From NCBI RefSeq assembly GCF_003946335.1, contig NZ_RHNX01000009.1:1-64000 (forward strand): DNA of 64,000 nucleotides, given 5' to 3'. A program made the position numbers and the translations under genes. The stretch comes from Levilactobacillus fujinensis (lineage in GTDB: Bacteria > Bacillota > Bacilli > Lactobacillales > Lactobacillaceae). Below the pieces are notes generated by a model, which saw only the letters and a list, made by a program, of their open reading frames with translations, ran no database searches and had not been told where the DNA came from. This document shows, in pieces, positions 1 through 64,000 of the stretch (position 1 is the stretch's first letter; each line of letters opens with the position of its first letter).

Positions 1-87
1 TAAAAGCAACAAACTGACCGCCAAAAACCTACATTTTCAAACCGCCATTTTCCAACATTTTTACGCCGCTATTGACAGTCAGAGTTT

Positions 88-111
88 ATTAAGCGATTAA
101 ACTCGCTTAAT
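88..111. promoter_or_regulatory. operator-like palindrome upstream of the ImmA/IrrE gene
   Basis: Nine-base arms ATTAAGCGA (88-96) and TCGCTTAAT (103-111) are exact inverted repeats with a 6-nt centre. A TTGACA hexamer lies just upstream at 72-77. Such dyads are typical of XRE/ImmR-type repressor operators, and ImmA-family peptidases usually work against such repressors. No repressor gene is inside the window. Confidence 0.4.
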
Positions 112-141
112 AGAGATGCAGAACTTGACCCTAACGAAGAA

Positions 142-609
142 GTGAAAGATTATATTGACATTGAACACATTTTAGAAGAACTTAAATTCAATGTGAAATT
201 TAATAAGCAGATGGATGGGAGTGGAAAGATTTCTGGAAATACCATCTTGATTGATAGTTCTGAAAATAAGGAACGACAACGATTCTCAATGGCACATGAG
301 TTGGGTCACGCAATGCAGAATGTACGACATGCTAATCGTAATGATGATTCCAATGACTATTCAGTTGCTGATCGAAAAGATGAAGTGTTTGCGAATACGT
401 TTGCGGCACAGTTTTTAATGCCAAAATCAATGGTCGTTCTTGAAGTTAACACGTCTATTAAGGAGAATAATTATGACCAAAGGCGACTAACTGATCAGAA
501 TGTAAAAAGTATTATCAGTGATGTTGCACGAAAATTAAAAGTATCAACGATGGCAATGAAGTATCGAATGGACAATTTGGGTATTTTTGTACCTGTTGAG
601 GATAAGTGA
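142..609 (+). CDS. ImmA/IrrE family metallo-endopeptidase
   Basis: 155 aa. The zinc-protease motif HELGH lies near residue 52 and the downstream family signature (EVFANTFAAQFLMP, near residues 80-95) supplies the third ligand region. Family members cleave XRE-type repressors, as ImmA does for ICEBs1. The GTG start has no clear ribosome site. The frame stays open upstream to base 76 without an ATG, GTG or TTG, so the gene may be 5'-truncated. A 9-codon ORF starting at ATG 116 ends in TGA overlapping this GTG, so translational coupling is also possible. The stop abuts the FRG gene. AT-rich compared with the core genes. Confidence 0.8.
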   Translation: MKDYIDIEHILEELKFNVKFNKQMDGSGKISGNTILIDSSENKERQRFSMAHELGHAMQNVRHANRNDDSNDYSVADRKDEVFANTFAAQFLMPKSMVVLEVNTSIKENNYDQRRLTDQNVKSIISDVARKLKVSTMAMKYRMDNLGIFVPVEDK

Positions 610-1674
610 GTGACCGTGAGCGATAACTATCAATCTAAAAACGATCTGTACAAAGCTGAGAACGTGTTTGATACTTTGAACATTGATTTGAAAATTACAA
701 ATACGGAATTTGATGACAATTTAATTTATTTGCTAAAAGGAATAGAAGTAGATTCTAGAGAGCATGACAGTGTTTTGCTCAAGGATTTACGTAGTCATCT
801 AAAGAAAGCCTTTAGACAGTTTGAAATAAATCATACTTATACGGAAGATCACGTGTCCTGGTCTGTTTTCTACACGCTCAAGGAAATAATTGATCAAATA
901 AATGATTGGATTCCAGTTGGGTATAAGACGGTCTATCGTGGACAACCTGGAAATTGGAAACTAAGACCTTCTCTATTCAGAAGTGGTCGTGGTGGCTATA
1001 GTAATGACTTCAGACGTAACTATGAGCAGATTTACAAATCAATTGCTCAGAAGTTTCCAGAGGATGTTGCCTACTTTCCGATTTCAGAAAAAGATAAAAG
1101 GGCAGCAAATCTGGCTGAATTACAACATTATGGTCTGGGAACGCCATTAGTAGATGTTAGCGAAAATCCATTTATATCTCTTTTATTTATGGTTGATGGC
1201 TATGATGGAACGGGAAATGAGCCTCAGCTTGATGTTTTCTTTGTGCGCGAGGATGGGAAGAATACCTTATTTCAAGAGGTAACAAAGCGTCAGCAAAATC
1301 GGCGTATTTCAGTTCAAAAAGGAGCTTTTCTGAATTTCGATAAGCTAGATTTGGACGAACTGTCTGGTCAAAAAAAGATTCCCAGAGTGTGTGTTAGCAT
1401 ACGTTATATTGAGAATCAAGTTGAATCGGATATAAGGGATGCTAACCTGCCAGATGGTGACAGTATCAATATGCCACGTGGGCCTCAAACCTTGGAAACG
1501 GCTGTTAACGATATCAGAGCGAAACTACAATCCTATTATTACCGTAGCGAAGATTTATTTCCAGACTTCTATATGTACCTGAAGGTGTTGAACATAAAGT
1601 ATGCTGATGGTAATGAACGTAATCAAGATAAGAAGTGGTATCAGGTTAGTAAGAAGAATGATGATCTGGGTTAA
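610..1674 (+). CDS. FRG domain-containing protein
   Basis: 354 aa. It holds the FRG signature: TVYRGQ near residue 109, then RPSLFR, and AELQHYGLGTPLVDVSENP near residues 168-186, which is the usual second block (LQHYG-P-x-LD). FRG domains have no settled biochemical role; some authors relate them to an ADP-ribosyltransferase-like fold, and they often occur in mobile or defence DNA. It starts with GTG directly after the stop of the ImmA/IrrE gene, so the two form one operon; a second GTG at 616 is possible. No signal peptide or membrane segment. The domain call is firm, the function unknown. Confidence 0.8.
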   Translation: MTVSDNYQSKNDLYKAENVFDTLNIDLKITNTEFDDNLIYLLKGIEVDSREHDSVLLKDLRSHLKKAFRQFEINHTYTEDHVSWSVFYTLKEIIDQINDWIPVGYKTVYRGQPGNWKLRPSLFRSGRGGYSNDFRRNYEQIYKSIAQKFPEDVAYFPISEKDKRAANLAELQHYGLGTPLVDVSENPFISLLFMVDGYDGTGNEPQLDVFFVREDGKNTLFQEVTKRQQNRRISVQKGAFLNFDKLDLDELSGQKKIPRVCVSIRYIENQVESDIRDANLPDGDSINMPRGPQTLETAVNDIRAKLQSYYYRSEDLFPDFYMYLKVLNIKYADGNERNQDKKWYQVSKKNDDLG

Positions 1675-1729
1675 GTAAACATACTAGGATTAGCTCCGTA
1701 AGACCATTTAATCTTAGTATGTTTTACTT
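1673..1729 (+). terminator. long hairpin at the end of the ImmA/IrrE-FRG operon
   Basis: A stem of about 20 bp (1673-1692 with 1709-1729) with one bulge and one G-T pair begins at the stop codon. The right arm ends in a T-rich stretch, so it can act as an intrinsic terminator. Confidence 0.6.
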
Positions 1730-1898
1730 GGATATGAGAATACCTCTCATATTTATTAAATTATTTTCTGGCATGAAGAGATTCTTGAGTCCACAATTTT
1801 GTTGAGATAACATCGGTTTTTAAAGATATGATAATAACCCACAATAACTATTTACATAGGAAATTTTAAATATACTCTTCCATTTTTAGCCGGTCAGT

Positions 1899-1907
1899 TG
1901 CTATACT
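1899..1907 (+). promoter_or_regulatory. extended -10 promoter of the first S-layer gene
   Basis: TGCTATACT (TGn plus TATACT at 1902-1907) lies about 40 nt before the start codon. The second S-layer gene has the same extended -10 form (3693-3701). Confidence 0.5.
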
Positions 1908-1947
1908 AATTGATGTTCAACTACTAAATTTTTAGGGGAGAAAATTG

Positions 1948-3489
1948 ATGAAATCACGTTTAGCGAAGTCATTGTATTTGGGTGCCGCTGTTCTGAGCTT
2001 CGGAGCAGTTGCCAACATGTCAACTACGGCAGATGCTGCTTCTAAGGCCACGATCGTTTCTAGTACTGCTATTCCTAATGGGAGTAAGAACGTTGAAGTT
2101 ACGGGGACTAACGCCATCTACTCTAAGCCGGGAACGGTTAAGGGCGCAAAAGTTGTTGCTTCTAAGACTATGGTTAAGAAGTTAGCAGAATCTAAGAACT
2201 CAACGGACTACTTCCGGGCTTACCACATGAACGTTACGAACCGGGGAACGGTCTACTACAAGATTGTTTCTATGAACGGTAAATACCGTGGTTACATCTA
2301 CGGTGGTAAGGTTCAAGGCACAATTGCTGATGGTATCAAGGTTGCTGAAACGACGAAGACGGCCACAGTGCCAACTCGGACAACTGGTTTTCACCTGAAG
2401 GATGTTAAAAAGAACACACTGTGGTCAGCGCCAAAGTATACGACTTATAAGGCACATAAGGTTAGCTTATACGGTTCTTCTAAGAAGGATACCTTCAAGG
2501 TAACTAAGGCTGAGACGAAGACCAAAGAAGGCTCGCTGTATTACTACGTGACGAGTACCTCTAATCCAAGTATCTCTGGCTGGGTCTTTGCAGGTGAAGG
2601 CTACAAGGATGCTTCCAGCAAGGACTTAGGTGGTTTGACCCTAACCACTGCTGAAGATGAAGCAACCAACGACAACAGTGTGAAGATTGTCTACCGTAAT
2701 GGTTCAACTCAAGTTGGCACTGCTACTTGGATCACGACCACTGCCAAGACTAAGGCAGGAGACGTTGTTAACCCAACTGTAGCAGCTACAAAGCCAGCCG
2801 AGAGCAAGCCAGATACGAGCAAGACGCCAGCTAAAAAGTCTGCCGCGGTCGCTACTGTCAATGGTAATAGCGCCATTACGGCCAAGCCAATTACCCCAGC
2901 TAAGTCAAAGGAAGAAGTTAAATTACCAACTAACGTAGCTGGTATGACGTTGGCTGCCTTTATCTCTGGCTCAGCACCTAGTGGCTACAAGTTAGTTCAA
3001 GGCGAGTCAGCTGATACGCTAGCTAATGCGGCTACTTATGGGAACACAGTTTACGTTAACGTTGAACAGGCTGCTACTTCTAAGGTTCAATTGAAGGTCG
3101 GCGAAGTCAACGACAAGATTGATGGCGCAGAAGTTAAAGTTAGCGGCGCATTGAAGACCGGTAATGCCTTAGCAAGTGCCGATGTTAAGACGACCGTTGG
3201 TTTATCACCAGCAGGGATTTCGTTGCTCTCCGGTAAGAAGGGACAACAAATGACCACTAACTTGGCAGGTCTTTCAACGGAACTTGGTAAAGTTCAAATT
3301 ACTGGTGCTAAGACCTTCTACGCTTCAAATGGCAAGGCTTACCACTACACGTTTACGTTTAGCAACAAGTACTTTACTGGTGACAACCGGCTAGCCGTTT
3401 TTGGTGGTAATGTGACTGCCAGCTTTGACGCGACCTTAACGGTTGGTGCCGTGGATAATACGTCTTCCAATAACAATTGGATGGCTTAG
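1948..3489 (+). CDS. S-layer protein, SlpA family (copy 1)
   Basis: 513 aa. A signal peptide (residues 1-30, ending TTADA before ASKAT) is followed by the conserved N-terminal half seen in L. brevis SlpA: ALYSKPGTVKGAKVVASK, STDYFRAY, RGTVYYK, NGKYRGYIYGGK and EGSLYYYV. This half binds the cell wall; the variable Thr/Ala/Lys-rich C-terminal half assembles the lattice. ATG 1948 is chosen over TTG 1945 because of the ribosome site AGGGGAG at 1934-1940. Its own extended -10 promoter and terminator make it monocistronic. It ends in a short Asn-rich tail. Confidence 0.88.
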   Translation: MKSRLAKSLYLGAAVLSFGAVANMSTTADAASKATIVSSTAIPNGSKNVEVTGTNAIYSKPGTVKGAKVVASKTMVKKLAESKNSTDYFRAYHMNVTNRGTVYYKIVSMNGKYRGYIYGGKVQGTIADGIKVAETTKTATVPTRTTGFHLKDVKKNTLWSAPKYTTYKAHKVSLYGSSKKDTFKVTKAETKTKEGSLYYYVTSTSNPSISGWVFAGEGYKDASSKDLGGLTLTTAEDEATNDNSVKIVYRNGSTQVGTATWITTTAKTKAGDVVNPTVAATKPAESKPDTSKTPAKKSAAVATVNGNSAITAKPITPAKSKEEVKLPTNVAGMTLAAFISGSAPSGYKLVQGESADTLANAATYGNTVYVNVEQAATSKVQLKVGEVNDKIDGAEVKVSGALKTGNALASADVKTTVGLSPAGISLLSGKKGQQMTTNLAGLSTELGKVQITGAKTFYASNGKAYHYTFTFSNKYFTGDNRLAVFGGNVTASFDATLTVGAVDNTSSNNNWMA

Positions 3490-3542
3490 TTTCATCTAAG
3501 ATGTGCTTCCAAACGAGGCCTTACTACAAGTGATCTAGTCAT

Positions 3543-3578
3543 AAACCCCCTCAAGCCTGATTGCACTTGAGGGGGTTT
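3543..3578 (+). terminator. terminator of S-layer gene 1
   Basis: Perfect 13-bp stem AAACCCCCTCAAG (3543-3555) with CTTGAGGGGGTTT (3566-3578) and a 10-nt loop. Confidence 0.85.
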
Positions 3579-3692
3579 AATTTGGGTTAAACTTCGATTG
3601 TGCTAAACACGTTAAAAGTGTGATTATCCCCGTCATATCGCTGTTTAAGGTAGGTTAAATTTGATTAAATACGCGTTATTCGAGTATTAGTT

Positions 3693-3701
3693 TGGTATAC
3701 T
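3693..3701 (+). promoter_or_regulatory. extended -10 promoter of the second S-layer gene
   Basis: TGGTATACT, i.e. TGn plus TATACT, about 50 nt before the ATG at 3752. No good -35 hexamer is visible at 16-18 bp, as expected of extended -10 promoters. Confidence 0.5.
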
Positions 3702-3751
3702 AAAGGCCGTTATCGAATTATAACTTTATCTATTAAAAGGAGACATCGACT

Positions 3752-5149
3752 ATGCAATCAAGATTAGCGAAATCACTTTATTTGGGTTTAGCTGCTCTGA
3801 GTTTTGGAGCCGTTGCAACGGTAGCCACAACTGCTAATGCAGCTAGCAAGGCTAAAGTTGTTTCCAGTAAAACACTGAAGACGGCTGGGACTAAACGTAA
3901 TGTTCAGGCAACAGGGACGAGTGCTTTATATTCAAAGCCGGGCACTGTGAAAGGGGCTAAAGTCGTTGCATCTAAGGCGACAATGAAGAAGTTAGCAACT
4001 TCTAAGAAATCCACTGACTATTTCCGGGCCTACTCAGTCTCCGTAACCAATAGGGGAACTGTTTATTACAAGGTAGTTTCTATGAATGGAAAATATCGAG
4101 GGTACATTTACGGTGGTAAGAAGGCCACAACCTTTGCTGGTGGTATCAAGACGGCCACAACGACCAAGTCAGCAACGTTGCCTTCAAACACAACGGTTTA
4201 CTTTGCCAAGGCTGGTACCAGTAACGTAACTTGGGATGCACCACAATATACGCAGTACAAGGCGTCTAAGCAGGTTAAGAATACGACCCCATTCGCTAAT
4301 GATGCCTTGACCATCACTAAGGCTGCAACCAAGACCCGCGAAGGTTCTTTGTATTACTACGTGGAAGATGCTGCTAACCCATCCGTTAACGGTTGGATTT
4401 ACGCAAAGGCCGTTACAACGACCAAGCCAACAGCTGATACCTTCAACGACAAGACTGACGTCAAAGTCAACTTCACGACGACTTCTGGAACAACGGTTAA
4501 GTCGACCACATTAGCTGATCTAAAGGCAGATGGTACGAGTGCCGTTTCAACGGCTACAGGGACTGCAGTGGGAACTGACGTGACGAGTAAGGCCACTAGT
4601 AGCTGGGGTAATGCCTTGCTGACTGGAACGGGGTATACTTACACGGCGACTGATTCAACTAACGTGGCGGCTCTGAAGGCAGCTAAGACGGGTGATACGA
4701 TTAGTTTAGCTGTAGTAAAGAATGAAGACACAACGTCTAAAATCGCTTTTTATCAAACTAGTGGTAACGGTGACCTATCAGCTGCCGCGACCGAGTTAAC
4801 AGCCTACAAAACAGGCGTAACGGCTGCTAGCAATACGGTCGTCTTCCCAACGGTTAGTGCTGCATTCACTGGTACTGAGGGGCTGACCTTTACGGCTGCT
4901 GATGTGACAAGTTACTTGAAGGGTGCAAGCCTGTCAACGCTGTACACACCGAATTACACGAAGTCCGGTTCTACGACTGAATACTACACAGAATACACAT
5001 TGTCTAGCACGTTAGCTGGGACTTTTGGAAATACGACGAAAGCATTCTACACAGCTAGTGAAAAGACGGGGACGTCTCCTGCAAGTACCACTTCAAGTAC
5101 CACTTCAAGTGCAACTACGGGCTCAAGTGACTACTTTACGAATAACTAA
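3752..5149 (+). CDS. S-layer protein, SlpA family (copy 2)
   Basis: 465 aa. Signal peptide MQSRLAKSLYLGLAALSFGA through TTANA (about 30 residues). The wall-binding N-terminal half is close to copy 1 (ALYSKPGTVKGAKVVASKAT, STDYFRAY, NGKYRGYIYGGK, REGSLYYYV). The C-terminal half is a separate Thr/Ser/Ala-rich sequence with little visible similarity to copy 1 and ends in a Ser/Thr repeat tail. Ribosome site AAAGGAGA lies before ATG 3752. Tandem slp genes in this group can be expressed under different conditions. The extreme ACT/ACG/GCT codon richness is normal for S-layer proteins. Confidence 0.88.
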   Translation: MQSRLAKSLYLGLAALSFGAVATVATTANAASKAKVVSSKTLKTAGTKRNVQATGTSALYSKPGTVKGAKVVASKATMKKLATSKKSTDYFRAYSVSVTNRGTVYYKVVSMNGKYRGYIYGGKKATTFAGGIKTATTTKSATLPSNTTVYFAKAGTSNVTWDAPQYTQYKASKQVKNTTPFANDALTITKAATKTREGSLYYYVEDAANPSVNGWIYAKAVTTTKPTADTFNDKTDVKVNFTTTSGTTVKSTTLADLKADGTSAVSTATGTAVGTDVTSKATSSWGNALLTGTGYTYTATDSTNVAALKAAKTGDTISLAVVKNEDTTSKIAFYQTSGNGDLSAAATELTAYKTGVTAASNTVVFPTVSAAFTGTEGLTFTAADVTSYLKGASLSTLYTPNYTKSGSTTEYYTEYTLSSTLAGTFGNTTKAFYTASEKTGTSPASTTSSTTSSATTGSSDYFTNN

Positions 5150-5166
5150 CTAAACTTATCTAAAAA

Positions 5167-5280
5167 GAGTGGGATAAAAGGAGATTAGCTGGCGAGCATT
5201 ACGGCTGATAACTGAATAATCCTGGGCTTAGATTATTTGGTTATCAGCCGTAAGCGGAGTCAGCTACCTTTTGTCCTACG
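5167..5280. repeat. long imperfect inverted repeat after S-layer gene 2
   Basis: Two arms of about 50 nt (5169-5222 and 5231-5280) face each other around a short loop. The core TTACGGCTGATAAC (5199-5212) pairs perfectly with GTTATCAGCCGTAA (5240-5253). The outer ends GTGGGATAAAAGG and CCTTTTGTCCTAC are near-complementary. It looks like a small dispersed hairpin element (REP or MITE type). Confidence 0.6.
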
Positions 5281-5422
5281 TTTCAGTACTGTAAATTCGG
5301 AGATACCAAGGGCGTCTGGGGGAGTTACCTGGTTCCTTGCATTAACTGGTTTAGTTAGTTCACCGCACATTCAAAATAAGTTTAAACGATTCGGCAATTA
5401 ACCATTATCTCAAACAATTAAT
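5281..5422. other. AT-rich spacer without gene
   Basis: Between the hairpin element and the shared terminator I see no ORF, no promoter of quality and no further repeat. Confidence 0.4.
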
Positions 5423-5460
5423 AAACCCACTAACAAGTTGATTTCTTGTTAGTGGGTTTT
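5423..5460. terminator. bidirectional terminator between S-layer gene 2 and the XRE gene
   Basis: Perfect 15-bp stem (5423-5437 with 5445-5459), with A and T runs on the two sides. It can serve the plus-strand S-layer unit and the minus-strand regulator. Confidence 0.85.
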
Positions 5461-5465
5461 AAAAT

Positions 5466-6140
5466 TCAGTGAATGTCGTTCCCCATAGGTAAACGTAATT
5501 GCGCCGGGATGTCTTGCTGTGACAAGTTTAAGTGGCGACACAGCGTGGTGTATAAATCCTCAGCGTAAATGAATCTGTCTAAATTGGTCACATTCAGGCG
5601 TTGACAGAGAATCTGAATGACCGTGTTAGTTGCGGGCAATTGGGCGGCTTCCATTTGCCAGTAAGCCATTGGGGATATCCGATAGTAGAAGCTGGTAATC
5701 AGGAGCGGACACCACTCGATGCGTTTACGCACACAACGTAAAATATCCGCGTAACTGTTACGAGCAGCGGGGTCTTCCATCTTCACAACGGGGTGTTCCG
5801 TGGCGTACAGATCGCTGCTGGGCCATTGTAATTTGCTCTGACGCTGATACGTTTGTCCAGTAGCTTCTTTCGCGGTGATAATTTTGGTGATGGCTGCCTT
5901 TAAGTTTACGGCCATCCGAAAATTAGCAACTTGATCTGCAGTCATTTGGTAACAGTCGTAGATCAACGTTAGGGTGTCCGGGTTGGGTCGGGTGATGTGG
6001 CCCCGTTCCAATTCAAGTAAGTACCAGGTCGGCAGATCAACCATGGCTAAGATTTCGTCGGGCATCGCGCCAGGTGCTAAAATCAGTCGCATCTGACGGA
6101 GTGTTTCGCCCAACGGATGTCGATATTTTTGCATACGCAC
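5466..6140 (-). CDS. XRE-type HTH regulator
   Basis: 224 aa. The N-terminal 70 residues fit a helix-turn-helix of the XRE class (LGETLRQMRLILAPG then MVDLPTWYLLELERG and a TLTLIYDCYQM helix). The rest is a helical domain that I do not recognise. GTG at 6138-6140 and ATG at 6132-6134 are both possible; AGGAGG lies 4 and 10 nt upstream respectively, so the ATG is at least as likely. An extended -10 (TGCTATACT read on the minus strand, 6161-6169) lies just upstream. It is divergent from the ComK-like gene, so it might regulate that gene; this is inference. Confidence 0.6.
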   Translation of the reverse strand: MRMQKYRHPLGETLRQMRLILAPGAMPDEILAMVDLPTWYLLELERGHITRPNPDTLTLIYDCYQMTADQVANFRMAVNLKAAITKIITAKEATGQTYQRQSKLQWPSSDLYATEHPVVKMEDPAARNSYADILRCVRKRIEWCPLLITSFYYRISPMAYWQMEAAQLPATNTVIQILCQRLNVTNLDRFIYAEDLYTTLCRHLNLSQQDIPAQLRLPMGNDIH

Positions 6141-6330
6141 GTCGCCTCCTCATTACTTTGAGTATAGCAAGTTAACTAACGGATTGCATGAAATTCAGGT
6201 AACAATTTCGACTAGTTTTATGAGAAAAATCGAATAAAACTTATATTAATATATTTATAGTTCGTGATATTTTTAGCGATAGTTTCCACCAAAACCCATT
6301 AATATCCGCAAAATATAGCTAATACAGTGT

Positions 6331-6343
6331 AAAAATCAATTTT
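6331..6343. promoter_or_regulatory. possible ComK box
   Basis: AAAA-N5-TTTT (6331-6334 and 6340-6343) matches one AT-box of the ComK consensus, 118 nt before the ComK-like start codon. A second box was not found, and the surrounding DNA is AT-rich, so chance is likely enough. Confidence 0.25.
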
Positions 6344-6460
6344 AAAAATCAGGCTGTCTTTCTTGCTATTATTCGGCTTTTGTGAGAATCTATAGCTGGG
6401 CAAACAAGGGGCCATGTTAAGTTATCACACACCTCAATCGTCCTGAGGAGGAGATAGTCG

Positions 6461-7237
6461 ATGGCTAATTCGTTGACCCATGGTTTAACGACGGCGTATC
6501 AGGAAAAAGTTGAAGCGGAGCAGGCGGTTGATTTCACAGATTTACAGCCGGCAGATGTGAAAATATTTGTTCCTGGTGATCAAGTCGAGATTGATTGGTC
6601 GACGCTCTTGTATTTGAAAAATTATAGTTCTAGCGACCATGCCGAAGATACTGTCGTTTGGACAACGGCTGGTTTTTATCGCACTGAGCGAACACCCCGT
6701 GCACTGATTCAGTCGTTGAGTAAGTGTGCTGGGGTTGATTGGTTTGATTGCCACGTGGAGAAGGACTTTTTAAAGCTGACGAGTCCAACGCCATTTGTGC
6801 TAGGTGATCTGCTACTGTTTGCAACGGAACGCTCTCAATATGGCAAATACTATAGCTGGCTGAATGGCCACTATCTGCAGAGTGTCAACACAACTGCCCA
6901 AAAAGAGGAGAGCCGGATCTCCTTGACAGTTAGGATGGAGATGATTATCCGGGACTCGACCACCCGCCTGAGCAAGAGCTGGGATGATGTGCTTCAAGTA
7001 CAGCGGTCGCGGCAACAATTGGTTGCGCAGTTCATGCAGACGCCACAAGCCGGTCCGATGATTGATCGGCCGGTTCGCGTGGCGGGTCTGACTTACTGCC
7101 AATATTTTGCCAAGCAATTATTAACCGCTTACATGAAGAAAACCCAGCACAATGCAGCCAGGGTAGTCGATGAAGAGGCCCTCTGGCAAGTTTTACGGGA
7201 CGATCAACGTGGCACGGAGCCGCCGCTCGATTCCTAA
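6461..7237 (+). CDS. ComK-like competence regulator
   Basis: 258 aa. Residues about 105-135 (SPTPFVLGDLLLFATER then YYSWLNGHYL) resemble the ComK block KPPIxVDPxxxIFLFPT followed by CGWISxxHV. Residues 82-103 resemble the earlier FxGSxxAGRKAGT block in position but have diverged. ComK is the DNA-binding activator of DNA-uptake genes in Bacillus; lactobacilli carry divergent homologues. The protein is longer than the 190 aa of B. subtilis ComK. Ribosome site GAGGAGGAG precedes ATG 6461. Family assignment is from weak motif similarity; an unrelated lactobacillus protein is the alternative. Confidence 0.5.
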   Translation: MANSLTHGLTTAYQEKVEAEQAVDFTDLQPADVKIFVPGDQVEIDWSTLLYLKNYSSSDHAEDTVVWTTAGFYRTERTPRALIQSLSKCAGVDWFDCHVEKDFLKLTSPTPFVLGDLLLFATERSQYGKYYSWLNGHYLQSVNTTAQKEESRISLTVRMEMIIRDSTTRLSKSWDDVLQVQRSRQQLVAQFMQTPQAGPMIDRPVRVAGLTYCQYFAKQLLTAYMKKTQHNAARVVDEEALWQVLRDDQRGTEPPLDS

Positions 7238-7471
7238 CGAATCCCCGTTAAACCAAGGCTGGCACCATTAAATATAAGTGATATAATAGCAAATTTGGCC
7301 AAGATGTGATTTGTTTATAATATAGTCGGTTATCTATGATAGGATAATTGGGGAGGTCACTTAGTCGCTGTGACAATCAGCCATTAAGCGGCCAATATGT
7401 ATGATGACTATGTTAAAGACGAACTGGCAACCGCGGCATGGGTGTCAGTGGTCACGAGGAGGAAGAGTGTC

Positions 7472-7864
7472 ATGATGGAAGCCAATAAACTGGCCGTGGA
7501 CGTGGAGCGAATCCACCAACTGAATTCGCTGCTACGACCCTTTATTAAACGGCCCAGCACTGGAGATGCAATTACGTTTGAGCAGTACCGCATCTTACAC
7601 GAGCTTGCGTCTGAGAAAATCAGCACGAGCGAACTGTCTCGTCGCCTAAACGTTGGGCAATCGATGGTCTCTATTCAGATCAGTCGACTGTTGAACGGGG
7701 GGTTCATTCAAGATGAAACGTTGCCAACCGACCGACGGTATCACGTTTTCCAGATTACGCCGCGGGGACGGCGTGTTGAAGAACACGTCAGTGACGTGCT
7801 GTCTGATGAACTACCGGCATTAATGCGGCAACTGGCAGATATTATTGAGACGTCGGCGGAGTAG
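7472..7864 (+). CDS. MarR family transcriptional regulator
   Basis: 130 aa from ATG 7472. It has a winged helix: FEQYRILHELA, then STSELSRRLNVGQSMVSIQISRL (recognition helix) and the wing DETLPTDRRYHVFQITPRG, which holds the DRR signature of MarR proteins. The frame is open back to ATG 7397, but GAGGAGGAA at 7456-7464 sits 7 nt before ATG 7472, which decides the start. Several TATAAT-like hexamers lie at 7270-7330. The target is unknown and no transporter is adjacent. Confidence 0.78.
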   Translation: MMEANKLAVDVERIHQLNSLLRPFIKRPSTGDAITFEQYRILHELASEKISTSELSRRLNVGQSMVSIQISRLLNGGFIQDETLPTDRRYHVFQITPRGRRVEEHVSDVLSDELPALMRQLADIIETSAE

Positions 7865-7929
7865 AGTTCACAGCACACAACCTGATTGTGTCGCAGTACA
7901 CCATCAGTGGTGATGCGTGTGAAAAATGG

Positions 7930-7967
7930 CGAACGGGCCTGGGATGAAGTTGTCTCAGGCCCGTTCG
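7930..7967. terminator. hairpin downstream of the marR gene
   Basis: Perfect 12-bp stem CGAACGGGCCTG (7930-7941) with CAGGCCCGTTCG (7956-7967). The tail is not T-rich, so termination is plausible rather than certain. Confidence 0.5.
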
Positions 7968-8172
7968 TTATGTGATAAGGTTTAAAATGAAACAAATTGT
8001 GACCATGCAGGCTGACCTTTGTTCCTACAATAGTGTCAGCTGAAGCCCTAAAACGGACTATAATTAAATAGCCGAAATGGATTAATTAGACAATATTGTC
8101 ACTGGTTAGTGTATTGCGTTAAGGTAACTCTCCCATTGAACAGATGAGCGCAACTATTAATAATTAATAACA
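7968..8172. other. intergenic, no gene seen
   Basis: The rest of this 360-base gap holds AT-rich sequence with no ORF that has a ribosome site. Confidence 0.35.
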
Positions 8173-8208
8173 AAACAATCAGCATCCACAAAGGAATGCT
8201 GATCGTTT
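8172..8208 (-). terminator. terminator of the small minus-strand gene at 8224
   Basis: Read on the minus strand: GATCAGCAT, loop, ATGCTGATTG, then TTTTG. Arms are 8178-8187 and 8193-8204. Confidence 0.65.
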
Positions 8209-8223
8209 AAACCATGATAAGAA

Positions 8224-8487
8224 TTATTCAGCCGCTTCAAGTGGTTCTTCTTCGACTGGTTCTTTCAGGGGCTTACCTGCGGCGTCGACTAGTTGTAGTT
8301 CGCTTTGCCGAATCACAACAAGGTCGCCGAATGAATCGATCTTATCGGTTTCCTTCTTGTTCAGTTGTTCAGGCTCAACCTTAACTAGCGCGGAGTGTTC
8401 GTAGATCTTGGTGATAGTGCCGTAAAAAGAGTCAGAGAAAAGTTCAGTTTTTTCACAAAACACCCGATTATTTTCGTGCAATGCCAT
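8224..8487 (-). CDS. small conserved protein, KOW/DUF2187-like
   Basis: 87 aa from the ATG at 8485-8487, which has GGGGGAC 9 nt upstream; the longer frame to 8562 has no such site. The sequence MALHENNRVFCEKTELFSDS then YGTITKIYEHSALVKVE resembles small beta-rich KOW or DUF2187 proteins of Firmicutes. The tail is acidic (EPVEEEPLEAAE). Function unknown. A terminator follows at 8172-8208, so it is monocistronic. Confidence 0.55.
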   Translation of the reverse strand: MALHENNRVFCEKTELFSDSFYGTITKIYEHSALVKVEPEQLNKKETDKIDSFGDLVVIRQSELQLVDAAGKPLKEPVEEEPLEAAE

Positions 8488-8614
8488 AAGCAATCGTCCC
8501 CCATAAAAGTAATTTATAACAGAGTAAAGGTCGAGTGCCGAAATGTCAAGCAAATTTCGCAAAAAAAGCCAAACTGGTTAAAAGAATTTGCTAATTAGTT
8601 AATAAGTTAACGAC

Positions 8615-9211
8615 TTAATGCCGCAACTGGTCAATTCGTGACTGCGTGGTGAAGGTCTGCAAAAGTTCGGCTTGCTTGGCGACTTGTGCAGAAAAGCTCG
8701 TCAGGAAGTCCAAGTCGAGGTCGGTGAGCGGCCGTTGTTGCTGTGCATCTGTCAGCAGAGCATTCAGGTCGACAGACAGTTGACGGTTGCTGGCTAGAAT
8801 CCGCGTGAAGGCATCAGTAGCCGTTAAGCCAGTCGCTGCTGGTGCGTTAACACTGACTGGTTTGGTAACTGCGACAGTTGCGGTTGGTACTGGCGTCGTA
8901 GCAATCGGCGCGGTAGCCGGTGTATTGACAGGAGTTTCCGTGTTGGCGTCAAAGTAGTAATAGACTTCACGGGGTTTCAATGCGGCCTTCTTGATGCGCC
9001 GGTCGATCGATGGCGCGGCAGAGACGGCACCCATAACAACTGAGGATGCAAAGCCTAAGGCGCCTAGCATTTGGCGAAGCTTAACTGCTCGGATACCACG
9101 GATACCGGGAAATTTAGTTGCGGAAACGACTTCCGTTTCTTGATCGTCCTGTAACCACGTTATGATTTGTTGCCGAATTTTTGCTGCCTGACTATTTTTG
9201 GTATTTGCCAT
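8615..9211 (-). CDS. hypothetical protein with Pro/Thr/Ala-rich linker
   Basis: 198 aa, not recognised. The N-terminal 60 residues could form a small helical domain. A modestly hydrophobic stretch (LGALGFASSVVMGAVSAA, near 49-66) may be membrane-associated. A linker of Thr, Pro, Val and Ala (residues 90-125) follows, and then a helical C-terminal domain (DAFTRILASNRQLSVDLNAL). No signal peptide at the extreme N-terminus. GGAGG lies 7 nt before the ATG. It lies 128 nt upstream of the small KOW-like gene on the same strand. Confidence 0.5.
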   Translation of the reverse strand: MANTKNSQAAKIRQQIITWLQDDQETEVVSATKFPGIRGIRAVKLRQMLGALGFASSVVMGAVSAAPSIDRRIKKAALKPREVYYYFDANTETPVNTPATAPIATTPVPTATVAVTKPVSVNAPAATGLTATDAFTRILASNRQLSVDLNALLTDAQQQRPLTDLDLDFLTSFSAQVAKQAELLQTFTTQSRIDQLRH

Positions 9212-9368
9212 GTCAGTGCCTCCATTGTATTAATTATTATCCAATTAATAATTGAATCTTCTAGTTATTAATATTGCGGCATTTCTACCGGAAGTGCAAG
9301 GCAAAACATTCAGAAATCAGTTAAAATTCGGCGAGTTTTGGCCGGCCCTAATTTTTTCTAAGCAAGTA

Positions 9369-9377
9369 TGGTACAAT
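9369..9377 (+). promoter_or_regulatory. extended -10 promoter for a structured leader or small RNA
   Basis: TGGTACAAT (TACAAT at 9372-9377) precedes a 200-nt stretch with strong secondary-structure potential and a terminator at its end. Confidence 0.5.
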
Positions 9378-9383
9378 CAAAGT

Positions 9384-9577
9384 ACATAGAGGACTTAATT
9401 CTGGTGATACCAAACGAAACGTGGTTTGGTGAGGCTGACATCACTGTGCGCATTTTTAGCTGATCATGGGTTTAACGGACCGTGGTTGTCGAAAGTCGCG
9501 GCGGTTGCCCTAAATCTTTGATCGCTTAAATGACGATATTGAGGGAGGGGCGCGCTGGCGGCTCTTCCTTTTTGTTT
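9384..9577 (+). ncRNA. candidate structured RNA (small RNA or attenuating leader)
   Basis: From the -10 at 9372 a transcript of about 190 nt would contain a hairpin ACCAAAC/GTTTGGT enclosed by GTGAT/ATCAC, then a second domain with outer arms GATCA/TGATC and inner helices GGG-AAC/GTT-CCC and CCGTG/CGCGG. It ends in a GC-rich hairpin (about 9542-9570) followed by TTTTTGTTTT. No ORF lies inside. The 88-aa gene begins 50 nt after the T run, so this is either an independent RNA or an attenuator leader for that gene. I do not recognise an Rfam family. Confidence 0.45.
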
Positions 9578-9627
9578 TAATTGCCACGCACCAGTAAAAG
9601 TTTTAACCAATTTAGGAGTGAACAATT

Positions 9628-9894
9628 TTGCATATATTTAGAGATGAAACTGGGATTCGCCTGGTCGTTTCCCACCAACTCGGCCACTACGCCGTTCGTT
9701 TTGCGGATTATGCGCCAGAACAAGAATTCGTCAATTACGAACTCACGCGTGATCGGCATGGCCGTTATCATCTGACCATTGAGAAAACGAACTTAACCGA
9801 ACTCGATCAACCCGTTTTCAAGAAGGAATTGGTCTTCGGCGACTTGGGCGATAGCTTGACACCAATCAAGGGCGTCACGTTGATGTTAATCTAA
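9628..9894 (+). CDS. hypothetical 88-aa protein
   Basis: 88 aa, not recognised. TTG start with TAGGAGTG (9613-9620) 7 nt upstream. The sequence alternates short beta-like segments (GIRLVVSHQL, YAVRFADY, EFVNYELTRD, YHLTIEKT) and has no signal peptide or cysteine. It may be controlled by the structured leader ending at 9577. A terminator follows directly. Confidence 0.55.
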   Translation: MHIFRDETGIRLVVSHQLGHYAVRFADYAPEQEFVNYELTRDRHGRYHLTIEKTNLTELDQPVFKKELVFGDLGDSLTPIKGVTLMLI

Positions 9895-9906
9895 TGACTT
9901 GAGAAG

Positions 9907-9942
9907 AAGCACTGAGGCATAACGCCACGGTGCTTTTTATTT
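9907..9942 (+). terminator. terminator of the 88-aa gene
   Basis: AAGCAC (9907-9912) pairs with GTGCTT (9930-9935), with an inner GGC/GCC pair, followed by TTTTATTTT. Confidence 0.7.
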
Positions 9943-10070
9943 TGGCCGCCAATAGCGGGGTAACGGCTTTGGCGACACTAAGAAAAGTAATGTCGGACCG
10001 TTTGACTTGCTAAATGTAACTGTGAGTATTACAGTATAACCGTAAACTAAAACGAAACGAGGGATTTTTG

Positions 10071-10712
10071 ATGACAAATGTTGTTATTTTAGGTGCTAAC
10101 GGGAATATTGCCAAGTTAGCAACGATCCAATTGCTAGAGGATTCGGAGAACCACTTAACGTTGTTCCTCCGTAATGCCAAGCGGTTAGCTAATGCTGCCA
10201 GTGATCGCGTCGATGTTGTCGATGGCGATGCCAGCAAGTCGGCCGACATTGAGGCAGCGATTAAGGGAGCCGACGTTGTGTACGCCAACTTAGCTGGTCA
10301 CAACATCGAAGCTGAAGCCAAGGCGGTTGTGACTGCCATGGATGCTGTCCAGATCAAGCGCCTGATTTGGATTTCTACGTTAGGAATTTATGACGAAGTG
10401 CCTGGCAAGTACGGGGAGTGGAACCACTCTATGCTGGATGGTGGCTACTTGGAGACTTACGCGGCCGCTGCCAAGGTCATTGAAGCGTCCGACCTGGATT
10501 ACACGATCATTCGTCCAGCTTGGCTCACCAATCATGATGAGGTGGCTTATGAGACGACACACAAGGGTGAGGCCTTCAAGGGGACCGAAGTCTCGCGGAA
10601 GAGCATTGCGGCGTTGGTCACGAGCCTGGTAGCCGATCCAACACAAGCCGTCCATGACTCCCTAGGGGTCAACAAGCCGAATACCGATGGTGACAAGCCG
10701 GCCTGGTATTAA
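10071..10712 (+). CDS. NAD(P)-binding Rossmann protein, NmrA/SDR-atypical type
   Basis: 213 aa. N-terminal dinucleotide fold VVILGANGNIAKLATIQLL with the GANGxI motif, then DVVDGDASKSADIEAAIKGADVVY typical of NAD(P)H-binding PF13460 proteins. LIWISTLGIYDE and YTIIRPAWLTN match later family blocks. Members include NAD(P)H-dependent reductases and redox sensors; the substrate cannot be read here. ATG 10071 follows AACGAGGGA; an in-frame TTG at 10068 is less likely. A TTGACT hexamer at 10002 may be the -35. Monocistronic. Confidence 0.75.
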   Translation: MTNVVILGANGNIAKLATIQLLEDSENHLTLFLRNAKRLANAASDRVDVVDGDASKSADIEAAIKGADVVYANLAGHNIEAEAKAVVTAMDAVQIKRLIWISTLGIYDEVPGKYGEWNHSMLDGGYLETYAAAAKVIEASDLDYTIIRPAWLTNHDEVAYETTHKGEAFKGTEVSRKSIAALVTSLVADPTQAVHDSLGVNKPNTDGDKPAWY

Positions 10713-10821
10713 AAACTAGGATAAAAAGTTTTCTTCATATAAACGCCTGAACTCCGGCATTCGACCGTTGTCTGCCGCAAATCGACCGGACAAAAAGGGT
10801 GCAATTCGAGCCATTTCGCGG

Positions 10822-11013
10822 TATAACTATGGTGTGCGTGAGAAGAACTCCGCATAGGCTCGGGGGAGTAAAATCTTAATTTTGGAATCAATTTTACTAC
10901 GCTCATTCTGTGAAACTTTTCCTCCAAACAAGAACCCATGGATTTGCCGGAAATTGATTCATACGTTGCGGAAATATCGTTAGCGGTCTTTTATCGCCAG
11001 CGGTATTTTTTTT
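10822..11013 (+). ncRNA. candidate small RNA ending in a strong terminator
   Basis: TATAAC at 10822-10827 could drive a transcript of about 180 nt. It contains TGCG/CGCA (near 10834-10854), a perfect 8-bp hairpin AGTAAAAT (10867-10874) with ATTTTACT (10891-10898), and a terminator (10978-10985 with 10995-11002) followed by eight Ts (11006-11013). There is no ORF with a ribosome site. The upstream dehydrogenase gene has no terminator of its own, so this could also be its long 3' UTR. Confidence 0.35.
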
Positions 11014-11127
11014 GCAAAAAAATTATGGCGACGGTCAGTAGACCATGGTATGAGCGGGATTTGGATACTAGTCGAACCTGCGAGATCAAGCATGTTCAAA
11101 AATGAGCAAAAAAGTTTGGCATTTCTA

Positions 11128-11156
11128 TTGCAAACGCTTACAGGTCATGTTACTAT
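11128..11156 (+). promoter_or_regulatory. promoter overlapped by a perfect cre site
   Basis: TTGCAA (11128-11133), a 17-bp spacer and TACTAT (11151-11156) form a good sigma-A promoter. TGCAAACGCTTACA at 11129-11142 matches the CcpA cre consensus TGNAANCGNWNNCA at every fixed base and covers the -35, the arrangement expected for glucose repression. Confidence 0.7.
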
Positions 11157-11162
11157 TATGTT

Positions 11163-11728
11163 GCGGAAAGGAATTAAGAGTTGTGATTCAAAGCTCCAGT
11201 TGATCTAGTTGATACAATGTTAATGAAACCGATTTCCGTTTTGAACGTAAGTTAGGTTTTACTAGTAAGTAGCACCGAGAAACTGAAAGATTTAGGACAA
11301 CTCCGATAAACCTTCTAACGAACTCTGGTAAGATTCAAGTATCAGGTTTCTGGTAGCAAGACAATTGAATAGTGTTTTAGCTTAGTGCTTCACGTAAGCA
11401 TACTTGTTTTAAGACTTGTAAACAGTTCCAGGTAGTAGCTAGAGCTCGGATGTTGCGTTAGCATGGTCGCACAAGGATTTTAAAAAGAATCGTTAAAGTG
11501 TCGATCAGTTGAGGTAATGAAGGAATTAAGATTTTGGAAACGTGCTGAAACGACAGTCTGAAATTACTCAGAATGAAAAAACGGCTGTGTCAGTCAGTGG
11601 GAATATCTAGTTATGAGGCGATTAAGAATTAAAATGATTACGAAACGGAAATTTAGTAATCACAACCTCCTTTCCGAGAGTTAGCGGACTTCAAGTGAGT
11701 TGTCATCCCATACTTGAAGCCCGTTTTT
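11163..11728 (+). ncRNA. candidate CcpA-controlled non-coding transcript
   Basis: Between the cre-covered promoter and a strong terminator (stem 11685-11696 with 11712-11723, one mismatch, then TTTTT) lie about 560 nt with no ORF of 60 codons. Only peptides of 10-23 codons exist and none has a convincing ribosome site. Either this is a long regulatory RNA or it is a decayed gene that kept its signals. Confidence 0.4.
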
Positions 11729-12047
11729 ATGGCGTAAGGAGTCTTAGTCGTTCGGGTCAACCAAGTTAGTTTCCATTTTGAATAGGATTACTTTGATAAC
11801 CGTTCGGTCACCACCGAAGCGGGCTGGTAGGGCTACCAGCAACCGTTTAGGGGTCGGCCGACGGGGATTATTTTCAAAGGTAAATCCTTTTAGCAAATAA
11901 AGTGGGAAATTTGATTGCTTACGGACCGGTCGGCATTTTGACAACCATTAACACCCGCAATGTTCGGAAATAGAGTTTTTACGATTTTCTTAAATCGACC
12001 ATTTACAGGCCGGTTCGGAAAAGGTATATTATTACTAGACCGAAAAA
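11729..12047. other. gene-free, hairpin-rich stretch
   Basis: Contains small inverted repeats such as GCTGGTA/TACCAGC near 11822-11840. A 66-codon frame exists on the minus strand (11744-11944) but lacks a ribosome site. TATATT/TATTAT hexamers near 12026-12034 may be the promoter of the DeoB-like gene. Confidence 0.35.
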
Positions 12048-12076
12048 ATATTGGGGAGGTTTAATTCTCAATATTG
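12048..12076 (+). promoter_or_regulatory. leader hairpin before the DeoB-like gene
   Basis: AATATTG (12048-12054) and CAATATT (12070-12076) are inverted repeats close before the ribosome site AAGGAGTGAG. It could be an operator or an mRNA hairpin. Confidence 0.35.
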
Positions 12077-12092
12077 ACCTAAGGAGTGAGAA

Positions 12093-12920
12093 ATGGTGGC
12101 CTTTCATCGCATCTTCGTGATTGATTTTGCTAGCTTGGGTCTGGGGGAAGCTCCAGACGCAAATCGCTTTCAATCGGTAGGCGCTGACACGCTGGGTCAT
12201 GTGGCGGTTAGTTGGGCTGATAAACTAAATCTTCCAACATTACAGCAGTTAGGTCTTGGTAATATTCGGATTGACCATCCATTGCCCGGGATTGACCCCG
12301 TGGAAACTCCAACCGGGTTCTTCGGCCGCCTGCACGTGAGCGCGCAGACCAATCGGCGGGCAACCGGACTTCGTGAGATGTGGGACTACAACGGTGCCAC
12401 CCGAACGGAGAGTGTCTTCGATACCTTGCCGGCTGCTGGCTACACGGTCACGGTTGCTGGACCGTTTCTAAGTTACTTGGAAACGCAGTCCTTAGCAGAG
12501 CGTGTTCAACTGGGAGCCAACAAGGATGCGTTTCGTATCCTATATGACCGTCTTTCTCAGCCAGAGTCTGGATTGACCTACGTGCTTTTACCGGAGTTCC
12601 GTTTCGCCGGTGAGCACCAGAATACGCAAGCGTTTGGAGAAGCGCTGATGTTAGCGGATCGCTACTTGGCGCAGCTCATGCACGACATGGGCGCCAATGA
12701 CTTACTAATTATTACCGCGACGCATGCCGACGATCCAACCATTGCCGTCACGCCGACCCGCGAGTACTTGCCGCTACTGGCGTACTCCCCGTCGCGACCG
12801 AGTACCCATGCGTTGGGCATTCGGCGGACGCTAGCCGATGTCGGGGCAACGGTATTGGAAAACTTCGGCTTGGCGGGACACGCGGCCGGACATAGTTTTT
12901 TGAATGAAATTACGCAATAG
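12093..12920 (+). CDS. phosphopentomutase (DeoB)-like protein, probably catalytically inactive
   Basis: 275 aa. The order of blocks is that of DeoB: GLGEAPDA, GADTLGH, LPTLQQLGLGNI, a Thr in ATGLREM where the MTGHWE nucleophile lies, DLLIITATHADDPT, TPTREYLPLLAYSP, LGIRRTLADVGATV and a final SFL. DeoB is normally about 390 aa, so roughly 115 residues, mainly the cap domain, are missing. Metal ligands are also changed: the N-terminal Asp aligns with Ala, DHG reads THA, DHTRE reads TPTRE, and the GHR block reads GEH. It heads a nucleoside uptake and salvage cluster, so a regulatory or binding role is possible. Ribosome site AAGGAGTGAG supports ATG 12093. Confidence 0.72.
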   Translation: MVAFHRIFVIDFASLGLGEAPDANRFQSVGADTLGHVAVSWADKLNLPTLQQLGLGNIRIDHPLPGIDPVETPTGFFGRLHVSAQTNRRATGLREMWDYNGATRTESVFDTLPAAGYTVTVAGPFLSYLETQSLAERVQLGANKDAFRILYDRLSQPESGLTYVLLPEFRFAGEHQNTQAFGEALMLADRYLAQLMHDMGANDLLIITATHADDPTIAVTPTREYLPLLAYSPSRPSTHALGIRRTLADVGATVLENFGLAGHAAGHSFLNEITQ

Positions 12921-13062
12921 GACGTAACCTTGAAAGGGGGTGGGTAAGCATCAGTCTCAGGGGGTAACCGTTGGGTTGCAAAGGTCAGCGCACATCAGGA
13001 ACCGATTCATCAATTATTCACCGCTTAATTTCACCATTCCCTGGTGGCCGCTGAAATCCAAC

Positions 13063-13091
13063 TGTTACGAACTGCTATCGTTCGTAACAGA
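13063..13091 (+). promoter_or_regulatory. hairpin in the leader of the nucleoside transporter gene
   Basis: CTGTTACGAAC (13063-13073) and GTTCGTAACAG (13081-13091) are perfect 11-base arms, about 100 nt before the nupC start. There is no T tail, so it is a regulatory hairpin or operator rather than a clear terminator. No known purine riboswitch pattern was seen. Confidence 0.45.
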
Positions 13092-13191
13092 AGTTATGCA
13101 CTACATAATTTCTGCATCAACATCGAGTCAACTTTTGTATGACAAACGGCCATACATCAAAGAATAATATCGGAAAGAGGTATTTTGACCA

Positions 13192-14451
13192 ATGCTAGTC
13201 GCAGTCAATATTTTAGGGGTAATTGTTTACCTCGCAATCGCTTTCTTGTTCTCAAAGGACAAGAAAAAAATCAACTGGAAGTCAACTGCCATTGTCTTAG
13301 TTCTTAACTTAGTCTTGGCTTGGTTCTTCACTAGTTTCTCTCTTGGACAAGACATCGTTAAGGGTGCCGCTGATGGGTTCAACTGGTTAGTCCAAGTTGC
13401 CTACCAAGGGATCGTCTTCGCCTTACCTAACTGGGTAACGCCTGACTTTGGTGGTACTGCTAAGTCAATGAACTTCGTTACCAGTTCATTGCTGCCAATC
13501 TTATTAGTTGTTCCAATGTTCGATATCTTAACTTACATCGGGGTATTGCCTTGGATCATCAAGTGGGTTGGTCGTGGCCTTTCCTTCATTACTGGTCAAC
13601 CTAAGTTCGAATCATTCTTCTCTGTTGAAATGATGTTCTTAGGTAACACTGAAGCCTTAGCCGTTTCACAATTACAATTAAAGAGCATGCGTAAGGAACG
13701 TAACTTGACCCTTGCCATGATGTCCATGTCATGTATCACTGCTTCCATTCTGGGTGCATATACTCAAATGGTTCCTGGTCAATTCGTATTGACGGCCGTT
13801 CCAATTAACATCTTGAACGCCATCATCGTGACCAACATGTTGAACCCTGTTGAAATCAGCCCTGAAGAAGATACCATTGCTAAAGTTGGTGGCTCAAGTG
13901 CCGCTGCTGTTGAAGACGGTGACGTTGAAGACGATGGCAAGAAGGAACCATTCTTCTCATTCTTGGGTGACTCTATCATGGGTGCCGGTCGTTTGATCTT
14001 AATCATCGCTGCTAACGTTATCGCTTTCGTTGCCTTAGCTGCTTTGATTGACAAGTTGCTTGGTTTGTTCAACCCATGGTTATCCTTGGAACATATCTTA
14101 GGGATCATCATGTTCCCATTTGCTTGGTTAATGGGTCTGAACGTTCACGACGCCTTCGGTTTTGCACAGTACATGGGTACTAAGTTGGTTACGAATGAAT
14201 TCGTTGTTATGGGTAAGATTTCTTCAACAATCAACACGAACGCATTCTCAGATCACTACCGTGCCATCTTGACTGTCTTCTTGACTTCATTCGCTAACTT
14301 CTCAACTACTGGGATGATTATCGGTTGTTTCAAGGGTATCGTCGACCGTGAAAACAACGAACTTATTTCTAAGAACGTTGGCTACATGTTACTTTCTGGG
14401 ATCTTGGTTTCCTTGCTTTCTGCCGGGATCGTTGGTTTGTTCGTTTGGTAA
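13192..14451 (+). CDS. nupC: NupC-family (CNT) nucleoside transporter
   Basis: 419 aa, about ten membrane segments. It carries the CNT signatures FFSVEMMFLGNTEALAVSQL and SMSCITASILGAYTQM, and a C-terminal SFANFSTTGMIIGCF block. Members import nucleosides with protons or sodium. A charged, Asp/Glu-rich loop lies near residues 222-265. ATG 13192 follows GAAAGAGGT. The DeoB-like gene lies upstream, a purine permease and nucleoside hydrolase downstream, so the cluster serves nucleoside scavenging. Codon choice is strongly biased to TTC, AAC, GGT and TTA, a sign of high expression. Confidence 0.88.
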   Translation: MLVAVNILGVIVYLAIAFLFSKDKKKINWKSTAIVLVLNLVLAWFFTSFSLGQDIVKGAADGFNWLVQVAYQGIVFALPNWVTPDFGGTAKSMNFVTSSLLPILLVVPMFDILTYIGVLPWIIKWVGRGLSFITGQPKFESFFSVEMMFLGNTEALAVSQLQLKSMRKERNLTLAMMSMSCITASILGAYTQMVPGQFVLTAVPINILNAIIVTNMLNPVEISPEEDTIAKVGGSSAAAVEDGDVEDDGKKEPFFSFLGDSIMGAGRLILIIAANVIAFVALAALIDKLLGLFNPWLSLEHILGIIMFPFAWLMGLNVHDAFGFAQYMGTKLVTNEFVVMGKISSTINTNAFSDHYRAILTVFLTSFANFSTTGMIIGCFKGIVDRENNELISKNVGYMLLSGILVSLLSAGIVGLFVW

Positions 14452-14487
14452 AATGAGTACTCGCAGGTAACTGTGGGTTTTAAAATT

Positions 14488-14520
14488 GATAGCCCAGGGG
14501 CGTTTGCTTCCTGGGCTATC
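14488..14520 (+). terminator. hairpin after nupC
   Basis: Perfect 11-bp stem GATAGCCCAGG (14488-14498) with CCTGGGCTATC (14510-14520). The tail is TGTGTCAAAA, so termination is likely but incomplete. Confidence 0.6.
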
Positions 14521-14733
14521 TGTGTCAAAAAATGCGGAACTGCCTCAAGCTGAGGTAGGCTGCGATGGCCACTTCACTGGTGGCTAGCGGCTGACGGGAT
14601 AACCCGTTCGGTCCGTACGGGTGCCGACCTTCCTTGGGGGAGTGAAACCCAGCCGGGTGTTTGAGACCATTCGGTTGCAAAGCCCGTGAAGTCTGTGCGT
14701 CGAGAATTGGCGCACCGAAAGATAGGGATTTTT

Positions 14734-16047
14734 ATGGATAAGCAACAAACGCAGGTGGACTTAGCCAATGGTATGACGCTAAGAGAAGCGCTGCGACATA
14801 AGGATGTCGTCCGCAACGAACTGATCGCAGGTGTGACTGGCTTCTTCGCCATTTCATACATTATCATCGTGAACCCGTTGATTCTTAAAGACGCCGGGAT
14901 TCCGACCGATTTAAGTGTCTTTGCTACCATCTTTTCGTCCGTGATCGGCTGTTTGATTATGGCCTTCTGGGCGAACGCACCAGTCATCTTGACTCCCGGA
15001 ATGGGCGTCAACGCCTTCTTCACGTACACGATCGTCGTGAATATGGGCTTGAGTTGGCAAGAAGCGTTGGGAATTGCGGCGGTCGCCAGTTTCATTTACA
15101 TGCTGATCGCCTTTACTAAGATTTCCACGATTCTTTCCGAGGCCATTCCGGAGTCGTTAAAGAGTGGAATAACTGCGGGGATTGGGCTCTTCCTGGTCGA
15201 AATCGGCCTGGAAAAAGCGGGCCTGATCGTTGCCGGAAAGTCCTCCCTGATTGTCCTGGGAGATTTGACTAAACCAACGCCATTACTGGCACTCTTTGGT
15301 TTAGTGCTTAGCTTGATTCTGTTCATCCGGAAGATTAAGGGGAACTTCTTCATCGCGATTATCGCGACGAGTTTGTTAGCCTTCTTCTTGGGGGTGAAGG
15401 ATGCCGACACACCAACCGTTGACTTGGCACGGCTGGGTCAATATCACAAGATTGTCTTCCAAAACGACTTCTCCAATTGGTTGACCACGCCCTTTATTCT
15501 CGCCGCCTTCTCAATGACCATGATTTTGGTCTTTGAGTCGATGGGCCTGTTACAGGGGTTGTTGCCCGATCAGAAGAAGTTCAAGAAGACCTTCGAAGGT
15601 AGTTCGGTGACCACATTCTTGTCGAGTTTCTTAGGGACCAGTCCTACTGTGGCTGCTGCCGAAAGTGCCTCGGGGATTGAAAGTGGGGGTCGGACGGGAA
15701 TCATGGCATTAACTGCCGCAGTTCTCTTCGCCTTATCACTGATTTTCGTGCCACTGCTGGCATATGTCCCATCTGCCGCCATCGCGCCCGTCATTATTAT
15801 TACCGGTGCGTTGATGATGGCTGCCATTGGTAACATTAAGATGGCTGATTTCTCTGAATGGTTCCCAGCTTTTCTGATCATTGTGCTGATTCCGTTCACG
15901 AACAGTATTTCGACCGGGCTAGCGTTTGGCTTCGTTTGCTACCCGATTATGAAGCTGGCCTTGGGCAAAGGAAAAGAATTGCCCTGGCCAGTGTACTTGT
16001 TAGGTGTTTTGTTCCTACTCGACTTGGTCTTCAGTGCCATGCTCTAG
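14734..16047 (+). CDS. NCS2-family purine permease (AzgA/PbuG type)
   Basis: 437 aa with about 12 membrane segments. Family blocks: ELIAGVTGFFAISYIIIVNP, TPGMGVNAFFTYTIV, SGITAGIGLFLVEIGL, and FLGTSPTVAAAESASGIESGGRTG, which holds the substrate-binding Glu. This group imports adenine, guanine or hypoxanthine with protons. ATG 14734 has AGGGA 5 nt upstream; the frame extends to 14686 but without a ribosome site. The 210-nt leader is GC-rich with several small hairpins (for example GCCAC/GGTGGC and CGGG/CCCG near 14567-14605) and may be regulated. Confidence 0.87.
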   Translation: MDKQQTQVDLANGMTLREALRHKDVVRNELIAGVTGFFAISYIIIVNPLILKDAGIPTDLSVFATIFSSVIGCLIMAFWANAPVILTPGMGVNAFFTYTIVVNMGLSWQEALGIAAVASFIYMLIAFTKISTILSEAIPESLKSGITAGIGLFLVEIGLEKAGLIVAGKSSLIVLGDLTKPTPLLALFGLVLSLILFIRKIKGNFFIAIIATSLLAFFLGVKDADTPTVDLARLGQYHKIVFQNDFSNWLTTPFILAAFSMTMILVFESMGLLQGLLPDQKKFKKTFEGSSVTTFLSSFLGTSPTVAAAESASGIESGGRTGIMALTAAVLFALSLIFVPLLAYVPSAAIAPVIIITGALMMAAIGNIKMADFSEWFPAFLIIVLIPFTNSISTGLAFGFVCYPIMKLALGKGKELPWPVYLLGVLFLLDLVFSAML

Positions 16048-16070
16048 TAGGAGCTTGACCAAGGGTTAAA

Positions 16071-16084
16071 CGTAAGCGGTTACT
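16071..16084. promoter_or_regulatory. cre-like site before the nucleoside hydrolase gene
   Basis: CGTAAGCGGTTACT fits the cre consensus except at the two outermost bases and is strongly palindromic (GTAA/TTAC). It lies 45 nt before ATG 16129. Confidence 0.4.
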
Positions 16085-16128
16085 GACCGCACTAAAAATT
16101 GAATTCATTTCATTGGGAGGAAATTAAC

Positions 16129-17043
16129 ATGACTATTAAAATTCTTATGGATACAGACCCAGGTATTGACGATGCAGCTGCTTTGACAATGGCAATCAAC
16201 GATCCTAACATCGACTTGAAGTTGATCACCACGGTTGCTGGTAATGTTACTGTCGACAAGACCACCATCAACGCCTTGAAGATCGTTCGCTTCTTTAACC
16301 AGGACATTCCAGTTGCTGCTGGTGCTGAACAACCATTGTTCAAGGACTTCGAAGACGCAGCCCGGATTCACGGGGCTTCAGGGATGCCTGGCTACGAATT
16401 TCCAACTGACTTACCAACGCCACTGCACAAGACGGCCGTTGAAGCCTTACATGATGAAATCATGGCTAGTGCTGACCCAATCACGTTGGTCCCAACCGGT
16501 TCATACACGAACATTGCGTTGCTCTTCTCAGAATACCCAGAAGTTAAGAGCCACATCGACCGGATCGTTGCCATGGGTGGTGCTTTAGGCAAGGGTAACA
16601 TGACCAGTGCTGCTGAATTCAACGTCTTCACCGACCCAGATGCAGCCGCTATCGTTTACAAGTCCGGTATTCCAATCGTTATGGTTGGCTTGGACATTAC
16701 GATGAAGGCGCTCTTGACACATGACAGTATCCAAGAGTTACCAAAGATCAGCGAAACTGGGAAGATGCTGCATGACATCATCATTAACGATGGTGACAAC
16801 AGTGACGCCGGTATCGCGATGCATGATGTGAACACTATCTTCTACCTACTTCACCCAGAAGCAATCAAGACGGAAGACATGTGGATCGATGTTGTGACTG
16901 ATGGCCCAGCTATTGGGGAAACGGTTGGTGACATCCGTGGTGCTTACCATGATGGCAAGACCAACGCCAAGGTTTCCGTCGACATCGACGCCGCAGCCTT
17001 CAACAAGTGGTTCCTTGAAGAAGTTCGGGCGATTAAGAACTAG
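16129..17043 (+). CDS. rihC: ribonucleoside hydrolase (RihC type)
   Basis: 304 aa. It cleaves ribonucleosides to base and ribose in the cytoplasm. The calcium-binding DTDPGIDD motif lies near residue 8, TVAGNV near 36-41, EFNVFTDPDAA near 155-165, and the late MHDVNTI supplies the His/Asp pair of the inosine-uridine nucleoside hydrolase family. ATG 16129 has GGGAGGAAATT upstream and replaces the in-frame start at 16099. Together with NupC and the base permease it completes a route from imported nucleosides to free bases. RihC versus other subtypes cannot be decided from sequence alone. Confidence 0.87.
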   Translation: MTIKILMDTDPGIDDAAALTMAINDPNIDLKLITTVAGNVTVDKTTINALKIVRFFNQDIPVAAGAEQPLFKDFEDAARIHGASGMPGYEFPTDLPTPLHKTAVEALHDEIMASADPITLVPTGSYTNIALLFSEYPEVKSHIDRIVAMGGALGKGNMTSAAEFNVFTDPDAAAIVYKSGIPIVMVGLDITMKALLTHDSIQELPKISETGKMLHDIIINDGDNSDAGIAMHDVNTIFYLLHPEAIKTEDMWIDVVTDGPAIGETVGDIRGAYHDGKTNAKVSVDIDAAAFNKWFLEEVRAIKN

Positions 17044-17076
17044 GCTCGCGCTTAAGCTATAAAATTTAAAATTAAG

Positions 17077-17111
17077 TCGCTCGCACTAGCAATGGTGGGG
17101 GCGATTTTTTT
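17077..17111 (+). terminator. terminator of the nucleoside hydrolase gene
   Basis: Stem 17077-17087 with 17094-17104 (one mismatch), loop AGCAAT, followed by seven Ts. Confidence 0.8.
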
Positions 17112-17261
17112 GTGGTTACTGGGCCAGTTAACTTCAAATTTCGAACAAACAACTGCTTACGATGAAGCTTGCCAAAACGGGCAGACATAAAGGAAGTCGG
17201 CCGTATATAGAAACCTTTACAAGTTCTGAAAGAATTCAATACAGAAATAATACATGGATTT

Positions 17262-17269
17262 GCTATGAT
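17262..17269 (+). promoter_or_regulatory. extended -10 promoter of the 29-codon gene
   Basis: TGCTATGAT with TATGAT at 17264-17269, about 30 nt before the start codon. Confidence 0.5.
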
Positions 17270-17300
17270 GAGCGTATATCAAGGGGAAGAGGATGATCGT

Positions 17301-17390
17301 ATGTCTGCCATGGATACGGATACGTTGATCTTACTTATTATTACTTGGTTACCGATGTTATGGTTTTCCCGACCACCTAAGCACCCATAA
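17301..17390 (+). CDS. 29-aa hydrophobic peptide
   Basis: ATG 17301 to TAA 17388-17390. The ribosome site is GGGGAAGAGG (17283-17292) with 8 nt spacing. The product starts MSAMDTDT, has one hydrophobic helix (LILLIITWLPMLWF) and ends in a charged SRPPKHP tail, which fits a one-pass membrane peptide. It has its own extended -10 promoter and terminator, like many type I toxin or small membrane-protein genes. It does not match the Fst/Lpt consensus that I know. Confidence 0.5.
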   Translation: MSAMDTDTLILLIITWLPMLWFSRPPKHP

Positions 17391-17438
17391 TAAATCTTCT
17401 GGCGGGCCGAACTGTGATTCGGTTACTAGGGACGGTTG

Positions 17439-17483
17439 AAATAGTGTTGCGGTTCCGCTGGGGGCTGTGGCGCTATTTTGTTT
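17439..17483 (+). terminator. terminator of the 29-codon gene
   Basis: AAATAGTG (17439-17446) pairs with CGCTATTT (17471-17478) around a GC-rich inner stem, followed by TGTTT. Confidence 0.65.
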
Positions 17484-17718
17484 AGGCCAGAGGTGAATTA
17501 ACAAGTTTGGTGAAGCTGGGGATCGCTCGGTACGCGAATGCTTGAAGCCGTCCCTTGCTCATCCTTTGCGGAAACTTTACAAGATGTTGACGCAGACCAC
17601 ACCAATAATTTACAAAACTTCGCTATGCTAGAACTAACTTAGTGATAGTAGGGTTTAACTGTCGCCGGGTGGACCGTTCCCGGGGACCGTGATTTTATTT
17701 GATGGGGGCAACGGGGGC
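17484..17718. other. spacer with weak promoter elements
   Basis: Contains TTTACA hexamers near 17576 and 17612 and an extended TGCTAGAAC near 17625 that could serve the metallophosphoesterase gene. No ORF. Confidence 0.3.
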
Positions 17719-18600
17719 ATGAATAAATTTACAATTGTTCATTTATCAGATCCACAATTAACGGCACCGGCGCAGTCACCGCAGTATCATCAACAGGTTG
17801 CGCCGATTACCAAGTTACAACGTATTTTTGACGATATCATCGCGCATCGGGTAGAACCGGACTTGATTGTGGTGAGTGGTGACCTTTTACAGGGCGGAAC
17901 TAGCAGTGATTATGCGCGGCTTCACACGTATTTTGAACAACAATCACAGCGCGTTGGGGCTCCCATTCAGGTAATCTTGGGCGATCAGGATGATCGAGAA
18001 GCCTTCAATATCGGATACTTAGAGCAAAAACATCAGCCCTATTACGCCTACAAGCAGGTGTACCAAAACATGGACTTTTACTTTCTGGATTCTAAATGGG
18101 AACCCAATAAAGAAGCTGGTTGGTTAGAGCGTGAACAGCTCGACTGGCTGAATAAGAATCTCCATTTGGCGCCGCGGCGACGGGCCTTCATTTTTCTACA
18201 TCATCCGTTGGATACGCCGGCATTACGGGGGATGCGCTACGCCATTTTACAAAATAACCGGGAGCTCTTGGCGATTCTGCACGGACACAACATTGGGGGC
18301 ATCTTCACCGGTCACCTGCACTTTGGTGTCAGTTACCTGGTGGATAATTCAATTCCAGTTACCTGCGTGGGGTCGGCGACGACGTATATTGACTGTCAAG
18401 ACCTGCACCACCACGAAGTTCATGATGGCGTGAGCTATAACATTATTACTATCCAACGCGGAATGGCCAGTGTCACCAGTCATCCGCTCTTCCTCGGTCA
18501 GCCGGTCATTGATACGATCACCATTGGCAATACTGGCTTTGCCAAACACCGCCCCAGGCTAACCGGCCAACACCGCACCAACGATAGCGTCCCATTCTAA
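17719..18600 (+). CDS. metallophosphoesterase-family protein with altered metal motifs
   Basis: 293 aa from ATG 17719 (GGGGG upstream). The fold is that of class III phosphodiesterases such as CpdA: HLSDPQL, DLIVVSGDLLQ, VILGDQDDRE, FIFLHHPLD and FTGHLHFG in order. In active members these read DxH, GDxxQ, GNHD, H and GHxH. Here the first His is Gln and GNHD is GDQD, so at least two metal or catalytic ligands are lost while the C-terminal His motifs remain. The protein may have weak or changed activity. The Arg/His-rich C-terminus is unusual. Monocistronic with its own terminator. Confidence 0.78.
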   Translation: MNKFTIVHLSDPQLTAPAQSPQYHQQVAPITKLQRIFDDIIAHRVEPDLIVVSGDLLQGGTSSDYARLHTYFEQQSQRVGAPIQVILGDQDDREAFNIGYLEQKHQPYYAYKQVYQNMDFYFLDSKWEPNKEAGWLEREQLDWLNKNLHLAPRRRAFIFLHHPLDTPALRGMRYAILQNNRELLAILHGHNIGGIFTGHLHFGVSYLVDNSIPVTCVGSATTYIDCQDLHHHEVHDGVSYNIITIQRGMASVTSHPLFLGQPVIDTITIGNTGFAKHRPRLTGQHRTNDSVPF

Positions 18601-18612
18601 AAATGACAAATG

Positions 18613-18656
18613 ACGTCATGGTCACCAGTTTATCTGCGGTGACGGTGACGTTTTTT
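18613..18656 (+). terminator. terminator of the metallophosphoesterase gene
   Basis: ACGTCA-tg-GTCACC (18613-18626) pairs with GGTGAC-gg-TGACGT (18638-18651), followed by six Ts. Confidence 0.85.
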
Positions 18657-19046
18657 AATGCTATCTGAAAGTTAACTAAAATATTTGCGGTATTACGCTT
18701 GCAACAGTGAGAATTGTCACCACTAAATTAGTGGGCGCTGGTCGCACTCCGGCTGTCAGAAATTCCGCTTGCTGTGGGCAGCCAAAGAACGGGCTTCCGG
18801 CTCGTCTGAAAGCCGCCAAAATCAGGCGTCTCCCAGGTCGTCCCACGATGTAAGCCGATGACTGGACACTGTTGCTTGATTTTAGTCGCAATATCGTTAG
18901 TATAACAAGTCTAACAAGCGTTTTTGAACTTTCAACCTTACGTGCCAGTCGGAAGTTTACAAGCCAGTTTTGTCGCCATTTAGGTTAACTCCGGAATAAG
19001 CGTTTCATGTGACGCCGGTTTTCGGTATAATAGGAAACGACGTCAC
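18657..19046. other. gene-free region before rsmG
   Basis: About 390 bases with no supported ORF. A TATAAT hexamer lies at 19026-19031 (weak -35 TTTCAT near 19003) and would start a transcript just before the stem-loop at 19047. Confidence 0.4.
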
Positions 19047-19107
19047 AGCGAAAATAATCGCACCCCGAAGGTCACAACCCGTGGTGGTTCGGTTGCGTTT
19101 CGCTAGT
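19047..19107 (+). promoter_or_regulatory. long leader stem-loop upstream of rsmG
   Basis: AGCGAAA pairs with TTTCGCT at the base, CGC with GCG, and CCGAA with TTCGG further in. It lies between two TATAAT hexamers (19026-19031 and 19121-19126) and so would be in the longer of two mRNAs. Confidence 0.45.
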
Positions 19108-19131
19108 AAGTAAGGTAAAGTATAATCAAAC

Positions 19132-19151
19132 GTGAAACAATTGTGTTTCAC
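19132..19151. promoter_or_regulatory. perfect 20-bp palindrome at the rsmG promoter
   Basis: GTGAAACA-ATTG-TGTTTCAC. The arms are the two half-sites of the parS consensus but in everted order. It begins 5 nt after the TATAAT at 19121-19126, so a protein bound here could block transcription of the rsmG-noc-parAB cluster. Confidence 0.45.
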
Positions 19152-19174
19152 AGAAGTGAACTGGGAGAGTGTGT

Positions 19175-19903
19175 ATGAATCCAGAAGAGTTTCGTGCCGC
19201 GCTAGCCACGCAAGGCATCCAATTAACCACAACACAGGAACAACAATTCGCTGACTATTATCATTTTTTAGTTGCGACCAACGAACATGTTAATTTAACC
19301 ACGATTACCGCGGAGCCCGATGTCTACTTGAAGCATTTCTACGACTCGTTGACCCCTGCTTTTTACGTGCCTACCATGCGTACAGAGCCTCTCAGCATCT
19401 GTGACGTGGGTGCTGGGGCCGGGTTCCCATCATTACCGCTCAAAATCGTCTTTCCACAGCTCCAAGTGACCATCGTCGATTCGCTGAATAAGCGCATCAC
19501 GTTCTTAAATGACCTCGCCGCCAAGCTTAATTTGACTGGTGTAGCCTTCCATCACGCACGGGCCGAAGAATTTGGTGGCAAGCGAGCCGAAACGCGCGAA
19601 AGCTACGACTTAGTCTTGGCCCGGGCCGTGGCCCGTATGTCCGTGTTGAGCGAACTGTGCCTGCCACTTGCTAAGGTTGGCGGTCAATTCGTTGCCTTGA
19701 AGGCGGCCCAAACTGAAAATGAGCTGGCAGTCAGTCAAACAGCGATCACCACACTGGGCGGTAAGCTCAAAGCGGATGAGGCCTTCAATCTGCCAGTATC
19801 CAACGACCCACGGCACATCGTGGTCATCGATAAAGTGCGCAAGACGCCCAAGCGATATCCGCGTAAAGCCGGCACACCCAACCGGGAGCCGTTAGAAGAT
19901 TAA
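19175..19903 (+). CDS. rsmG: 16S rRNA (guanine527-N7)-methyltransferase RsmG
   Basis: 242 aa. It methylates G527 of 16S rRNA with S-adenosylmethionine. Family blocks: NEHVNLTTI and LKHFYDSL in the N-terminal part, the SAM motif [18 protein letters not shown], then [17 protein letters not shown] and [14 protein letters not shown] 19175 has GGGAGAG 6 nt upstream, preferred over GTG 19169. It is followed by noc at 20 nt, the usual origin-proximal order in lactobacilli. Confidence 0.95.
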
Positions 19904-19922
19904 TGGGATGGGGGTAAGATAA

Positions 19923-20756
19923 TTGCCATTTTCATTATTTGGAAATAATCGGGAAAAGGCCACACAACCGGCACATCCCGTGAAACAAAACGTGGTGATG
20001 ATTCCGGTTGCCCAGATCATTCCCAACCGGTTCCAACCACGGCAACGGTTTGACCCAACCGCCATCGCGGAGTTGGCTCAGACCATTGAAGAACACGGCC
20101 TCCTGCAGCCTATCGTGTTACGGGAGTACGAGCCGGATCATTACGAAATTATTGCTGGTGAGCGGCGATTCCGGGCCATTTCTAGCCTCAAATGGGAAAC
20201 GGTACCCGCCATTATTGAGGTCATGAATGACGATGAAACGGCGTCCATGGCCTTGATTGAAAATCTGCAACGCGAGGAACTTTCCGCCGTTGAAGAGGCA
20301 CACGCCTACCGTCAGCTAATGGACTTGAACCACATGACGCAGGCCCAACTGGCCGAGGGGATTGGTAAGAGTCAGGGATTCGTGGCCAATAAGCTGCGCC
20401 TTCTCAAGCTCAGTGAACCGGTGCGCAACGCCATTTTAAATCGCCAGATCAGTGAACGGCATGGCCGCGCGTTGTTGGCAGTTCCGGCAGAACAGCAGGC
20501 CGAATTCGTCAAAAAGATCGTTCATGATAAATTGACGGTCAAGGAGACCGAAGCACTGATCACTAAACAACAGAAACCTAAGAAACACCGGCGCAAAGTT
20601 ACCAAGCACGGCGTTTCCGGCGATACCCGCGTGGCGGTAAACACTATTCGGCAATCAGTCAAGATGGTGACCGATGCCGGAATGGCGCTGACCACAAAGG
20701 AAGAAGAGACCCCAAACGGTTATCGCATCACAATTGACATTCCAAAAGAAAGCTAG
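19923..20756 (+). CDS. noc: nucleoid occlusion protein Noc
   Basis: 277 aa, ParB family. Residues 28-120 carry PNRFQPRQRFD, HGLLQPIVLR, EIIAGERRFRA and ALIENLQREELSAVEEAHAY, followed by the HTH (TQAQLAEGIGKSQGFVANKLRLL). Noc binds its own DNA sites and the membrane and blocks division over the chromosome. The N-terminus MPFSLFG plus basic residues fits the membrane-targeting helix. TTG start with GGGGGTAAG upstream. The gene order rsmG-noc-parA-parB separates it from true ParB encoded next to ParA. Confidence 0.9.
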   Translation: MPFSLFGNNREKATQPAHPVKQNVVMIPVAQIIPNRFQPRQRFDPTAIAELAQTIEEHGLLQPIVLREYEPDHYEIIAGERRFRAISSLKWETVPAIIEVMNDDETASMALIENLQREELSAVEEAHAYRQLMDLNHMTQAQLAEGIGKSQGFVANKLRLLKLSEPVRNAILNRQISERHGRALLAVPAEQQAEFVKKIVHDKLTVKETEALITKQQKPKKHRRKVTKHGVSGDTRVAVNTIRQSVKMVTDAGMALTTKEEETPNGYRITIDIPKES

Positions 20757-20770
20757 AGGTGAAACGACAT

Positions 20771-21538
20771 ATGGGCTATATCATTGCTTTGGCCAACCAA
20801 AAGGGCGGCGTGGGTAAAACCACGACCGGTGTTAATCTGGGAGCTGCATTGGCGAGTGCCGGCAAACAAGTTTTGCTGGTCGATACCGATGCCCAGGGGA
20901 ACGCAACCAGTGGGGTTGGTATTCAAAAGGCCACCATTGAACGGGAAGTTTACGACGTTTTGGTCAACGAAACGCCGATTCAAGAGGCCATTATACACAC
21001 GGAACACCCGGGATTGGATATCGTTCCCGCAACCATCCAACTTTCCGGGGCTGAAATCGAGTTAACGCCAATGATGGCACGGGAAACGCGCTTGAAGGCT
21101 GCGTTGGATGAAGTTCGCGACAACTACGACTACATTCTGATTGATTGTCCGCCTTCGTTAGGCTTACTGACGATCAACGCGTTTACGGCTGCCGATTCTA
21201 TTTTGATTCCCGTTCAGAGCGAATACTACGCGCTGGAAGGGCTGACGCAATTGTTGAATACGGTCAAGCTGGTTCAAAAACACTTTAACCGCGACCTGAA
21301 GATCGAGGGCGTGTTGTTGACGTTGTATGACGCCCGCACGAACCTAGGCAAGCAGGTCAACGAAGAAGTGAAGAAGTATTTCCAAAACAAGGTTTACGCC
21401 ACGATTATTCCGCGCAACGTTCAGTTAGCGGAGGCACCGAGTCACGGCATGCCAATTATTGATTATGCGCCGAAGTCTAAGGGCGCCGAAGTTTACACCG
21501 AACTCGCAAAGGAAGTGCTAGCTGCCCATGGCAAGTAA
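20771..21538 (+). CDS. parA: chromosome-partition ATPase ParA (Soj)
   Basis: 255 aa. Deviant Walker A KGGVGKTTTGVNL near residue 11, Walker A' region LLVDTDAQGNATSG, Walker B YILIDCPPSLGLLTINA. ParA dimerises with ATP, binds DNA and works with ParB-parS in origin segregation. ATG 20771 has AGAGGTG 9 nt upstream, preferred over GTG 20759, which would overlap that site. Its last 11 bases overlap parB. Confidence 0.95.
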   Translation: MGYIIALANQKGGVGKTTTGVNLGAALASAGKQVLLVDTDAQGNATSGVGIQKATIEREVYDVLVNETPIQEAIIHTEHPGLDIVPATIQLSGAEIELTPMMARETRLKAALDEVRDNYDYILIDCPPSLGLLTINAFTAADSILIPVQSEYYALEGLTQLLNTVKLVQKHFNRDLKIEGVLLTLYDARTNLGKQVNEEVKKYFQNKVYATIIPRNVQLAEAPSHGMPIIDYAPKSKGAEVYTELAKEVLAAHGK

Positions 21539-22409
21539 GAAAGAGAAAAGTTTAGGTCGGGGAATTGATGCGCTGTTTGCTGAAAATGGCGTGGACGCCG
21601 GTGAAGAGACCGTCGTTGACTTGACGTTAGCCGACATTCGGCCTAACCCGTATCAACCCCGGCAAAAGTTTGATACGAAAGGGTTGAATGATTTGGCGGC
21701 TTCCATCGAGAAGACTGGGGTCTTTCAACCAATTATCGTCCGTCAACCTGATAAACAGATTCAACGTTACGAGATTCTTGCTGGTGAACGGCGTTTCCGG
21801 GCGTCTAAGATTGCCGGAAAGAGTACCATTCCGGGCATTATCCGGGAGGTTACTGAAGAACAAATGATGGAAATTGCGGTCCTAGAAAATCTACAACGAG
21901 AAGACCTGACGCCTTTAGAAGAAGCCGAGGCCTACGATACGTTGATGACCAAGTTAACGTTGACCCAAGCACAAGTGTCCGAACGATTAGGCAAGAGTCG
22001 GCCATACATCGCCAACTACCTGCGTTTGCTCGGCCTGCCGAAAGCCGTTAAGGACATGCTACAACGCAACGAACTGTCCATGGGACAAGCGCGGACGTTG
22101 CTCTCCTTGAAGGATAAGACCAAGCTGGTTGCTTTAGCAAAACGGGCTGTTAGCGAAGGCATGACTGTCCGGGCCGTTGAAGCCGAGGTCAACAAGCTCA
22201 ACGGGGCTGCTAAGAAACTTGCTAAGAAGCCGGCCAAGAAGAAGTCGCCATTCCTTCGGTCAACTGAAAACCAGTTGCAGGAACACTTCGGCACTCAGGT
22301 TTCTATCAATGAAGGTAATAAGGATCATCAAGGTCATATCGAGATCGAATATCTATCAAATGATGATCTGAACCGTATCTTGGACTTGCTGAACATTCAG
22401 TCGGACTAA
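21528..22409 (+). CDS. parB: chromosome-partition protein ParB (Spo0J)
   Basis: 293 aa. N-terminus KSLGRGIDALF typical of Spo0J, then PNPYQPRQKFD, GVFQPIIVR, EILAGERRFRASK, AVLENLQREDLTPLEEAEAY and the HTH TQAQVSERLGKSRPYIANYLRLL. The C-terminal part has a Lys/Ala-rich linker and a dimerisation domain (LNRILDLLNI). CTP-dependent ParB clamps load at parS. Start overlaps parA by 11 bp, indicating translational coupling. Confidence 0.95.
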   Translation: MASKKEKSLGRGIDALFAENGVDAGEETVVDLTLADIRPNPYQPRQKFDTKGLNDLAASIEKTGVFQPIIVRQPDKQIQRYEILAGERRFRASKIAGKSTIPGIIREVTEEQMMEIAVLENLQREDLTPLEEAEAYDTLMTKLTLTQAQVSERLGKSRPYIANYLRLLGLPKAVKDMLQRNELSMGQARTLLSLKDKTKLVALAKRAVSEGMTVRAVEAEVNKLNGAAKKLAKKPAKKKSPFLRSTENQLQEHFGTQVSINEGNKDHQGHIEIEYLSNDDLNRILDLLNIQSD

Positions 22410-22442
22410 GGACCGGCCGTCAGCCCTGAAGGAGGACCTGCC

Positions 22443-22637
22443 ATGTATGATTTAGGTGATTTGGTTGAAATGAAGAAGCCGCACCCTTGTGGCACGAACC
22501 GCTGGGAGATTACCCGGATGGGTGCGGACATCAAGATTAAGTGTACGAATTGCGGTCACGTGGTCATGTTGTCACGCCGCGAGTTTGAAAAGAAATTAAA
22601 AAAGGTATTGGTGCATCAAACCGATGCCGATAAATAG
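22443..22637 (+). CDS. DUF951 family small zinc-ribbon-like protein
   Basis: 64 aa. DLGDLVEMKKPHPCGTNRWE then DIKIKCTNCGHVVMLSRREFEKKLKKV is the DUF951 signature; the CG and CTNCGH cysteines suggest metal binding. It sits between parB and ychF as in many Firmicutes. Ribosome site GGAGGACC. Role unknown. Confidence 0.9.
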   Translation: MYDLGDLVEMKKPHPCGTNRWEITRMGADIKIKCTNCGHVVMLSRREFEKKLKKVLVHQTDADK

Positions 22638-22655
22638 AAAGAGTGAATAATTGCT

Positions 22656-23756
22656 ATGTCATTAACTGCAGGAATCGTTGGTCTGCCGAACGTCGGCAAG
22701 TCAACTCTATTTAACGCGATTACCAAGGCCGGTGCCGAAATGGCGAACTATCCCTTTGCCACGATCGACCCCAATGTCGGGATGGTTGAAGTCCCAGACA
22801 GTCGCCTAGACCGGATTCAAGCTTTGATTCCAGCCAAGAAGGTCGTCCCAACGACGTTTGAATTTACCGACATTGCCGGAATCGTTAAGGGTGCCAGCAA
22901 GGGTGAAGGTCTAGGAAACCAATTCCTGGAAAACATTCGCCAAGTCGACGCTATCGTCCACGTTGTGCGGGCGTTTGACGACGACAACATTACCCACGTT
23001 TCCGGTAAGATCGACCCTATCGACGACATCGAGACCATCAATTTGGAACTTGGCTTGTCCGACTTGGAAGCCGTTAACAAGCGTTTAGCTAAGGTTGAAC
23101 GGGCTGCCAAGGGGAGCGATAAGGAAGCCAAAGCCGAATTGGCCGTCTTGGAAAAGATCAAGCCAGTACTTGAAAAGGGTGGCGCTGTCCGCGCAATCGA
23201 CTTTGACGAAGACGAAGCCCCAATCGTGAAGGGCCTCTTCTTGCTGACATCCAAGCCAGTGCTTTACGTGGCTAACATTGCTGAAGACGACATGGCTGCC
23301 CCCGAAGATTCCAAGTACTTCGGTGTCATCAAGGACTACGCTGCTAAGGAAGGCGCCGAAGCCATTGCCGTGGCCGCCGAAGCCGAGGAAGAAATCGCGC
23401 AGTTGGATGACGACGAGAAGCAAGACTTCTTGGAAGCTGAAGGCGTTGAGGAACCCGGCTTGAACCGCCTAATTCGGGCCTCATATCATCTCTTAGGCCT
23501 GCAAACGTTCTTTACGGCTGGTGGTAAGGAAACCCGTGCATGGACGTTTAAGGCCGGCACAAAGGCCCCACAAGCGGCCGGAATTATTCATTCCGACTTC
23601 GAACGCGGTTTTATCCGCGCCGAAGTGATGGCCTTTGATGATTTAGACCAATACGAATCCGAAGCTGCCGTTAAGGAAGCTGGTAAGCTGCGGGTTGAAG
23701 GTAAAGATTACGTGATGGAAGACGGCGACATCGTCGAATTCCGCTTCAACGTTTAG
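22656..23756 (+). CDS. ychF: redox-regulated ATPase YchF (Obg-like)
   Basis: 366 aa. P-loop GLPNVGKSTLFNAITKAGAEMANYPFATIDPN, switch TDIAGIVKGASKGEGLGNQFLENIR, and the altered G4 region typical of this ATP-preferring family. The C-terminal TGS domain holds FFTAGGKETRAWTFKAGTKAPQAAGIIHSDFERGFIRAEV. It binds ribosomes and affects stress tolerance. It lies 18 nt after DUF951 in the same operon. Confidence 0.96.
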   Translation: MSLTAGIVGLPNVGKSTLFNAITKAGAEMANYPFATIDPNVGMVEVPDSRLDRIQALIPAKKVVPTTFEFTDIAGIVKGASKGEGLGNQFLENIRQVDAIVHVVRAFDDDNITHVSGKIDPIDDIETINLELGLSDLEAVNKRLAKVERAAKGSDKEAKAELAVLEKIKPVLEKGGAVRAIDFDEDEAPIVKGLFLLTSKPVLYVANIAEDDMAAPEDSKYFGVIKDYAAKEGAEAIAVAAEAEEEIAQLDDDEKQDFLEAEGVEEPGLNRLIRASYHLLGLQTFFTAGGKETRAWTFKAGTKAPQAAGIIHSDFERGFIRAEVMAFDDLDQYESEAAVKEAGKLRVEGKDYVMEDGDIVEFRFNV

Positions 23757-23774
23757 AAGGGAAACAGATAATAA

Positions 23775-24500
23775 ATGAGTGATAACAAAAAACAACCGCG
23801 TAACGCGGGCGTTCACCAAAAACGTAATGACGTTGCGGCGAACGAACGGGCGGTCTTCGACAACGTTGGGTTAACCAAGCGAAATGCCGATTACATGTTC
23901 CGTTTCAACCGGGCCTTAGACAAGACCAAGCTCTCACCAGAAAAGAAGGCAGAAGCCGTTCAAAAGATGGTCAACGAACTGGTCGATGGCCAAAAGAACG
24001 GGAAGACGGCGAAGAACCTTTACGGTGATATCGACAGTCAAATCAAGGTGGTCGTGGAAGGTCCACAACATCCTGATGCCGTTATTGGGGGACCGGATTA
24101 CTGGCCAAACATGGTGTACAATGCCTTGACGTTCTTCATGATCTTCAACCTGATGTTTGGGCTGATGTATCTCTTCAGTCCGAAATTACTGCAGACTAGT
24201 AGCCCAGTTGGAATCACGGCCATCTTGATCAGTGCCTTGGTTGCCGGGTTCATTTTACCAATCATGCCACGGATGTTCGATCCAAAGATCAAACACAAGT
24301 ACAACGGCTGGATTCGTGCGCTGTTCGTGCTATTAGGGTTCGTGGTCTGGATGTTGCTGTTCTACGCAGCCCAACTCCTGCCACCAATCATCAACCCAGT
24401 CATCGGTGCTTGGCCAAGTATCATCCTGGGGGCCTTATCCATTGCAGCCATGTTCTGGATGCGTCGCCGTTACCCAATTCGTGGGGGCTTCTTCGGTTAA
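23775..24500 (+). CDS. DUF1129 family membrane protein
   Basis: 241 aa. A soluble N-terminal half (FDNVGLTKRNADYMFRFNRAL, then LYGDI) is followed by four to five membrane helices (from ALTFFMIFNLMFGLMYLF to SIILGALSIAAMFWM). DUF1129 genes follow ychF in many lactobacilli; the function is not established. It starts 18 nt after ychF and ends the operon before two hairpins. Confidence 0.85.
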   Translation: MSDNKKQPRNAGVHQKRNDVAANERAVFDNVGLTKRNADYMFRFNRALDKTKLSPEKKAEAVQKMVNELVDGQKNGKTAKNLYGDIDSQIKVVVEGPQHPDAVIGGPDYWPNMVYNALTFFMIFNLMFGLMYLFSPKLLQTSSPVGITAILISALVAGFILPIMPRMFDPKIKHKYNGWIRALFVLLGFVVWMLLFYAAQLLPPIINPVIGAWPSIILGALSIAAMFWMRRRYPIRGGFFG

Positions 24501-24519
24501 ATTTTTCATGGTCGTCTCT

Positions 24520-24541
24520 GCCAGCCGCCAACTTGGCTGGC
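24520..24541 (+). terminator. first hairpin after the parAB-ychF-DUF1129 operon
   Basis: GCCAGCC (24520-24526) with GGCTGGC (24535-24541), a 7-bp GC-rich stem without a long T run. Confidence 0.5.
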
Positions 24542-24569
24542 TTGGTCCATATTTAATTTTGATGCAATG

Positions 24570-24616
24570 GCATCGTCTGGATTTTCCGTTTAGGGAGTCC
24601 TGGCGATGCTTTTTTT
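24570..24616 (+). terminator. second, strong terminator of the same operon
   Basis: GCATCG (24570-24575) with CGATGC (24604-24609), an inner GGA/TCC stem and seven Ts. Confidence 0.75.
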
Positions 24617-25062
24617 GACGGAAGTTAGTTGTAGCATGGTTTTAAAGCACAAAATGAGTGTTACAGCCTTACGTTGGAGCAGAAAGGTAAACGATATGGT
24701 AATCGTCTCATTAAAAGAAGTAGTGAATACAGCATGACCAGATGGCTTATTAAGGCATGGCTAGATACGTGAGCTTAATCATTGTCCAGCCACAACGTCT
24801 TGTCCAACAACCGTTCAGCCAATTAGGTGGTGAGTGGATTAGGCCGCCTAGTTTCAAGCTTCAAAGGGACTTTGGTTAGGTTAGGAACACAAGCTGAAAT
24901 TTCATTGGCGGTTAAATTTGGGAACTCTATACATAAAATGAATAAGCACATTTTACCAGTAGACGATAATCCCTAGAGTTTGTTTGCTAGCTATCCGTTT
25001 ATAAAAATTATTTATACAGCAGACTATATCCCAAATTTAACTTACTTATGAAAAGGGGTGTC
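24617..25062. other. gene-free spacer
   Basis: About 450 bases of AT-rich sequence without a supported ORF, hairpin or repeat. Confidence 0.4.
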
Positions 25063-25091
25063 TTGACCCGCATGAACCACGGTTCTATGAT
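25063..25091 (+). promoter_or_regulatory. sigma-A promoter of the secreted cationic protein
   Basis: TTGACC (25063-25068), exactly 17 bp, TATGAT (25086-25091). About 60 nt of leader follow. Confidence 0.75.
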
Positions 25092-25158
25092 GCCAGCAAG
25101 TAGTCAAGTCCCTTAGTGATTTGACGAAAACTATCATGATCTGTGGGGAGGATTTTGT

Positions 25159-25869
25159 ATGAAACGCGTTTTTGGGTATGTTTTAGGGTTAGTCGCGGCA
25201 CTGTCAACGGCCGGTGTCATTGCGACTTCGGCAAACGCTGACGGCGGCAACGCCAACGCTTTGAGCGGTAGCGGCAGTGGGGCCGTTAGTGCGGTGGTCG
25301 ACTCAACCAGTGGTTCTGGCGCGCCGGCCGACAGTAGTTCCGTGACCGGCGCTGAGAGCGGTGGCCGGACGGTTCCAACGACTGGGACAACGAGTGCGAG
25401 CAACTCTGTCGATTCCACGGCCAGTGATACGTCAGCCGATACGAATAGCGGTACCGGCACGACGACTGATAATAGTGGTGCCGTCATCGATGCAACGAAC
25501 AGTAGCTCTGCTAGTTCGACCGCAACGTCAACGTCTGCTTCAACAACGCCGACTAACAAGCCAGCCAAGAAGCCAGTTAAGAAAACCTTAGCCGCTTCCA
25601 AGAAACTTCGCGGTCGCAAACACTACGCGCGGTACAGCCGCACCATCTTGTTCCAAAAGGGGCGTAAGGGCGCTAAGGTTACCTTATTGACCAAGAAGGG
25701 CAAAAAGGTGTTAACTTTCAAGATTAAGAAGACCGGTCGTTTCGAGATCAAATTAACCAAGAAGGAAGCCGACAAGCTGGCTGCTAAGAAGGCAACCTAC
25801 TTCAAGTTTGCCGTAGCTGATAAGGGCTACAAGACTTACACGATTCGTTATACCATCTACAAGAAGTAG
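25159..25869 (+). CDS. secreted Ser/Thr-rich protein with cationic C-terminal domain
   Basis: 236 aa, family not recognised. A signal peptide (MKRVFGYVLGLVAALSTAGV to about residue 27, cleavage after SANA) is followed by about 110 residues of Ser, Thr, Gly, Ala and Asp, likely a glycosylated wall-spanning linker. The last 100 residues are very Lys/Arg-rich (KKPVKKT, RGRKHYARYSR, GRKGAKVTLLTKKGKK), with alternating beta-type segments that could bind teichoic acids or DNA. No LPXTG motif. GGGGAGG lies 8 nt before the ATG, and the promoter is good. Confidence 0.6.
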   Translation: MKRVFGYVLGLVAALSTAGVIATSANADGGNANALSGSGSGAVSAVVDSTSGSGAPADSSSVTGAESGGRTVPTTGTTSASNSVDSTASDTSADTNSGTGTTTDNSGAVIDATNSSSASSTATSTSASTTPTNKPAKKPVKKTLAASKKLRGRKHYARYSRTILFQKGRKGAKVTLLTKKGKKVLTFKIKKTGRFEIKLTKKEADKLAAKKATYFKFAVADKGYKTYTIRYTIYKK

Positions 25870-26108
25870 TCGTTACAGCCTCACGACCGCTACGAATTGA
25901 AGACGTTGAATCTGGGATGGATAGCACGTATTCAACCCGTAACAGCTGAACGTCAAGTTAATTCTTGAATTGACAAATGCCAAGCTTGACGTCCTATCAG
26001 TGAGTTGGAGACGGTTTGAACAGCCTGCTGGATGCGGACACTTTAGGGCCGTTTCTCAGTGTAAATTTTAGCGCCGACCGGTGATGAATTTTACAAAATA
26101 GTGACTGG
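25870..26108. other. gene-free spacer with inverted repeats
   Basis: Holds an inverted repeat ACGTCAAG...CTTGACGT (about 25950-25992) that could end the upstream transcript, and no ORF. Confidence 0.35.
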
Positions 26109-26137
26109 AAAAGACGTGGCGGGGACCACGCCTTTTC
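26109..26137 (+). terminator. terminator before the GT-C membrane-protein gene
   Basis: AAAAG-A-CGTGG (26109-26119) pairs with CCACG-C-CTTTT (26126-26136). It lies only 50 nt before the next start codon, so it may attenuate that gene. Confidence 0.65.
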
Positions 26138-26186
26138 TTATCCCCACAGATTGATTGTTTATGAAACAAATTAAGGAGGGGCACCT

Positions 26187-27833
26187 ATGAGAGGATTGGG
26201 TCAAAAATTACGAAGCCGTGACGCCCAGCACCTCGCTTTGCTGGCCATCGTGGGCACGTTTATCATGTTGTTCTGTTCGTACACGTCGCCAGCCTTTTAC
26301 GTGGACGATTCACCGGACAACAACGCGTTCTTTACGGTGGGCAAGGCGATGATGAACGGTATCGTGCCCTACAAGGCTATTTTTGAACAGAAGGGACCTT
26401 ATGTATACTTTTTGCATGGCCTGGCATATCTGGTATCGTCGCGTAGTTTTATCCTAATTTTTGGCTACGAGGTGCTTACCCTGGTTGCTGCGATGTACCT
26501 GACATACCGGCTGGGAAAATTGTTGCGATTAGCGCCCCTGCCAGCATTATTGGTGGCGTTGTTATCGCCAATGTTGTTCCTATACCACCCGTACTATGAT
26601 TATGGCGATACGGTCGAATTCTTCACGTTGCCATTCTTACTATCATTGATTTATTTACTGGTCCTATTGGATCGGCATAATTTTCACGCCAATCACTGGT
26701 GGTACTTTGCACAGGGTGCGTTGGTCGGCGTGGTCCTGCTGTCGAAATACACGTTGCTGGGCGCTTGGATCATGTTCTATCTCGCCATGGGCGTGTATTT
26801 TCTGGTGCACAAACGCTGGCGGGATCTGGGGAAATTGATTGGCTGGAGTGCCGCGGGGTTTGTGGTGACAACGGGGCCGTGGCTGGCGTACTTCTTGTTG
26901 ACCAAGTCACTGGGCGCGTTCATTCGGGTCTACTTCCTGTTCAACACGCACGTCTACCTCACCTCGTCGGTCGCTTTCTTTGCCAACTTGATCCAGTCGA
27001 CGTCGATTTTGGCGCAGTTTTACTTAAGCAACATCCTCTTTTTTCTGCTGGGTGTCTTGGGCACGTTGGCGATTTTGTTTCAACCAGCGGTCTTTCATCA
27101 CCATTTCACGCGGGGACTCTACGTGGCGGTTGGCCTGGCGAGTGCGTTGCTGGCGCTGTACGGTTACCAGTTGGGGTCGATCTACCAGTATTATGAATTA
27201 ATTTATTTTGCCTTCTTCGTGCTACCATTAGTCTACTTCGGCCAGGTATTTTTCAGGCAGGTTCCGTTGCCAAATGGGGACGAGCCGTTTGCTATCTTGG
27301 GGACGATCGCGCTGAGCTTGTTTTTGGTCCTGGGCGTCAACAACAATGTGACCAATTCACGGCTATTCCCGAATAATACGGCGATCACGGAAGAGGCGAC
27401 CACTAAGCCACAGCAGCCCGCGCAGGTCGTTTTTGGTAAATTAATGCGGCAACGGACGCCGGCCGACCAAAAACTGACACTGCTAAATTACGGGTCGATC
27501 GACATGGGCTTCTACACCACGTCGGGTGCGGTCCCATCGACGTACTATTTTCAAAACTACAACATTTCCCAGTCGGCCGACCCACAGATATTACGTGACC
27601 AAACCAACGTTATTAAACGGCATCAGGTCGAATGGGTCGTTCTTAATACGCCCGCTGGCAAGTCGATCAAACAGTGGCAGGGCGGGAGTGGGCGCATTAC
27701 CAGTGGTAACCTGAATCCAGGTACGGCTAAATTGGCGAAGACACTGGATCGTAACTATCGTGCTATTGCGTATCACACCCAGCTCTTCGAGGGCACCAAC
27801 GTTACTTATTGGTTGTTCCAAAAGAAGGCGTAG
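26187..27833 (+). CDS. polytopic membrane protein, GT-C glycosyltransferase-like
   Basis: 548 aa with 11-12 membrane helices. The first extracellular loop YVDDSPDNNAFFTVGKAMMNGIVPYK then FEQKGPYVYFLHG has the acidic pair and KGP(L/Y) motif seen in GT-C lipid-phosphosugar-dependent transferases (ArnT/PMT_2 type). The last 130 residues form a soluble outer domain. Family members add sugars from polyprenyl carriers to wall polymers; the substrate is unknown. AAGGAGGGG precedes the ATG. Confidence 0.65.
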   Translation: MRGLGQKLRSRDAQHLALLAIVGTFIMLFCSYTSPAFYVDDSPDNNAFFTVGKAMMNGIVPYKAIFEQKGPYVYFLHGLAYLVSSRSFILIFGYEVLTLVAAMYLTYRLGKLLRLAPLPALLVALLSPMLFLYHPYYDYGDTVEFFTLPFLLSLIYLLVLLDRHNFHANHWWYFAQGALVGVVLLSKYTLLGAWIMFYLAMGVYFLVHKRWRDLGKLIGWSAAGFVVTTGPWLAYFLLTKSLGAFIRVYFLFNTHVYLTSSVAFFANLIQSTSILAQFYLSNILFFLLGVLGTLAILFQPAVFHHHFTRGLYVAVGLASALLALYGYQLGSIYQYYELIYFAFFVLPLVYFGQVFFRQVPLPNGDEPFAILGTIALSLFLVLGVNNNVTNSRLFPNNTAITEEATTKPQQPAQVVFGKLMRQRTPADQKLTLLNYGSIDMGFYTTSGAVPSTYYFQNYNISQSADPQILRDQTNVIKRHQVEWVVLNTPAGKSIKQWQGGSGRITSGNLNPGTAKLAKTLDRNYRAIAYHTQLFEGTNVTYWLFQKKA

Positions 27834-28085
27834 GGCCGTCTCGGGCTGGTTGAAATATTATTCTGCATCACTGCGTCGGTCACATATGCCGTCCAGTGGG
27901 GTGCTGGTCGTGGCAGGCGACATCGCTGGTAGTCAGTGATATCCGCGTTTAGCGAGTTTAGCGGGGGCTCTCAGGACTGACGTGATGGGGAGCTTGCCCT
28001 TGATTTCAGTTCTAATGCGACACCGCAGCAGGAGACGCGTAACACCAACTATTTTCAATATACCGTTATAGTTTGATGAGAGCCC
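27834..28085. other. gene-free spacer before guaB
   Basis: No ORF with a ribosome site and no clear terminator for the upstream gene; only weak inverted repeats. Confidence 0.35.
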
Positions 28086-28114
28086 TTGACCAAAGTGGCC
28101 TAGACTGGTAAATT
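28086..28114 (+). promoter_or_regulatory. guaB promoter
   Basis: TTGACC (28086-28091), 17 bp, TAAATT (28109-28114), giving a leader of about 60 nt. Confidence 0.65.
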
Positions 28115-28158
28115 AAGAAACAATATCTCCCAGGATTCCTAGCCGAGCCTGAGACTGA

Positions 28159-29322
<1,164 letters not shown>

Positions 29323-29344
29323 ATTAATCTTGGTCGACACGGAA

Positions 29345-29370
29345 GCTAATTCTGGGCCGGCTTTTTTTGA
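29345..29370 (+). terminator. terminator of guaB
   Basis: A short stem AAGCT/GGCTT with an 11-nt loop is followed by seven Ts. Confidence 0.55.
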
Positions 29371-29715
29371 ATGACGGTCTGAAGACTGAAAGTTCCCAAA
29401 AACCTGTTGTGACTGTTTTCGCAGCGATATTGAGACTGGAATTTGGCAACTTAGTGTAGGCATCGCCTTACCGGCCGACAGATATGGGCTGGATCGGTGC
29501 GAACACAACTTGAAGCCGCGAAAATACCGAATCGTCAAGTTTAGTTTTCTACTAAGCCAGTGGATCCAGAATTCCAGTCGTTACGTTTTAGCCTGTTTTC
29601 CCCGTTCGGTAAGGGGCTGGTAAACACAAGCTGACCCGTTAAGTCATCGTTAAACTTGAGGTTGGCTAGACGACGATAAATAGTGTAAGATTAAGGAATG
29701 GTAAAGTGCCTTACG
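29371..29715. other. gene-free spacer
   Basis: About 350 bases with no supported ORF or repeat. Confidence 0.35.
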
Positions 29716-29737
29716 CCCGACTAAAGGTTCGGGTTTT
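29716..29737 (+). terminator. small hairpin with T tail upstream of the response-regulator gene
   Basis: CCCGA (29716-29720) with TCGGG (29729-29733), then TTTT. Confidence 0.45.
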
Positions 29738-29834
29738 CCGGCCGCATCGCCAGGGTTATTTGTTAAAATGAACTTAAACCCACGGGGAAGACGGCCAGTG
29801 GAATTGCCTAACTGGCAAAGGAGATTAGCACAAT

Positions 29835-30524
29835 ATGAAAATTTTAGTTGTCGATGATGATAAAGAAATTGCGCAATTACTTGAAATCTACATTAAAAAC
29901 GAAGGTTACGAACCCTTAACCGCCTACAACGGTAAGGAAGCACTGACCAAATTACACACGACGCCCGATATTGCCCTGATGATTTTGGACATTATGATGC
30001 CTGAGATGAGTGGCATCGAGGTTGTGAAGGAAGTACGGAAAGATTCCCAAATTCCAATTCTGATTCTGTCTGCGAAGACCGGCGATATGGATAAGATCCA
30101 GGGCCTGATTACCGGTGCCGATGATTATGTGACCAAGCCGTTTAACCCCTTAGAGGTCATGGCACGGGTCAAATCGTTGTTGCGGCGGAGTCAAGACCAA
30201 GTGACCGATGACAGTCCCGATATTCTGGACATTGGCACACTGACCATCAACAAGGATTCTCACGAGGTCAAGACAATTGCCGGTAAGACGATCTCATTGA
30301 CGGCGCTTGAGTTCGGAATTCTTTACTTGTTGGCGAGTCACCCCAACCGGGTCTTTTCGGCCGACGAAATTTTCGAGCGCGTTTGGCGTCAGGAAAGTAT
30401 TGTTTCCGCCAAAACTGTCATGGTTCACGTGAGCCATTTACGGGATAAAATTGAAGATGCCACGAACGGTGAAAAAGTCATTCAAACTGTTTGGGGTGTG
30501 GGGTACAAGATTGAGTCACACTAA
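29835..30524 (+). CDS. OmpR-family response regulator (VanR-like)
   Basis: 229 aa. Receiver domain with acidic pocket DDD near residue 7, phospho-acceptor Asp in LMILDIMMPEMSG (about residue 53) and conserved Lys in DDYVTKPFNPLE. A winged-helix DNA-binding domain follows (ISLTALEFGILYLLASHPN, VSAKTVMVHVSHLRDKIE, VWGVGYKIE). It is cotranscribed with the kinase 39 nt downstream. The next gene is a D-alanyl-D-alanine carboxypeptidase, which suggests a role in wall homeostasis, as inference. Confidence 0.9.
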   Translation: MKILVVDDDKEIAQLLEIYIKNEGYEPLTAYNGKEALTKLHTTPDIALMILDIMMPEMSGIEVVKEVRKDSQIPILILSAKTGDMDKIQGLITGADDYVTKPFNPLEVMARVKSLLRRSQDQVTDDSPDILDIGTLTINKDSHEVKTIAGKTISLTALEFGILYLLASHPNRVFSADEIFERVWRQESIVSAKTVMVHVSHLRDKIEDATNGEKVIQTVWGVGYKIESH

Positions 30525-30563
30525 TCAATGTAACAAGTTAAAGTGTTGCTGGGGGGCCACAAT

Positions 30564-31739
30564 ATGAAGTTAACCACGCGTGAGAAGAGCGCGCTGTTCA
30601 TGGAAGGCGTCGTGACCGTCATCCTATTGTTCATGTTAAATCTGGCCTTGCTGGTCCTGATCGTTCAGGCTATCGAGAGTAACCCCGGGCTACGTGACGG
30701 GATTTTCATTATCAAACGGTCCGTCGTCTTCGGTCCCAATCACTTTCAGCTATGGAGTTGGGAAAATCTCTTCATTGGGCTGATGGTCATCGGTGATGCG
30801 TTAGTCGTCTGGTGGCGGCTGATTCGGCGCTACCGGCAAATGCAGCTGCATCATATTATTGAAGAGCTGCACTACATTGCCAACGGCCACTTTGATCATC
30901 GAATTCCGTTTCGGGTCAGTGGCGACGTGCAACGCGTGGTCGATTCGGTCAACGCACTGGTTGATTCCGTCATTCATTCAATGGATGAGGAGCGGGCGAT
31001 TGAGAAGTCCAAGGACGAACTGATCACCAATGTCAGTCATGATATCCGAACGCCACTGACGTCGATCATTGGTTATTTGGGATTGATTGAAGACCAGCAG
31101 TACCACTCAACGGACGACTTGCTGAAATACACCCATACAGCGTTTTTGAAGTCAAAACAGATGAAGTCGTTAGTTGATGATCTATTTGAATATACGAAGG
31201 TTCGGCAAACGGATACGCCATTGAGCCTGACTAATATTGATCTGGCAGCGATGCTGGAACAATTGGCGGCCAGTTTTGAACTGGAAGGCCAGAAGAAGGG
31301 CATGACGATTGGTGCAACCAGTACCCCCGAGACGTTGATGATGGAAGCTGATCCGGAGAAATTAGTCCGAGTCTTTAACAACTTAGTCTCTAACGCATTG
31401 AAATACGGGGATGGTGGCAAGCATATTAATTTAGTTGCCAAACAAGTCAGTGATGCCGAACTAGAGGTTCGCGTCACGAACGATGGCCCGAAGATTCCGA
31501 AAGAGTCGTTGTCAATGATCTTCGAGCGGTTCTACCGCGTCGAGGAGTCCCGTTCCAAGGAAACCGGCGGCACGGGACTGGGCCTGGCCATTGCGCAGAG
31601 TATTGTGGCGTTACACGGTGGCTACATTTACGTCGAGTCCGACGATGCATTGACCAGTTTCGTGATTCATTTACCAGTCAAACACGATGTGCCGTTACAA
31701 ATTCCGCAACGATTGAAGGCACCGGGAAGTTTGGACTAA
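30564..31739 (+). CDS. sensor histidine kinase (VanS-like)
   Basis: 391 aa from ATG 30564 (GGGGGG with 7-nt spacing); the frame opens at 30543. Two membrane helices (about 13-40 and 70-88) flank a short outer loop of some 30 residues. A HAMP-like linker (HHIIEELHYIANGHFDHRI) precedes the dimerisation box ITNVSHDIRTPLTSIIGYLGL with the phospho-His. The ATPase domain has NLVSNALKYGD, IFERFYRV and GTGLGLAIAQSIV. The DHp sequence resembles VanS/SphS kinases. Confidence 0.9.
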   Translation: MKLTTREKSALFMEGVVTVILLFMLNLALLVLIVQAIESNPGLRDGIFIIKRSVVFGPNHFQLWSWENLFIGLMVIGDALVVWWRLIRRYRQMQLHHIIEELHYIANGHFDHRIPFRVSGDVQRVVDSVNALVDSVIHSMDEERAIEKSKDELITNVSHDIRTPLTSIIGYLGLIEDQQYHSTDDLLKYTHTAFLKSKQMKSLVDDLFEYTKVRQTDTPLSLTNIDLAAMLEQLAASFELEGQKKGMTIGATSTPETLMMEADPEKLVRVFNNLVSNALKYGDGGKHINLVAKQVSDAELEVRVTNDGPKIPKESLSMIFERFYRVEESRSKETGGTGLGLAIAQSIVALHGGYIYVESDDALTSFVIHLPVKHDVPLQIPQRLKAPGSLD

Positions 31740-31948
31740 GCAATAGCGTATGTGTTGCCAACTCTAAACTGAGACTGAGCGGTTTTGGCGTGGCTTCAAA
31801 GTGGGCGAGCGGATCGTTTCTCAGTCCAATGTGTCTCCCAACAGTAGCCGGAATCCTTTGCGGCCGCGGTGCAGCAGGTTAACCCCAGTTTAATTTTGAA
31901 ACAGGCACCGGTTCGCCGGTACTACATAAGATAGAGGAGTTTTCGAGA

Positions 31949-33277
31949 ATGAAACGTTTAAAGCAAGTTGTGATGGGCCTAGTGACAGCGGTAACGTTGT
32001 TTGCAGGTGGTCTGAGTACGGCAGTGACGTCAACGATTACGGCGCACGCGGCCAGCACCAAGAGTACCAGTACCACAGTCAACCTGAAGGCCAAGGCAGG
32101 AATCGCCGTTGATTCCCAGACCGGTCAGATTCTGTACAGCAAGAACAGTGATCAGACGTTACCGGTCGCTTCCATGACGAAGTTGTTATCCATCTACATC
32201 GTGTTGGACGCGGTGCACAGCGGTAAGCTGAAATGGGACCAAAAGATTACGATTAGCAAGGATATTGCCAAAGTGGCAAAGAACACAAACCTGTCCAACG
32301 TTCCCTTGCGAGCGGGCCACAAGTACACAGTCAAGGCGCTATACCAAGCTTCCTTGATCTATTCGGCTAACGGGGCCGTTGAAGCCTTGGGAGTTGCAGT
32401 AGCGGGCACGCCGCACGCTTTTGTTAACATGATGAAGACACAGGCGAAGAAGCTCGGCATGACCGACGTTAAGATTTATAACGCTTGTGGGTTGACCAAC
32501 AAACAGGTCGGTAATCTCGGTTACAGTAACGTTAAAGGTTCCGCTGAAAATGAATGGTCAGCGGCCGATCAAGCTAAGCTAGCCGTCGCACTGTTGAACA
32601 AGTACCCGGAAGTTTTACAGACCACGAAGATCACTAAGATGTGGTTTGAAAAGGGGACGCAGGACGCAACCAAGATGGACAACTGGAACTGGATGTTGAA
32701 GGGCTTAACGGCATCCTACTCAAAACTTCACGTTGACGGTTTGAAGACGGGAACGTCCGATGCTGCCGGGGCCAACTTTACCGGGACTGCCAACAACAAT
32801 GGGAATCGTATCGTGACTGTGGTCTTGCATGCCGCGCACAAGTCAGAGACTGACGCTTCTCGTTTCCAACAGACGCAGAAGATGATGTCTTACGTCTACA
32901 ATAACTTCAAGACGGTAACCTACAAGGCCGGCGACCAAGTTAAGGGCGCTAAGACCGTGAAGACCAATGACGCTAAAGAGAAGACGGCCAAGACGGTGTT
33001 GTCAGACAGTGTTAAATTGTGGATTCGTGACGACCAAGTCGCCAGCAATATTTCTGCAACGACCACGTTAAAGTCGAAATTGACGAAGAACAAGGCGTTG
33101 GAGGCACCAGTTGCTAAGAACACCGAGGTGGGGACGGCCAATATCTCGCTGAAGGGCGACCAATTAGGGTTCTTAGGCAATACTAAGACGACCAAGGTAC
33201 CCGTTAAGGTCACCAAGGCCGTAGAAAAGGCCAATATCTTTGTGCGGATGTGGCGCGCAATCGTTTCGTTATTCTAA
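31949..33277 (+). CDS. dacA: D-alanyl-D-alanine carboxypeptidase (DacA/PBP5 type)
   Basis: 442 aa. It trims the terminal D-Ala of peptidoglycan stem peptides outside the membrane. Signal peptide to about residue 35 (AHAA). Active-site motifs SMTK (near 76), SAN and KTGTSD are all present in order. The C-terminal PBP5-type beta domain is followed by an amphipathic anchor (NIFVRMWRAIVSLF). It lies 209 nt after the VanRS-like pair and may be its target. Confidence 0.93.
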   Translation: MKRLKQVVMGLVTAVTLFAGGLSTAVTSTITAHAASTKSTSTTVNLKAKAGIAVDSQTGQILYSKNSDQTLPVASMTKLLSIYIVLDAVHSGKLKWDQKITISKDIAKVAKNTNLSNVPLRAGHKYTVKALYQASLIYSANGAVEALGVAVAGTPHAFVNMMKTQAKKLGMTDVKIYNACGLTNKQVGNLGYSNVKGSAENEWSAADQAKLAVALLNKYPEVLQTTKITKMWFEKGTQDATKMDNWNWMLKGLTASYSKLHVDGLKTGTSDAAGANFTGTANNNGNRIVTVVLHAAHKSETDASRFQQTQKMMSYVYNNFKTVTYKAGDQVKGAKTVKTNDAKEKTAKTVLSDSVKLWIRDDQVASNISATTTLKSKLTKNKALEAPVAKNTEVGTANISLKGDQLGFLGNTKTTKVPVKVTKAVEKANIFVRMWRAIVSLF

Positions 33278-33289
33278 GTTGAATTTGTA

Positions 33290-33321
33290 AGTCGTTACCG
33301 ATAAGGGTAGCGGCTTTTTTT
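33290..33321 (+). terminator. terminator of dacA
   Basis: AGTCGTTACC (33290-33299) with GGTAGCGGCT (33306-33315), two G-T pairs, then seven Ts. Confidence 0.8.
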
Positions 33322-33629
33322 CTGCACCCCAGTATAATGGTAGAAAGTGTTGCCCCAACTTGATTTTAATCAAAGCTAAGTACAGACCTCGCCGGTATGC
33401 TAGGACATATCATCGGAATATGAGTTGAACTTGATAGGCAATAAAAATTAAAAATAAATTTCAAAGTGGTCTAAATGCATGGGGGACAAGGCTGGTGACG
33501 CTTTCTAAAGATTGTCTATGGCCTGTTATTGTTTTGACAAGTCAAGTATTAATGTGCGAAGATACTTTTAATATTAGCCTAAGACATGCATTTTTAAGGA
33601 TATTTTGAGGATAAAGGGAGTTGGCATTC
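33322..33629. other. gene-free spacer before the YhgE/Pip gene
   Basis: About 300 AT-rich bases. A TTGACA hexamer at 33533-33538 has no good -10 at standard distance. No ORF. Confidence 0.35.
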
Positions 33630-36600
33630 GTGAACATGGTAAAAGGTGAATGGAACTACATTCGGCACAATCGGTTGATCTTGATCTCCGTATTGGCCAT
33701 TATGTTTATTCCATTTCTCTACAGTATCTTCTTTCTGAAGTCAGTCTGGGATCCATATGGCGAGACTGGAAAGTTACCCGTTGCGGTGGTTAATCAGGAT
33801 AAACCTGTGACCTACCAAGGGGAAAAGTTAAATGTTGGGGACCAGACCATCACCAATTTGAAGAAAAATAAGCAATTGGGATGGCGGTTCGTTTCTGCCA
33901 AAACGGCGGCGCAGGGATTAAAGGACCACAAGTATTACACGGTCATCACGATTCCTAAGAACTTCTCGGCCAACGCAGCAACGGCCTTGGACAAGCACCC
34001 AAAGAAAATGACCTTTACTTATAAAACCAACGCGTCTGCAAACTACATCGCGAAGGTGATGAGTGATGTTGGTTCGGACGAGCTGAACAGCGAAATTCGT
34101 GCGAAGGTGACGAAGGCTTACGCCCAAGCAACCTTTAAGCAGATCTACGCGGTCGGTAAAGGGATGAATAAGGCGGCCAAAGGATCGAGCCAGTTGAAAG
34201 ACGGAACGGTCACGTTGACTGACGGTCTGAACACCTACACGACTGGGGTCAAGACGCTGAACAGTGGTCTGCAACAAATGAAGACCTCCGTGACGCCTTT
34301 AGCAACTGGTATTCAAAAGTTGTCGTCTGGTTCTAAGACGCTGCAGAGTGGGTTAAGCACCTACACGGCAGGGGTCGGTCAGTACGCAACTGGGGTTAAT
34401 CAGTACACGTCTGGTGTCGGCCAATATACTGCCGGGGTTAACCAGTACACCAGTGGAACTGGCCAATATGTCAGTGGTGTCAACCAATTCACGAGTGGTG
34501 TTAGCCAGTTAAGTGCTGGCATGCCACAACTGACGGCTGGGACTAAGAAGCTCGCCAATGGTGCGAACACCCTGAACTCTGGTGTCTACAAGTACGTCGA
34601 CGGGGTTTACACGCTGAATACTGGGGTTAAGCAATTAGGCAGTGGGGCAACTTCGCTGGCTAGTGGCGTTTCACAGTTGTACGACGGGAGTTCTTCATTG
34701 AATTCTGGGTTGTCGACTTTGAGTGGTAACTCGTCTGATTTAACAGCAGGTGCCAATACATTAGCCACGCAAGCACAGACTTTATCAGATGGTGTTAGCC
34801 AGTTAGGTGCAGCTGCTGATAAGATGATGAGTCAACTCCAAGGTGATGGTACTGCTACTAATCCTGGAGCAGCCGGACAATTGACTACTTTGACTAATGG
34901 ATTGACTGAAATCAGTGATGGTGCCAAGACGGCTGCTACTTTGGCTGAACAAGCTAAGGCATTAGCAGCAAGTCAAACTAAGGCAGCCGCTGCAACGCCA
35001 TCCCAGTCAAGTACAACAACGACCTCTGGAGCTAATAGTGACTCTGTCAACTCTGCACAAAATGCGGCGGCAGAAGCTTCAAGTACCGCTGCTGCTTTAA
35101 AGGCTGCGGCAGGTAAGGAAGATAATAGCTCAGAAGTCTCTGCTTTGGCGGATAAACTAGTTGGTGAAACGGCTACTGCTAAGAGTTCTGCAGATTCGAT
35201 TTCAACTAAGAGTACCAGTACAACAACGGCATCGGCTCAAGCAGCTACGCCAACTTCTAAGGATGCACAGTTGATTGCTGTTACGGCAGGACTTGCTACG
35301 GCTACTGCCAAAGTGTCTGAAGGATTAACCCAGGTAATGAGTGAACTGGGCCAGGCCGATGTTTCAGGAACACTGCAACAATTATCAGCATTTGCTCAGG
35401 GTGTACAATCACTCAATTCCCAAGTCAACGGTGGCTCAACGACCTTAACGTCCGGTGTGAACACATTAGCTAACGGTGTTAAGGCGTACACATCCGGTGT
35501 CGACCAAGCCTTCGCCGGGTCAACGACCTTGAAGAATGGATTGAACACGCTGAATAGCCAAGTACCAACCTTAACTAATGGGGTTACGCAGATTCTGAAC
35601 GGAACTGCCGAATTAGCTAAGAACGGGGCTGCTTTGAAGAGCGGTTCTAAGCAGGTTTCTAGTGGTGCAACGACGCTGAACAGTGGCTTACAAACGGCCG
35701 CTGCCGGTGTGAACAAGTTGAATGCCAATACGGGTAAGTTGAATGCTGCTGGCTCGAAGTTAACCTCTAGTTCGGGTCAACTTTCCGCTGCTGGTTCTAA
35801 GCTGAACGCCAACACACCAAAGCTGACTGCTGCCGGCAACAAGTTGACGAGCAACTCGAACAAGCTGAACCAAGGGGCAAGTCAATTGAGCTCTGGTTTG
35901 ACCACGTTGAACGCTAGCGTACCAACCTTGACCAGTGGGGTTAACCAACTGGCTGACGGGTCCGCTAAGTTAAATGCCAACAGTGCCAAGCTGGTTAGTG
36001 GTGCGAACAAGCTTAAGGACGGGAGCGGTACTTTAGCGAAGTCCTTGAAGAGTGGTGCTGATGAGCTTGCAGCCCAACCACTGACAAATAAGACGGCCGA
36101 CATGTTTGCTGCACCAACGAAACTGAAGCATGAAAACTACAGCTACGTGCCAAACTATGGTCACGCCTTAGCACCATACGTTCTGTCCGTTGCCCTCTAC
36201 GTTGGGACTCTGGTCTTCAACTTTGCCTTCCCAATTCGGAAGGTCTCACGTGAAGACGGGACTGCTACGGGCTGGTTCCTCAGTAAAGTTTCTATTGGTG
36301 CCTTCGAAGCACTGGCAATGGGACTTGTCGAACCAGTACTCATGATGTTGGGTGGCTTGACGGTCGACAATCCAGGTCAAATGATTCTGGTTTCCGTGTT
36401 CTTCGCGGAGGCGTCGATGTTTATCGTCATGTTCCTGTCGATGCTGCTAGATAACCCTGGTCGTTTCATCGCTATGGTTCTCCTGATGCTCCAACTTGGT
36501 GGTTCCGGTGGGACCTTCCCAATGGAAGTCACGAACCACTTCTACAACGTGGTGCACCCATTCTTGCCAATGACTTACTCGATCCTCGGATTCCGTGAAG

Positions 36601-36794
36601 CCATTACGTCAGGGATGACGGGTGAAGTTGGTCAGGCCGTTTGGATGCTGACGCTGTTCACGATTCTGTCATTAGCGCTGTTATGGCCAACGATGGTTTG
36701 GTTGCAACGAAAGCACCTGATGGGCAAGTCGCAGTTGGACGACAACCAAAAGTTACAAGAGGTTGAAGACCCAACCGCACATAACCATTCATAA
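33630..36794 (+). CDS. YhgE/Pip family membrane protein
   Basis: 1054 aa. The N-terminal helix (LILISVLAIMFIPFLYSIFFL) and the LPVAVVNQDKP block start the Pip domain. A very long extracellular repeat region rich in x-S-G-x and N-S-G heptads follows. Five to six C-terminal helices (from APYVLSVALYVGTLVFNFAF) form the ABC-2-like portion with GGSGGTFPMEV. Relatives are phage receptors or parts of ESX/type VII-like exporters; no such genes are near. AAAGGGAG lies 9 nt before GTG 33630, which decides the start. The part at about 34740-35400 has more A/T-ending codons than its surroundings. Confidence 0.85.
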   Translation: MNMVKGEWNYIRHNRLILISVLAIMFIPFLYSIFFLKSVWDPYGETGKLPVAVVNQDKPVTYQGEKLNVGDQTITNLKKNKQLGWRFVSAKTAAQGLKDHKYYTVITIPKNFSANAATALDKHPKKMTFTYKTNASANYIAKVMSDVGSDELNSEIRAKVTKAYAQATFKQIYAVGKGMNKAAKGSSQLKDGTVTLTDGLNTYTTGVKTLNSGLQQMKTSVTPLATGIQKLSSGSKTLQSGLSTYTAGVGQYATGVNQYTSGVGQYTAGVNQYTSGTGQYVSGVNQFTSGVSQLSAGMPQLTAGTKKLANGANTLNSGVYKYVDGVYTLNTGVKQLGSGATSLASGVSQLYDGSSSLNSGLSTLSGNSSDLTAGANTLATQAQTLSDGVSQLGAAADKMMSQLQGDGTATNPGAAGQLTTLTNGLTEISDGAKTAATLAEQAKALAASQTKAAAATPSQSSTTTTSGANSDSVNSAQNAAAEASSTAAALKAAAGKEDNSSEVSALADKLVGETATAKSSADSISTKSTSTTTASAQAATPTSKDAQLIAVTAGLATATAKVSEGLTQVMSELGQADVSGTLQQLSAFAQGVQSLNSQVNGGSTTLTSGVNTLANGVKAYTSGVDQAFAGSTTLKNGLNTLNSQVPTLTNGVTQILNGTAELAKNGAALKSGSKQVSSGATTLNSGLQTAAAGVNKLNANTGKLNAAGSKLTSSSGQLSAAGSKLNANTPKLTAAGNKLTSNSNKLNQGASQLSSGLTTLNASVPTLTSGVNQLADGSAKLNANSAKLVSGANKLKDGSGTLAKSLKSGADELAAQPLTNKTADMFAAPTKLKHENYSYVPNYGHALAPYVLSVALYVGTLVFNFAFPIRKVSREDGTATGWFLSKVSIGAFEALAMGLVEPVLMMLGGLTVDNPGQMILVSVFFAEASMFIVMFLSMLLDNPGRFIAMVLLMLQLGGSGGTFPMEVTNHFYNVVHPFLPMTYSILGFREAITSGMTGEVGQAVWMLTLFTILSLALLWPTMVWLQRKHLMGKSQLDDNQKLQEVEDPTAHNHS
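34362..34508 (+). repeat. seven tandem 21-bp repeats inside the YhgE/Pip gene
   Basis: Seven consecutive heptapeptides of form (Y/F)(T/A/V)(S/A/T)G(V/T)(G/N/S)Q. Codons vary, so the repeat is kept at protein level. It is likely a coiled-coil or beta-helical stalk segment. Confidence 0.85.
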
Positions 36795-36807
36795 AATGAG
36801 TAATGAG

Positions 36808-36838
36808 GAGTCTGGATGAAAATCCGGGCTCTTTTTTT
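36808..36838 (+). terminator. terminator of the YhgE/Pip gene
   Basis: GAGTCTGGAT (36808-36817) with ATCCGGGCTC (36822-36831), GAAA loop, seven Ts. Confidence 0.85.
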
Positions 36839-36920
36839 GCGACAAAATCACTAAATTGGACCGGAAGCGCTTGGCCTTTTTGCGTATAATGGGACTCAGT
36901 AGGAGAAAAGAGGAACTAGT

Positions 36921-37415
36921 ATGCTGGCAACATTTCGTTTTGCAACCGCCACTGATCAAGCGAGTATCGTGGCCATCTATAATGAGGCCATTGCCACAAA
37001 AGGAAGCACTGCCGACCTGACGTCAGTGACAGTTAGTCAACGCCAACCTTGGTTCGCGGAGTTCTCCAATGACCACTTTCCGTTATGGGTGATTGAGAGC
37101 GCTGGTAACGTCGTTGGATTCATTGGCTTGGAACCTTATAGCAATCGTGCAGGGTACCGTTATACGGCCGAAATAGCCCTTTATTTGACCCATACCGCTC
37201 AGGGACAACATCTAGGTCGGCAAGCGGTGGCCTGGGCAGAAGATCAGGCGGCCAAGCTGGGAATTACGACAATAATTTCACGGATATTTGGTCATAATCA
37301 GGCAAGTCGCAGATTGTTTGAAAGGGCCGGGTACGCACACTGGGGCCACTTACCAGCAATCGCTGAGATGGCCGGCTTCTCGGCTGATTTAGAAGTTTAC
37401 GGGAAGCATTTGTAG
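36921..37415 (+). CDS. GNAT acetyltransferase (phosphinothricin/methionine-sulfone type)
   Basis: 164 aa. RFATATDQASIVAIYNEAI at the start, EFSNDHFPLWVIE, then TAEIALYLTHTAQGQHLGRQAV (acetyl-CoA loop) and IFGHNQASRRLFERAGY match the Pat/MnaT group. Such enzymes acetylate small amines such as phosphinothricin or methionine sulfoximine; the true substrate is unknown. A TATAAT at 36884-36889 and an imperfect palindrome GGAAGCGCTTGG just upstream may control it. Ribosome site GAGAAAAGAGGAA. Confidence 0.8.
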   Translation: MLATFRFATATDQASIVAIYNEAIATKGSTADLTSVTVSQRQPWFAEFSNDHFPLWVIESAGNVVGFIGLEPYSNRAGYRYTAEIALYLTHTAQGQHLGRQAVAWAEDQAAKLGITTIISRIFGHNQASRRLFERAGYAHWGHLPAIAEMAGFSADLEVYGKHL

Positions 37416-37473
37416 GCGGTATCGGTCTTATGAAAGCGGACTGAATTTTTTCACAAAGGGAGAAGCAAACCGG

Positions 37474-37489
37474 GTTAAATCCCGGATAC
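37474..37489 (+). terminator. hairpin after the acetyltransferase gene
   Basis: CCGGG/CCCGG arms around TTAAAT. There is no T run, so the terminator role is uncertain. Confidence 0.35.
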
Positions 37490-37624
37490 AGCTTGATAAA
37501 TATTAGACTTATTATATGAAAATGACTTGAAACATGTTAAAATATCATCGTGTGGTTTTATGGCTAATGGGTAAACCCGTTAACCTGATTCATATCTCAG
37601 AGTATTCGACGGAGGCAAACATTC

Positions 37625-38425
37625 TTGAATAAACGACGGCCAAACCCCAAGCAGGTTACGGATCCCAATGAACCCTTATGGCGGTCCACACTGCGGGTTG
37701 CCATGCCCCTTAACTTGAGTTATATCCCAATTGGGCTGGCTTGTGGGATTTTGCTACACGCGGCAGGATTTAATACCTTGCTGACTGGATTAGTGTCAAT
37801 CATGGTCTTTTCAGGTGGGGCACAATTTTTAATTGCCACGATGTTGACCATTAATTCCCCATTACTTTCAATTGTTTTGATGCTGTTCTTCTTGGAGCTA
37901 CGGTATGCTTTACTGAGTTCGAGTTTATCGCCTTACTTAAAGGGACAACCCAATCATTTTCTATTTATTTTTGCGGTGTCTTTAAACGATGAAAACTATG
38001 CGATTAACTACTTAAAATTCGCCACTGATAAAAAATGGACGGGTAAGGAAGCCTTGATGGTGGAACACTACTCCTTACTGTTCTGGGCTGTCAGTAACGT
38101 TGTCGGCAGCTTGATCGGCAGCACATTGAAGATTGACTTGGGAATTGTAAACTTTGCCCTGACGGCGCTCTTCTTGTACATGATCGTGATGCAGATCAAG
38201 AACCGGTTGACGGTTGTGATCTGCCTGATTTCTGGCGTGCTGGCAGCGGTATGTATGATGCTGACCAAGAGTACGTTGGGATTGGTCATTTCGACGATCA
38301 TTGCTTCGCTGATTGGATTCTACTTAGAGACGACTTTGCGGAAGCATTTACCCGACAGTCATTGGCTGTGGAAACTACGGGGGCCGGGCGCAAAGAAGTC
38401 AGCGGTTGAAAATACGGACGAATAG
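37625..38425 (+). CDS. azlC: branched-chain amino acid exporter, large subunit AzlC
   Basis: 266 aa with six to eight helices. LSYIPIGLACGILLHAAGF, VFSGGAQFLIATML and FFLELRYALLSSSLSPYL are AzlC signatures. AzlC with AzlD exports branched-chain amino acids or analogues. TTG start with GGAGG 8 nt upstream. It is followed by azlD after 17 nt. Confidence 0.9.
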   Translation: MNKRRPNPKQVTDPNEPLWRSTLRVAMPLNLSYIPIGLACGILLHAAGFNTLLTGLVSIMVFSGGAQFLIATMLTINSPLLSIVLMLFFLELRYALLSSSLSPYLKGQPNHFLFIFAVSLNDENYAINYLKFATDKKWTGKEALMVEHYSLLFWAVSNVVGSLIGSTLKIDLGIVNFALTALFLYMIVMQIKNRLTVVICLISGVLAAVCMMLTKSTLGLVISTIIASLIGFYLETTLRKHLPDSHWLWKLRGPGAKKSAVENTDE

Positions 38426-38442
38426 GATACGGGAGACGCTAT

Positions 38443-38790
38443 ATGAGTGCAGTTAATACGTGGAACAGTACGCAACACTTTTGGTTGATCATTTTGGGCT
38501 TTTGCGTTGCCTTTGTGCCGCGCTTTCTACCCCTAATGTTATTCACCAAACGGGCAATTCCCGAATGGTTCAACGAATGGATGAAGTTTGTGCCGGTGTC
38601 GCTGTTTACGGCGCTGGTCGTTAAAGATGTCTTCATCGACAGTGCGAGCTATGCGCTGATTTTAAACCATTTTTCAGAAATGCTGGCGGCCGTCGTGGTG
38701 GTCATTATCGCCTACAGAACGCGATCAATGGCGCTTTCGGTGATTACCGGGTTGGTTGCGGTGTTCCTGTTATCGATGTTTATTGCGTGA
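38443..38790 (+). CDS. azlD: branched-chain amino acid exporter, small subunit AzlD
   Basis: 115 aa with four helices. FWLIILGFCVAFVPRFLPLML, FNEWMKFVPVSLFTALVVKDVF and a C-terminal AVFLLSMFIA fit AzlD. Partner of AzlC, same operon. Confidence 0.88.
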   Translation: MSAVNTWNSTQHFWLIILGFCVAFVPRFLPLMLFTKRAIPEWFNEWMKFVPVSLFTALVVKDVFIDSASYALILNHFSEMLAAVVVVIIAYRTRSMALSVITGLVAVFLLSMFIA

Positions 38791-38885
38791 TTAAAATGAA
38801 TAAATTTAGTAGAGTCGGGTTAGAGTAAATCTAGTCTGGCTCTTTTATATAAAGTACTGACCGATTTAGCTGCTGATGTGTGAGC

Positions 38886-38995
38886 GTTTTCTGCAGGTTT
38901 TCTGCAGATTTTGAAGTGATGATATATCCTAAAAGCTGTCATACCAGGGGTTAACGAGATATTTAATCTGCAGGTTTTCTGCAAGTTTTCTGCAG
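38886..38995 (+). repeat. phased 11-bp direct repeats (iteron-like)
   Basis: Unit GTTTTCTGCAG occurs twice back to back (38886-38907) and three times with small changes (38963-38973 partial, 38974-38984 ending CAA, 38985-38995). The first units of the two clusters are 77 bases apart, seven unit lengths. An A7T7 tract follows at 38999-39012. Confidence 0.7.
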
Positions 38996-39019
38996 GTTAA
39001 AAAAATTTTTTTGGGGAAA

Positions 39020-39103
39020 ATGATGAATTATCAACTAATGGCACAGATACAAGCTATGCCGGATTTAATGCGTGCTATTCTTAATGGCGATAAGCAAATT
39101 TAG
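39020..39103 (+). CDS. possible 27-aa peptide downstream of the repeats
   Basis: ATG 39020 (or 39023) to TAG 39101, product beginning MMNYQLMAQIQAMPDLMRA. The ribosome site GGGG is close. It may be a real peptide or the start of a lost gene; no family recognised. Confidence 0.25.
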   Translation: MMNYQLMAQIQAMPDLMRAILNGDKQI

Positions 39104-39195
39104 TTTTGGCTTTAAGGACAGCGTTGCAATCTTTTTAATTGACCTATCCTATAAAAAAGCCTATGGTTGGCCGCAGAAAAGAGGTACCATGCATA

Positions 39196-39402
39196 ATGGC
39201 AGAAACAATTTCGATTCGTTTAGATAAGGAAACAGAACGACGGTTAGAGAGCTATACGCGCCTGCACCGCATCAATGATGAGGATTACATTAAGCAGGTG
39301 GTTGCAGTTAGCCTGGAGAGCCGGCCAACTGAACGCGTGGCAAAACGGCCAATGACGAATCTGTCGTGGCGGGATACTTTGAAAGAATTGGACTTGGACT
39401 AA
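39196..39402 (+). CDS. RelB/DinJ-like ribbon-helix-helix antitoxin, orphan
   Basis: 68 aa from ATG 39196. TISIRLDKETERRLESYTRLHRINDEDYIKQVV fits the ribbon-helix-helix strand and helices of RelB/Arc-type antitoxins; the acidic C-terminus (LKELDLD) is typical. No RelE/ParE toxin follows; a terminator does. GAGG lies 11 nt upstream; the frame extends to TTG 39139 without support. It may bind the nearby repeats, as inference. Confidence 0.6.
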   Translation: MAETISIRLDKETERRLESYTRLHRINDEDYIKQVVAVSLESRPTERVAKRPMTNLSWRDTLKELDLD

Positions 39403-39410
39403 AGTAAAAA

Positions 39411-39452
39411 ACTCTCTGTAGGTTCGATTGGGAATCTACGGAGAGCTTTTTG
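39411..39452 (+). terminator. terminator of the orphan antitoxin gene
   Basis: ACTCTCTGTAG (39411-39421) with CTACGGAGAGC (39435-39445), one G-T pair, then TTTTT. Confidence 0.8.
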
Positions 39453-39628
39453 AATTTACAAGACCTGTAAATTTGTTTGCTACTAAAGCGGGTACTGGAC
39501 CATGACGATGTTGGGTTTACCAGACCCCAACGGTTGCTGGGGACTTTACTAAGATTCGAGAAAAAAATAAAGGACGAATGGTGCCAAAGGAAGGCTAATG
39601 TTGTTATTCAGCCTATAATTCCCCGTAA

Positions 39629-39674
39629 AAAAGACACCAACCAACGGTGATCAATCCGTCAGTTGGTGTCTTTT
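39629..39674. terminator. bidirectional terminator next to cfa
   Basis: AAAAGACACCAAC (39629-39641) with GTTGGTGTCTTTT (39662-39674) and an inner CGG/CCG pair. The T run on each strand suits cfa (minus) and the plus-strand unit. Confidence 0.85.
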
Positions 39675-39711
39675 CCGTCGCGCAATCCGCGGTCGCACGA
39701 CTTCATTTGAA

Positions 39712-40908
39712 TTAGTTAGTTACCTCGGCATGACTGTCCGTATACATATAGTCACGGGTCATTGGCAACATCCGGGCTGAAGGGCCCTTAGAAATCAAAT
39801 ACTGAATCACGTCAATATTACCAGATTTGAAGGACGCTGCGCAAGCTTGTAAATAAAGATCCCACATGCGAACGAACCGATCGTCGAACATCTTGGTCAC
39901 TTCATCACGGTGTTCATTGAAATTCTTGTCCCAAATTTCAACGGTCTTTTGGTAGTGACGACGTAGTGGCTCCATGTCGTCGATCTGCAGACCACTTTCA
40001 ATGATATGCGTGGTGTTTTCAATCAAGCCGGGAACGTAGCCACCGGGGAAGATCCACTTGTTGAGCCAGCCATTGTTGGCCCCACCCTGTTGACGAGTTA
40101 TCCCATGAATTAGAGCGACCCCATCGTTCATCAGATACTTCTGAACGCACTCGAAGTATTGACCTAAGTTTTCTTGGCCAACGTGCTCGAACATCCCAAC
40201 GGAAGTGATGTAATCCCACTGTTCGTTGCCCAGTTCACGGTAGTCTTCCAAACGAACTTCAGCGACATTTTCGAGGCCTTCGTCTTTGATCTTCTGGTTG
40301 ACATAGTCATACTGTTCCTGACTTAACGTGATCCCTGTCACGTGCAAGTCGTATTCCTTAGCAGCCGTCAGCATCAACGTGCCCCAGCCACAGCCAATAT
40401 CTAAGAGGGTCTTCCCAGGTTGGGGATCAAGCTTCTTAATGATATGGTGAACCTTATTCATTTGTGCCGTGTAGAGGTCATCTTCAGGCGTTTCAAAGTA
40501 GGCACAGGAATAAGTCATGGTGTCGTCTAACCACAGATTGTAGAAGTTATTCCCAATATCATAGTGGTTTTGTACGTCGGCCTTGCTTTCCTTTTCCGTG
40601 TGCTTTTGCTTGGGCAAAAAGTTGATAAACTTCTTATTATGGAAGAAACTGTCGGCATTTTCGTAAGCAGCCGTCAGCAGGTCCTCAATACTGCCATCGA
40701 TTTCAATCTTGCCATCCATAATAGCTTCTCCCAGCGCGATAGACGCGTTGCGGGAGATTTCCTTGACCGGAATGGCCTCGTGAAAGGTGATGGTGATCTC
40801 AGGAGTGCCAGTCCCGTAAACATCGCTACTGCCGTCCCAGTAGTTAACGCGGACGGGGATGTTGAAGGTATGGCTTAGAAACGTTTTGTAAAATGTTTTT
40901 TCAAGCAT
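39712..40908 (-). CDS. cfa: cyclopropane-fatty-acyl-phospholipid synthase
   Basis: 398 aa. It adds a methylene from S-adenosylmethionine to unsaturated phospholipid acyl chains at the membrane. N-terminal lipid-binding part, then the SAM motif [55 protein letters not shown] and [15 protein letters not shown]. Length is typical. Two TATAAT hexamers upstream on the minus strand (40958-40978) and AAAGGACTCC before the ATG. Cyclopropane lipids help acid tolerance. Confidence 0.95.
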
Positions 40909-41016
40909 GTCAGGAGTCCTTTCCGGTTTTCTTGTTAAATTTTGAACACAAAGAAAACGAATTATACTCAGCCATTATACGCCTCCTAGGAGGGATAGTG
41001 TAAGGAGACGTTTCAA

Positions 41017-41030
41017 TGTAAGCGGTTAAA
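41017..41030. promoter_or_regulatory. cre-like site between cfa and the TPR-like membrane gene
   Basis: TGTAAGCGGTTAAA fits the cre consensus at all fixed positions but one. It lies in the divergent promoter region. Confidence 0.4.
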
Positions 41031-41084
41031 CTTCCGCTTGACCGATTCCCTGTGGCTAAAATCGTCGATTCGGCGAGGAGGCAT

Positions 41085-41092
41085 GGTATAAT
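41085..41092 (+). promoter_or_regulatory. extended -10 promoter of the TPR-like gene
   Basis: TGGTATAAT, TATAAT at 41087-41092, 33 nt before the TTG start. Confidence 0.55.
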
Positions 41093-41125
41093 GTAGCTAC
41101 AATTAACCAGTGGGGGTCTTTCACT

Positions 41126-42034
41126 TTGAAAAAATGGGTATGGGTCGTGGCAACAATCGTTGTGGCACTGCTGATTGGTGGTTACGCGTATTCAAATCAT
41201 CACGCGACAACCAAAGAGTACCAAGCGGCAATGGCCAACGGGCGTACTGCCATTGAAAGTAAACATTACACACAAGCCGAAAGTTATTTCCAGAATGCAT
41301 TGAAACGGCGATTAAATGATAAGACGGCGCAAAAATACTTAACGCAGACGCAACGCTACGTTTCCGGTGAAAATGCGCTGGATGCGCGGCACTTTGCGGT
41401 TGCCCAAAAGCACTATCAAACCGTCAAGGACACGGCTGGTGGGTCCAGCGTCTTAGTGACGCGGGCAACGAAGCAAGTCAAGAAGATCAAGTTGATTCGG
41501 GCCAACTACAAGCAGTTCAAGAAGATCCTGACCAAGGCGCAAGGGCAAAATAAGGCGTTGAACTACGGACAATCCAACACGACGCTGGACGAACTCTTTA
41601 CGAACGCGAAGTTCCGTGAAGTCTACTACAAGGGGTTGTATGATCAAGCACTGCAATTACGGAAGGCTAACAATGCCGGACAATCCAGCTCGGTCACGGA
41701 AGCCAGCAGCAGTGATTCCTCGACGAGTAGCAGTAGTGATGACTCTAGTAGTAATAACGCAACGAGCGGTAGTTCGAGCGCCTCACTGACCTCTTCCGAA
41801 CAGTCAGCGGCGAGTGCATACTCTGGTAGCAACGAATACACTGTGACGCAGAGCCAACAGGAATTGAACGGCAAGACGATCACGGCAGCACAGATCAACA
41901 ATGCAAGAAAGACGATCAACGCAGCCGGTGGCCAAGCCGATGCCATGAGTGACCAAGACGTTCGGGTTGCCATTCAACAAGCGAACAAGAAGGACATGTC
42001 ACTGACGAAGTACACGGCTCAGTATTTGAAGTAG
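41126..42034 (+). CDS. membrane-anchored protein with TPR-like repeats
   Basis: 302 aa. One N-terminal helix (WVWVVATIVVALLIGGYAY) anchors it. Residues 30-170 form TPR-like helical pairs (NGRTAIESKHYTQAESYFQNAL, then GENALDARHFAVAQKHYQTV). A Ser-rich linker (near 190-235) leads to a small C-terminal domain with NARKTINAAGG and MSDQDVRVAIQQA. Extracellular location is expected. TTG start with GGGGGTC upstream. Function unknown; similar architecture is common in lactobacilli. Confidence 0.65.
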   Translation: MKKWVWVVATIVVALLIGGYAYSNHHATTKEYQAAMANGRTAIESKHYTQAESYFQNALKRRLNDKTAQKYLTQTQRYVSGENALDARHFAVAQKHYQTVKDTAGGSSVLVTRATKQVKKIKLIRANYKQFKKILTKAQGQNKALNYGQSNTTLDELFTNAKFREVYYKGLYDQALQLRKANNAGQSSSVTEASSSDSSTSSSSDDSSSNNATSGSSSASLTSSEQSAASAYSGSNEYTVTQSQQELNGKTITAAQINNARKTINAAGGQADAMSDQDVRVAIQQANKKDMSLTKYTAQYLK

Positions 42035-42047
42035 GATAATTGAAAAG

Positions 42048-42079
42048 CAAGTTCACTGAGCAGGTGGGCTTGTTTTTTT
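42048..42079 (+). terminator. terminator of the TPR-like gene
   Basis: CAAGTTCAC (42048-42056) with GTGGGCTTG (42064-42072), two G-T pairs, seven Ts. Confidence 0.8.
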
Positions 42080-42305
42080 AGATTGAAAGTTTTAAAGGGT
42101 TGGGAGTGGCTGACAATCGATTCTTGGGGTTGCGTTGCCAGAGCCTCGACGCCTTATTAGCTATGAAATCTGGAGAGTGGTGCAGGTAAAACGGTTCGTG
42201 ACGGCTGCGTGATGTTCATAGCAGTCCTTACAGATAGATGGGAGAATTAGGACGTCCAATCGATATCAGCGGGAAAATAAGTAGCGCTGGAGGAGGGCGG
42301 CGGCT
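42080..42305. other. gene-free spacer
   Basis: No supported ORF, hairpin or repeat. Confidence 0.3.
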
Positions 42306-42398
42306 ATGAAAATAGTGGGAGCTATCAACATGGATGGTTTAAAAGTGCGCGAGAAGCCGGACATTCTTGTCTCCCATAGCAAGTGTGATCCTTGGTAA
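42306..42398 (+). CDS. possible 30-aa peptide
   Basis: ATG 42306 to TAA 42396-42398 with a strong ribosome site AGGAGG (42291-42296, 9-nt spacing). The product MKIVGAINMDGLKVREKPDI then LVSHSKCDPW is soluble and unlike any family I know. It could be a small protein or the 5' relic of a lost gene. Confidence 0.35.
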   Translation: MKIVGAINMDGLKVREKPDILVSHSKCDPW

Positions 42399-42735
42399 AA
42401 TAGTGCGAATCAGCTGGTATTAACCTAGAATTTTCCACAGCTTGTCTAAAAGATTATTGCCCACAACATAAATCACCCCTAAAAGTCCAGATAAAGTTGT
42501 AATTAGGAAGGCGAACTAACCATATTAAACGAAATGGTCACAAAATTTGACATGAAGGTAAAGTCAGCAAACAAATAGATTAATAATCTTAACAATAAAA
42601 TTAATTGGTATGTGTATGATTTTGACGGGATAAAACCATTAATAGCAACGATTTCCCGAATATTTAGGCTAAAAACGACCATAAATTTCACGAGTCGTTA
42701 TTTATCCCAAATTGGTAAGGGTGATTTACTATGTA
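42399..42735. other. AT-rich gene-free spacer
   Basis: About 340 bases, notably AT-rich, with no ORF that has a ribosome site. TAAAAT at 42396-42401 is a possible -10. Confidence 0.3.
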
Positions 42736-42877
42736 TGTAGAATCAGAAATTCTACAAGGGGGGTCAGGTAACGCAGCCTTCCCGATAGCGGGTGAGCACC
42801 AATCTTGGGGGATGGGGCGACCTAAAACTGATTTGATTCCCGAATCACCACGAAGCTGTTGGGGGCGTGGCGTTACC
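42736..42877 (+). ncRNA. structured RNA element, possible ydaO (c-di-AMP)-like fold
   Basis: A hairpin TGTAGAAT/ATTCTACA (42736-42756) is followed by a domain closed by the perfect 8-bp pair GGTAACGC (42767-42774) with GCGTTACC (42870-42877). Inside are CCCG/CGGG, a GCGGGTGAGCACC segment, a GGGG-rich segment and CCCGAATCAC then GAAGCTGTT. The order recalls the ydaO riboswitch blocks GCGGGGGAACC, GGGGUGAAU and CCCGAAUCCGUCAGCUAACC, but several conserved bases differ, so the class is only a suggestion. It ends 10 nt before the ATG of the broken ROK frame. Confidence 0.35.
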
Positions 42878-42886
42878 AAGAAAATT

Positions 42887-42940
42887 ATGATTATCAACAA
42901 ACACATTATGCGTACAACCAATGAGAAACAAGTTTTATAG
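42887..42940 (+). pseudogene. 5' fragment of the ROK regulator, ended by an amber codon
   Basis: From ATG 42887 the frame reads MIINKHIMRTTNEKQVL and then meets TAG at 42938-42940. The following codons continue QIVNAGPISRSQISRNLSLN without a shift. NKQxxL then xxIxxxGPISRxxIxxxxxLxxxTVS is the standard N-terminal HTH of XylR/NagC-type ROK repressors, so the stop interrupts an otherwise intact gene. Confidence 0.7.
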
Positions 42941-42994
42941 CAGATTGTCAACGCCGGACCCATTTCGCGTAGTCAAATTTCGCGTAATCTGAGT

Positions 42995-44071
42995 TTGAAC
43001 AAGGTGACGGTTTCTGATATTTATAGCCAGTTACTACATGAAGGGCTGATCCGTGAGGTTGGTCACGGTGTCAGCACCCGTAACGGCGGACGGAAACCAG
43101 TGATGGCATTGCTAAACGTGGGGTATGGCTATGTTATCAGCATCAATATTTTACGGTCACGATTTTCAGTCGTGACGAGTCGGTTGGATGGCCGGTCGGA
43201 AAATTATGAGAGTGTGTCGACCCGCGACGTAGATCTCGCGACGGTGCTCGACATGATTGATGAACGAATCGCGAATACTATGGCGGCCAGTGATTCACGG
43301 CTGCTAGGGATTGCCTTTGGACTAGACGGTGTTATTTATGAAAATCAGATTTTAGCCGCCTCATTGAAAGGGTTTAAGAACTTTGATCTCGCAAAGTACT
43401 TTAGCGACAAGTTCCAAGTGCCAGTTGTCTTGGAAAATTTAGCAAATGAATCCGCCATTTATGAACGGGACTTTGCCGGCGAAGGCGTGTATCGTAACCT
43501 CATTTCCGTAACGATTCGCGACCAAGTCTCAGCCGGGATCATTACGGAAGAACAGCTGTATCGTGGGCATAACGGTGAAGCAGGTAACATTGGAACCTGT
43601 CCAATGGCCGACCGTTACCGTGAGGAAAATGTAGAGACAGTCAACCATTATGTGGCTGAGGGAGCAGTGCTCCAGCGGATCATGGCCTATCAAAAGCTAG
43701 ACCGCGTAGATGTGAACCGGATTCGCCGGGATTATTTAGGTCATCGACCAGAACTCCTGTCCATTTTAGATGAATTTACGTACTACTTAGCCAAGGTGCT
43801 GGGGAATCTTTCCAATACGTTTGCCCCAGACGCCATCGTGGTCAACGCGCCAATCTTGGAGCTGTTGCCAGAACTGATGGATAAGGTTCGCGACTACGTG
43901 AGCCAAATGGCTATCTTACGGAAAGCGCCGTTACTCTTAACGAAGAACTCGAAGGAAGCATCCTTAATGGGTGGGGCTTCGGCCATCATCCACAAGGCCC
44001 TGGGACTGGACGACTTACAGTTGACGTTCGGCAATCAGCGGTCGGCAGTTTTAGAGGGAGTCGAATCATAG
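42995..44071 (+). CDS. ROK-family transcriptional regulator (N-terminus interrupted)
   Basis: 358 aa from TTG 42995. The HTH end (NKVTVSDIYSQLLHEGLI), GGRKPVMALLN and the ROK sugar-kinase-like domain follow, with AGIITEEQLYRGHNGEAGNIGTC as family block. The usual zinc-binding CxCGxxGC motif is absent; only one Cys is in this region. The full frame starts at 42887 but has an in-frame TAG at codon 18, so a product from this TTG would lack the first helices of the DNA-binding domain. No ribosome site precedes the TTG. Likely a pseudogene unless the stop is suppressed or bypassed. No sugar genes are adjacent. Confidence 0.7.
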   Translation: MNKVTVSDIYSQLLHEGLIREVGHGVSTRNGGRKPVMALLNVGYGYVISINILRSRFSVVTSRLDGRSENYESVSTRDVDLATVLDMIDERIANTMAASDSRLLGIAFGLDGVIYENQILAASLKGFKNFDLAKYFSDKFQVPVVLENLANESAIYERDFAGEGVYRNLISVTIRDQVSAGIITEEQLYRGHNGEAGNIGTCPMADRYREENVETVNHYVAEGAVLQRIMAYQKLDRVDVNRIRRDYLGHRPELLSILDEFTYYLAKVLGNLSNTFAPDAIVVNAPILELLPELMDKVRDYVSQMAILRKAPLLLTKNSKEASLMGGASAIIHKALGLDDLQLTFGNQRSAVLEGVES

Positions 44072-44083
44072 TTAAACATGCGG

Positions 44084-44115
44084 AAGAACCTGGCGGTGGC
44101 TGGGTTCTTTTTTTC
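44084..44115 (+). terminator. terminator of the ROK gene
   Basis: AAGAACC (44084-44090) with GGTTCTT (44103-44109), then a T run. Confidence 0.8.
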
Positions 44116-44345
44116 TATAAGCCCTGTTAGGACCGACCGTCTGATATGGCCGATAGCCGGAGTGCGGCTGTTCTCACTAATTTAGCCGTGACAATTTCTA
44201 CTGTCGCAAGAGTAACGCAAACATTTTGGCTTTCAACCTTTAGCCTGGTTTAGATTTAACTGACCGATGAAAACACTAAGGAAAACGGACGGCATAGGGT
44301 ATAATGAAGCTATTGCTGAGATAATTGGATGGGGGAGATTCACAA

Positions 44346-45437
44346 GTGAGTTTATGGCAACGCTTTGTTGAAAATGTTCAGCTCCGGCGCTTTACCGTGT
44401 TGGCGCTGATTATCTTCGTGTTGTGGCTGATTAGAGCCGAAATGAACATGATTCTGTTGACGTTTATTTTTACATTTTTAGTCCTACAATTGGTTAAGGG
44501 AATTCGAAAGTTTGTGAAGCTGCCACCTACACTTATCGTGGCGGTCACGTACATTCTGATTCTGGGCCTTCTCTATGGTGCGGTGACGACGTATTTACCA
44601 CAGATTTTGAAGTCGTCGATTACCGGGATTGAAAGTTTATACAAGTTCTATCAGAATCCGGCGAATGATGGCAACGAGGTTATTAGTTACGTCACCAATT
44701 ATATCAAGACATCAGATATTGTTAGTCAACTACAAAATGGGGCAAAATTGGTGCTGACCTACATTTCGACAATTGGGTCGTTTGGGGTCACACTCTTCAT
44801 GTCGATGATCTTGAGTTTCTTTTTCACTATTGAAAGTAAGCAGATGGGTGAGTTCTCCAAACGGTTCCTGACCAGTACCTATGGCTGGTTCTTCTCCGAC
44901 GTGAGCTTCTTTGCCACGAAATTTGTCAACACGTTCGGGGTTGTTCTGGAAGCGCAATTCTTCATTGCACTGTGCAACACGGTCATTACGACGATTGTGC
45001 TGGCAATTATGGGGATGCCGCAATTAGCAACGTTGGGCATCATGATTTTCGTGCTGAGCCTGATTCCAGTGGCCGGGGTCATCGTGTCGATCATCCCGTT
45101 AGCCATTTTGGGGTACTCGGTCGGCGGCCTGCGCTACGTTATTTATATTTTGATTATGATCGTGGTGGTCCATGCGTTGGAAGCCTACGTGTTGAATCCG
45201 AAATTTATGTCGAGCAGAACGGAATTGCCAATTTTCTATACGTTCGTCGTGTTGTTGGCGGGCGAACAATTATTTGGCGTCTGGGGCTTGATCGTCGGGG
45301 TCCCAATCTTCACGTTCTTCCTGGATATTCTGGGCGTTCGGCCGGTTCATGGCCTGCACCCAACGCCGCACGTGGATGTGCAGAAGTTGCGAGAATACCG
45401 CAAGAAACACGGTCAGGGCAACGAAAAAGATGAGTAG
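44346..45437 (+). CDS. AI-2E family transporter
   Basis: 363 aa, seven to eight helices. FTFLVLQLVKGIRKFVKLPP, the long middle loop with SLYKFYQNPAN, and the C-terminal blocks LSLIPVAGVIVSIIPLAILGY, HALEAYVLNPKFMSSRTELP and FGVWGLIVGVPIF are the AI-2E/UPF0118 signature. Members include exporters of AI-2 and sodium/proton antiporters; the substrate here is unknown. GTG 44346 has GGGGGAG 8 nt upstream and is preferred to the TTG at 44325. TATAAT at 44300-44305. Confidence 0.88.
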   Translation: MSLWQRFVENVQLRRFTVLALIIFVLWLIRAEMNMILLTFIFTFLVLQLVKGIRKFVKLPPTLIVAVTYILILGLLYGAVTTYLPQILKSSITGIESLYKFYQNPANDGNEVISYVTNYIKTSDIVSQLQNGAKLVLTYISTIGSFGVTLFMSMILSFFFTIESKQMGEFSKRFLTSTYGWFFSDVSFFATKFVNTFGVVLEAQFFIALCNTVITTIVLAIMGMPQLATLGIMIFVLSLIPVAGVIVSIIPLAILGYSVGGLRYVIYILIMIVVVHALEAYVLNPKFMSSRTELPIFYTFVVLLAGEQLFGVWGLIVGVPIFTFFLDILGVRPVHGLHPTPHVDVQKLREYRKKHGQGNEKDE

Positions 45438-45502
45438 TAGATGTAGCGACCTAGCCAATGTGGTTAGGCCGCTTTTGCGGTTAAAATGGGAGTCTTCACA
45501 GA

Positions 45503-45516
45503 AGAAAACGGTTACA
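45503..45516. promoter_or_regulatory. cre-like site upstream of gpmA
   Basis: AGAAAACGGTTACA matches the cre consensus at all fixed positions except the first base and lies about 85 nt before the start of a glycolytic gene. Confidence 0.45.
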
Positions 45517-45603
45517 TGTAAAGAACTGCACAATTGAGCTGAAATTTAGCGACAGATGGTGTAAAATGACAAGGTATTCTACGACAGAAAGAGGTTATCA
45601 GTG

Positions 45604-46296
45604 ATGGCAAAATTAGTATTGATTCGCCACGGCCAAAGTGAATGGAACTTAGCAAACAAGTTCACTGGCTGGGTTGACGTTGACTTAAGTGAAAAGGGTG
45701 TTGAAGAAGCCAAGGCCGCTGGTCAAAAGATCAAGGAATCTGGCATGAAATTCGACTACGCTTACACGTCAGTTCTCAAGCGCGCAATCAAGACGTTACA
45801 CTACGTTTTGGAAGAATCAGACCAACTCTGGATTCCAGAAACCAAGACTTGGCGTTTGAACGAACGTCACTACGGTGCTTTACAAGGCCTGAACAAGAAG
45901 GAAACCGCTGAAAAGTACGGCGACGACCAAGTTCACATCTGGCGTCGTTCATACGACGTTTTGCCACCACTCTTGGATGCAGACGCTGAAGGTTCAGCCG
46001 TTAAGGACCCACGTTACGCTAACTTGGACCCTAACATCGTGCCCGGTGGTGAAAACTTAAAGGTTACCCTGGAACGCGTTATGCCTTTCTGGGAAGATGA
46101 AATTGCCCCAAAGTTGCTTGATGGCAAGAACGTCATCATCGCCGCTCACGGTAACTCATTACGTGCCTTAAGCAAATACATCGAACGGATCTCTGATGAT
46201 GACATCATGGATCTTGAAATGGCAACCGGCGAACCAGTTGTCTACGACTTCGATGATAAGTTAAACATGACTAGCAAGACGAAGATGGGTAAGTAA
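45604..46296 (+). CDS. gpmA: 2,3-bisphosphoglycerate-dependent phosphoglycerate mutase
   Basis: 230 aa. It interconverts 3- and 2-phosphoglycerate in glycolysis. [20 protein letters not shown] holds the phospho-His; [15 protein letters not shown] and [13 protein letters not shown] hold the other active-site residues. ATG 45604 has AGAGG upstream; a GTG lies directly before it at 45601. Highly biased codons fit high expression. Confidence 0.96.
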
Positions 46297-46311
46297 TTCC
46301 CTGATTCGTTG

Positions 46312-46341
46312 AAGCCGCCTTGAATGTAGAGGCGGCTTTTT
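46312..46341 (+). terminator. terminator of gpmA
   Basis: AAGCCGCCT (46312-46320) with AGGCGGCTT (46330-46338), then TTT. Confidence 0.85.
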
Positions 46342-46419
46342 CATGGGGAAAAATGTCACTAGCGGTCACTAGGCGGGCCACTTTTGACCGAAAATTTAGC
46401 ATAAAGAAAAGAGATTGCA

Positions 46420-46671
46420 TTGGCAGAAAAAGAAGTCACCCAGATTGAAATGATGAAGATTATCGCGCTGTTTCGTAAGGAAGGTTTCAAGGGGGAGTAT
46501 GAGACCTTCCAACGCGTGAGTGGCACCGACCGGGAGTTCTTTGTGGTCATGAGTAATGAGCAGGGCATCAAGGCGTTGTTCAAGGCTAGCTTGATGTTGA
46601 ACGCTGTGGAGTTCCAGTACGTGCTGGATGACAAGCATACGTTTGTGACGGAAAATGCGGACGCCAGCTAG
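46420..46671 (+). CDS. hypothetical 83-aa protein
   Basis: 83 aa, not recognised. Charged, soluble, predicted alpha/beta (QIEMMKIIALFRKEGFKGEY, then REFFVVMSNEQGIKALFKAS). TTG start with AAGAGA upstream. It overlaps the DUF3781 gene by 17 bp, so the two are coupled. A decayed copy of this gene is seen at about 50284-50480. Confidence 0.55.
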   Translation: MAEKEVTQIEMMKIIALFRKEGFKGEYETFQRVSGTDREFFVVMSNEQGIKALFKASLMLNAVEFQYVLDDKHTFVTENADAS

Positions 46672-46930
46672 CCAGAGGGCCTTACTGGTAAAAATCAGTG
46701 AGAACGTCTGCTATACCGAGTTGGTGTATCAGCGGGTGAACAAGAAGCTCTCAGTTGACTGGTCACACAGTGAGACTGAGGCATGGGTACAGGCCATCTT
46801 ACGTGATCCGGACTCTTTGGTTGAGCAGCGTGGTAAGAACTATTACGTGGCTAATCAGAGGAGGAAAAGCCAACTGACAGTCAATTCCCACAATTACCGG
46901 TTGATTACAGTCAATCGACTATCAAAATAA
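46655..46930 (+). CDS. DUF3781 family protein
   Basis: 91 aa. ENVCYTELVYQRVNKKLSVD and RGKNYYVANQRRK then LTVNSHNYRLITVNRL match the DUF3781 pattern (YTELVYERINKKL, KGKNYYVxN, INSxTYRxITVDR). Function unknown. Its start lies inside the end of the upstream gene. It ends before a perfect hairpin terminator. Confidence 0.75.
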   Translation: MRTPASQRALLVKISENVCYTELVYQRVNKKLSVDWSHSETEAWVQAILRDPDSLVEQRGKNYYVANQRRKSQLTVNSHNYRLITVNRLSK

Positions 46931-46943
46931 TAAGCAAACAAAT

Positions 46944-46977
46944 AAGGCTAGATTTCCTGTTGGGAATCTAGCCTTTT
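46944..46977. terminator. terminator after the DUF3781 gene
   Basis: Perfect 11-bp stem AAGGCTAGATT (46944-46954) with AATCTAGCCTT (46965-46975). A related hairpin with a similar TAGATTTCCTG segment stands at 53531-53571. Confidence 0.8.
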
Positions 46978-47112
46978 GTGATGGGCAAGTTAACGCCATG
47001 CAAAGTTAAAAGTAATCTGTCTTTCTTCCAAAGAGCGTGGTACAATACCTGTATCTTGGGGATTTGCAGGCGATACCCATGACCAACATTGCCGGTGATG
47101 GAAAGGTTCTTT

Positions 47113-47778
47113 ATGCGCATAAATGTTTTGCAACATACACCAAATGAAGGTCCCGGGAGCATTGCGACTTGGGCCGAATTGCACGGTCATGCGTTGTTTA
47201 CGTATCATCCCTATCAGTTCGGCCAACTTCCCACGGCAGTAGAAACAGACATGCTGATTATTTTGGGTGGGCCAATGAGTCCTAACGATGATTTGCCGTG
47301 GATCAAAGCCGAACGGGTGCTCATTCAAGACTTGTTGGCGCGCGATGTCCCCATGTTTGGCGCGTGCTACGGTGCGCAGCAAATTACGAAAGCCCTGGGT
47401 TATCCGGTCAGCAAAGCGCCGACTAAGGAAGTCGGTTGGGTGCCGGTATATCGGCAATCGTCAGTGATTCCGAATCTACCAGACAATCTAAATGTGTTGC
47501 ATTGGCACGAAGAGATGTTTGAGATTCCGACCGAGGCGACGTGGCTATTTGCGAGTGCGGCAGTTCGTAACCAGGGATTTGTGCTGAATCACCGGGTTGT
47601 GGGGCTTCAGTTTCACGTTGAACCCCGCCAGAACAATGTGCGCGAGATGGTCGTCAATGATTTTCCCTATATCAAGGGATCGGTGCTGAATCAGACCGCC
47701 GAAGATATTTTACGGGTAACGGTGTCTGGAAAAAATGAACGGGCATTGTTTGCTATTTTAGATTATATTATTGAATGA
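47113..47778 (+). CDS. class I glutamine amidotransferase, GMP-synthase-like
   Basis: 221 aa. MLIILGGPMSPNDDLPW, the nucleophile loop PMFGACYGAQQITKALG with Cys, HWHEEMFEIP, and GLQFHVEPR with the catalytic His and Glu are all present. The C-terminus is all helical. Stand-alone members act in gamma-glutamyl hydrolysis or unknown amide transfers. ATG 47113 has GGAAAGG with 6-nt spacing; the frame opens at 47089. Confidence 0.85.
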   Translation: MRINVLQHTPNEGPGSIATWAELHGHALFTYHPYQFGQLPTAVETDMLIILGGPMSPNDDLPWIKAERVLIQDLLARDVPMFGACYGAQQITKALGYPVSKAPTKEVGWVPVYRQSSVIPNLPDNLNVLHWHEEMFEIPTEATWLFASAAVRNQGFVLNHRVVGLQFHVEPRQNNVREMVVNDFPYIKGSVLNQTAEDILRVTVSGKNERALFAILDYIIE

Positions 47779-47795
47779 TGATGTTACCGAATAAC

Positions 47796-47841
47796 TAAGG
47801 GACTGGGCCTTTGAGGAAATCCTCATCGGTCCAGTCCCTTA
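47796..47841. terminator. terminator after the amidotransferase gene
   Basis: TAAGGGACTGG (47796-47806) with CCAGTCCCTTA (47831-47841) and an inner GAGG/CCTC stem. Confidence 0.8.
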
Positions 47842-47851
47842 ATTGTCTGAT

Positions 47852-47884
47852 CAACGTCGATACCGGCTGGCTTTTTTTAACGGA
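47852..47884 (+). pseudogene. fragment of a TetR-type gene
   Basis: About 32 bases are nearly identical (three or four differences) to 50010-50040 inside the intact tetR gene, the part coding QRRYRMAFLTAG. No further TetR sequence is readable here, so it is a relic of a duplicated copy. Confidence 0.45.
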
Positions 47885-48032
47885 AAATACCGACGCCGGC
47901 TAATCAGTCACTAATACTAGACCCGAATATCTTCAAAAAGAACGGCCAATCCTTGAGGGGTGCAATGCACAAGTGAAGTCCTTTCGTGGTTAAGGGGAAG
48001 CACCCAATAACTGACTGTTTGCAGATGAAAAA

Positions 48033-49427
48033 TTAATCTAACGGTGCCGTTGTCGACGTACGTTTGGGCGTTAGGAAGGCAACGACCAGTAACCCGACTG
48101 ACACCACCGCCATTCCCAGGTAGGCCACGTTGACCCCACGCATCAGAGCGGAACTGACGGCCAACTGACTCGTATTTTTAGCGACGAAATTCATGACGCC
48201 AACAAAGATTGCGGAACCAATGGCGCCACCAATCGTTCGGAGTGCATTGATTAGTGCAGTGCCGTGGGCCATTTGTGTTGGCGTAAAGCTAGCCATCCCC
48301 CAAGTCACCAGTGGCATCATCAGGCAGCCAATAGAGACGCTTCGGAGCACGTTCCAGGCCGCAAAAGTAATCAGTGAGCTGTGGACACCAAGTGGGACCA
48401 TGCCCAGGTTACTGAGAACCAGGCTGATTCCGCCCACAATAAACAGCCGTCGCATCCCGAAACGGTCATAGATTCGGCCGACAAAGGGACTAATGATGGC
48501 CATTGCTAGGGAACCTGGTAGTGTGACTAGTCCGGCTACCGTGGCGGAAGCACCTTGCACGGTTTGGACCATTAACGGTAGGATAATTGAAGACCCCATC
48601 ATTGCAAAGTAGAGTAAGACACTACCGATGACGGCGAGACTGAAATTACGGTTTTTGAAGGTCGTTAAGTCCAGAAAAGGATCGGTTTGTTTAAGCTGTC
48701 TTCGTGTAAAAAGCACACCAGCTAGTAGCCCCAGAACAATGGGTAACAGGACAGTGACGGAGACAAACTTCGCTGTGCCGACGTTGCCAATGCCAATGGT
48801 GAGGCCGGCAAAGGCGATGGCGCTAATCACAAATGAGCTGACATCAAATTTCTGCTTGCGGACGTCCAAGACATTTTTAAAGACGAGCAGCGCCATGATT
48901 AACGCAACCGTTAACAGACCAATAATTAAGTAGAAAATAGATTGCCAACCCCAGGTGTCGACGAGGATTCCGGCCAGGGTTGGTGCCAGGACGGGAGCCG
49001 CCCCGATGGACAGCCCGTACCAGCCCATAATTGATCCACGCTTTTCTGGCGGGTAAATGGCCAGTAGAATGACTTGCGCCATTGCACTCAAGAGACCGGT
49101 ACCGAGTGCTTGCATGACCCGGCCAATCATCATAATGGTAAAATTAGGAGCAATCACCGAGACGACCATCCCCGCAATCAACAGGGAAATCCCGGAAATG
49201 AAGAGCGGTTTCGTTGGGAACCGGGTAATTAAGAATGCGGTTAATGGCATCACAATCCCCATCGCGAGGGAAAAACCACTAGTCAGCCATTGGCCCGTGG
49301 TGACTGAAACGTGAAATTGGGTGATCATCACGGGCAGGGCCGTGCTTAAGGCAGTGGCTAAAGCCGATCCCGAGACGACTGTAACCATGATATCTAGAAA
49401 AATTAACGTGCGTTGACGATTTGTCAT
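48033..49427 (-). CDS. MFS drug exporter, DHA2 (EmrB/QacA) family
   Basis: 464 aa with 14 helices. TALPVMITQFHVSVTTGQWLT, the motif region ITRFPTKPLFISG, then RVMQALGTGLLSAMAQVIL and GLSIGAAPVLAPTLAGILVD (motif C, antiporter) mark a DHA2 multidrug pump. ATG at 49425-49427 has GAAGGAGTC upstream; the frame opens further at 49490 without a site. It is divergent from tetR, its likely repressor. Confidence 0.9.
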   Translation of the reverse strand: MTNRQRTLIFLDIMVTVVSGSALATALSTALPVMITQFHVSVTTGQWLTSGFSLAMGIVMPLTAFLITRFPTKPLFISGISLLIAGMVVSVIAPNFTIMMIGRVMQALGTGLLSAMAQVILLAIYPPEKRGSIMGWYGLSIGAAPVLAPTLAGILVDTWGWQSIFYLIIGLLTVALIMALLVFKNVLDVRKQKFDVSSFVISAIAFAGLTIGIGNVGTAKFVSVTVLLPIVLGLLAGVLFTRRQLKQTDPFLDLTTFKNRNFSLAVIGSVLLYFAMMGSSIILPLMVQTVQGASATVAGLVTLPGSLAMAIISPFVGRIYDRFGMRRLFIVGGISLVLSNLGMVPLGVHSSLITFAAWNVLRSVSIGCLMMPLVTWGMASFTPTQMAHGTALINALRTIGGAIGSAIFVGVMNFVAKNTSQLAVSSALMRGVNVAYLGMAVVSVGLLVVAFLTPKRTSTTAPLD

Positions 49428-49501
49428 TAAAAGACTCCTTCTCTCAATAGGCTCGGAGTGGTAGTATACGCTGGTGACGGGGAAAAGCAATCAACAATCT
49501 G

Positions 49502-49515
49502 CCAACGGGTGTTGG
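49502..49515. promoter_or_regulatory. candidate TetR operator
   Basis: CCAAC-GGGT-GTTGG, exact 5-bp arms, in the divergent promoter region between the MFS pump and tetR. Confidence 0.45.
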
Positions 49516-49595
49516 GATAATGGCAGTCGTGACTAGAGATTGAGGAGCCAGTCAAAGCGACAATAGCATGCCTGAAATCAGAAAGGAACGGTTCC

Positions 49596-50135
49596 ATGAA
49601 TACAGCACACAACCAACGCGCCCAAGAGACTGAAGCGCACATTAAATCCGTGTTTCTAACAATGCTAGCACAACGAACGGTACGGCAACCAATGAACGTC
49701 AAGCAGCTATGTGTGCATGCGCACATTAATCGCAGTACTTTTTACGTTCATTACAAGGACATTTATGATTTAGCCGAAAAAATTCAATTAGACCAGCAGG
49801 CCCAGGTGATTCAATTACTAGATCACGCACTTGTCGCAGCACCGGACAACTTAGCTTTCGTCATGACGCGCTTATTTGAGTTTGTGTATAAAAATCGTTA
49901 TTTCTACCAAGTGTACTTGCAACGCCACTCAGGTATTTTCCTGTTCGATTCTACAGAATTTCAAAAGCTTATGACAAAAATAGCAGTGCGACTGCCCCAT
50001 AATCCTGTCCAACGCCGATACCGGATGGCTTTTTTGACGGCTGGGGTTGGGGCGATGATGCGACAATGGTTAAAAGATGATTGTCAAGAAACACCGGTTG
50101 AAATGGCACAGTTAGTGGATTTGGCGTACTGGTAA
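49596..50135 (+). CDS. TetR/AcrR family regulator
   Basis: 179 aa. N-terminal HTH: IKSVFLTMLAQRTVRQPMN then VKQLCVHAHINRSTFYVHYKDIYDL, where STFYxHYxD is the family signature. The C-terminal ligand-binding helices (FEFVYKNRYFYQVYLQRHSG) resemble the TetR_C_33-like group. Likely represses the divergent MFS pump. Confidence 0.85.
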   Translation: MNTAHNQRAQETEAHIKSVFLTMLAQRTVRQPMNVKQLCVHAHINRSTFYVHYKDIYDLAEKIQLDQQAQVIQLLDHALVAAPDNLAFVMTRLFEFVYKNRYFYQVYLQRHSGIFLFDSTEFQKLMTKIAVRLPHNPVQRRYRMAFLTAGVGAMMRQWLKDDCQETPVEMAQLVDLAYW

Positions 50136-50283
50136 GAGTAGAAGTTGCGTAAGTATCAAGAAGTTAATCAAGAGACGTTGACCCCCACTTTGGGAGGACA
50201 GCGTATTTTTTGCATACTATGGTGAAAAAGGACGCTCCAAAACGTACGGAAAAATCTTTACGGACTTATCAACGACGTTAACC

Positions 50284-50480
50284 GGCAGAAAAAGCTAGTC
50301 ATAAGTGAGCCGGTTAATGGAAATAAGGGTGAGTGCGCAACCTTCCAAAGAATCAGTTGTATTTGACCGGGAGTTTTTCGTAATCATGAGCAATGAATAA
50401 GACATTGTTCATTGCTGGCCCGATGCTGAATGTCGTTGAGTTCCAGTACGCGTTGGCAAACACTAGTGAAAAGAGGTTAC
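50284..50480 (+). pseudogene. decayed copy of the 83-aa gene at 46420
   Basis: Readable in pieces: GGCAGAAAAAG at the start, TFQRIS, then DREFFVIMSNE followed by TAA, then PMLNVVEFQYAL. These match ETFQRVSG, DREFFVVMSNE and LMLNAVEFQYVL of the intact gene. Frameshifts, a stop and a deletion near the N-terminus separate the pieces. Confidence 0.75.
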
Positions 50481-50690
50481 CAGCTGTGGTGTAGGTGATT
50501 TTCAAAGGAACTTCGAAAAAGCACTTTTAGGGAATTAAAGAAAAAATGCTTCGGTGAGCTTAGTAGAAAATTGGTGAGTAGCAAAATGCTTAGTTATCAC
50601 TTGAAAATTAGTGACACTAAGATTTGTCTTAGCCTTATGTTTACGTGTTCCGTCAGTTATAGGGAAACTTATTTGCGAGGAAAGAATCCC

Positions 50691-50719
50691 TTGACTTACC
50701 ATATCCATGGATATATACT
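50691..50719 (+). promoter_or_regulatory. promoter of the Rrf2 operon
   Basis: TTGACT (50691-50696), 17 bp, TATACT (50714-50719). Confidence 0.75.
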
Positions 50720-50730
50720 ATCCGTGGATA
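50701..50730. promoter_or_regulatory. twin palindromic operator, probable Rrf2 site
   Basis: ATATCCATGGATAT (50701-50714, perfect) and TATCCGTGGATA (50719-50730, one off) lie 17 bp apart centre to centre, covering the promoter spacer and the base after the -10. The second gene of the operon encodes an Rrf2 regulator, so autorepression is likely. Confidence 0.6.
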
Positions 50731-50759
50731 ATAAAAGTCTTAGAAAAGAGGGCCTGTTC

Positions 50760-51335
50760 ATGACAACAAATATCGTTTTATTAGGCGGCAGTGGTTATAT
50801 CGGTCGGGAGCTCGTTAAAGCGTGGCGTTCCCGCGATGCCGACACAGAATTCTGGTTGCTCTCGCGCTCGGGAGCGACCCGCTTAGATCTTTCCGACGTG
50901 CACGGGGTTGCGGTGGATTTGCTACGGCCGCAGCTAGCCGATGACGCGTTGCCGGCCCGGATTGATTATATCGTCGACCTGGTCGGTGGTCCGAAGGATG
51001 ATCCGCAAGAGTTGGCGGACTTCAACCGGCTACCCGCGCAATTGATGCAACGGCTGGCGGACCAATACCAGCCAACCGCTATGGGTTTCATCGGCGGCAA
51101 ACTGGGTCCCAAGGCGTTCGTTGCCATCAAAAAGGACTTGATTCAGGAGCTTCAGTCTAGCGTCACGCCACTGGCCTTCGTCGAACCCACGCTGGTCTAT
51201 GGTGCCGGACGCAAGGATCAGATGACCCGCTTTGTGCCCCTTCTACGGGTCTTAGGCGTGATTGTTCCCAATCTCAGGCCGGTGAAAGTGGACACCGTCG
51301 TGACGAGTTTATTAAATGAATTATTAGCGAAATAG
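50760..51335 (+). CDS. NAD(P)-binding epimerase/dehydratase-type protein
   Basis: 191 aa from ATG 50760. NIVLLGGSGYIGRELVKAW has the GxGxxG Rossmann motif. AIKKDLIQEL and LAFVEPTLVYGAG match atypical SDR or NAD-epimerase proteins; the catalytic YxxxK is not evident. First gene of the Rrf2 operon, with AAAGAGGG upstream. The frame back to 50571 overlaps the operator and promoter and is not coding. Confidence 0.75.
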   Translation: MTTNIVLLGGSGYIGRELVKAWRSRDADTEFWLLSRSGATRLDLSDVHGVAVDLLRPQLADDALPARIDYIVDLVGGPKDDPQELADFNRLPAQLMQRLADQYQPTAMGFIGGKLGPKAFVAIKKDLIQELQSSVTPLAFVEPTLVYGAGRKDQMTRFVPLLRVLGVIVPNLRPVKVDTVVTSLLNELLAK

Positions 51336-51345
51336 TGAGGCTATT

Positions 51346-51810
51346 ATGAAAATTAGTAAGAGTATTGAACAGGGTATCTACGTCATCTTGATGATGGCTG
51401 TCCAAACGGCGCATGCGCCACTGAAGAGTCAACTGTTGAGTCAGCGCCTGGAAGTTTCCGATTCCTATTTGAAAAAGATTTTGCGCAAACTGGTGACGGC
51501 TGGTCTTATTGAATCGGTTGCCAGTAAGGATGGCGGTTTCATCATTCACAAGAGTGTGGCGGACATCACGCTCTACGACGTTTGTGCAGCGCTGGACGAC
51601 CTGGACACGTTAACGTTGCCGACGCTTCATCTGGCAGCAAAAATTTTCCCTGGGGATGCTGCCCACATTCAACGTAGCGAAGATATTGCGGTGGATGCGT
51701 TCACGACTGCTCACGACGCCTATGCTGCGTCGTTGAAACAAGTACCACTGAGTCATTTTTTGGAAGCGGGTAGTTATGAATCTGGCGTTGTAGATTGGCG
51801 CCAACTGTAG
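51346..51810 (+). CDS. Rrf2 family transcriptional regulator
   Basis: 154 aa. KISKSIEQGIYVILMMAVQ, then LLSQRLEVSDSYLKKILRKLVTAGLIESVASKDGGF, is the winged-helix pattern of Rrf2 proteins (with the GGF/GGY wing). Only one cysteine occurs, so an iron-sulfur cluster of the IscR/NsrR kind is unlikely; it may sense another ligand. It lies 10 nt after the first gene. Confidence 0.85.
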   Translation: MKISKSIEQGIYVILMMAVQTAHAPLKSQLLSQRLEVSDSYLKKILRKLVTAGLIESVASKDGGFIIHKSVADITLYDVCAALDDLDTLTLPTLHLAAKIFPGDAAHIQRSEDIAVDAFTTAHDAYAASLKQVPLSHFLEAGSYESGVVDWRQL

Positions 51811-51849
51811 ATTATTAGGTCACGTGAGTTTTAAAGGAGGATGTTTCAA

Positions 51850-52608
51850 ATGACAAAAGTTGCGATTATTACGGGTGCCGGTAAGGGAATTGGCAAGGCA
51901 ATCGCCAGTCAGCTGGTTACAGATGGTTTTCAAGTGGCGATTGCCGATATGGATTACGCTAGTGCGGTGGCGACGGCTGATGAGTTGGCCAATGCGCGGG
52001 CTTATCGCGTCAACGTAGCGGATCACGACGCCGTGTTCCAGTTGGTTGACCAAGTTGTCCGGGACTTTGGCCAGCTGGATGTCATGATTAACAATGCCGG
52101 AATCACCAAGGAAATTTTGTTGGAAGACATGGCGGGGGATGATTTTCAGGCATTGTTCGATGTCAACGTGAAGGGTGTACTGTTCGGTATTCAAGCCGCT
52201 GCTGCCCAGTTTAAACGGCAAGGTTCCCACGGAAAAATCATTAACGCCGCCTCGATTGGGGCTTATTCCGTGGCTGAAAAACACAGTGGTTATTCCGCAA
52301 CAAAATTCGCTGTGCGCTCGCTGACACAGGGGGCTGCTAAGGAGTTGGGTGCCGACCAGATTACCGTCAACGCTTACTGCCCGGGCTACGTTGAAACGCC
52401 GATGATGAACGCCATTTTACAAAACTATGCCGAACAGAACGGCACTACGGTTGAAGAAGAGATTGCCCGAGGGTCCCAACGAATTGCGTTGCGGCGGCCA
52501 GAGAAACCCGAGGATGTGGCGCAGGTCGTATCCTTCTTGGCGAGTGAAAAAGCCGATTATATTACTGGGCAAGCCATTGTGGCTGATGGCGGGGTCATTT
52601 ATAAGTAG
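51850..52608 (+). CDS. short-chain dehydrogenase, diacetyl/acetoin reductase (BudC)-like
   Basis: 252 aa. TGAGKGIGKAIA nucleotide loop, LDVMINNAGI, the catalytic Ser in NAASIGAY, YSATKFAVRSL with Tyr and Lys, and PGYVETPMMNAIL then GQAIVADGGVIYK. The N-terminus and the PGYVxTPMM segment are those of acetoin(diacetyl) reductases. AAAGGAGG at 51833-51840 fits ATG 51850 (9 nt), not ATG 51841. Confidence 0.85.
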   Translation: MTKVAIITGAGKGIGKAIASQLVTDGFQVAIADMDYASAVATADELANARAYRVNVADHDAVFQLVDQVVRDFGQLDVMINNAGITKEILLEDMAGDDFQALFDVNVKGVLFGIQAAAAQFKRQGSHGKIINAASIGAYSVAEKHSGYSATKFAVRSLTQGAAKELGADQITVNAYCPGYVETPMMNAILQNYAEQNGTTVEEEIARGSQRIALRRPEKPEDVAQVVSFLASEKADYITGQAIVADGGVIYK

Positions 52609-52623
52609 CGCAGGAGGCGAAGC

Positions 52624-53430
52624 ATGATGAAAATTTCAATCTGGCATACGGGGCTGGTGCGGGTGGACGAAGCCACGCCGTTCAGAAACTCTTCGCGGCT
52701 GCCTCTTGGACTAGGACGTGGTCGGGAGCATCAGGTGGTGCTGCCGGTGTCCAGTTACCTGATTGAACACCCCAACGGCCCCATCTTAGTAGATGCCGGC
52801 TGGAGCCAGAAAGTTCGGCAGCATCCTGTACAGGAGTTGGGACTAACGCGTTTCGCCGCCAAGCCGGTGTTGCCCGCGAGCTGGTCGGTGACCGAGCACT
52901 TGCAGCGGCGGGGAATTCTTACCAGTGACCTCAACTGCGTGTTGATGAGCCATTTGGATACCGATCACGTCAGCGGGCTGCTGGACGTCAATCCGACGCA
53001 ACCGGTGTACGTCAGTGAGCGGGAACTGGCCGCCGGTAACGCCCGGTTCAATGTACGCTACGTCAAACGGATGTGGCAGGGCTTGCGGATGACAGAGATT
53101 CCTTATCAACAGACACACCACGGTCCGTTGGGCTGGTCGTGGGACTTGTTCAACGACGGTCGCATTGAACTGATTCTGACGCCTGGACATTCCGCTGGGC
53201 TGATGACGATCAAGGTGACGGGTGACGATGGCCATTACGTGTTGTTAGCCAGTGACGTGGGTTACGACCAGTTGAATTTGACCAAGCTCCTCTTACCCGG
53301 TATCTTAACCAGTGCCACTCAAGAAATGGCAGCACTAGGCTGGGTCCAGGCGTGCGCTGCCGACCCGCGGTGTGACCGGGTGATTTTTAACCACGATCGA
53401 CAGGTACGGGAAGGTGTACTGACGGTTTGA
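52624..53430 (+). CDS. MBL-fold hydrolase, N-acyl homoserine lactonase-like
   Basis: 268 aa. VLMSHLDTDHVSGL, LILTPGHSAGLMTI, LLASDVGYDQ and VIFNHDRQ follow the AiiA-type metallo-beta-lactamase order. The HxHxDH motif reads HLDTDH, so the second metal His is Asp; this variant occurs in the lactonase-like subgroup. Substrate not known; a lactone or thioester is likely. AGGAGG upstream of ATG 52624. Last gene of the Rrf2 operon. Confidence 0.75.
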   Translation: MMKISIWHTGLVRVDEATPFRNSSRLPLGLGRGREHQVVLPVSSYLIEHPNGPILVDAGWSQKVRQHPVQELGLTRFAAKPVLPASWSVTEHLQRRGILTSDLNCVLMSHLDTDHVSGLLDVNPTQPVYVSERELAAGNARFNVRYVKRMWQGLRMTEIPYQQTHHGPLGWSWDLFNDGRIELILTPGHSAGLMTIKVTGDDGHYVLLASDVGYDQLNLTKLLLPGILTSATQEMAALGWVQACAADPRCDRVIFNHDRQVREGVLTV

Positions 53431-53488
53431 TCGTGGTTGCTAAATGTTACCTAGCAAATGGACAGCCGGTAGAATAACGGGAGCAGAA

Positions 53489-53519
53489 CCAATCTGAAGA
53501 GCCAGTTCAGACTGAATTG
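53489..53519. terminator. hairpin after the MBL gene
   Basis: CCAAT-CTGAA (53489-53498) and TTCAG-A-CTGA-ATTGG (to 53519) pair imperfectly. It stands just before the stronger terminator at 53531. Confidence 0.4.
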
Positions 53520-53530
53520 GCCGATAGAAT

Positions 53531-53573
53531 AAATACGGTTAGATTTCCTGAATGGGAGTCTAGCCGTATTTTG
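53531..53573 (+). terminator. terminator of the Rrf2 operon
   Basis: AAATACGGTTAGATT (53531-53545) with AGTCTAGCCGTATTT (53557-53571), two G-T pairs. It is related in sequence to the terminator at 46944. Confidence 0.8.
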
Positions 53574-53741
53574 AAGTACTAATATTTTGGCCTTAGAATA
53601 CTGATGATATACTGAAAAGCTGGGATTCAAGTAAAGATGGTTAGCCCCATTTAGTAGAGTGTTCCGCGCGAACTTACCCGTGGATTTTGCGTGCTGAAAT
53701 AGGCCTGTCCTGTGTCAAAGTTACAAGGCTCTTTCTACATT

Positions 53742-54839
53742 TTAGACCGCTGGTTGCTGCTGGGTCACGCAATGCAGCATCCCACCATATTGATATAACG
53801 CGGTCACATCAATGCCCACAATCTTTCTATCCGGATAGAGACGGCCGAAGATTTTTAAGGCAGTCTGGTCATTTTTATCGTGATAAGTCGGCACAAGGAC
53901 GACATCATTGCCCACGTAATAATTTAGGTAGCTTCCCTTATAATCTAAGCCCCGCACCTTTTTGGCGGTCATTGGTAGGGTAACCAATTTATAGGGCTTG
54001 CCTTGCGCATTGGTCGCAGTTTGGAGCTTAGTATAATCTTGTCGGTGACTCCCTTCGTAAAGCTGATAAAAGTCGGCCTTTGACACAGTAAGAATTGTCC
54101 GACTATCGTAGAATCTAGCCATGCCGTCAATGTGGGCGTCAGTAATGTCTTCACCGATAACACCGTCAAGCCAGATAAAGTGAATCACGCCGAAATATTT
54201 CGTCAAATAGGTTTCTGCTTTGGCCTGACTGATGCCAGGATTACGGTTAGGATTCAGGACGGAACTTTTGCATAACATCGCCGTGCCATGCCCATCCAGT
54301 TCTATCGAACCACCTTCCAGAACAAAGTTAGGAATTGAGAGGAGCGGTAGGTTCTTAGCTTTGGCGACTGCTGCGGGGAGGTGATTATCATTCTTATGTG
54401 CAGTTTTATCGCCCCAACCATTAAACTTGAAATCTGCGATGGCCAGCTTACCGGCTGAAGTGCGAACGAACAGGGGACCGGTATCTCGTGACCAGACGTC
54501 GTCACTTTTTGAAATGGTAAAGTCCACCTTGGTCATGGGGATTTTCGCCTGGGTCAAGCGGGTTGTAATACGCTTCTGTTCCTTGACGTCGTAGGCGATG
54601 ATGTGAACGTTTTCGCCGTTAACCAACGCTTTGGTCATTGCTACCCAGATGGGCGTAATCTCATTCTGATAGGCCCGGCCATAAGTGAAGCGATGGGGCC
54701 AGGTCAGCCAAGTTCCTTCATGTTTTGCTGTTTCACTTGGAAAATAATAGTGTTCCACGGGCGTTGCCTCCTTGTTTATCGTGCAGCCACTCAAGAGAAG
54801 TAGAATGAAGCATAGCACCAACTTCAACGATTTCATCAT
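53742..54839 (-). CDS. lipoprotein of the agmatine deiminase / peptidyl-arginine deiminase family
   Basis: 365 aa. The N-terminus is a lipoprotein signal (LVLCFILLLLSGC, lipobox LSGC). The catalytic parts are complete: TWLTWPH, DDVWSRDTGP, NFVLEGGSIELDG, ITDAHIDGMARF with His, and the C-terminal GGMLHC with the nucleophile Cys. Cytoplasmic AguA converts agmatine to N-carbamoylputrescine; this form should be tethered outside the membrane. AAAGGAGG lies before the ATG. It is downstream of the MerR gene on the same strand, with a terminator between. Confidence 0.88.
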   Translation of the reverse strand: MMKSLKLVLCFILLLLSGCTINKEATPVEHYYFPSETAKHEGTWLTWPHRFTYGRAYQNEITPIWVAMTKALVNGENVHIIAYDVKEQKRITTRLTQAKIPMTKVDFTISKSDDVWSRDTGPLFVRTSAGKLAIADFKFNGWGDKTAHKNDNHLPAAVAKAKNLPLLSIPNFVLEGGSIELDGHGTAMLCKSSVLNPNRNPGISQAKAETYLTKYFGVIHFIWLDGVIGEDITDAHIDGMARFYDSRTILTVSKADFYQLYEGSHRQDYTKLQTATNAQGKPYKLVTLPMTAKKVRGLDYKGSYLNYYVGNDVVLVPTYHDKNDQTALKIFGRLYPDRKIVGIDVTALYQYGGMLHCVTQQQPAV

Positions 54840-54857
54840 GGTCCTCCTTTCTTGATT

Positions 54858-54899
54858 AAAAAAAGAATACCCCTTGACACTGTGATAAGGTCAAGGGGT
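54858..54899 (-). terminator. terminator of the minus-strand merR gene
   Basis: Perfect 10-bp stem (54890-54899 with 54869-54878); on the minus strand it is followed by a run of Ts (54858-54864). Confidence 0.85.
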
Positions 54900-55721
54900 C
54901 ATTTTGACGGAAATTTCCGTAATGTAATCGTTGGTGTTGGTGGTATAGGTCCGATCTAAGAAATAGCGTTCGATAAAGGGCATTACCAATTTTTGCTGGT
55001 GGTGTTGTGCATATTGGAGCAGCCGATCATAGGCTACGCCGATACCGTCGTAGCTACCATAGTGAGATGTGGAGATGTAGGTGCCCACGGGAAGGGAGTG
55101 ACTGATTAAGGTGGTTAGAACGGTACCCTGCTGTGCGCACACAGCAACACGATACGATTCCACAGCGGCTTCTGGATCACAGAGTAACAGCGGGAGGCTA
55201 TCGGGGTGAACTTGGGCGTTTTCGAGCGCACGATAAAGGTCGTCGAAACCGGCATCTACGTTGTCCTCACAAACGTTGGACCCACAGAGAAGTTGCCGTG
55301 CGGGCTGTTGGGTGACCGCAATGACGTTATCACTGGGCAGTGGGGTATGACCTATTCCCAATAAATTTGAGAGCAACTCGTTTGCTTGGTCCTGTTCAAT
55401 ATTCTGTTGGACTAATTGACGCTGCTTTTTCCTGGCCAGAGATTTGATCGTCGTTGCGCTAGCACCGAGCAATGTTGAGATTTCCGCCAAGGTAAAGCCA
55501 CAACGTTGGTATTTTTTGATCAAGGAGATTGTTGGCACCTGTTCAGACGAGTAATAACGGTAGCCATTGGGCAACACCATCTGTGGTTTGAAAAGGCCAA
55601 TCTTATCGTAATGGCGTAACATCCGGGCACTGATCTTATTGATCATTGCAAAAGTGCCAATCGTATAGCCGGGCATGTCGTCATTGTTTTTTGACGACGG
55701 CGTATTTTTACTTGAGGTCAA
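54891..55721 (-). CDS. MerR family regulator with effector-binding domain
   Basis: 276 aa from TTG at 55719-55721, which has AGGAGG 7 nt upstream; the frame opens at 55763. YTIGTFAMINKISARMLRHYDKIGLFKP is the MerR HTH, followed by RYYSSEQVPTISLIKKYQRCGFTLAEI. The C-terminal half resembles the GyrI-like/AraC effector domain (LPVGTYISTSHYGSYDGI, DYITEISVKM). It binds drug-like ligands in relatives. An N-terminal Ser/Lys extension of some 16 residues precedes the HTH. Confidence 0.85.
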   Translation of the reverse strand: MTSSKNTPSSKNNDDMPGYTIGTFAMINKISARMLRHYDKIGLFKPQMVLPNGYRYYSSEQVPTISLIKKYQRCGFTLAEISTLLGASATTIKSLARKKQRQLVQQNIEQDQANELLSNLLGIGHTPLPSDNVIAVTQQPARQLLCGSNVCEDNVDAGFDDLYRALENAQVHPDSLPLLLCDPEAAVESYRVAVCAQQGTVLTTLISHSLPVGTYISTSHYGSYDGIGVAYDRLLQYAQHHQQKLVMPFIERYFLDRTYTTNTNDYITEISVKMTP

Positions 55722-55763
55722 GTTGACGCCTCCTCTCAGGTATGCTGACAGCCGTACTTTCAA

Positions 55764-55957
55764 ATTCTAAGCTGGTGTTGAATCCATTCTACAGGTGAAA
55801 GGTATTTACGGCAATAACGAAGAAATATGACTAGCGACTATTGCAGTGGCTGGTCACGTTCTGAGTCGCACAGGGTAGCTGATGAAATGACTTAAAGGGG
55901 CGATATTTCCCGGAGTTGGTAGCAGGTTGGCGACGGAAATTATCCCCTATGAAAATC
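55764..55957. other. short gene-free spacer
   Basis: No ORF or clear promoter seen between the merR gene and the shared terminator. Confidence 0.3.
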
Positions 55958-56008
55958 AAAACGAACTCGCAACATTGGCCAGAGATACCACCGTTGCGGG
56001 TTCGTTTT
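55958..56008. terminator. bidirectional terminator
   Basis: AAAACGAACTCGCAAC (55958-55973) with GTTGCGGGTTCGTTTT (55993-56008), one mismatch. It serves the minus-strand adh operon. Confidence 0.85.
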
Positions 56009-56076
56009 ATTTGCTTACATCGTAGGTTACGGCCGCAGTCTAGCTTAGCTGTTATCTTTTTACATCGAAGTGGCAA

Positions 56077-56748
56077 CTACTCATTAGCCATGTCAGGACT
56101 TACTTTACTCGCTTTGCCTTCAGCGACCCATAGTGAGAAGGGTGTGAGGAGCTTCATTAACTGATCAACAATCGGGCCGTAACCGAAGATAGCCACCAGC
56201 GTTCCGATGCCCCAAGCACCGCCCAATAGCCAGGCCGCGCCGAATAAAATAGCGTAGACAATGGTCAGGGAGATGCCATAGCCCTTATGAATGATTTCGC
56301 CCAAGGAAAGGGTGAGAATGTCTGACGTTTGATAGCCAAAATCCATTGGAATATAGTAGGCCAGTGCCAGACAGACTAGGGCGGTCCCAACCACAATACA
56401 TAAGATTTTGACCATGATCGATGGGTTTGCCGGAATGATGGCATTGACCATCGGCGACATCAAGTCTAGGCACGGTCCAATGCCGAAACAATAGGCAAAT
56501 GAACCAAAGTTGACTAGCTTGCGATTAAGAAAGAAAAATAAGACGAAGATACCACCCTCAAAAGTTAGCGAGGCCATTCCCAATGAGATGTTAAACGTTG
56601 AGGATAAGGCTAACTCCCACATGGTCAGGGGATCAGTCCCCCAGCCCGCCTTTACGAAGAAATCGACACCTAGAGCACAAATTGGTACTGACGGAACGAC
56701 GGCTAAACATTTGCGTGCGTAGTATCCAATCTTATTTTTAGTCATCAT
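56077..56748 (-). CDS. YczE/YyaS-type integral membrane protein
   Basis: 223 aa with five helices. KAGWGTDPLTMWELALSS, then FGYQTSDILTLSLGEIIHKG and GIGTLVAIFGYGPIVDQLM are the YczE family signature. YczE is needed for surfactin production in Bacillus, but the transport role is not known. The start overlaps the cyclase gene by about 11 bp, GAGGT upstream; ATG 56745 is an alternative. Confidence 0.82.
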   Translation of the reverse strand: MMTKNKIGYYARKCLAVVPSVPICALGVDFFVKAGWGTDPLTMWELALSSTFNISLGMASLTFEGGIFVLFFFLNRKLVNFGSFAYCFGIGPCLDLMSPMVNAIIPANPSIMVKILCIVVGTALVCLALAYYIPMDFGYQTSDILTLSLGEIIHKGYGISLTIVYAILFGAAWLLGGAWGIGTLVAIFGYGPIVDQLMKLLTPFSLWVAEGKASKVSPDMANE

Positions 56749-57397
56749 CTGCGACCTCGATTGCCACGGGACGAACTGGTGAGCCATCACAGTGCCAGCG
56801 GATCGGGAAGGCGGCTAGGTAGAAGTTATCGCTTTGAATTTTGTCGAAGTGACCCCAGTTTTCGCCGATCATGAGGTTACGATTACTAAACAAATCGTGA
56901 ACTGGAAAGGCCGTGCCACCGGTCTGATCGGCATTGATCGTGTCGATTCCTAAGAATTTAATGCCCCGCGCTACCAAGGCCTCGGCAACGTCACCACTAA
57001 CGAACGGGTGTTGGAAGTAGGTTTCGGTATGGATGTATTTGTCCGTCCAGCCAGTCTTAAATAAAACGAACGGATGAGTGGCTACTTGGTCTAAGTAGGG
57101 CGCGACATCTTCCAAAGTAATTGGTTGATTGGCACCTTTTGTCGTAGCATCAATGACCATGGCTTTGCCGAAGAATAGGCTTAGCGGCATGTCATCGACC
57201 CGCGTACCGTCATCTCGAAAATGGAAGGGCGCGTCAACGTGGGAACCGGATTGTGATCCGAGGTGAATGCTTGATAGATTATAGCCGTCATGTTCGGTCG
57301 TTGTCGCGACTTCAAAGTGGGGTTCGGGATCGCCAGGGTAAATTGGGGTGTCGTCGTTTAGATCCAGTGATAAGTCGTCAATTTGTTTAATTTTCAT
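56738..57397 (-). CDS. cyclase family protein (kynurenine formamidase-like)
   Basis: 219 aa. DDTPIYPGDPEPHFE, LGSQSGSHVDAPFHF (the HxGTHxDxPxH metal motif, with the first His and Thr changed to Gln and Ser), VLFKTGWTDKY and FLGIDTINAD. PF04199 members are metal-dependent amidohydrolases such as kynurenine formamidase and isatin hydrolase. It lies between adh and yczE in one operon. Substrate unknown. Confidence 0.82.
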   Translation of the reverse strand: MKIKQIDDLSLDLNDDTPIYPGDPEPHFEVATTTEHDGYNLSSIHLGSQSGSHVDAPFHFRDDGTRVDDMPLSLFFGKAMVIDATTKGANQPITLEDVAPYLDQVATHPFVLFKTGWTDKYIHTETYFQHPFVSGDVAEALVARGIKFLGIDTINADQTGGTAFPVHDLFSNRNLMIGENWGHFDKIQSDNFYLAAFPIRWHCDGSPVRPVAIEVADDD

Positions 57398-57417
57398 GGG
57401 AGAAACTTCCTTTCTAA

Positions 57418-58569
57418 TTAGAGGGAATAGGCCTGCTCGATGATTTCTTTATAAGCGGGTGCCGTCATCGTTTTCGAATTATCAAGCGTCAAATCATTTT
57501 GCATGGCTTTTTCGGATAGCGCGTCAAATTCGTCTGGGTTTAGACCGCCGAGTGCTTGCAGATTGGGGAGGTCAAACTGGCCGATCATGTCCTGTAAGAC
57601 CGCGACACCAGCCCGTGCAGTTTCCTCGACGGATGGACGTTGCGTTACACCTAAGGCTTCAGCAATGTCAGCAAAGCGCTGCCAGTTAGAGTCTAAATTG
57701 TAAGTGATCGTGGGTACCAGTAACAGGGCGTTGACTAGGCCATGAGGAAAATCGTGCAGGGCCCCGATCGTTTCGGATAGCGCGTGAACGGATCCCACGT
57801 TGGCATTGATGAAGGCCATCCCAGCAATGGATGAAGCAACCAGCATATTTTCTCTGGCAACGATATCCTGGGGATGCTGGAATGCCTGGACGAGGTTTTC
57901 GTGGACCAACCGAATCGCTTGTAAAGCTAAAGCGTCCGAAATCGGGTTGTGGACCTTGCAGGTGTAAGCTTCAATGGCGTGGGTCATGACGTCCATCCCA
58001 GGGCCGGCAGTGGCCTTAGCTGGCAGGGTCAACGTTAATTCGGGATCCAGTAATGCAATCGTCGGAATTAGGTGAATTTCATCCTGAAAGGCCATTTTGA
58101 AATGGCGTTTGGTGTCATCAATAACGGCACAGAAGGTAACTTCACTACCAGTTCCAGCAGTTGTTGGAATACAGATCATTGGCAACATGTGCTGGTCTAA
58201 CGCCTTAGCGTCCCAGTCGGCACACCGGCCACCGTTAGTGACCAGTGCGGCAATGGCTTTCCCTTCATCCATAGCACTCCCACCACCGAGGGCGATAATG
58301 AGGTCAACGTCGTGGTCTTTGGCAAGCTTTGCACCGGCTTCACAATCATAATCGCGGGGGTTGGGTTGTACGTCAGTGTATTCTTGTGATTTAATTTCTA
58401 CGCGAGCCAGTGCCGTTTGAATACGATTACTGACGGCGGAATCTTTAAAAAATGGGTCGCATACAATCAGTGCGTGCGTTGCTTTAAGTCCCTTGGCATG
58501 GGTTCCGATGTTAGCAAGTTCACCGGCACCAGAAATGATTCGGGTTTGATGGTTAAATTGGAAATTCAT
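57418..58569 (-). CDS. iron-containing alcohol dehydrogenase
   Basis: 383 aa. IIALGGGSAMDEGKAIA (NAD loop), IPTTAGTGSEVT, GPGMDVMTHAIEAY with metal Asp and His, and HALSETIGALHDFPHG with the two further His ligands. Family III Fe-dependent dehydrogenases reduce aldehydes or ketones. First gene of the operon, divergent from a MerR gene. GGAGGGAAC upstream. Confidence 0.92.
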   Translation of the reverse strand: MNFQFNHQTRIISGAGELANIGTHAKGLKATHALIVCDPFFKDSAVSNRIQTALARVEIKSQEYTDVQPNPRDYDCEAGAKLAKDHDVDLIIALGGGSAMDEGKAIAALVTNGGRCADWDAKALDQHMLPMICIPTTAGTGSEVTFCAVIDDTKRHFKMAFQDEIHLIPTIALLDPELTLTLPAKATAGPGMDVMTHAIEAYTCKVHNPISDALALQAIRLVHENLVQAFQHPQDIVARENMLVASSIAGMAFINANVGSVHALSETIGALHDFPHGLVNALLLVPTITYNLDSNWQRFADIAEALGVTQRPSVEETARAGVAVLQDMIGQFDLPNLQALGGLNPDEFDALSEKAMQNDLTLDNSKTMTAPAYKEIIEQAYSL

Positions 58570-58596
58570 AATGTTCCCTCCTGATTTGTGATATCA

Positions 58597-58637
58597 TTTA
58601 CAATGTAAAGATAAACCCTATTGTACCTGTAGAGTAA
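58597..58637 (-). promoter_or_regulatory. MerR-type promoter of the adh operon
   Basis: On the minus strand TTTACT (58632-58637), a 19-bp spacer and TATCTT (58607-58612). The long spacer is the hallmark of MerR-activated promoters and holds an imperfect dyad CTA...TAG. A TTTACAATGTAAA palindrome lies at 58597-58609. Confidence 0.5.
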
Positions 58638-58651
58638 AGGGGGAAGTTCAA

Positions 58652-59455
58652 ATGAACACAAAATTATATCGAACTGGTGAATTTGCCCGTTTGACAGGGG
58701 TTAAGAAGCAAACACTGTTGTGGTACGACAAAATTGGACTGTTTAAACCGGCCGAGATAGCAGCAAATAGCTATCGTTACTATACCCTTAGTCAGTTCGA
58801 CCTATTCAGCGTCATTCGTAGTTTTCAGAACATTGGAATGCCTTTGGAAGAGATCAAAAACATCATTCAGAATCGGAATCCACAGTCCAGCAAAAAAATT
58901 TTTGAGCAACAATTAAAAAAGGTACAAGCCGAAATTATTTTGTCGGAAAACCTGGCCGAGTCGCTCGAACAGCGCATTCAGATTATTCAGGCAGCCCATG
59001 ACATTGGCACGCAAACGGTCCATATTGAAAGCCAGCCTGCTAAGTTTTTATACCGGTCTAGAAGCTTTCGTGATATCTCACCGGAGGAACAAGCCGTCGA
59101 AATTTCCAAGATCACCAACTTTCGCTACCAAACGAACCAATTCGGTAGTGCACTAGGTGGTATGGTGGCTAGTGAAAATTTCTTGAGTGGCAAAACAATC
59201 TATGATTATTACTATTGTGAGGTCAGGGCAACAGATAGCAACTACATTAAGCCATCCGGAACTTACTTAACCGGTTTTTATCAGGGAGACTACCGGGACA
59301 CGTATAAAATCTATATGGAAATTCGGCGCTATGCCCATCAGCACCACTTTGCGTTGGGCGCCTATAGTTATGAGCAGAGTTTGATTGACGAGACGCTCTC
59401 GGCCACACCCCAGGCGTACATCACCCGGGTGTCAATTCCGTTGCAAGAGTCGTAA
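58652..59455 (+). CDS. MerR family regulator (BmrR-like)
   Basis: 267 aa. YRTGEFARLTGVKKQTLLWYDKIGLFKP HTH with RYYTLSQFDLFSVIRSFQNIGMPLEEI, a long coiled coil (residues 85-115) and a C-terminal effector domain (GTYLTGFYQGDY, AYITRVSIPL). Most likely activates the divergent adh-cyclase-yczE operon. Ribosome site AAAGGGGGAAG. Confidence 0.88.
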   Translation: MNTKLYRTGEFARLTGVKKQTLLWYDKIGLFKPAEIAANSYRYYTLSQFDLFSVIRSFQNIGMPLEEIKNIIQNRNPQSSKKIFEQQLKKVQAEIILSENLAESLEQRIQIIQAAHDIGTQTVHIESQPAKFLYRSRSFRDISPEEQAVEISKITNFRYQTNQFGSALGGMVASENFLSGKTIYDYYYCEVRATDSNYIKPSGTYLTGFYQGDYRDTYKIYMEIRRYAHQHHFALGAYSYEQSLIDETLSATPQAYITRVSIPLQES

Positions 59456-59531
59456 GTCATGACGGCTGTTGCTTGCAGGATGGAAGTTCGGCAATAGGGG
59501 AACGCGAAATGAGAAGCGTGGACAGGTGACT

Positions 59532-59640
59532 TTGCCACAAACTGGCGGAAGAAAGATGGTTTCATTGTGTTAGGTCTATTGTTGCTGACAGGAGTGATGG
59601 TGCTGCTCCGTTGTAAGCGAAAGGAAACACGTTACTTTCT
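59532..59640 (+). pseudogene. relic of an LPXTG-anchored surface-protein gene
   Basis: LPQTGG is encoded at 59532-59549. One frame further on, DGFIVLGLLLLTGVMVLLRC then KRKE reads as a sorting-signal helix with a basic tail. A frameshift separates the two parts and nothing recognisable remains upstream, so this is the 3' end of a lost wall protein. Confidence 0.65.
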
Positions 59641-59647
59641 GACACTG

Positions 59648-59680
59648 AAAAAATCGACCTGTGTTTGGGGTCGATTTTTT
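59648..59680. terminator. terminator of the lost surface-protein gene
   Basis: AAAAAATCGACC (59648-59659) with GGTCGATTTTTT (59669-59680), perfect. Confidence 0.85.
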
Positions 59681-59760
59681 CGTTGCGAATGAGACGGTTT
59701 AGTTGAATCTTGAGGACCAGGTAGTTGGCATTAAAGTCTTAAGAAATGAGGGAAGTAATA

Positions 59761-59809
59761 AAAAACGCGGCACAATCTCCTTTATCACCAGAGATTGTGC
59801 TGCGTTTTT
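59761..59809. terminator. strong hairpin between relic and marR
   Basis: Nineteen-base arms (59761-59779 with 59791-59809) with one mismatch and A/T runs at both ends, so it can work in both directions. Confidence 0.85.
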
Positions 59810-59950
59810 AGGGTGTAGATTTCAAAGCTGAGTTGGAAGATGTTAGGCAGAGACGCGCTTTTAGGTAACTGTTGTTGACAGTTGTTGGACGACACCAGCG
59901 CTAAAAACTACGGGCTAATGTAACGGCATATATTTTTAGTCGCACGCCAA

Positions 59951-60469
59951 TTACAGAAACCAGTCGCGTAAATGGTTCGTCACGGTCTGCTGAAACTTAT
60001 CGAACCGGGTTGGATTGGCGGTGTTGATTTCGTCGTAGAGGCTGGCATTTATCTTTGTCAAGATTGCTGCTAACTGGTCTAGTTCTGTATCCGTCAAGAC
60101 GTTCAGAAATTCCGGGACCTCCGCCGTTTCGGTTGCCGCCGTTGCGCGTCCCAAATCGGTTAGGTGGATGATGGTTTTGCGGCGATCAGTTGTCGATTTT
60201 TCCTTGGTCACCAATTGTTTTTTGACGAGTTTATTCACAAATTCTGCTGTTGATTGCGCCGTTAAATTTAGACGCGCCGCAAGATCCCTTTGTGAGAGCC
60301 CATCGGTTTGCGAAAGGGCCAATAGAATCTTGCCCTGTCCTTGAAACCGGAGTGGGTGCTCGTTTTTGTCCGCATGATCGCGGTGAATTAAGTCATCAGC
60401 GGTATGTCTGACCATGCCGAATTCAATTAACTTACCAGCCGCTTTTTTTTGTTTCGTTAAATCAGGCAT
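59951..60469 (-). CDS. MarR family transcriptional regulator
   Basis: 172 aa from ATG at 60467-60469 (GGGAGGCGG upstream). Winged helix: ILLALSQTDGLSQRDLAARLN, LTAQSTAEFVNKLVKKQLVTKE and the wing STTDRRKTIIHLTDLG. Divergent from an ABC exporter with palindromes between them, so it is the likely repressor. Confidence 0.87.
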   Translation of the reverse strand: MPDLTKQKKAAGKLIEFGMVRHTADDLIHRDHADKNEHPLRFQGQGKILLALSQTDGLSQRDLAARLNLTAQSTAEFVNKLVKKQLVTKEKSTTDRRKTIIHLTDLGRATAATETAEVPEFLNVLTDTELDQLAAILTKINASLYDEINTANPTRFDKFQQTVTNHLRDWFL

Positions 60470-60539
60470 AGAACCGCCTCCCAATTGCCATTATACCCGA
60501 CAACGACTGGAAGTGGCATTATCTATTTTGAACAATTTC

Positions 60540-60568
60540 TTGACAAATTAATCAGGGGACCTTATTAT
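60540..60568 (+). promoter_or_regulatory. promoter of the ABC exporter operon
   Basis: TTGACA (60540-60545), 17 bp, TATTAT (60563-60568); TATAAT at 60566-60571 overlaps it. Confidence 0.7.
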
Positions 60569-60594
60569 AATTTTAGTCAGGGGGACCTGATTAA
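60548..60594. promoter_or_regulatory. MarR operators
   Basis: TTAGTCAGG-GGGA-CCTGATTAA (60573-60594) is a near-perfect palindrome just after the -10. A matching half-site TTAATCAGGGGACC (60548-60561) lies between -35 and -10. Confidence 0.6.
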
Positions 60595-60618
60595 AATGAG
60601 AGCTAAGAGGGGATTAAC

Positions 60619-61554
60619 ATGACAGCGAATAATGCAATTGAAGTTAGTCACTTGACTAAGCGGTTTGGACAGAAGACGGTTGTGGATGATATTTCGTTTA
60701 ACGTACGGCAAGGAGAGGTCTTCGGGTTGCTTGGACCCAATGGTGCCGGGAAGACCACGACGTTACGCATGATGGCCACGCTGCTACGAGCTGACGCAGG
60801 TCAGGTGAAGATTTTCGGTCACGATACAGTTAAGGAAGGACGGCTGGCCCGGTCGATGTTTGGGCTCACCGGACAATATGCGTCGGTAGACGAAGACATT
60901 TCGGCACGGGAGAACCTGATGATTTTCTCTCGATTAAATGGGCTCTCACGGCAAGCCGCCAGGCAACGAACAACGGAACTCCTGGTCGACTTTTCACTCG
61001 AGAATTCCGCAGATAAGGCGTTGAAAAATTTTTCGGGTGGGATGCGACGGCGGTTGGACCTGGCTGTGAGTTTGATTACGCAGCCAACTTTGATTTTCCT
61101 TGATGAACCGACAACTGGGCTAGACCCGCGGACACGAACGCAGATGTGGGCAACGATTCGCAAACTCGTAAAGCAGGGCTCAACGGTGCTACTGACGACG
61201 CAGTACTTGGATGAAGCCGACCAGTTGGCTGACAGGCTGGCCATTATTGACCACGGCAAGGTCGTGAAAATGGGGACACCGGCCGAGCTCAAGCGGCAAG
61301 TTGGCGGCAGTAAGCTGCAGTTTACGGTTGGAGAGGCTACTCAGGTAGCTTCGGCGGTAAGACTTCTGACAGCACAAGTGCCCAATACCATTCAACGGAC
61401 GGGACAGCGGTTGAGCGTGCGATTAAATCAAGTTACGGAATTGACCTCAATTTTGGCGGCGTTCAATCAAGCGAAGATTGCAATCGACCACCTATCCGTG
61501 CAGGAACCATCTCTAGACGATGCCTTCATGGCGCTAACGGTTGGTAAGAACTAA
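60619..61554 (+). CDS. ABC transporter ATP-binding protein, DrrA type
   Basis: 311 aa. Walker A GPNGAGKTTT, Q-loop LTGQYASVDE, signature NFSGGMRRRLDLA, Walker B LIFLDEPTTGLDPRTR, D and H loops (TTQYLDEADQLADRL). The C-terminal extension (EPSLDDAFMALT) is typical of daunorubicin-resistance-type ATPases. Pairs with the permease 16 nt downstream. Confidence 0.93.
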   Translation: MTANNAIEVSHLTKRFGQKTVVDDISFNVRQGEVFGLLGPNGAGKTTTLRMMATLLRADAGQVKIFGHDTVKEGRLARSMFGLTGQYASVDEDISARENLMIFSRLNGLSRQAARQRTTELLVDFSLENSADKALKNFSGGMRRRLDLAVSLITQPTLIFLDEPTTGLDPRTRTQMWATIRKLVKQGSTVLLTTQYLDEADQLADRLAIIDHGKVVKMGTPAELKRQVGGSKLQFTVGEATQVASAVRLLTAQVPNTIQRTGQRLSVRLNQVTELTSILAAFNQAKIAIDHLSVQEPSLDDAFMALTVGKN

Positions 61555-61570
61555 GAAAGTGAGATGCAAG

Positions 61571-62344
61571 ATGGATATACAAACACATGGCGGCAACGTC
61601 ATTATGAATACGGCCACGATGGCTTATCGGAATTTACTCAAGACGATTCATAACCCGGATAATTTTATGGATGTCGTGATTCAACCAGTTTTGTTTATGC
61701 TGATGTTTGGTTATTTGTTTGGTGGCGCAATCGCTGGGGGTGTGCAGGCCTATCTGCCGACTATTGTTCCGGGAATCCTGATGCAAACGATGCTGTCGGC
61801 GGGCTCTGGGTCGGGCGCACAAATCAGAGAAGATCTCGACTCTGGTGTCTTCGATCGCTTCAAGTCCTTACCGATGGCGCACATCGCACCGTTGGCGGGC
61901 CAATTATTTGCCGATAGCTTACGGTTATTGATTGCAACGATCACTTCGTTGACCACCGGCTACCTCATGGGGTGGCGACCAGCCGTTGGGTTTGGTTGGG
62001 TCGTGGCGATTGGTCTTTTAGCCATCTTCACTGGCTGGGCACTATCCTGGATATTTGCGCTCCTTGGCCTGTTGATGAAGAGTGCGGGGGCCGTGCAAAG
62101 TGCCTCGTTAATGACGATGCTGGTGTTATCCTTCATGTCGAACGCCTTTGTGCCGTTACGTTCACTGACGAAACCGCTTCAGGTCGTCGCGCGTTTAAAT
62201 CCCGTGACCTACGTAATTACCGCGATTCGTCAAATTCTGGCGACCGGAAGCTGGACACACGAGTCCTTGTTAGTAGTGGTGGTTGATGTGGTCGTGGTCG
62301 CTGTCTTTGCGCCGCTGGCAGTTTGGGCGTATGACCGCAACTAG
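61571..62344 (+). CDS. ABC-2 type permease, DrrB-like
   Basis: 257 aa with six helices. DNFMDVVIQPVLFMLMFGYLFG, IVPGILMQTMLSAGSGSGAQI, EDLDSGVFDRFKSLPM and FMSNAFVPLRSLTKPLQVVARLNPVTYV are the DrrB signature. ATG 61571 is preferred; the frame opens at 61541 inside the ATPase gene. Together with the ATPase it exports a hydrophobic drug, likely under MarR control. Confidence 0.9.
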   Translation: MDIQTHGGNVIMNTATMAYRNLLKTIHNPDNFMDVVIQPVLFMLMFGYLFGGAIAGGVQAYLPTIVPGILMQTMLSAGSGSGAQIREDLDSGVFDRFKSLPMAHIAPLAGQLFADSLRLLIATITSLTTGYLMGWRPAVGFGWVVAIGLLAIFTGWALSWIFALLGLLMKSAGAVQSASLMTMLVLSFMSNAFVPLRSLTKPLQVVARLNPVTYVITAIRQILATGSWTHESLLVVVVDVVVVAVFAPLAVWAYDRN

Positions 62345-62501
62345 TGGGGATGTGATTAAAGGTGGTCAGCCGGTTATTGGATGATCAGCTTTTTCTGATC
62401 GGTGTTGCGGGTCACAGTTACTTGATTGATCGTTATTTATAGTAAAATTTGTAAGGAACATTCTTTGAAAAAACATTTCTAATTTAGTAAGATTAATCTA
62501 C

Positions 62502-62891
62502 ATGAAAATAATGAGGCGGTGGCACGTAATCGAGCTAAAGTATAAGACTCATGCCGTAGAAAAGTTATGTACGAACTTAAAAGTAAGTCGAAAAAAATTC
62601 GGTGCACAGACGGCTGAAGCCTTGTTTGGATTGATAAACTTATTGGAAAGCTCAGATAGCCTTGAGGATGTTAACGCGCTACGTAACCGCCACATTCATA
62701 AATTGACCGGTGATCATCAGGGACAGTACGCACTGGATATTGAAGGCCGTTCTAGTAGTTATCGGTTACTGGTCCAATTACTTGATGAGAATGAGAAGGT
62801 TGCTGTGAATGTTGACAACGAAAGTATCATGTCATTTTATGGTAGAATTCAAATTATCCAAATCGAGGAGGTATCCAAACACTATGCTTAA
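62502..62891 (+). CDS. HigB-like toxin (RelE/ParE superfamily)
   Basis: 129 aa. The core ELKYKTHAVEKLCTNLKVSRKKFG, then LRNRHIHKLTGDHQGQYALDI and SSSYRLLVQ, fits HigB/killer-protein mRNA interferases, which cleave mRNA on the ribosome. ATG 62502 lacks a strong site; the natural N-terminus of the family would start near residue 10 (VIELKYK). The 3' end overlaps the antitoxin gene by 8 bp. AT-rich. Confidence 0.75.
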   Translation: MKIMRRWHVIELKYKTHAVEKLCTNLKVSRKKFGAQTAEALFGLINLLESSDSLEDVNALRNRHIHKLTGDHQGQYALDIEGRSSSYRLLVQLLDENEKVAVNVDNESIMSFYGRIQIIQIEEVSKHYA

Positions 62892-63993
62892 AGTAAGTAG
62901 TGAAAAATCAATCGCCTTTCATCCTGGATATTATGTTAAGCAGTATCTGGTTGATCAGAACATGAATCAGAGAGAGCTTGCAGATCGCCTAAATACGACT
63001 GAAAAGAAGATCAGTGAGTTAGTAAATGGTCATATTCTGCTGGATGATAAATTGATTGCGGGCTTATCTTTAGCCCTTGGGACGTCGACAACGTTGTGGA
63101 AAAATCTCAACGAAAAATACTTAACGACTAAAAGACAAGTTGAACAAGAACAGCAACTGGAGCAAGAAAGAATTATCCAACGACAGATAGATTATAAATT
63201 TTGGCAGGATCTTGGTCTGGTAAAAGCCACTAGAAATAGTGATGAAAAAAGCATGGCGCTTAAACGATTTCTGCATGTTTCTAATCTAGAGGTCTTGGAA
63301 AAACGAGATTTTTTGGTTCAGTATAAAACAGCGGTCACTGACGTTAAAAATATTAATGTGATTAACGCCAATGCTTGGGTCCAGACGGCATTGAATCTGG
63401 GAAAGCGAGAAGCTGTGGATACCATTGATCTTGATAAGTTAAAGTCGGCGTTACCCGAGATTAAAGCGATGACGATGATGTCACCAACAGAATTTATGCC
63501 GCGACTGCAAACAATATTCAACAAATCTGGTGTGGCTTTTGTGATGATGCCTAACCTAAAAAATTGTGGTATTAATGGCGCAGTCAAATGGTTAGACAAG
63601 GAAAAAGTTTTATTAGCAATCAATAATCGGCGGAAATACGCGGATATCTTTTGGTTTGCGTTATTTCATGAAATTCGGCATATTTTTCAGCAAAAGAAAG
63701 GGCATATCATTGTGTCGACAGACAAACATATTGGTATTGCAAGTTCGTTGAACTTAGACGAACTTGAAAAAGATGCTGATAGTTTTGCCAGAGATTTTTT
63801 GATTCCCCAAGAGGCGTATAAAAAATTTGTGCAGACATTTGATTTCTCTGGAGCAGCAGTTGAGACCTTTGCTCAGAAAATTCACGTTCACCCCGGAATT
63901 GTAGTTGGCCGACTACAGCGAGATCGACTGGTGAAGTTCAGTCAGTTAAACCAGTTAAGACAGAAATATCAAGCAATTTCGCCAACAGTGTAA
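62884..63993 (+). CDS. HigA-type antitoxin with ImmA/IrrE peptidase domain
   Basis: 369 aa from ATG 62884 (GAGGAGG at 62864-62870; frame opens at 62809). Residues 13-75 are an XRE HTH of HigA type (FHPGYYVKQYLVDQNMNQRELADRLNTTEKKISELVNG). The C-terminal part carries the zinc motif FALFHEIRHIFQQ and EKDADSFARDFLIPQEAY of ImmA/IrrE peptidases. It may therefore combine repressor and protease in one chain. Coupled to the toxin gene; window ends 7 bases later. Confidence 0.85.
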   Translation: MLKVSSEKSIAFHPGYYVKQYLVDQNMNQRELADRLNTTEKKISELVNGHILLDDKLIAGLSLALGTSTTLWKNLNEKYLTTKRQVEQEQQLEQERIIQRQIDYKFWQDLGLVKATRNSDEKSMALKRFLHVSNLEVLEKRDFLVQYKTAVTDVKNINVINANAWVQTALNLGKREAVDTIDLDKLKSALPEIKAMTMMSPTEFMPRLQTIFNKSGVAFVMMPNLKNCGINGAVKWLDKEKVLLAINNRRKYADIFWFALFHEIRHIFQQKKGHIIVSTDKHIGIASSLNLDELEKDADSFARDFLIPQEAYKKFVQTFDFSGAAVETFAQKIHVHPGIVVGRLQRDRLVKFSQLNQLRQKYQAISPTV

Positions 63994-64000
63994 CGGTTCT

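Follow-up and report, generated by a model that had tools for sequence, protein, structure and literature searches.

The pair formed by NADbind, a Rossmann-fold protein, and an Rrf2-family regulator is the conserved unit of a four-gene operon in Levilactobacillus fujinensis, the SDR and MBL genes behind it being variable cargo. The operon occupies positions 50691-53430 of contig NZ_RHNX01000009.1, within the stretch of 64,000 nucleotides that was analysed (the window), where four same-strand ORFs follow a single promoter-like sequence. Moreover, the putative operator in this promoter tracks Rrf2 among related genomes, and disappears together with it. We regard it as moderately probable that the whole is a carbonyl/lactone detoxification operon under a ligand-responsive, largely Cys-independent Rrf2 repressor. 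An earlier reading, made from the window alone, had proposed an operon of the Rrf2 type that carries an operator of its own, with carbonyl-reductase and lactonase-fold cargo, and as an inference from sequence this is supported.

Gene layout and promoter

That sequence-only reading had placed a Rossmann protein, an Rrf2 protein, an SDR and an MBL protein after one promoter with two palindromes, and the ORF coordinates, the Pfam assignments of all four products and the exact positions of the sites confirm it (Table 1). The genes are separated by gaps of 10, 39 and 15 bp. The SDR starts at 51841 in the ORF list; the alternative ATG at 51850 is the likelier start, because AGGAGG (51835-51840) abuts the ATG at 51841 and sits 9 nt from that at 51850. 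A hairpin beyond the MBL gene, absent from the output of a separate terminator scan, may form the transcript end of the operon.

Table 1. Features of the operon, in window positions
Feature	Positions	Strand	Description
Promoter-like TTGACT-17-TATACT	50691..50719	+	palindrome 1 inside the spacer; palindrome 2 starts at the final -10 base
Putative operator site 1, TATCCATGGATA	50702..50713	.	12-bp palindrome
Putative operator site 2, TATCCGTGGATA	50719..50730	.	12-bp palindrome, 17 bp from site 1
NADbind	50760..51335	+	191 aa; atypical SDR, Rossmann fold, FxxxK replacing YxxxK; Pfam Epimerase
Rrf2-family regulator	51346..51810	+	154 aa; single Cys (Cys80), not conserved; Pfam Rrf2
SDR, acetoin/diacetyl reductase subfamily	51850..52608	+	252 aa; YSATK intact; Pfam adh_short/adh_short_C2
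MBL, metallo-beta-lactamase fold, AHL-lactonase-like	52624..53430	+	268 aa; HLDTDH; Pfam Lactamase_B
Hairpin, possible terminator	53531..53571	.	18-bp stem, short U run; z -7.2

The promoter call is weak when taken alone, because the region holds five promoters of this type against 3.8 expected. The spacing of the palindromes given in the earlier reading is correct from start to start, and 5 bp lie between the sites. The single motif, with up to two mismatches, is not enriched in the window (8 occurrences against a shuffle mean of 6.66); their pairing is what is unusual. No other two similar 12-bp palindromes of near-perfect symmetry lie 12-25 bp from each other anywhere in the window, and with no comparable pair in 40 Markov sequences of window length, this one would not be expected by chance. 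In the 3.0-Mb genome the exact sites are confined to this locus. In L. cerevisiae (L031), moreover, a run of 59 bp across the promoter (50685-50743) is identical, while the genes there are only 85-88% identical.

The NADbind–Rrf2 pair and its putative operator in other genomes

A search of 397 Lactobacillaceae genomes with E up to 1e-12 gave NADbind in 31, and all 31 loci were read. Rrf2 adjoins it on the same strand in 24 of these, from 14 genera and in some with one gene between, and seven carry NADbind with no Rrf2 found alongside; by tblastn, the paired Rrf2 proteins share 39-64% identity with that of the window. In the wider class only two further genomes of 299 have NADbind (G600 and G622), both from one family other than Lactobacillaceae, in which they are two of 196 sampled genomes. 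G600 has the order MBL, perfect operator, NADbind, Rrf2; in G622 NADbind and MBL are both broken, and no Rrf2 was found within 12 kb. Other copies of the pair carry, in or beside them, an aldo/keto reductase, a different SDR or a polyketide-cyclase-like gene.

The whole four-gene block is kept in L. cerevisiae at 86% DNA identity. The exact combination is rare within the genus: judged by the Rrf2 orthologue (96% identity, against 32-38% in the others), it is present in two of 35 Levilactobacillus genomes. Thus, the four genes are not separate in all relatives, as shown by the block in L. cerevisiae, by the pair in most NADbind genomes and by the joint presence of MBL, NADbind and Rrf2 in G600. 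Between the window and L. cerevisiae the four genes have dN of 0.019-0.050 and dS of 0.52-0.75, and this low dN relative to dS indicates that all four are under purifying selection. The flanks in L031 had suggested that the operon moved to a different genome site, a reading rejected in view of G019, an L. cerevisiae-like genome that shares the surrounding region in rearranged form: window 39.6-50.2 kb, the operon and window 53.7-55.7 kb correspond to 3.6-15.2, 28.8-31.6 and 21.2-23.2 kb of the G019 contig. A plasmid location was rejected as well, NADbind having no plasmid match by tblastn; a match of Rrf2 on a Leuconostoc plasmid covers 3% of the query, lies beside a YhgE/Pip gene with no NADbind, and belongs to a different module.

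With a consensus taken from the window itself, the putative operator (up to 2 mismatches in 12) is present upstream of NADbind in 20 of the 26 loci with Rrf2 and in none of the five tested loci without it, the other two of the seven such loci being too incomplete; the association has a Fisher p of 0.003, calculated from 19 of 25 with G600 excluded. The six Rrf2-bearing loci over the threshold have best sites with 3, 3, 3, 3, 4 and 5 mismatches. The same mark was reached in 18 of 27 real upstream regions, against at most three of 27 in shuffled ones. Of 29 promoters, the 24 whose best site agrees at 9 or more of the 12 positions were aligned on that site; this set includes the near-identical promoters of the window and L031. 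Matches then stood at 6.50 for offset +17 and 6.21 for offset -17, against 4.21 for the runner-up offset and a mean of 3.43 (sd 0.69) over all offsets. These peaks imply a tandem site array with a 17-bp period around the -10 element, and weaker sites at the same period are present in the promoters of relatives.

A regulon beyond the operon was considered and rejected: one-mismatch sites in the same genome number 7 forward and 12 reverse, against 5 and 5 with the reversed control, about as many as expected, and those inspected by eye resemble coding sequence. In 18 other genomes, the 28 distinct exact sites comprise 12 before NADbind, one before the MBL gene of G306 and 15 elsewhere, of which 12 were inspected and showed no similar promoter. 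At L139, TTGACT adjoins an exact site, but the spacing differs.

The encoded proteins

The predicted structure of NADbind (pLDDT 93.4) matches extended SDRs, TIP30, complex I NDUFA9-type subunits and biliverdin reductase B in fold, and the best matches of its profile are the complex I NDUFA9/NUEM subunits (E 4e-4), which carry FNHTK at the aligned place. FxxxK (F120-x3-K124) stands instead of the catalytic YxxxK in 22 of 22 rows of the alignment, and GGxGxxG is present in all 20 rows covering that stretch. Because Phe replaces the catalytic Tyr, NADbind is probably accessory or sensor-like. NDUFA9 is an NADPH-binding protein with no catalytic activity, and a preference for NADP(H) goes with an Arg that follows the second strand.

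The regulator belongs to the Rrf2 family by Pfam (69.9 bits, cut-off 30), scores slightly below the cut-off of the NCBIfam Rrf2 superfamily model (72.1 against 73.3 bits) and does not reach the equivalog cut-offs of IscR, NsrR or RirA. Among the 25 paired Rrf2 proteins F101, H107 and W151 are invariant, and Y/F12 is kept in all 25. The SDR, described in the earlier reading as diacetyl/acetoin reductase-like, appears to be just that: it passes TIGR02415, the acetoin reductase subfamily model (313.6 bits, cut-off 304.35), and its YxxxK is intact. It differs from the diacetyl/acetoin reductases of known structure (1geg, 3wye) in falling below NF006394, the equivalog for (S)-acetoin forming diacetyl reductase (273.1 against 381 bits). 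Related SDRs are found in 176 of the 397 genomes; only G171 and G145 reach 68% identity, the next best being 55%. In both, the SDR orthologue is divergent from NADbind-Rrf2 and within about 2 kb of it, and no operator of its own lies near its start.

The MBL protein had been called AiiA-like, which holds for its fold and not for its motif. Its model (pLDDT 90.9) is of the AhlX/AiiA/4-pyridoxolactonase type and resembles the AHL lactonases AhlX (9kho, TMq 0.82) and AiiA (3dha, 0.78). However, whereas AiiA, AttM and AhlX have HxHxDH, the window protein has Asp112 in place of the second His, a metal ligand, and scores 95 bits against a cut-off of 390 with NCBIfam AttM; it keeps H110, D114 and H115, the other metal ligands H189, D211 and H257, and the Tyr (Y214). 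The Asp at a metal ligand could make it a poor lactonase. An anti-phage role was also considered, and the match to LmuA is weak (E 4e-4, 17.6 bits).

MBL occurs in 47 of the 397 Lactobacillaceae genomes, and the variant motif goes with NADbind. Of 50 MBL places, 38 were viewed in wide stretches and five with 1.5-kb flanks, and seven were left out (including G337, a motif-less fragment). NADbind lies nearby at five of seven HxDxDH loci against one of 33 HxHxDH loci (p 1.8e-4), and at four of six when L. cerevisiae is left out (p 8.7e-4). Conversely, a TetR gene accompanies 27 of the 33 HxHxDH loci and none of the seven HxDxDH loci. NADbind is absent from the five HxHxDH loci viewed with 1.5-kb flanks, four of which carry TetR and one a different sort of Rrf2, and this brings the HxHxDH loci near NADbind to one of 38. 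The genome of the window also has an HxHxDH MBL with TetR (L106), its HxHxDH paralogue lying at G000:C1:114701-115504, and in G314 and G335 the HxHxDH MBL is preceded by an Rrf2 gene of the different sort (32 and 36% identity), with no NADbind. In G306 the MBL gene and NADbind point away from each other, and the MBL gene has a separate promoter in which TTGACA is followed by the putative operators TATCCATAGATA and TATCCATAGAAC at a 17-bp spacing; the gene has an in-frame stop. HxDxDH may have a single origin; on the MBL tree, in which long branches meet, it needs two changes (L164, which is short, was dropped, and L202 lacks SHxxxDH by the pattern used).

Proposed regulation and known systems

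In the scheme that we infer, Rrf2 would keep its own detoxification-type operon off, its dimers occupying the tandem 12-bp sites with their 17-bp period over the -35 and -10 elements, and so blocking RNA polymerase. Rrf2 would come off the DNA on meeting a small organic ligand, for which a reactive carbonyl, quinone or lactone is the likeliest candidate. This release would for the most part involve no Cys chemistry, and its probable seat is the inter-subunit cavity that is the Fe-S site in relatives and would here be lined by E8, Y/F12 and H107. Derepression would then yield more NADbind, presumably an NADP(H)-binding atypical SDR with an accessory or sensor-like role, and more Rrf2, closing a negative feedback; the diacetyl/acetoin-reductase-like SDR would reduce the carbonyl and the MBL hydrolase would open a lactone or ester. 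This detoxification reading draws its support from the conservation of the pair (24/31), the distribution of the operator (20/26 against 0/5), the 17-bp period, the identical 59-bp promoter, the confinement of the exact site to this locus in its own genome, the recurring cargo, the lack of Cys in 17 of 25 paired Rrf2 proteins and their retention of E8, Y/F12 and H107. Against it stand the six of 26 Rrf2 loci without a site within 2 mismatches, the seven of 31 NADbind genomes with no Rrf2 found alongside, the absence of MBL and SDR from most copies of the pair, the in-frame stop in the G306 MBL and the broken NADbind and MBL of G622, the lack of a nearby operator for the SDR of G145 and G171, and the substituted metal ligand of the MBL.

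The absence of MBL and SDR from most pair copies, together with the restriction of the four-gene block to two of 35 genomes of the genus, would also suit a chance grouping, in which unrelated genes are read through from one promoter and MBL and SDR have no functional tie; since the two recur independently near the pair, and since purifying selection acts on the whole set of four in two species, we find this highly improbable. Sensing through the single Cys, as the earlier reading had it, would amount to a thiol electrophile switch like that of SifR: quinone, methylglyoxal or nitrosative agents would alkylate Cys80, and the modified Rrf2 would come off the DNA. Cys80 is the sole Cys of the window protein and is found in seven of the 25 paired Rrf2 proteins, and SifR does operate through one Cys (PMC9218516). 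However, 17 of the 25 are Cys-free despite having the same operator and partner gene, so that a Cys switch finds no support as the mechanism common to the group; moreover, alignment columns 81-133, the assigned place of the SifR connector and helix 5 Cys, contain no Cys in any of the 25, and Cys84 of SifR is described as non-conserved and dispensable for DNA recognition in PMC9218516. The thiol switch is, in our judgement, distinctly unlikely. Rrf2 might instead hold a metal ion or cluster by way of E8, H23 and H107, with no Cys. E8 is a ligand in RsrR (PMC9218516), and the paired proteins conserve E8 (24/25), H23 (24/25) and H107 (25/25); they lack three of the four ligands of RsrR, however, and the cargo is not of a metal type, which leaves a metal or cofactor sensor very unlikely.

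Possibly, though we think it rather unlikely, NADbind itself, loaded with NADP(H) and devoid of catalysis, serves as a sensor and modulates a Cys-poor Rrf2 by contact, the reductases and the hydrolase tracking redox poise. The unbroken conservation of FxxxK (22/22) and GGxGxxG (20/20), the NDUFA9/NUEM subunits with FNHTK as top profile matches, the position of NADbind as first gene and most constant partner, and the pairing of Streptomyces RsrR with a gene for an NAD(P)-binding protein of NmrA type (PMC5015018) would all agree with such a role, but seven of the 31 NADbind genes have no adjacent Rrf2 and Phe in place of the catalytic Tyr is compatible with other chemistry. It is likewise unlikely, taken as a whole, that these loci define a class of Cys-free Rrf2 proteins with an NADP(H)-loaded altered SDR as co-sensor, tandem 17-bp-spaced palindromes and a co-evolved HxDxDH hydrolase.

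The putative detoxification operon with its Cys-poor Rrf2 belongs to a group that has a defined putative operator, a constant partner and assayable cargo, in harmless bacteria associated with food. Characterised Rrf2 regulators sense by Cys or Fe-S, and clusters without conserved Cys and His remain uncharacterised according to PMC9218516; the question of how a Cys-free Rrf2 senses is made directly testable by this group. The NADbind-linked HxDxDH hydrolases and the mostly TetR-linked HxHxDH hydrolases offer, moreover, a natural contrast for substrate change on the lactonase fold. A literature search, whose coverage leaves out most subscription papers, returned no description of the four-gene combination or of the operator.

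The nearest known systems are SifR/YwnA and RsrR, the defining Cys or ligands of which are absent here. SifR/YwnA-YwnB of Streptococcus pneumoniae and Bacillus subtilis likewise places detoxifying enzymes and a Rossmann protein that binds NAD(P)H under an Rrf2 repressor, and ywnA and ywnB are neighbours in many genomes (PMC9218516). However, SifR and YwnA are monothiol quinone sensors whose one conserved Cys, in HxxPNPxC, caps the N-terminus of helix 5 (PMC9218516), whereas the paired Rrf2 proteins have no conserved Cys; and the operator of SifR and YwnA is TGTAA-N9-TTACA, whereas tandem TATCC-RT-GGATA is found here and TGTAA is absent from 50681-50760. The NADbind profile matches NDUFA9-type SDRs, and the best 60 of its 61 matches (E up to 1) do not include YwnB (4R01); biliverdin reductase B, which YwnB resembles (PMC9218516), is among the fold matches of NADbind. 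The Fe-S regulators of the family (IscR, NsrR, RirA and RsrR) have cluster-ligating Cys residues that the paired proteins lack. RsrR of Streptomyces venezuelae (6hsd/6y45) is the nearest solved structure to the window Rrf2, and it, too, has a Rossmann gene for an NAD(P)-binding protein as its partner; two neighbouring sites lie in the promoter region that the two genes share (PMC5015018). Of the ligands of its [2Fe-2S] cluster, E8, H12, C90 and C110 (PMC9218516), E8 is kept in 24 of the 25 paired proteins, H12 is in none (Y/F instead) and C90 and C110 are absent. Its NmrA-type gene is divergent. A further difference is that NADbind has no DNA-binding part, and the RsrR sites follow an 11-3-11 arrangement in contrast to the 12-bp palindromes of the operon described here.

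Sequences flanking the operon

Upstream of the operon, a 3.8-kb block is 94% identical to the L. cerevisiae-like genome G019, the neighbouring shared blocks being 70-86% identical, and this level of identity may reflect either recent exchange or strong constraint. A segment of 93 bp located after the TetR gene and before the operon, possibly a decayed remnant, is 75% identical to a stretch adjoining another gene in L031, the L. cerevisiae record carrying the same four genes. Downstream, an agmatine-deiminase-like gene (Pfam PAD_porph), present in 3/35 genomes of the genus, scores under the agmatine deiminase cut-offs; its N-terminus, MMKSLKLVLCFILLLLSGC, reads by eye like a lipoprotein signal.

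Coordinates of the features, within the window or the named locus
Feature	Window	Other locus
Dispersed intergenic repeat	5161-5269	L031 8809-8859
Block shared with G019	46405-50228	
Short segment	50232-50324	L031 9672-9764
PAD_porph gene	53742-54839	
Different-type Rrf2 and MBL		L062 1009-2277
Different-type Rrf2 and MBL		L104 4091-5405

A dispersed intergenic repeat

The repeat core, TAGCTGGCGAGCATTA, occurs (≤2 mismatches) in 57 copies in the 3.0-Mb genome containing the window, against 1 for the reversed control; in L. cerevisiae, one copy lies directly 3' of the operon.

Another Rrf2 type beside MBL genes

In two loci of other Lactobacillaceae, L062 and L104, an Rrf2 of a different type (36 and 32% identity) is encoded directly 5' of an HxHxDH MBL, without NADbind.
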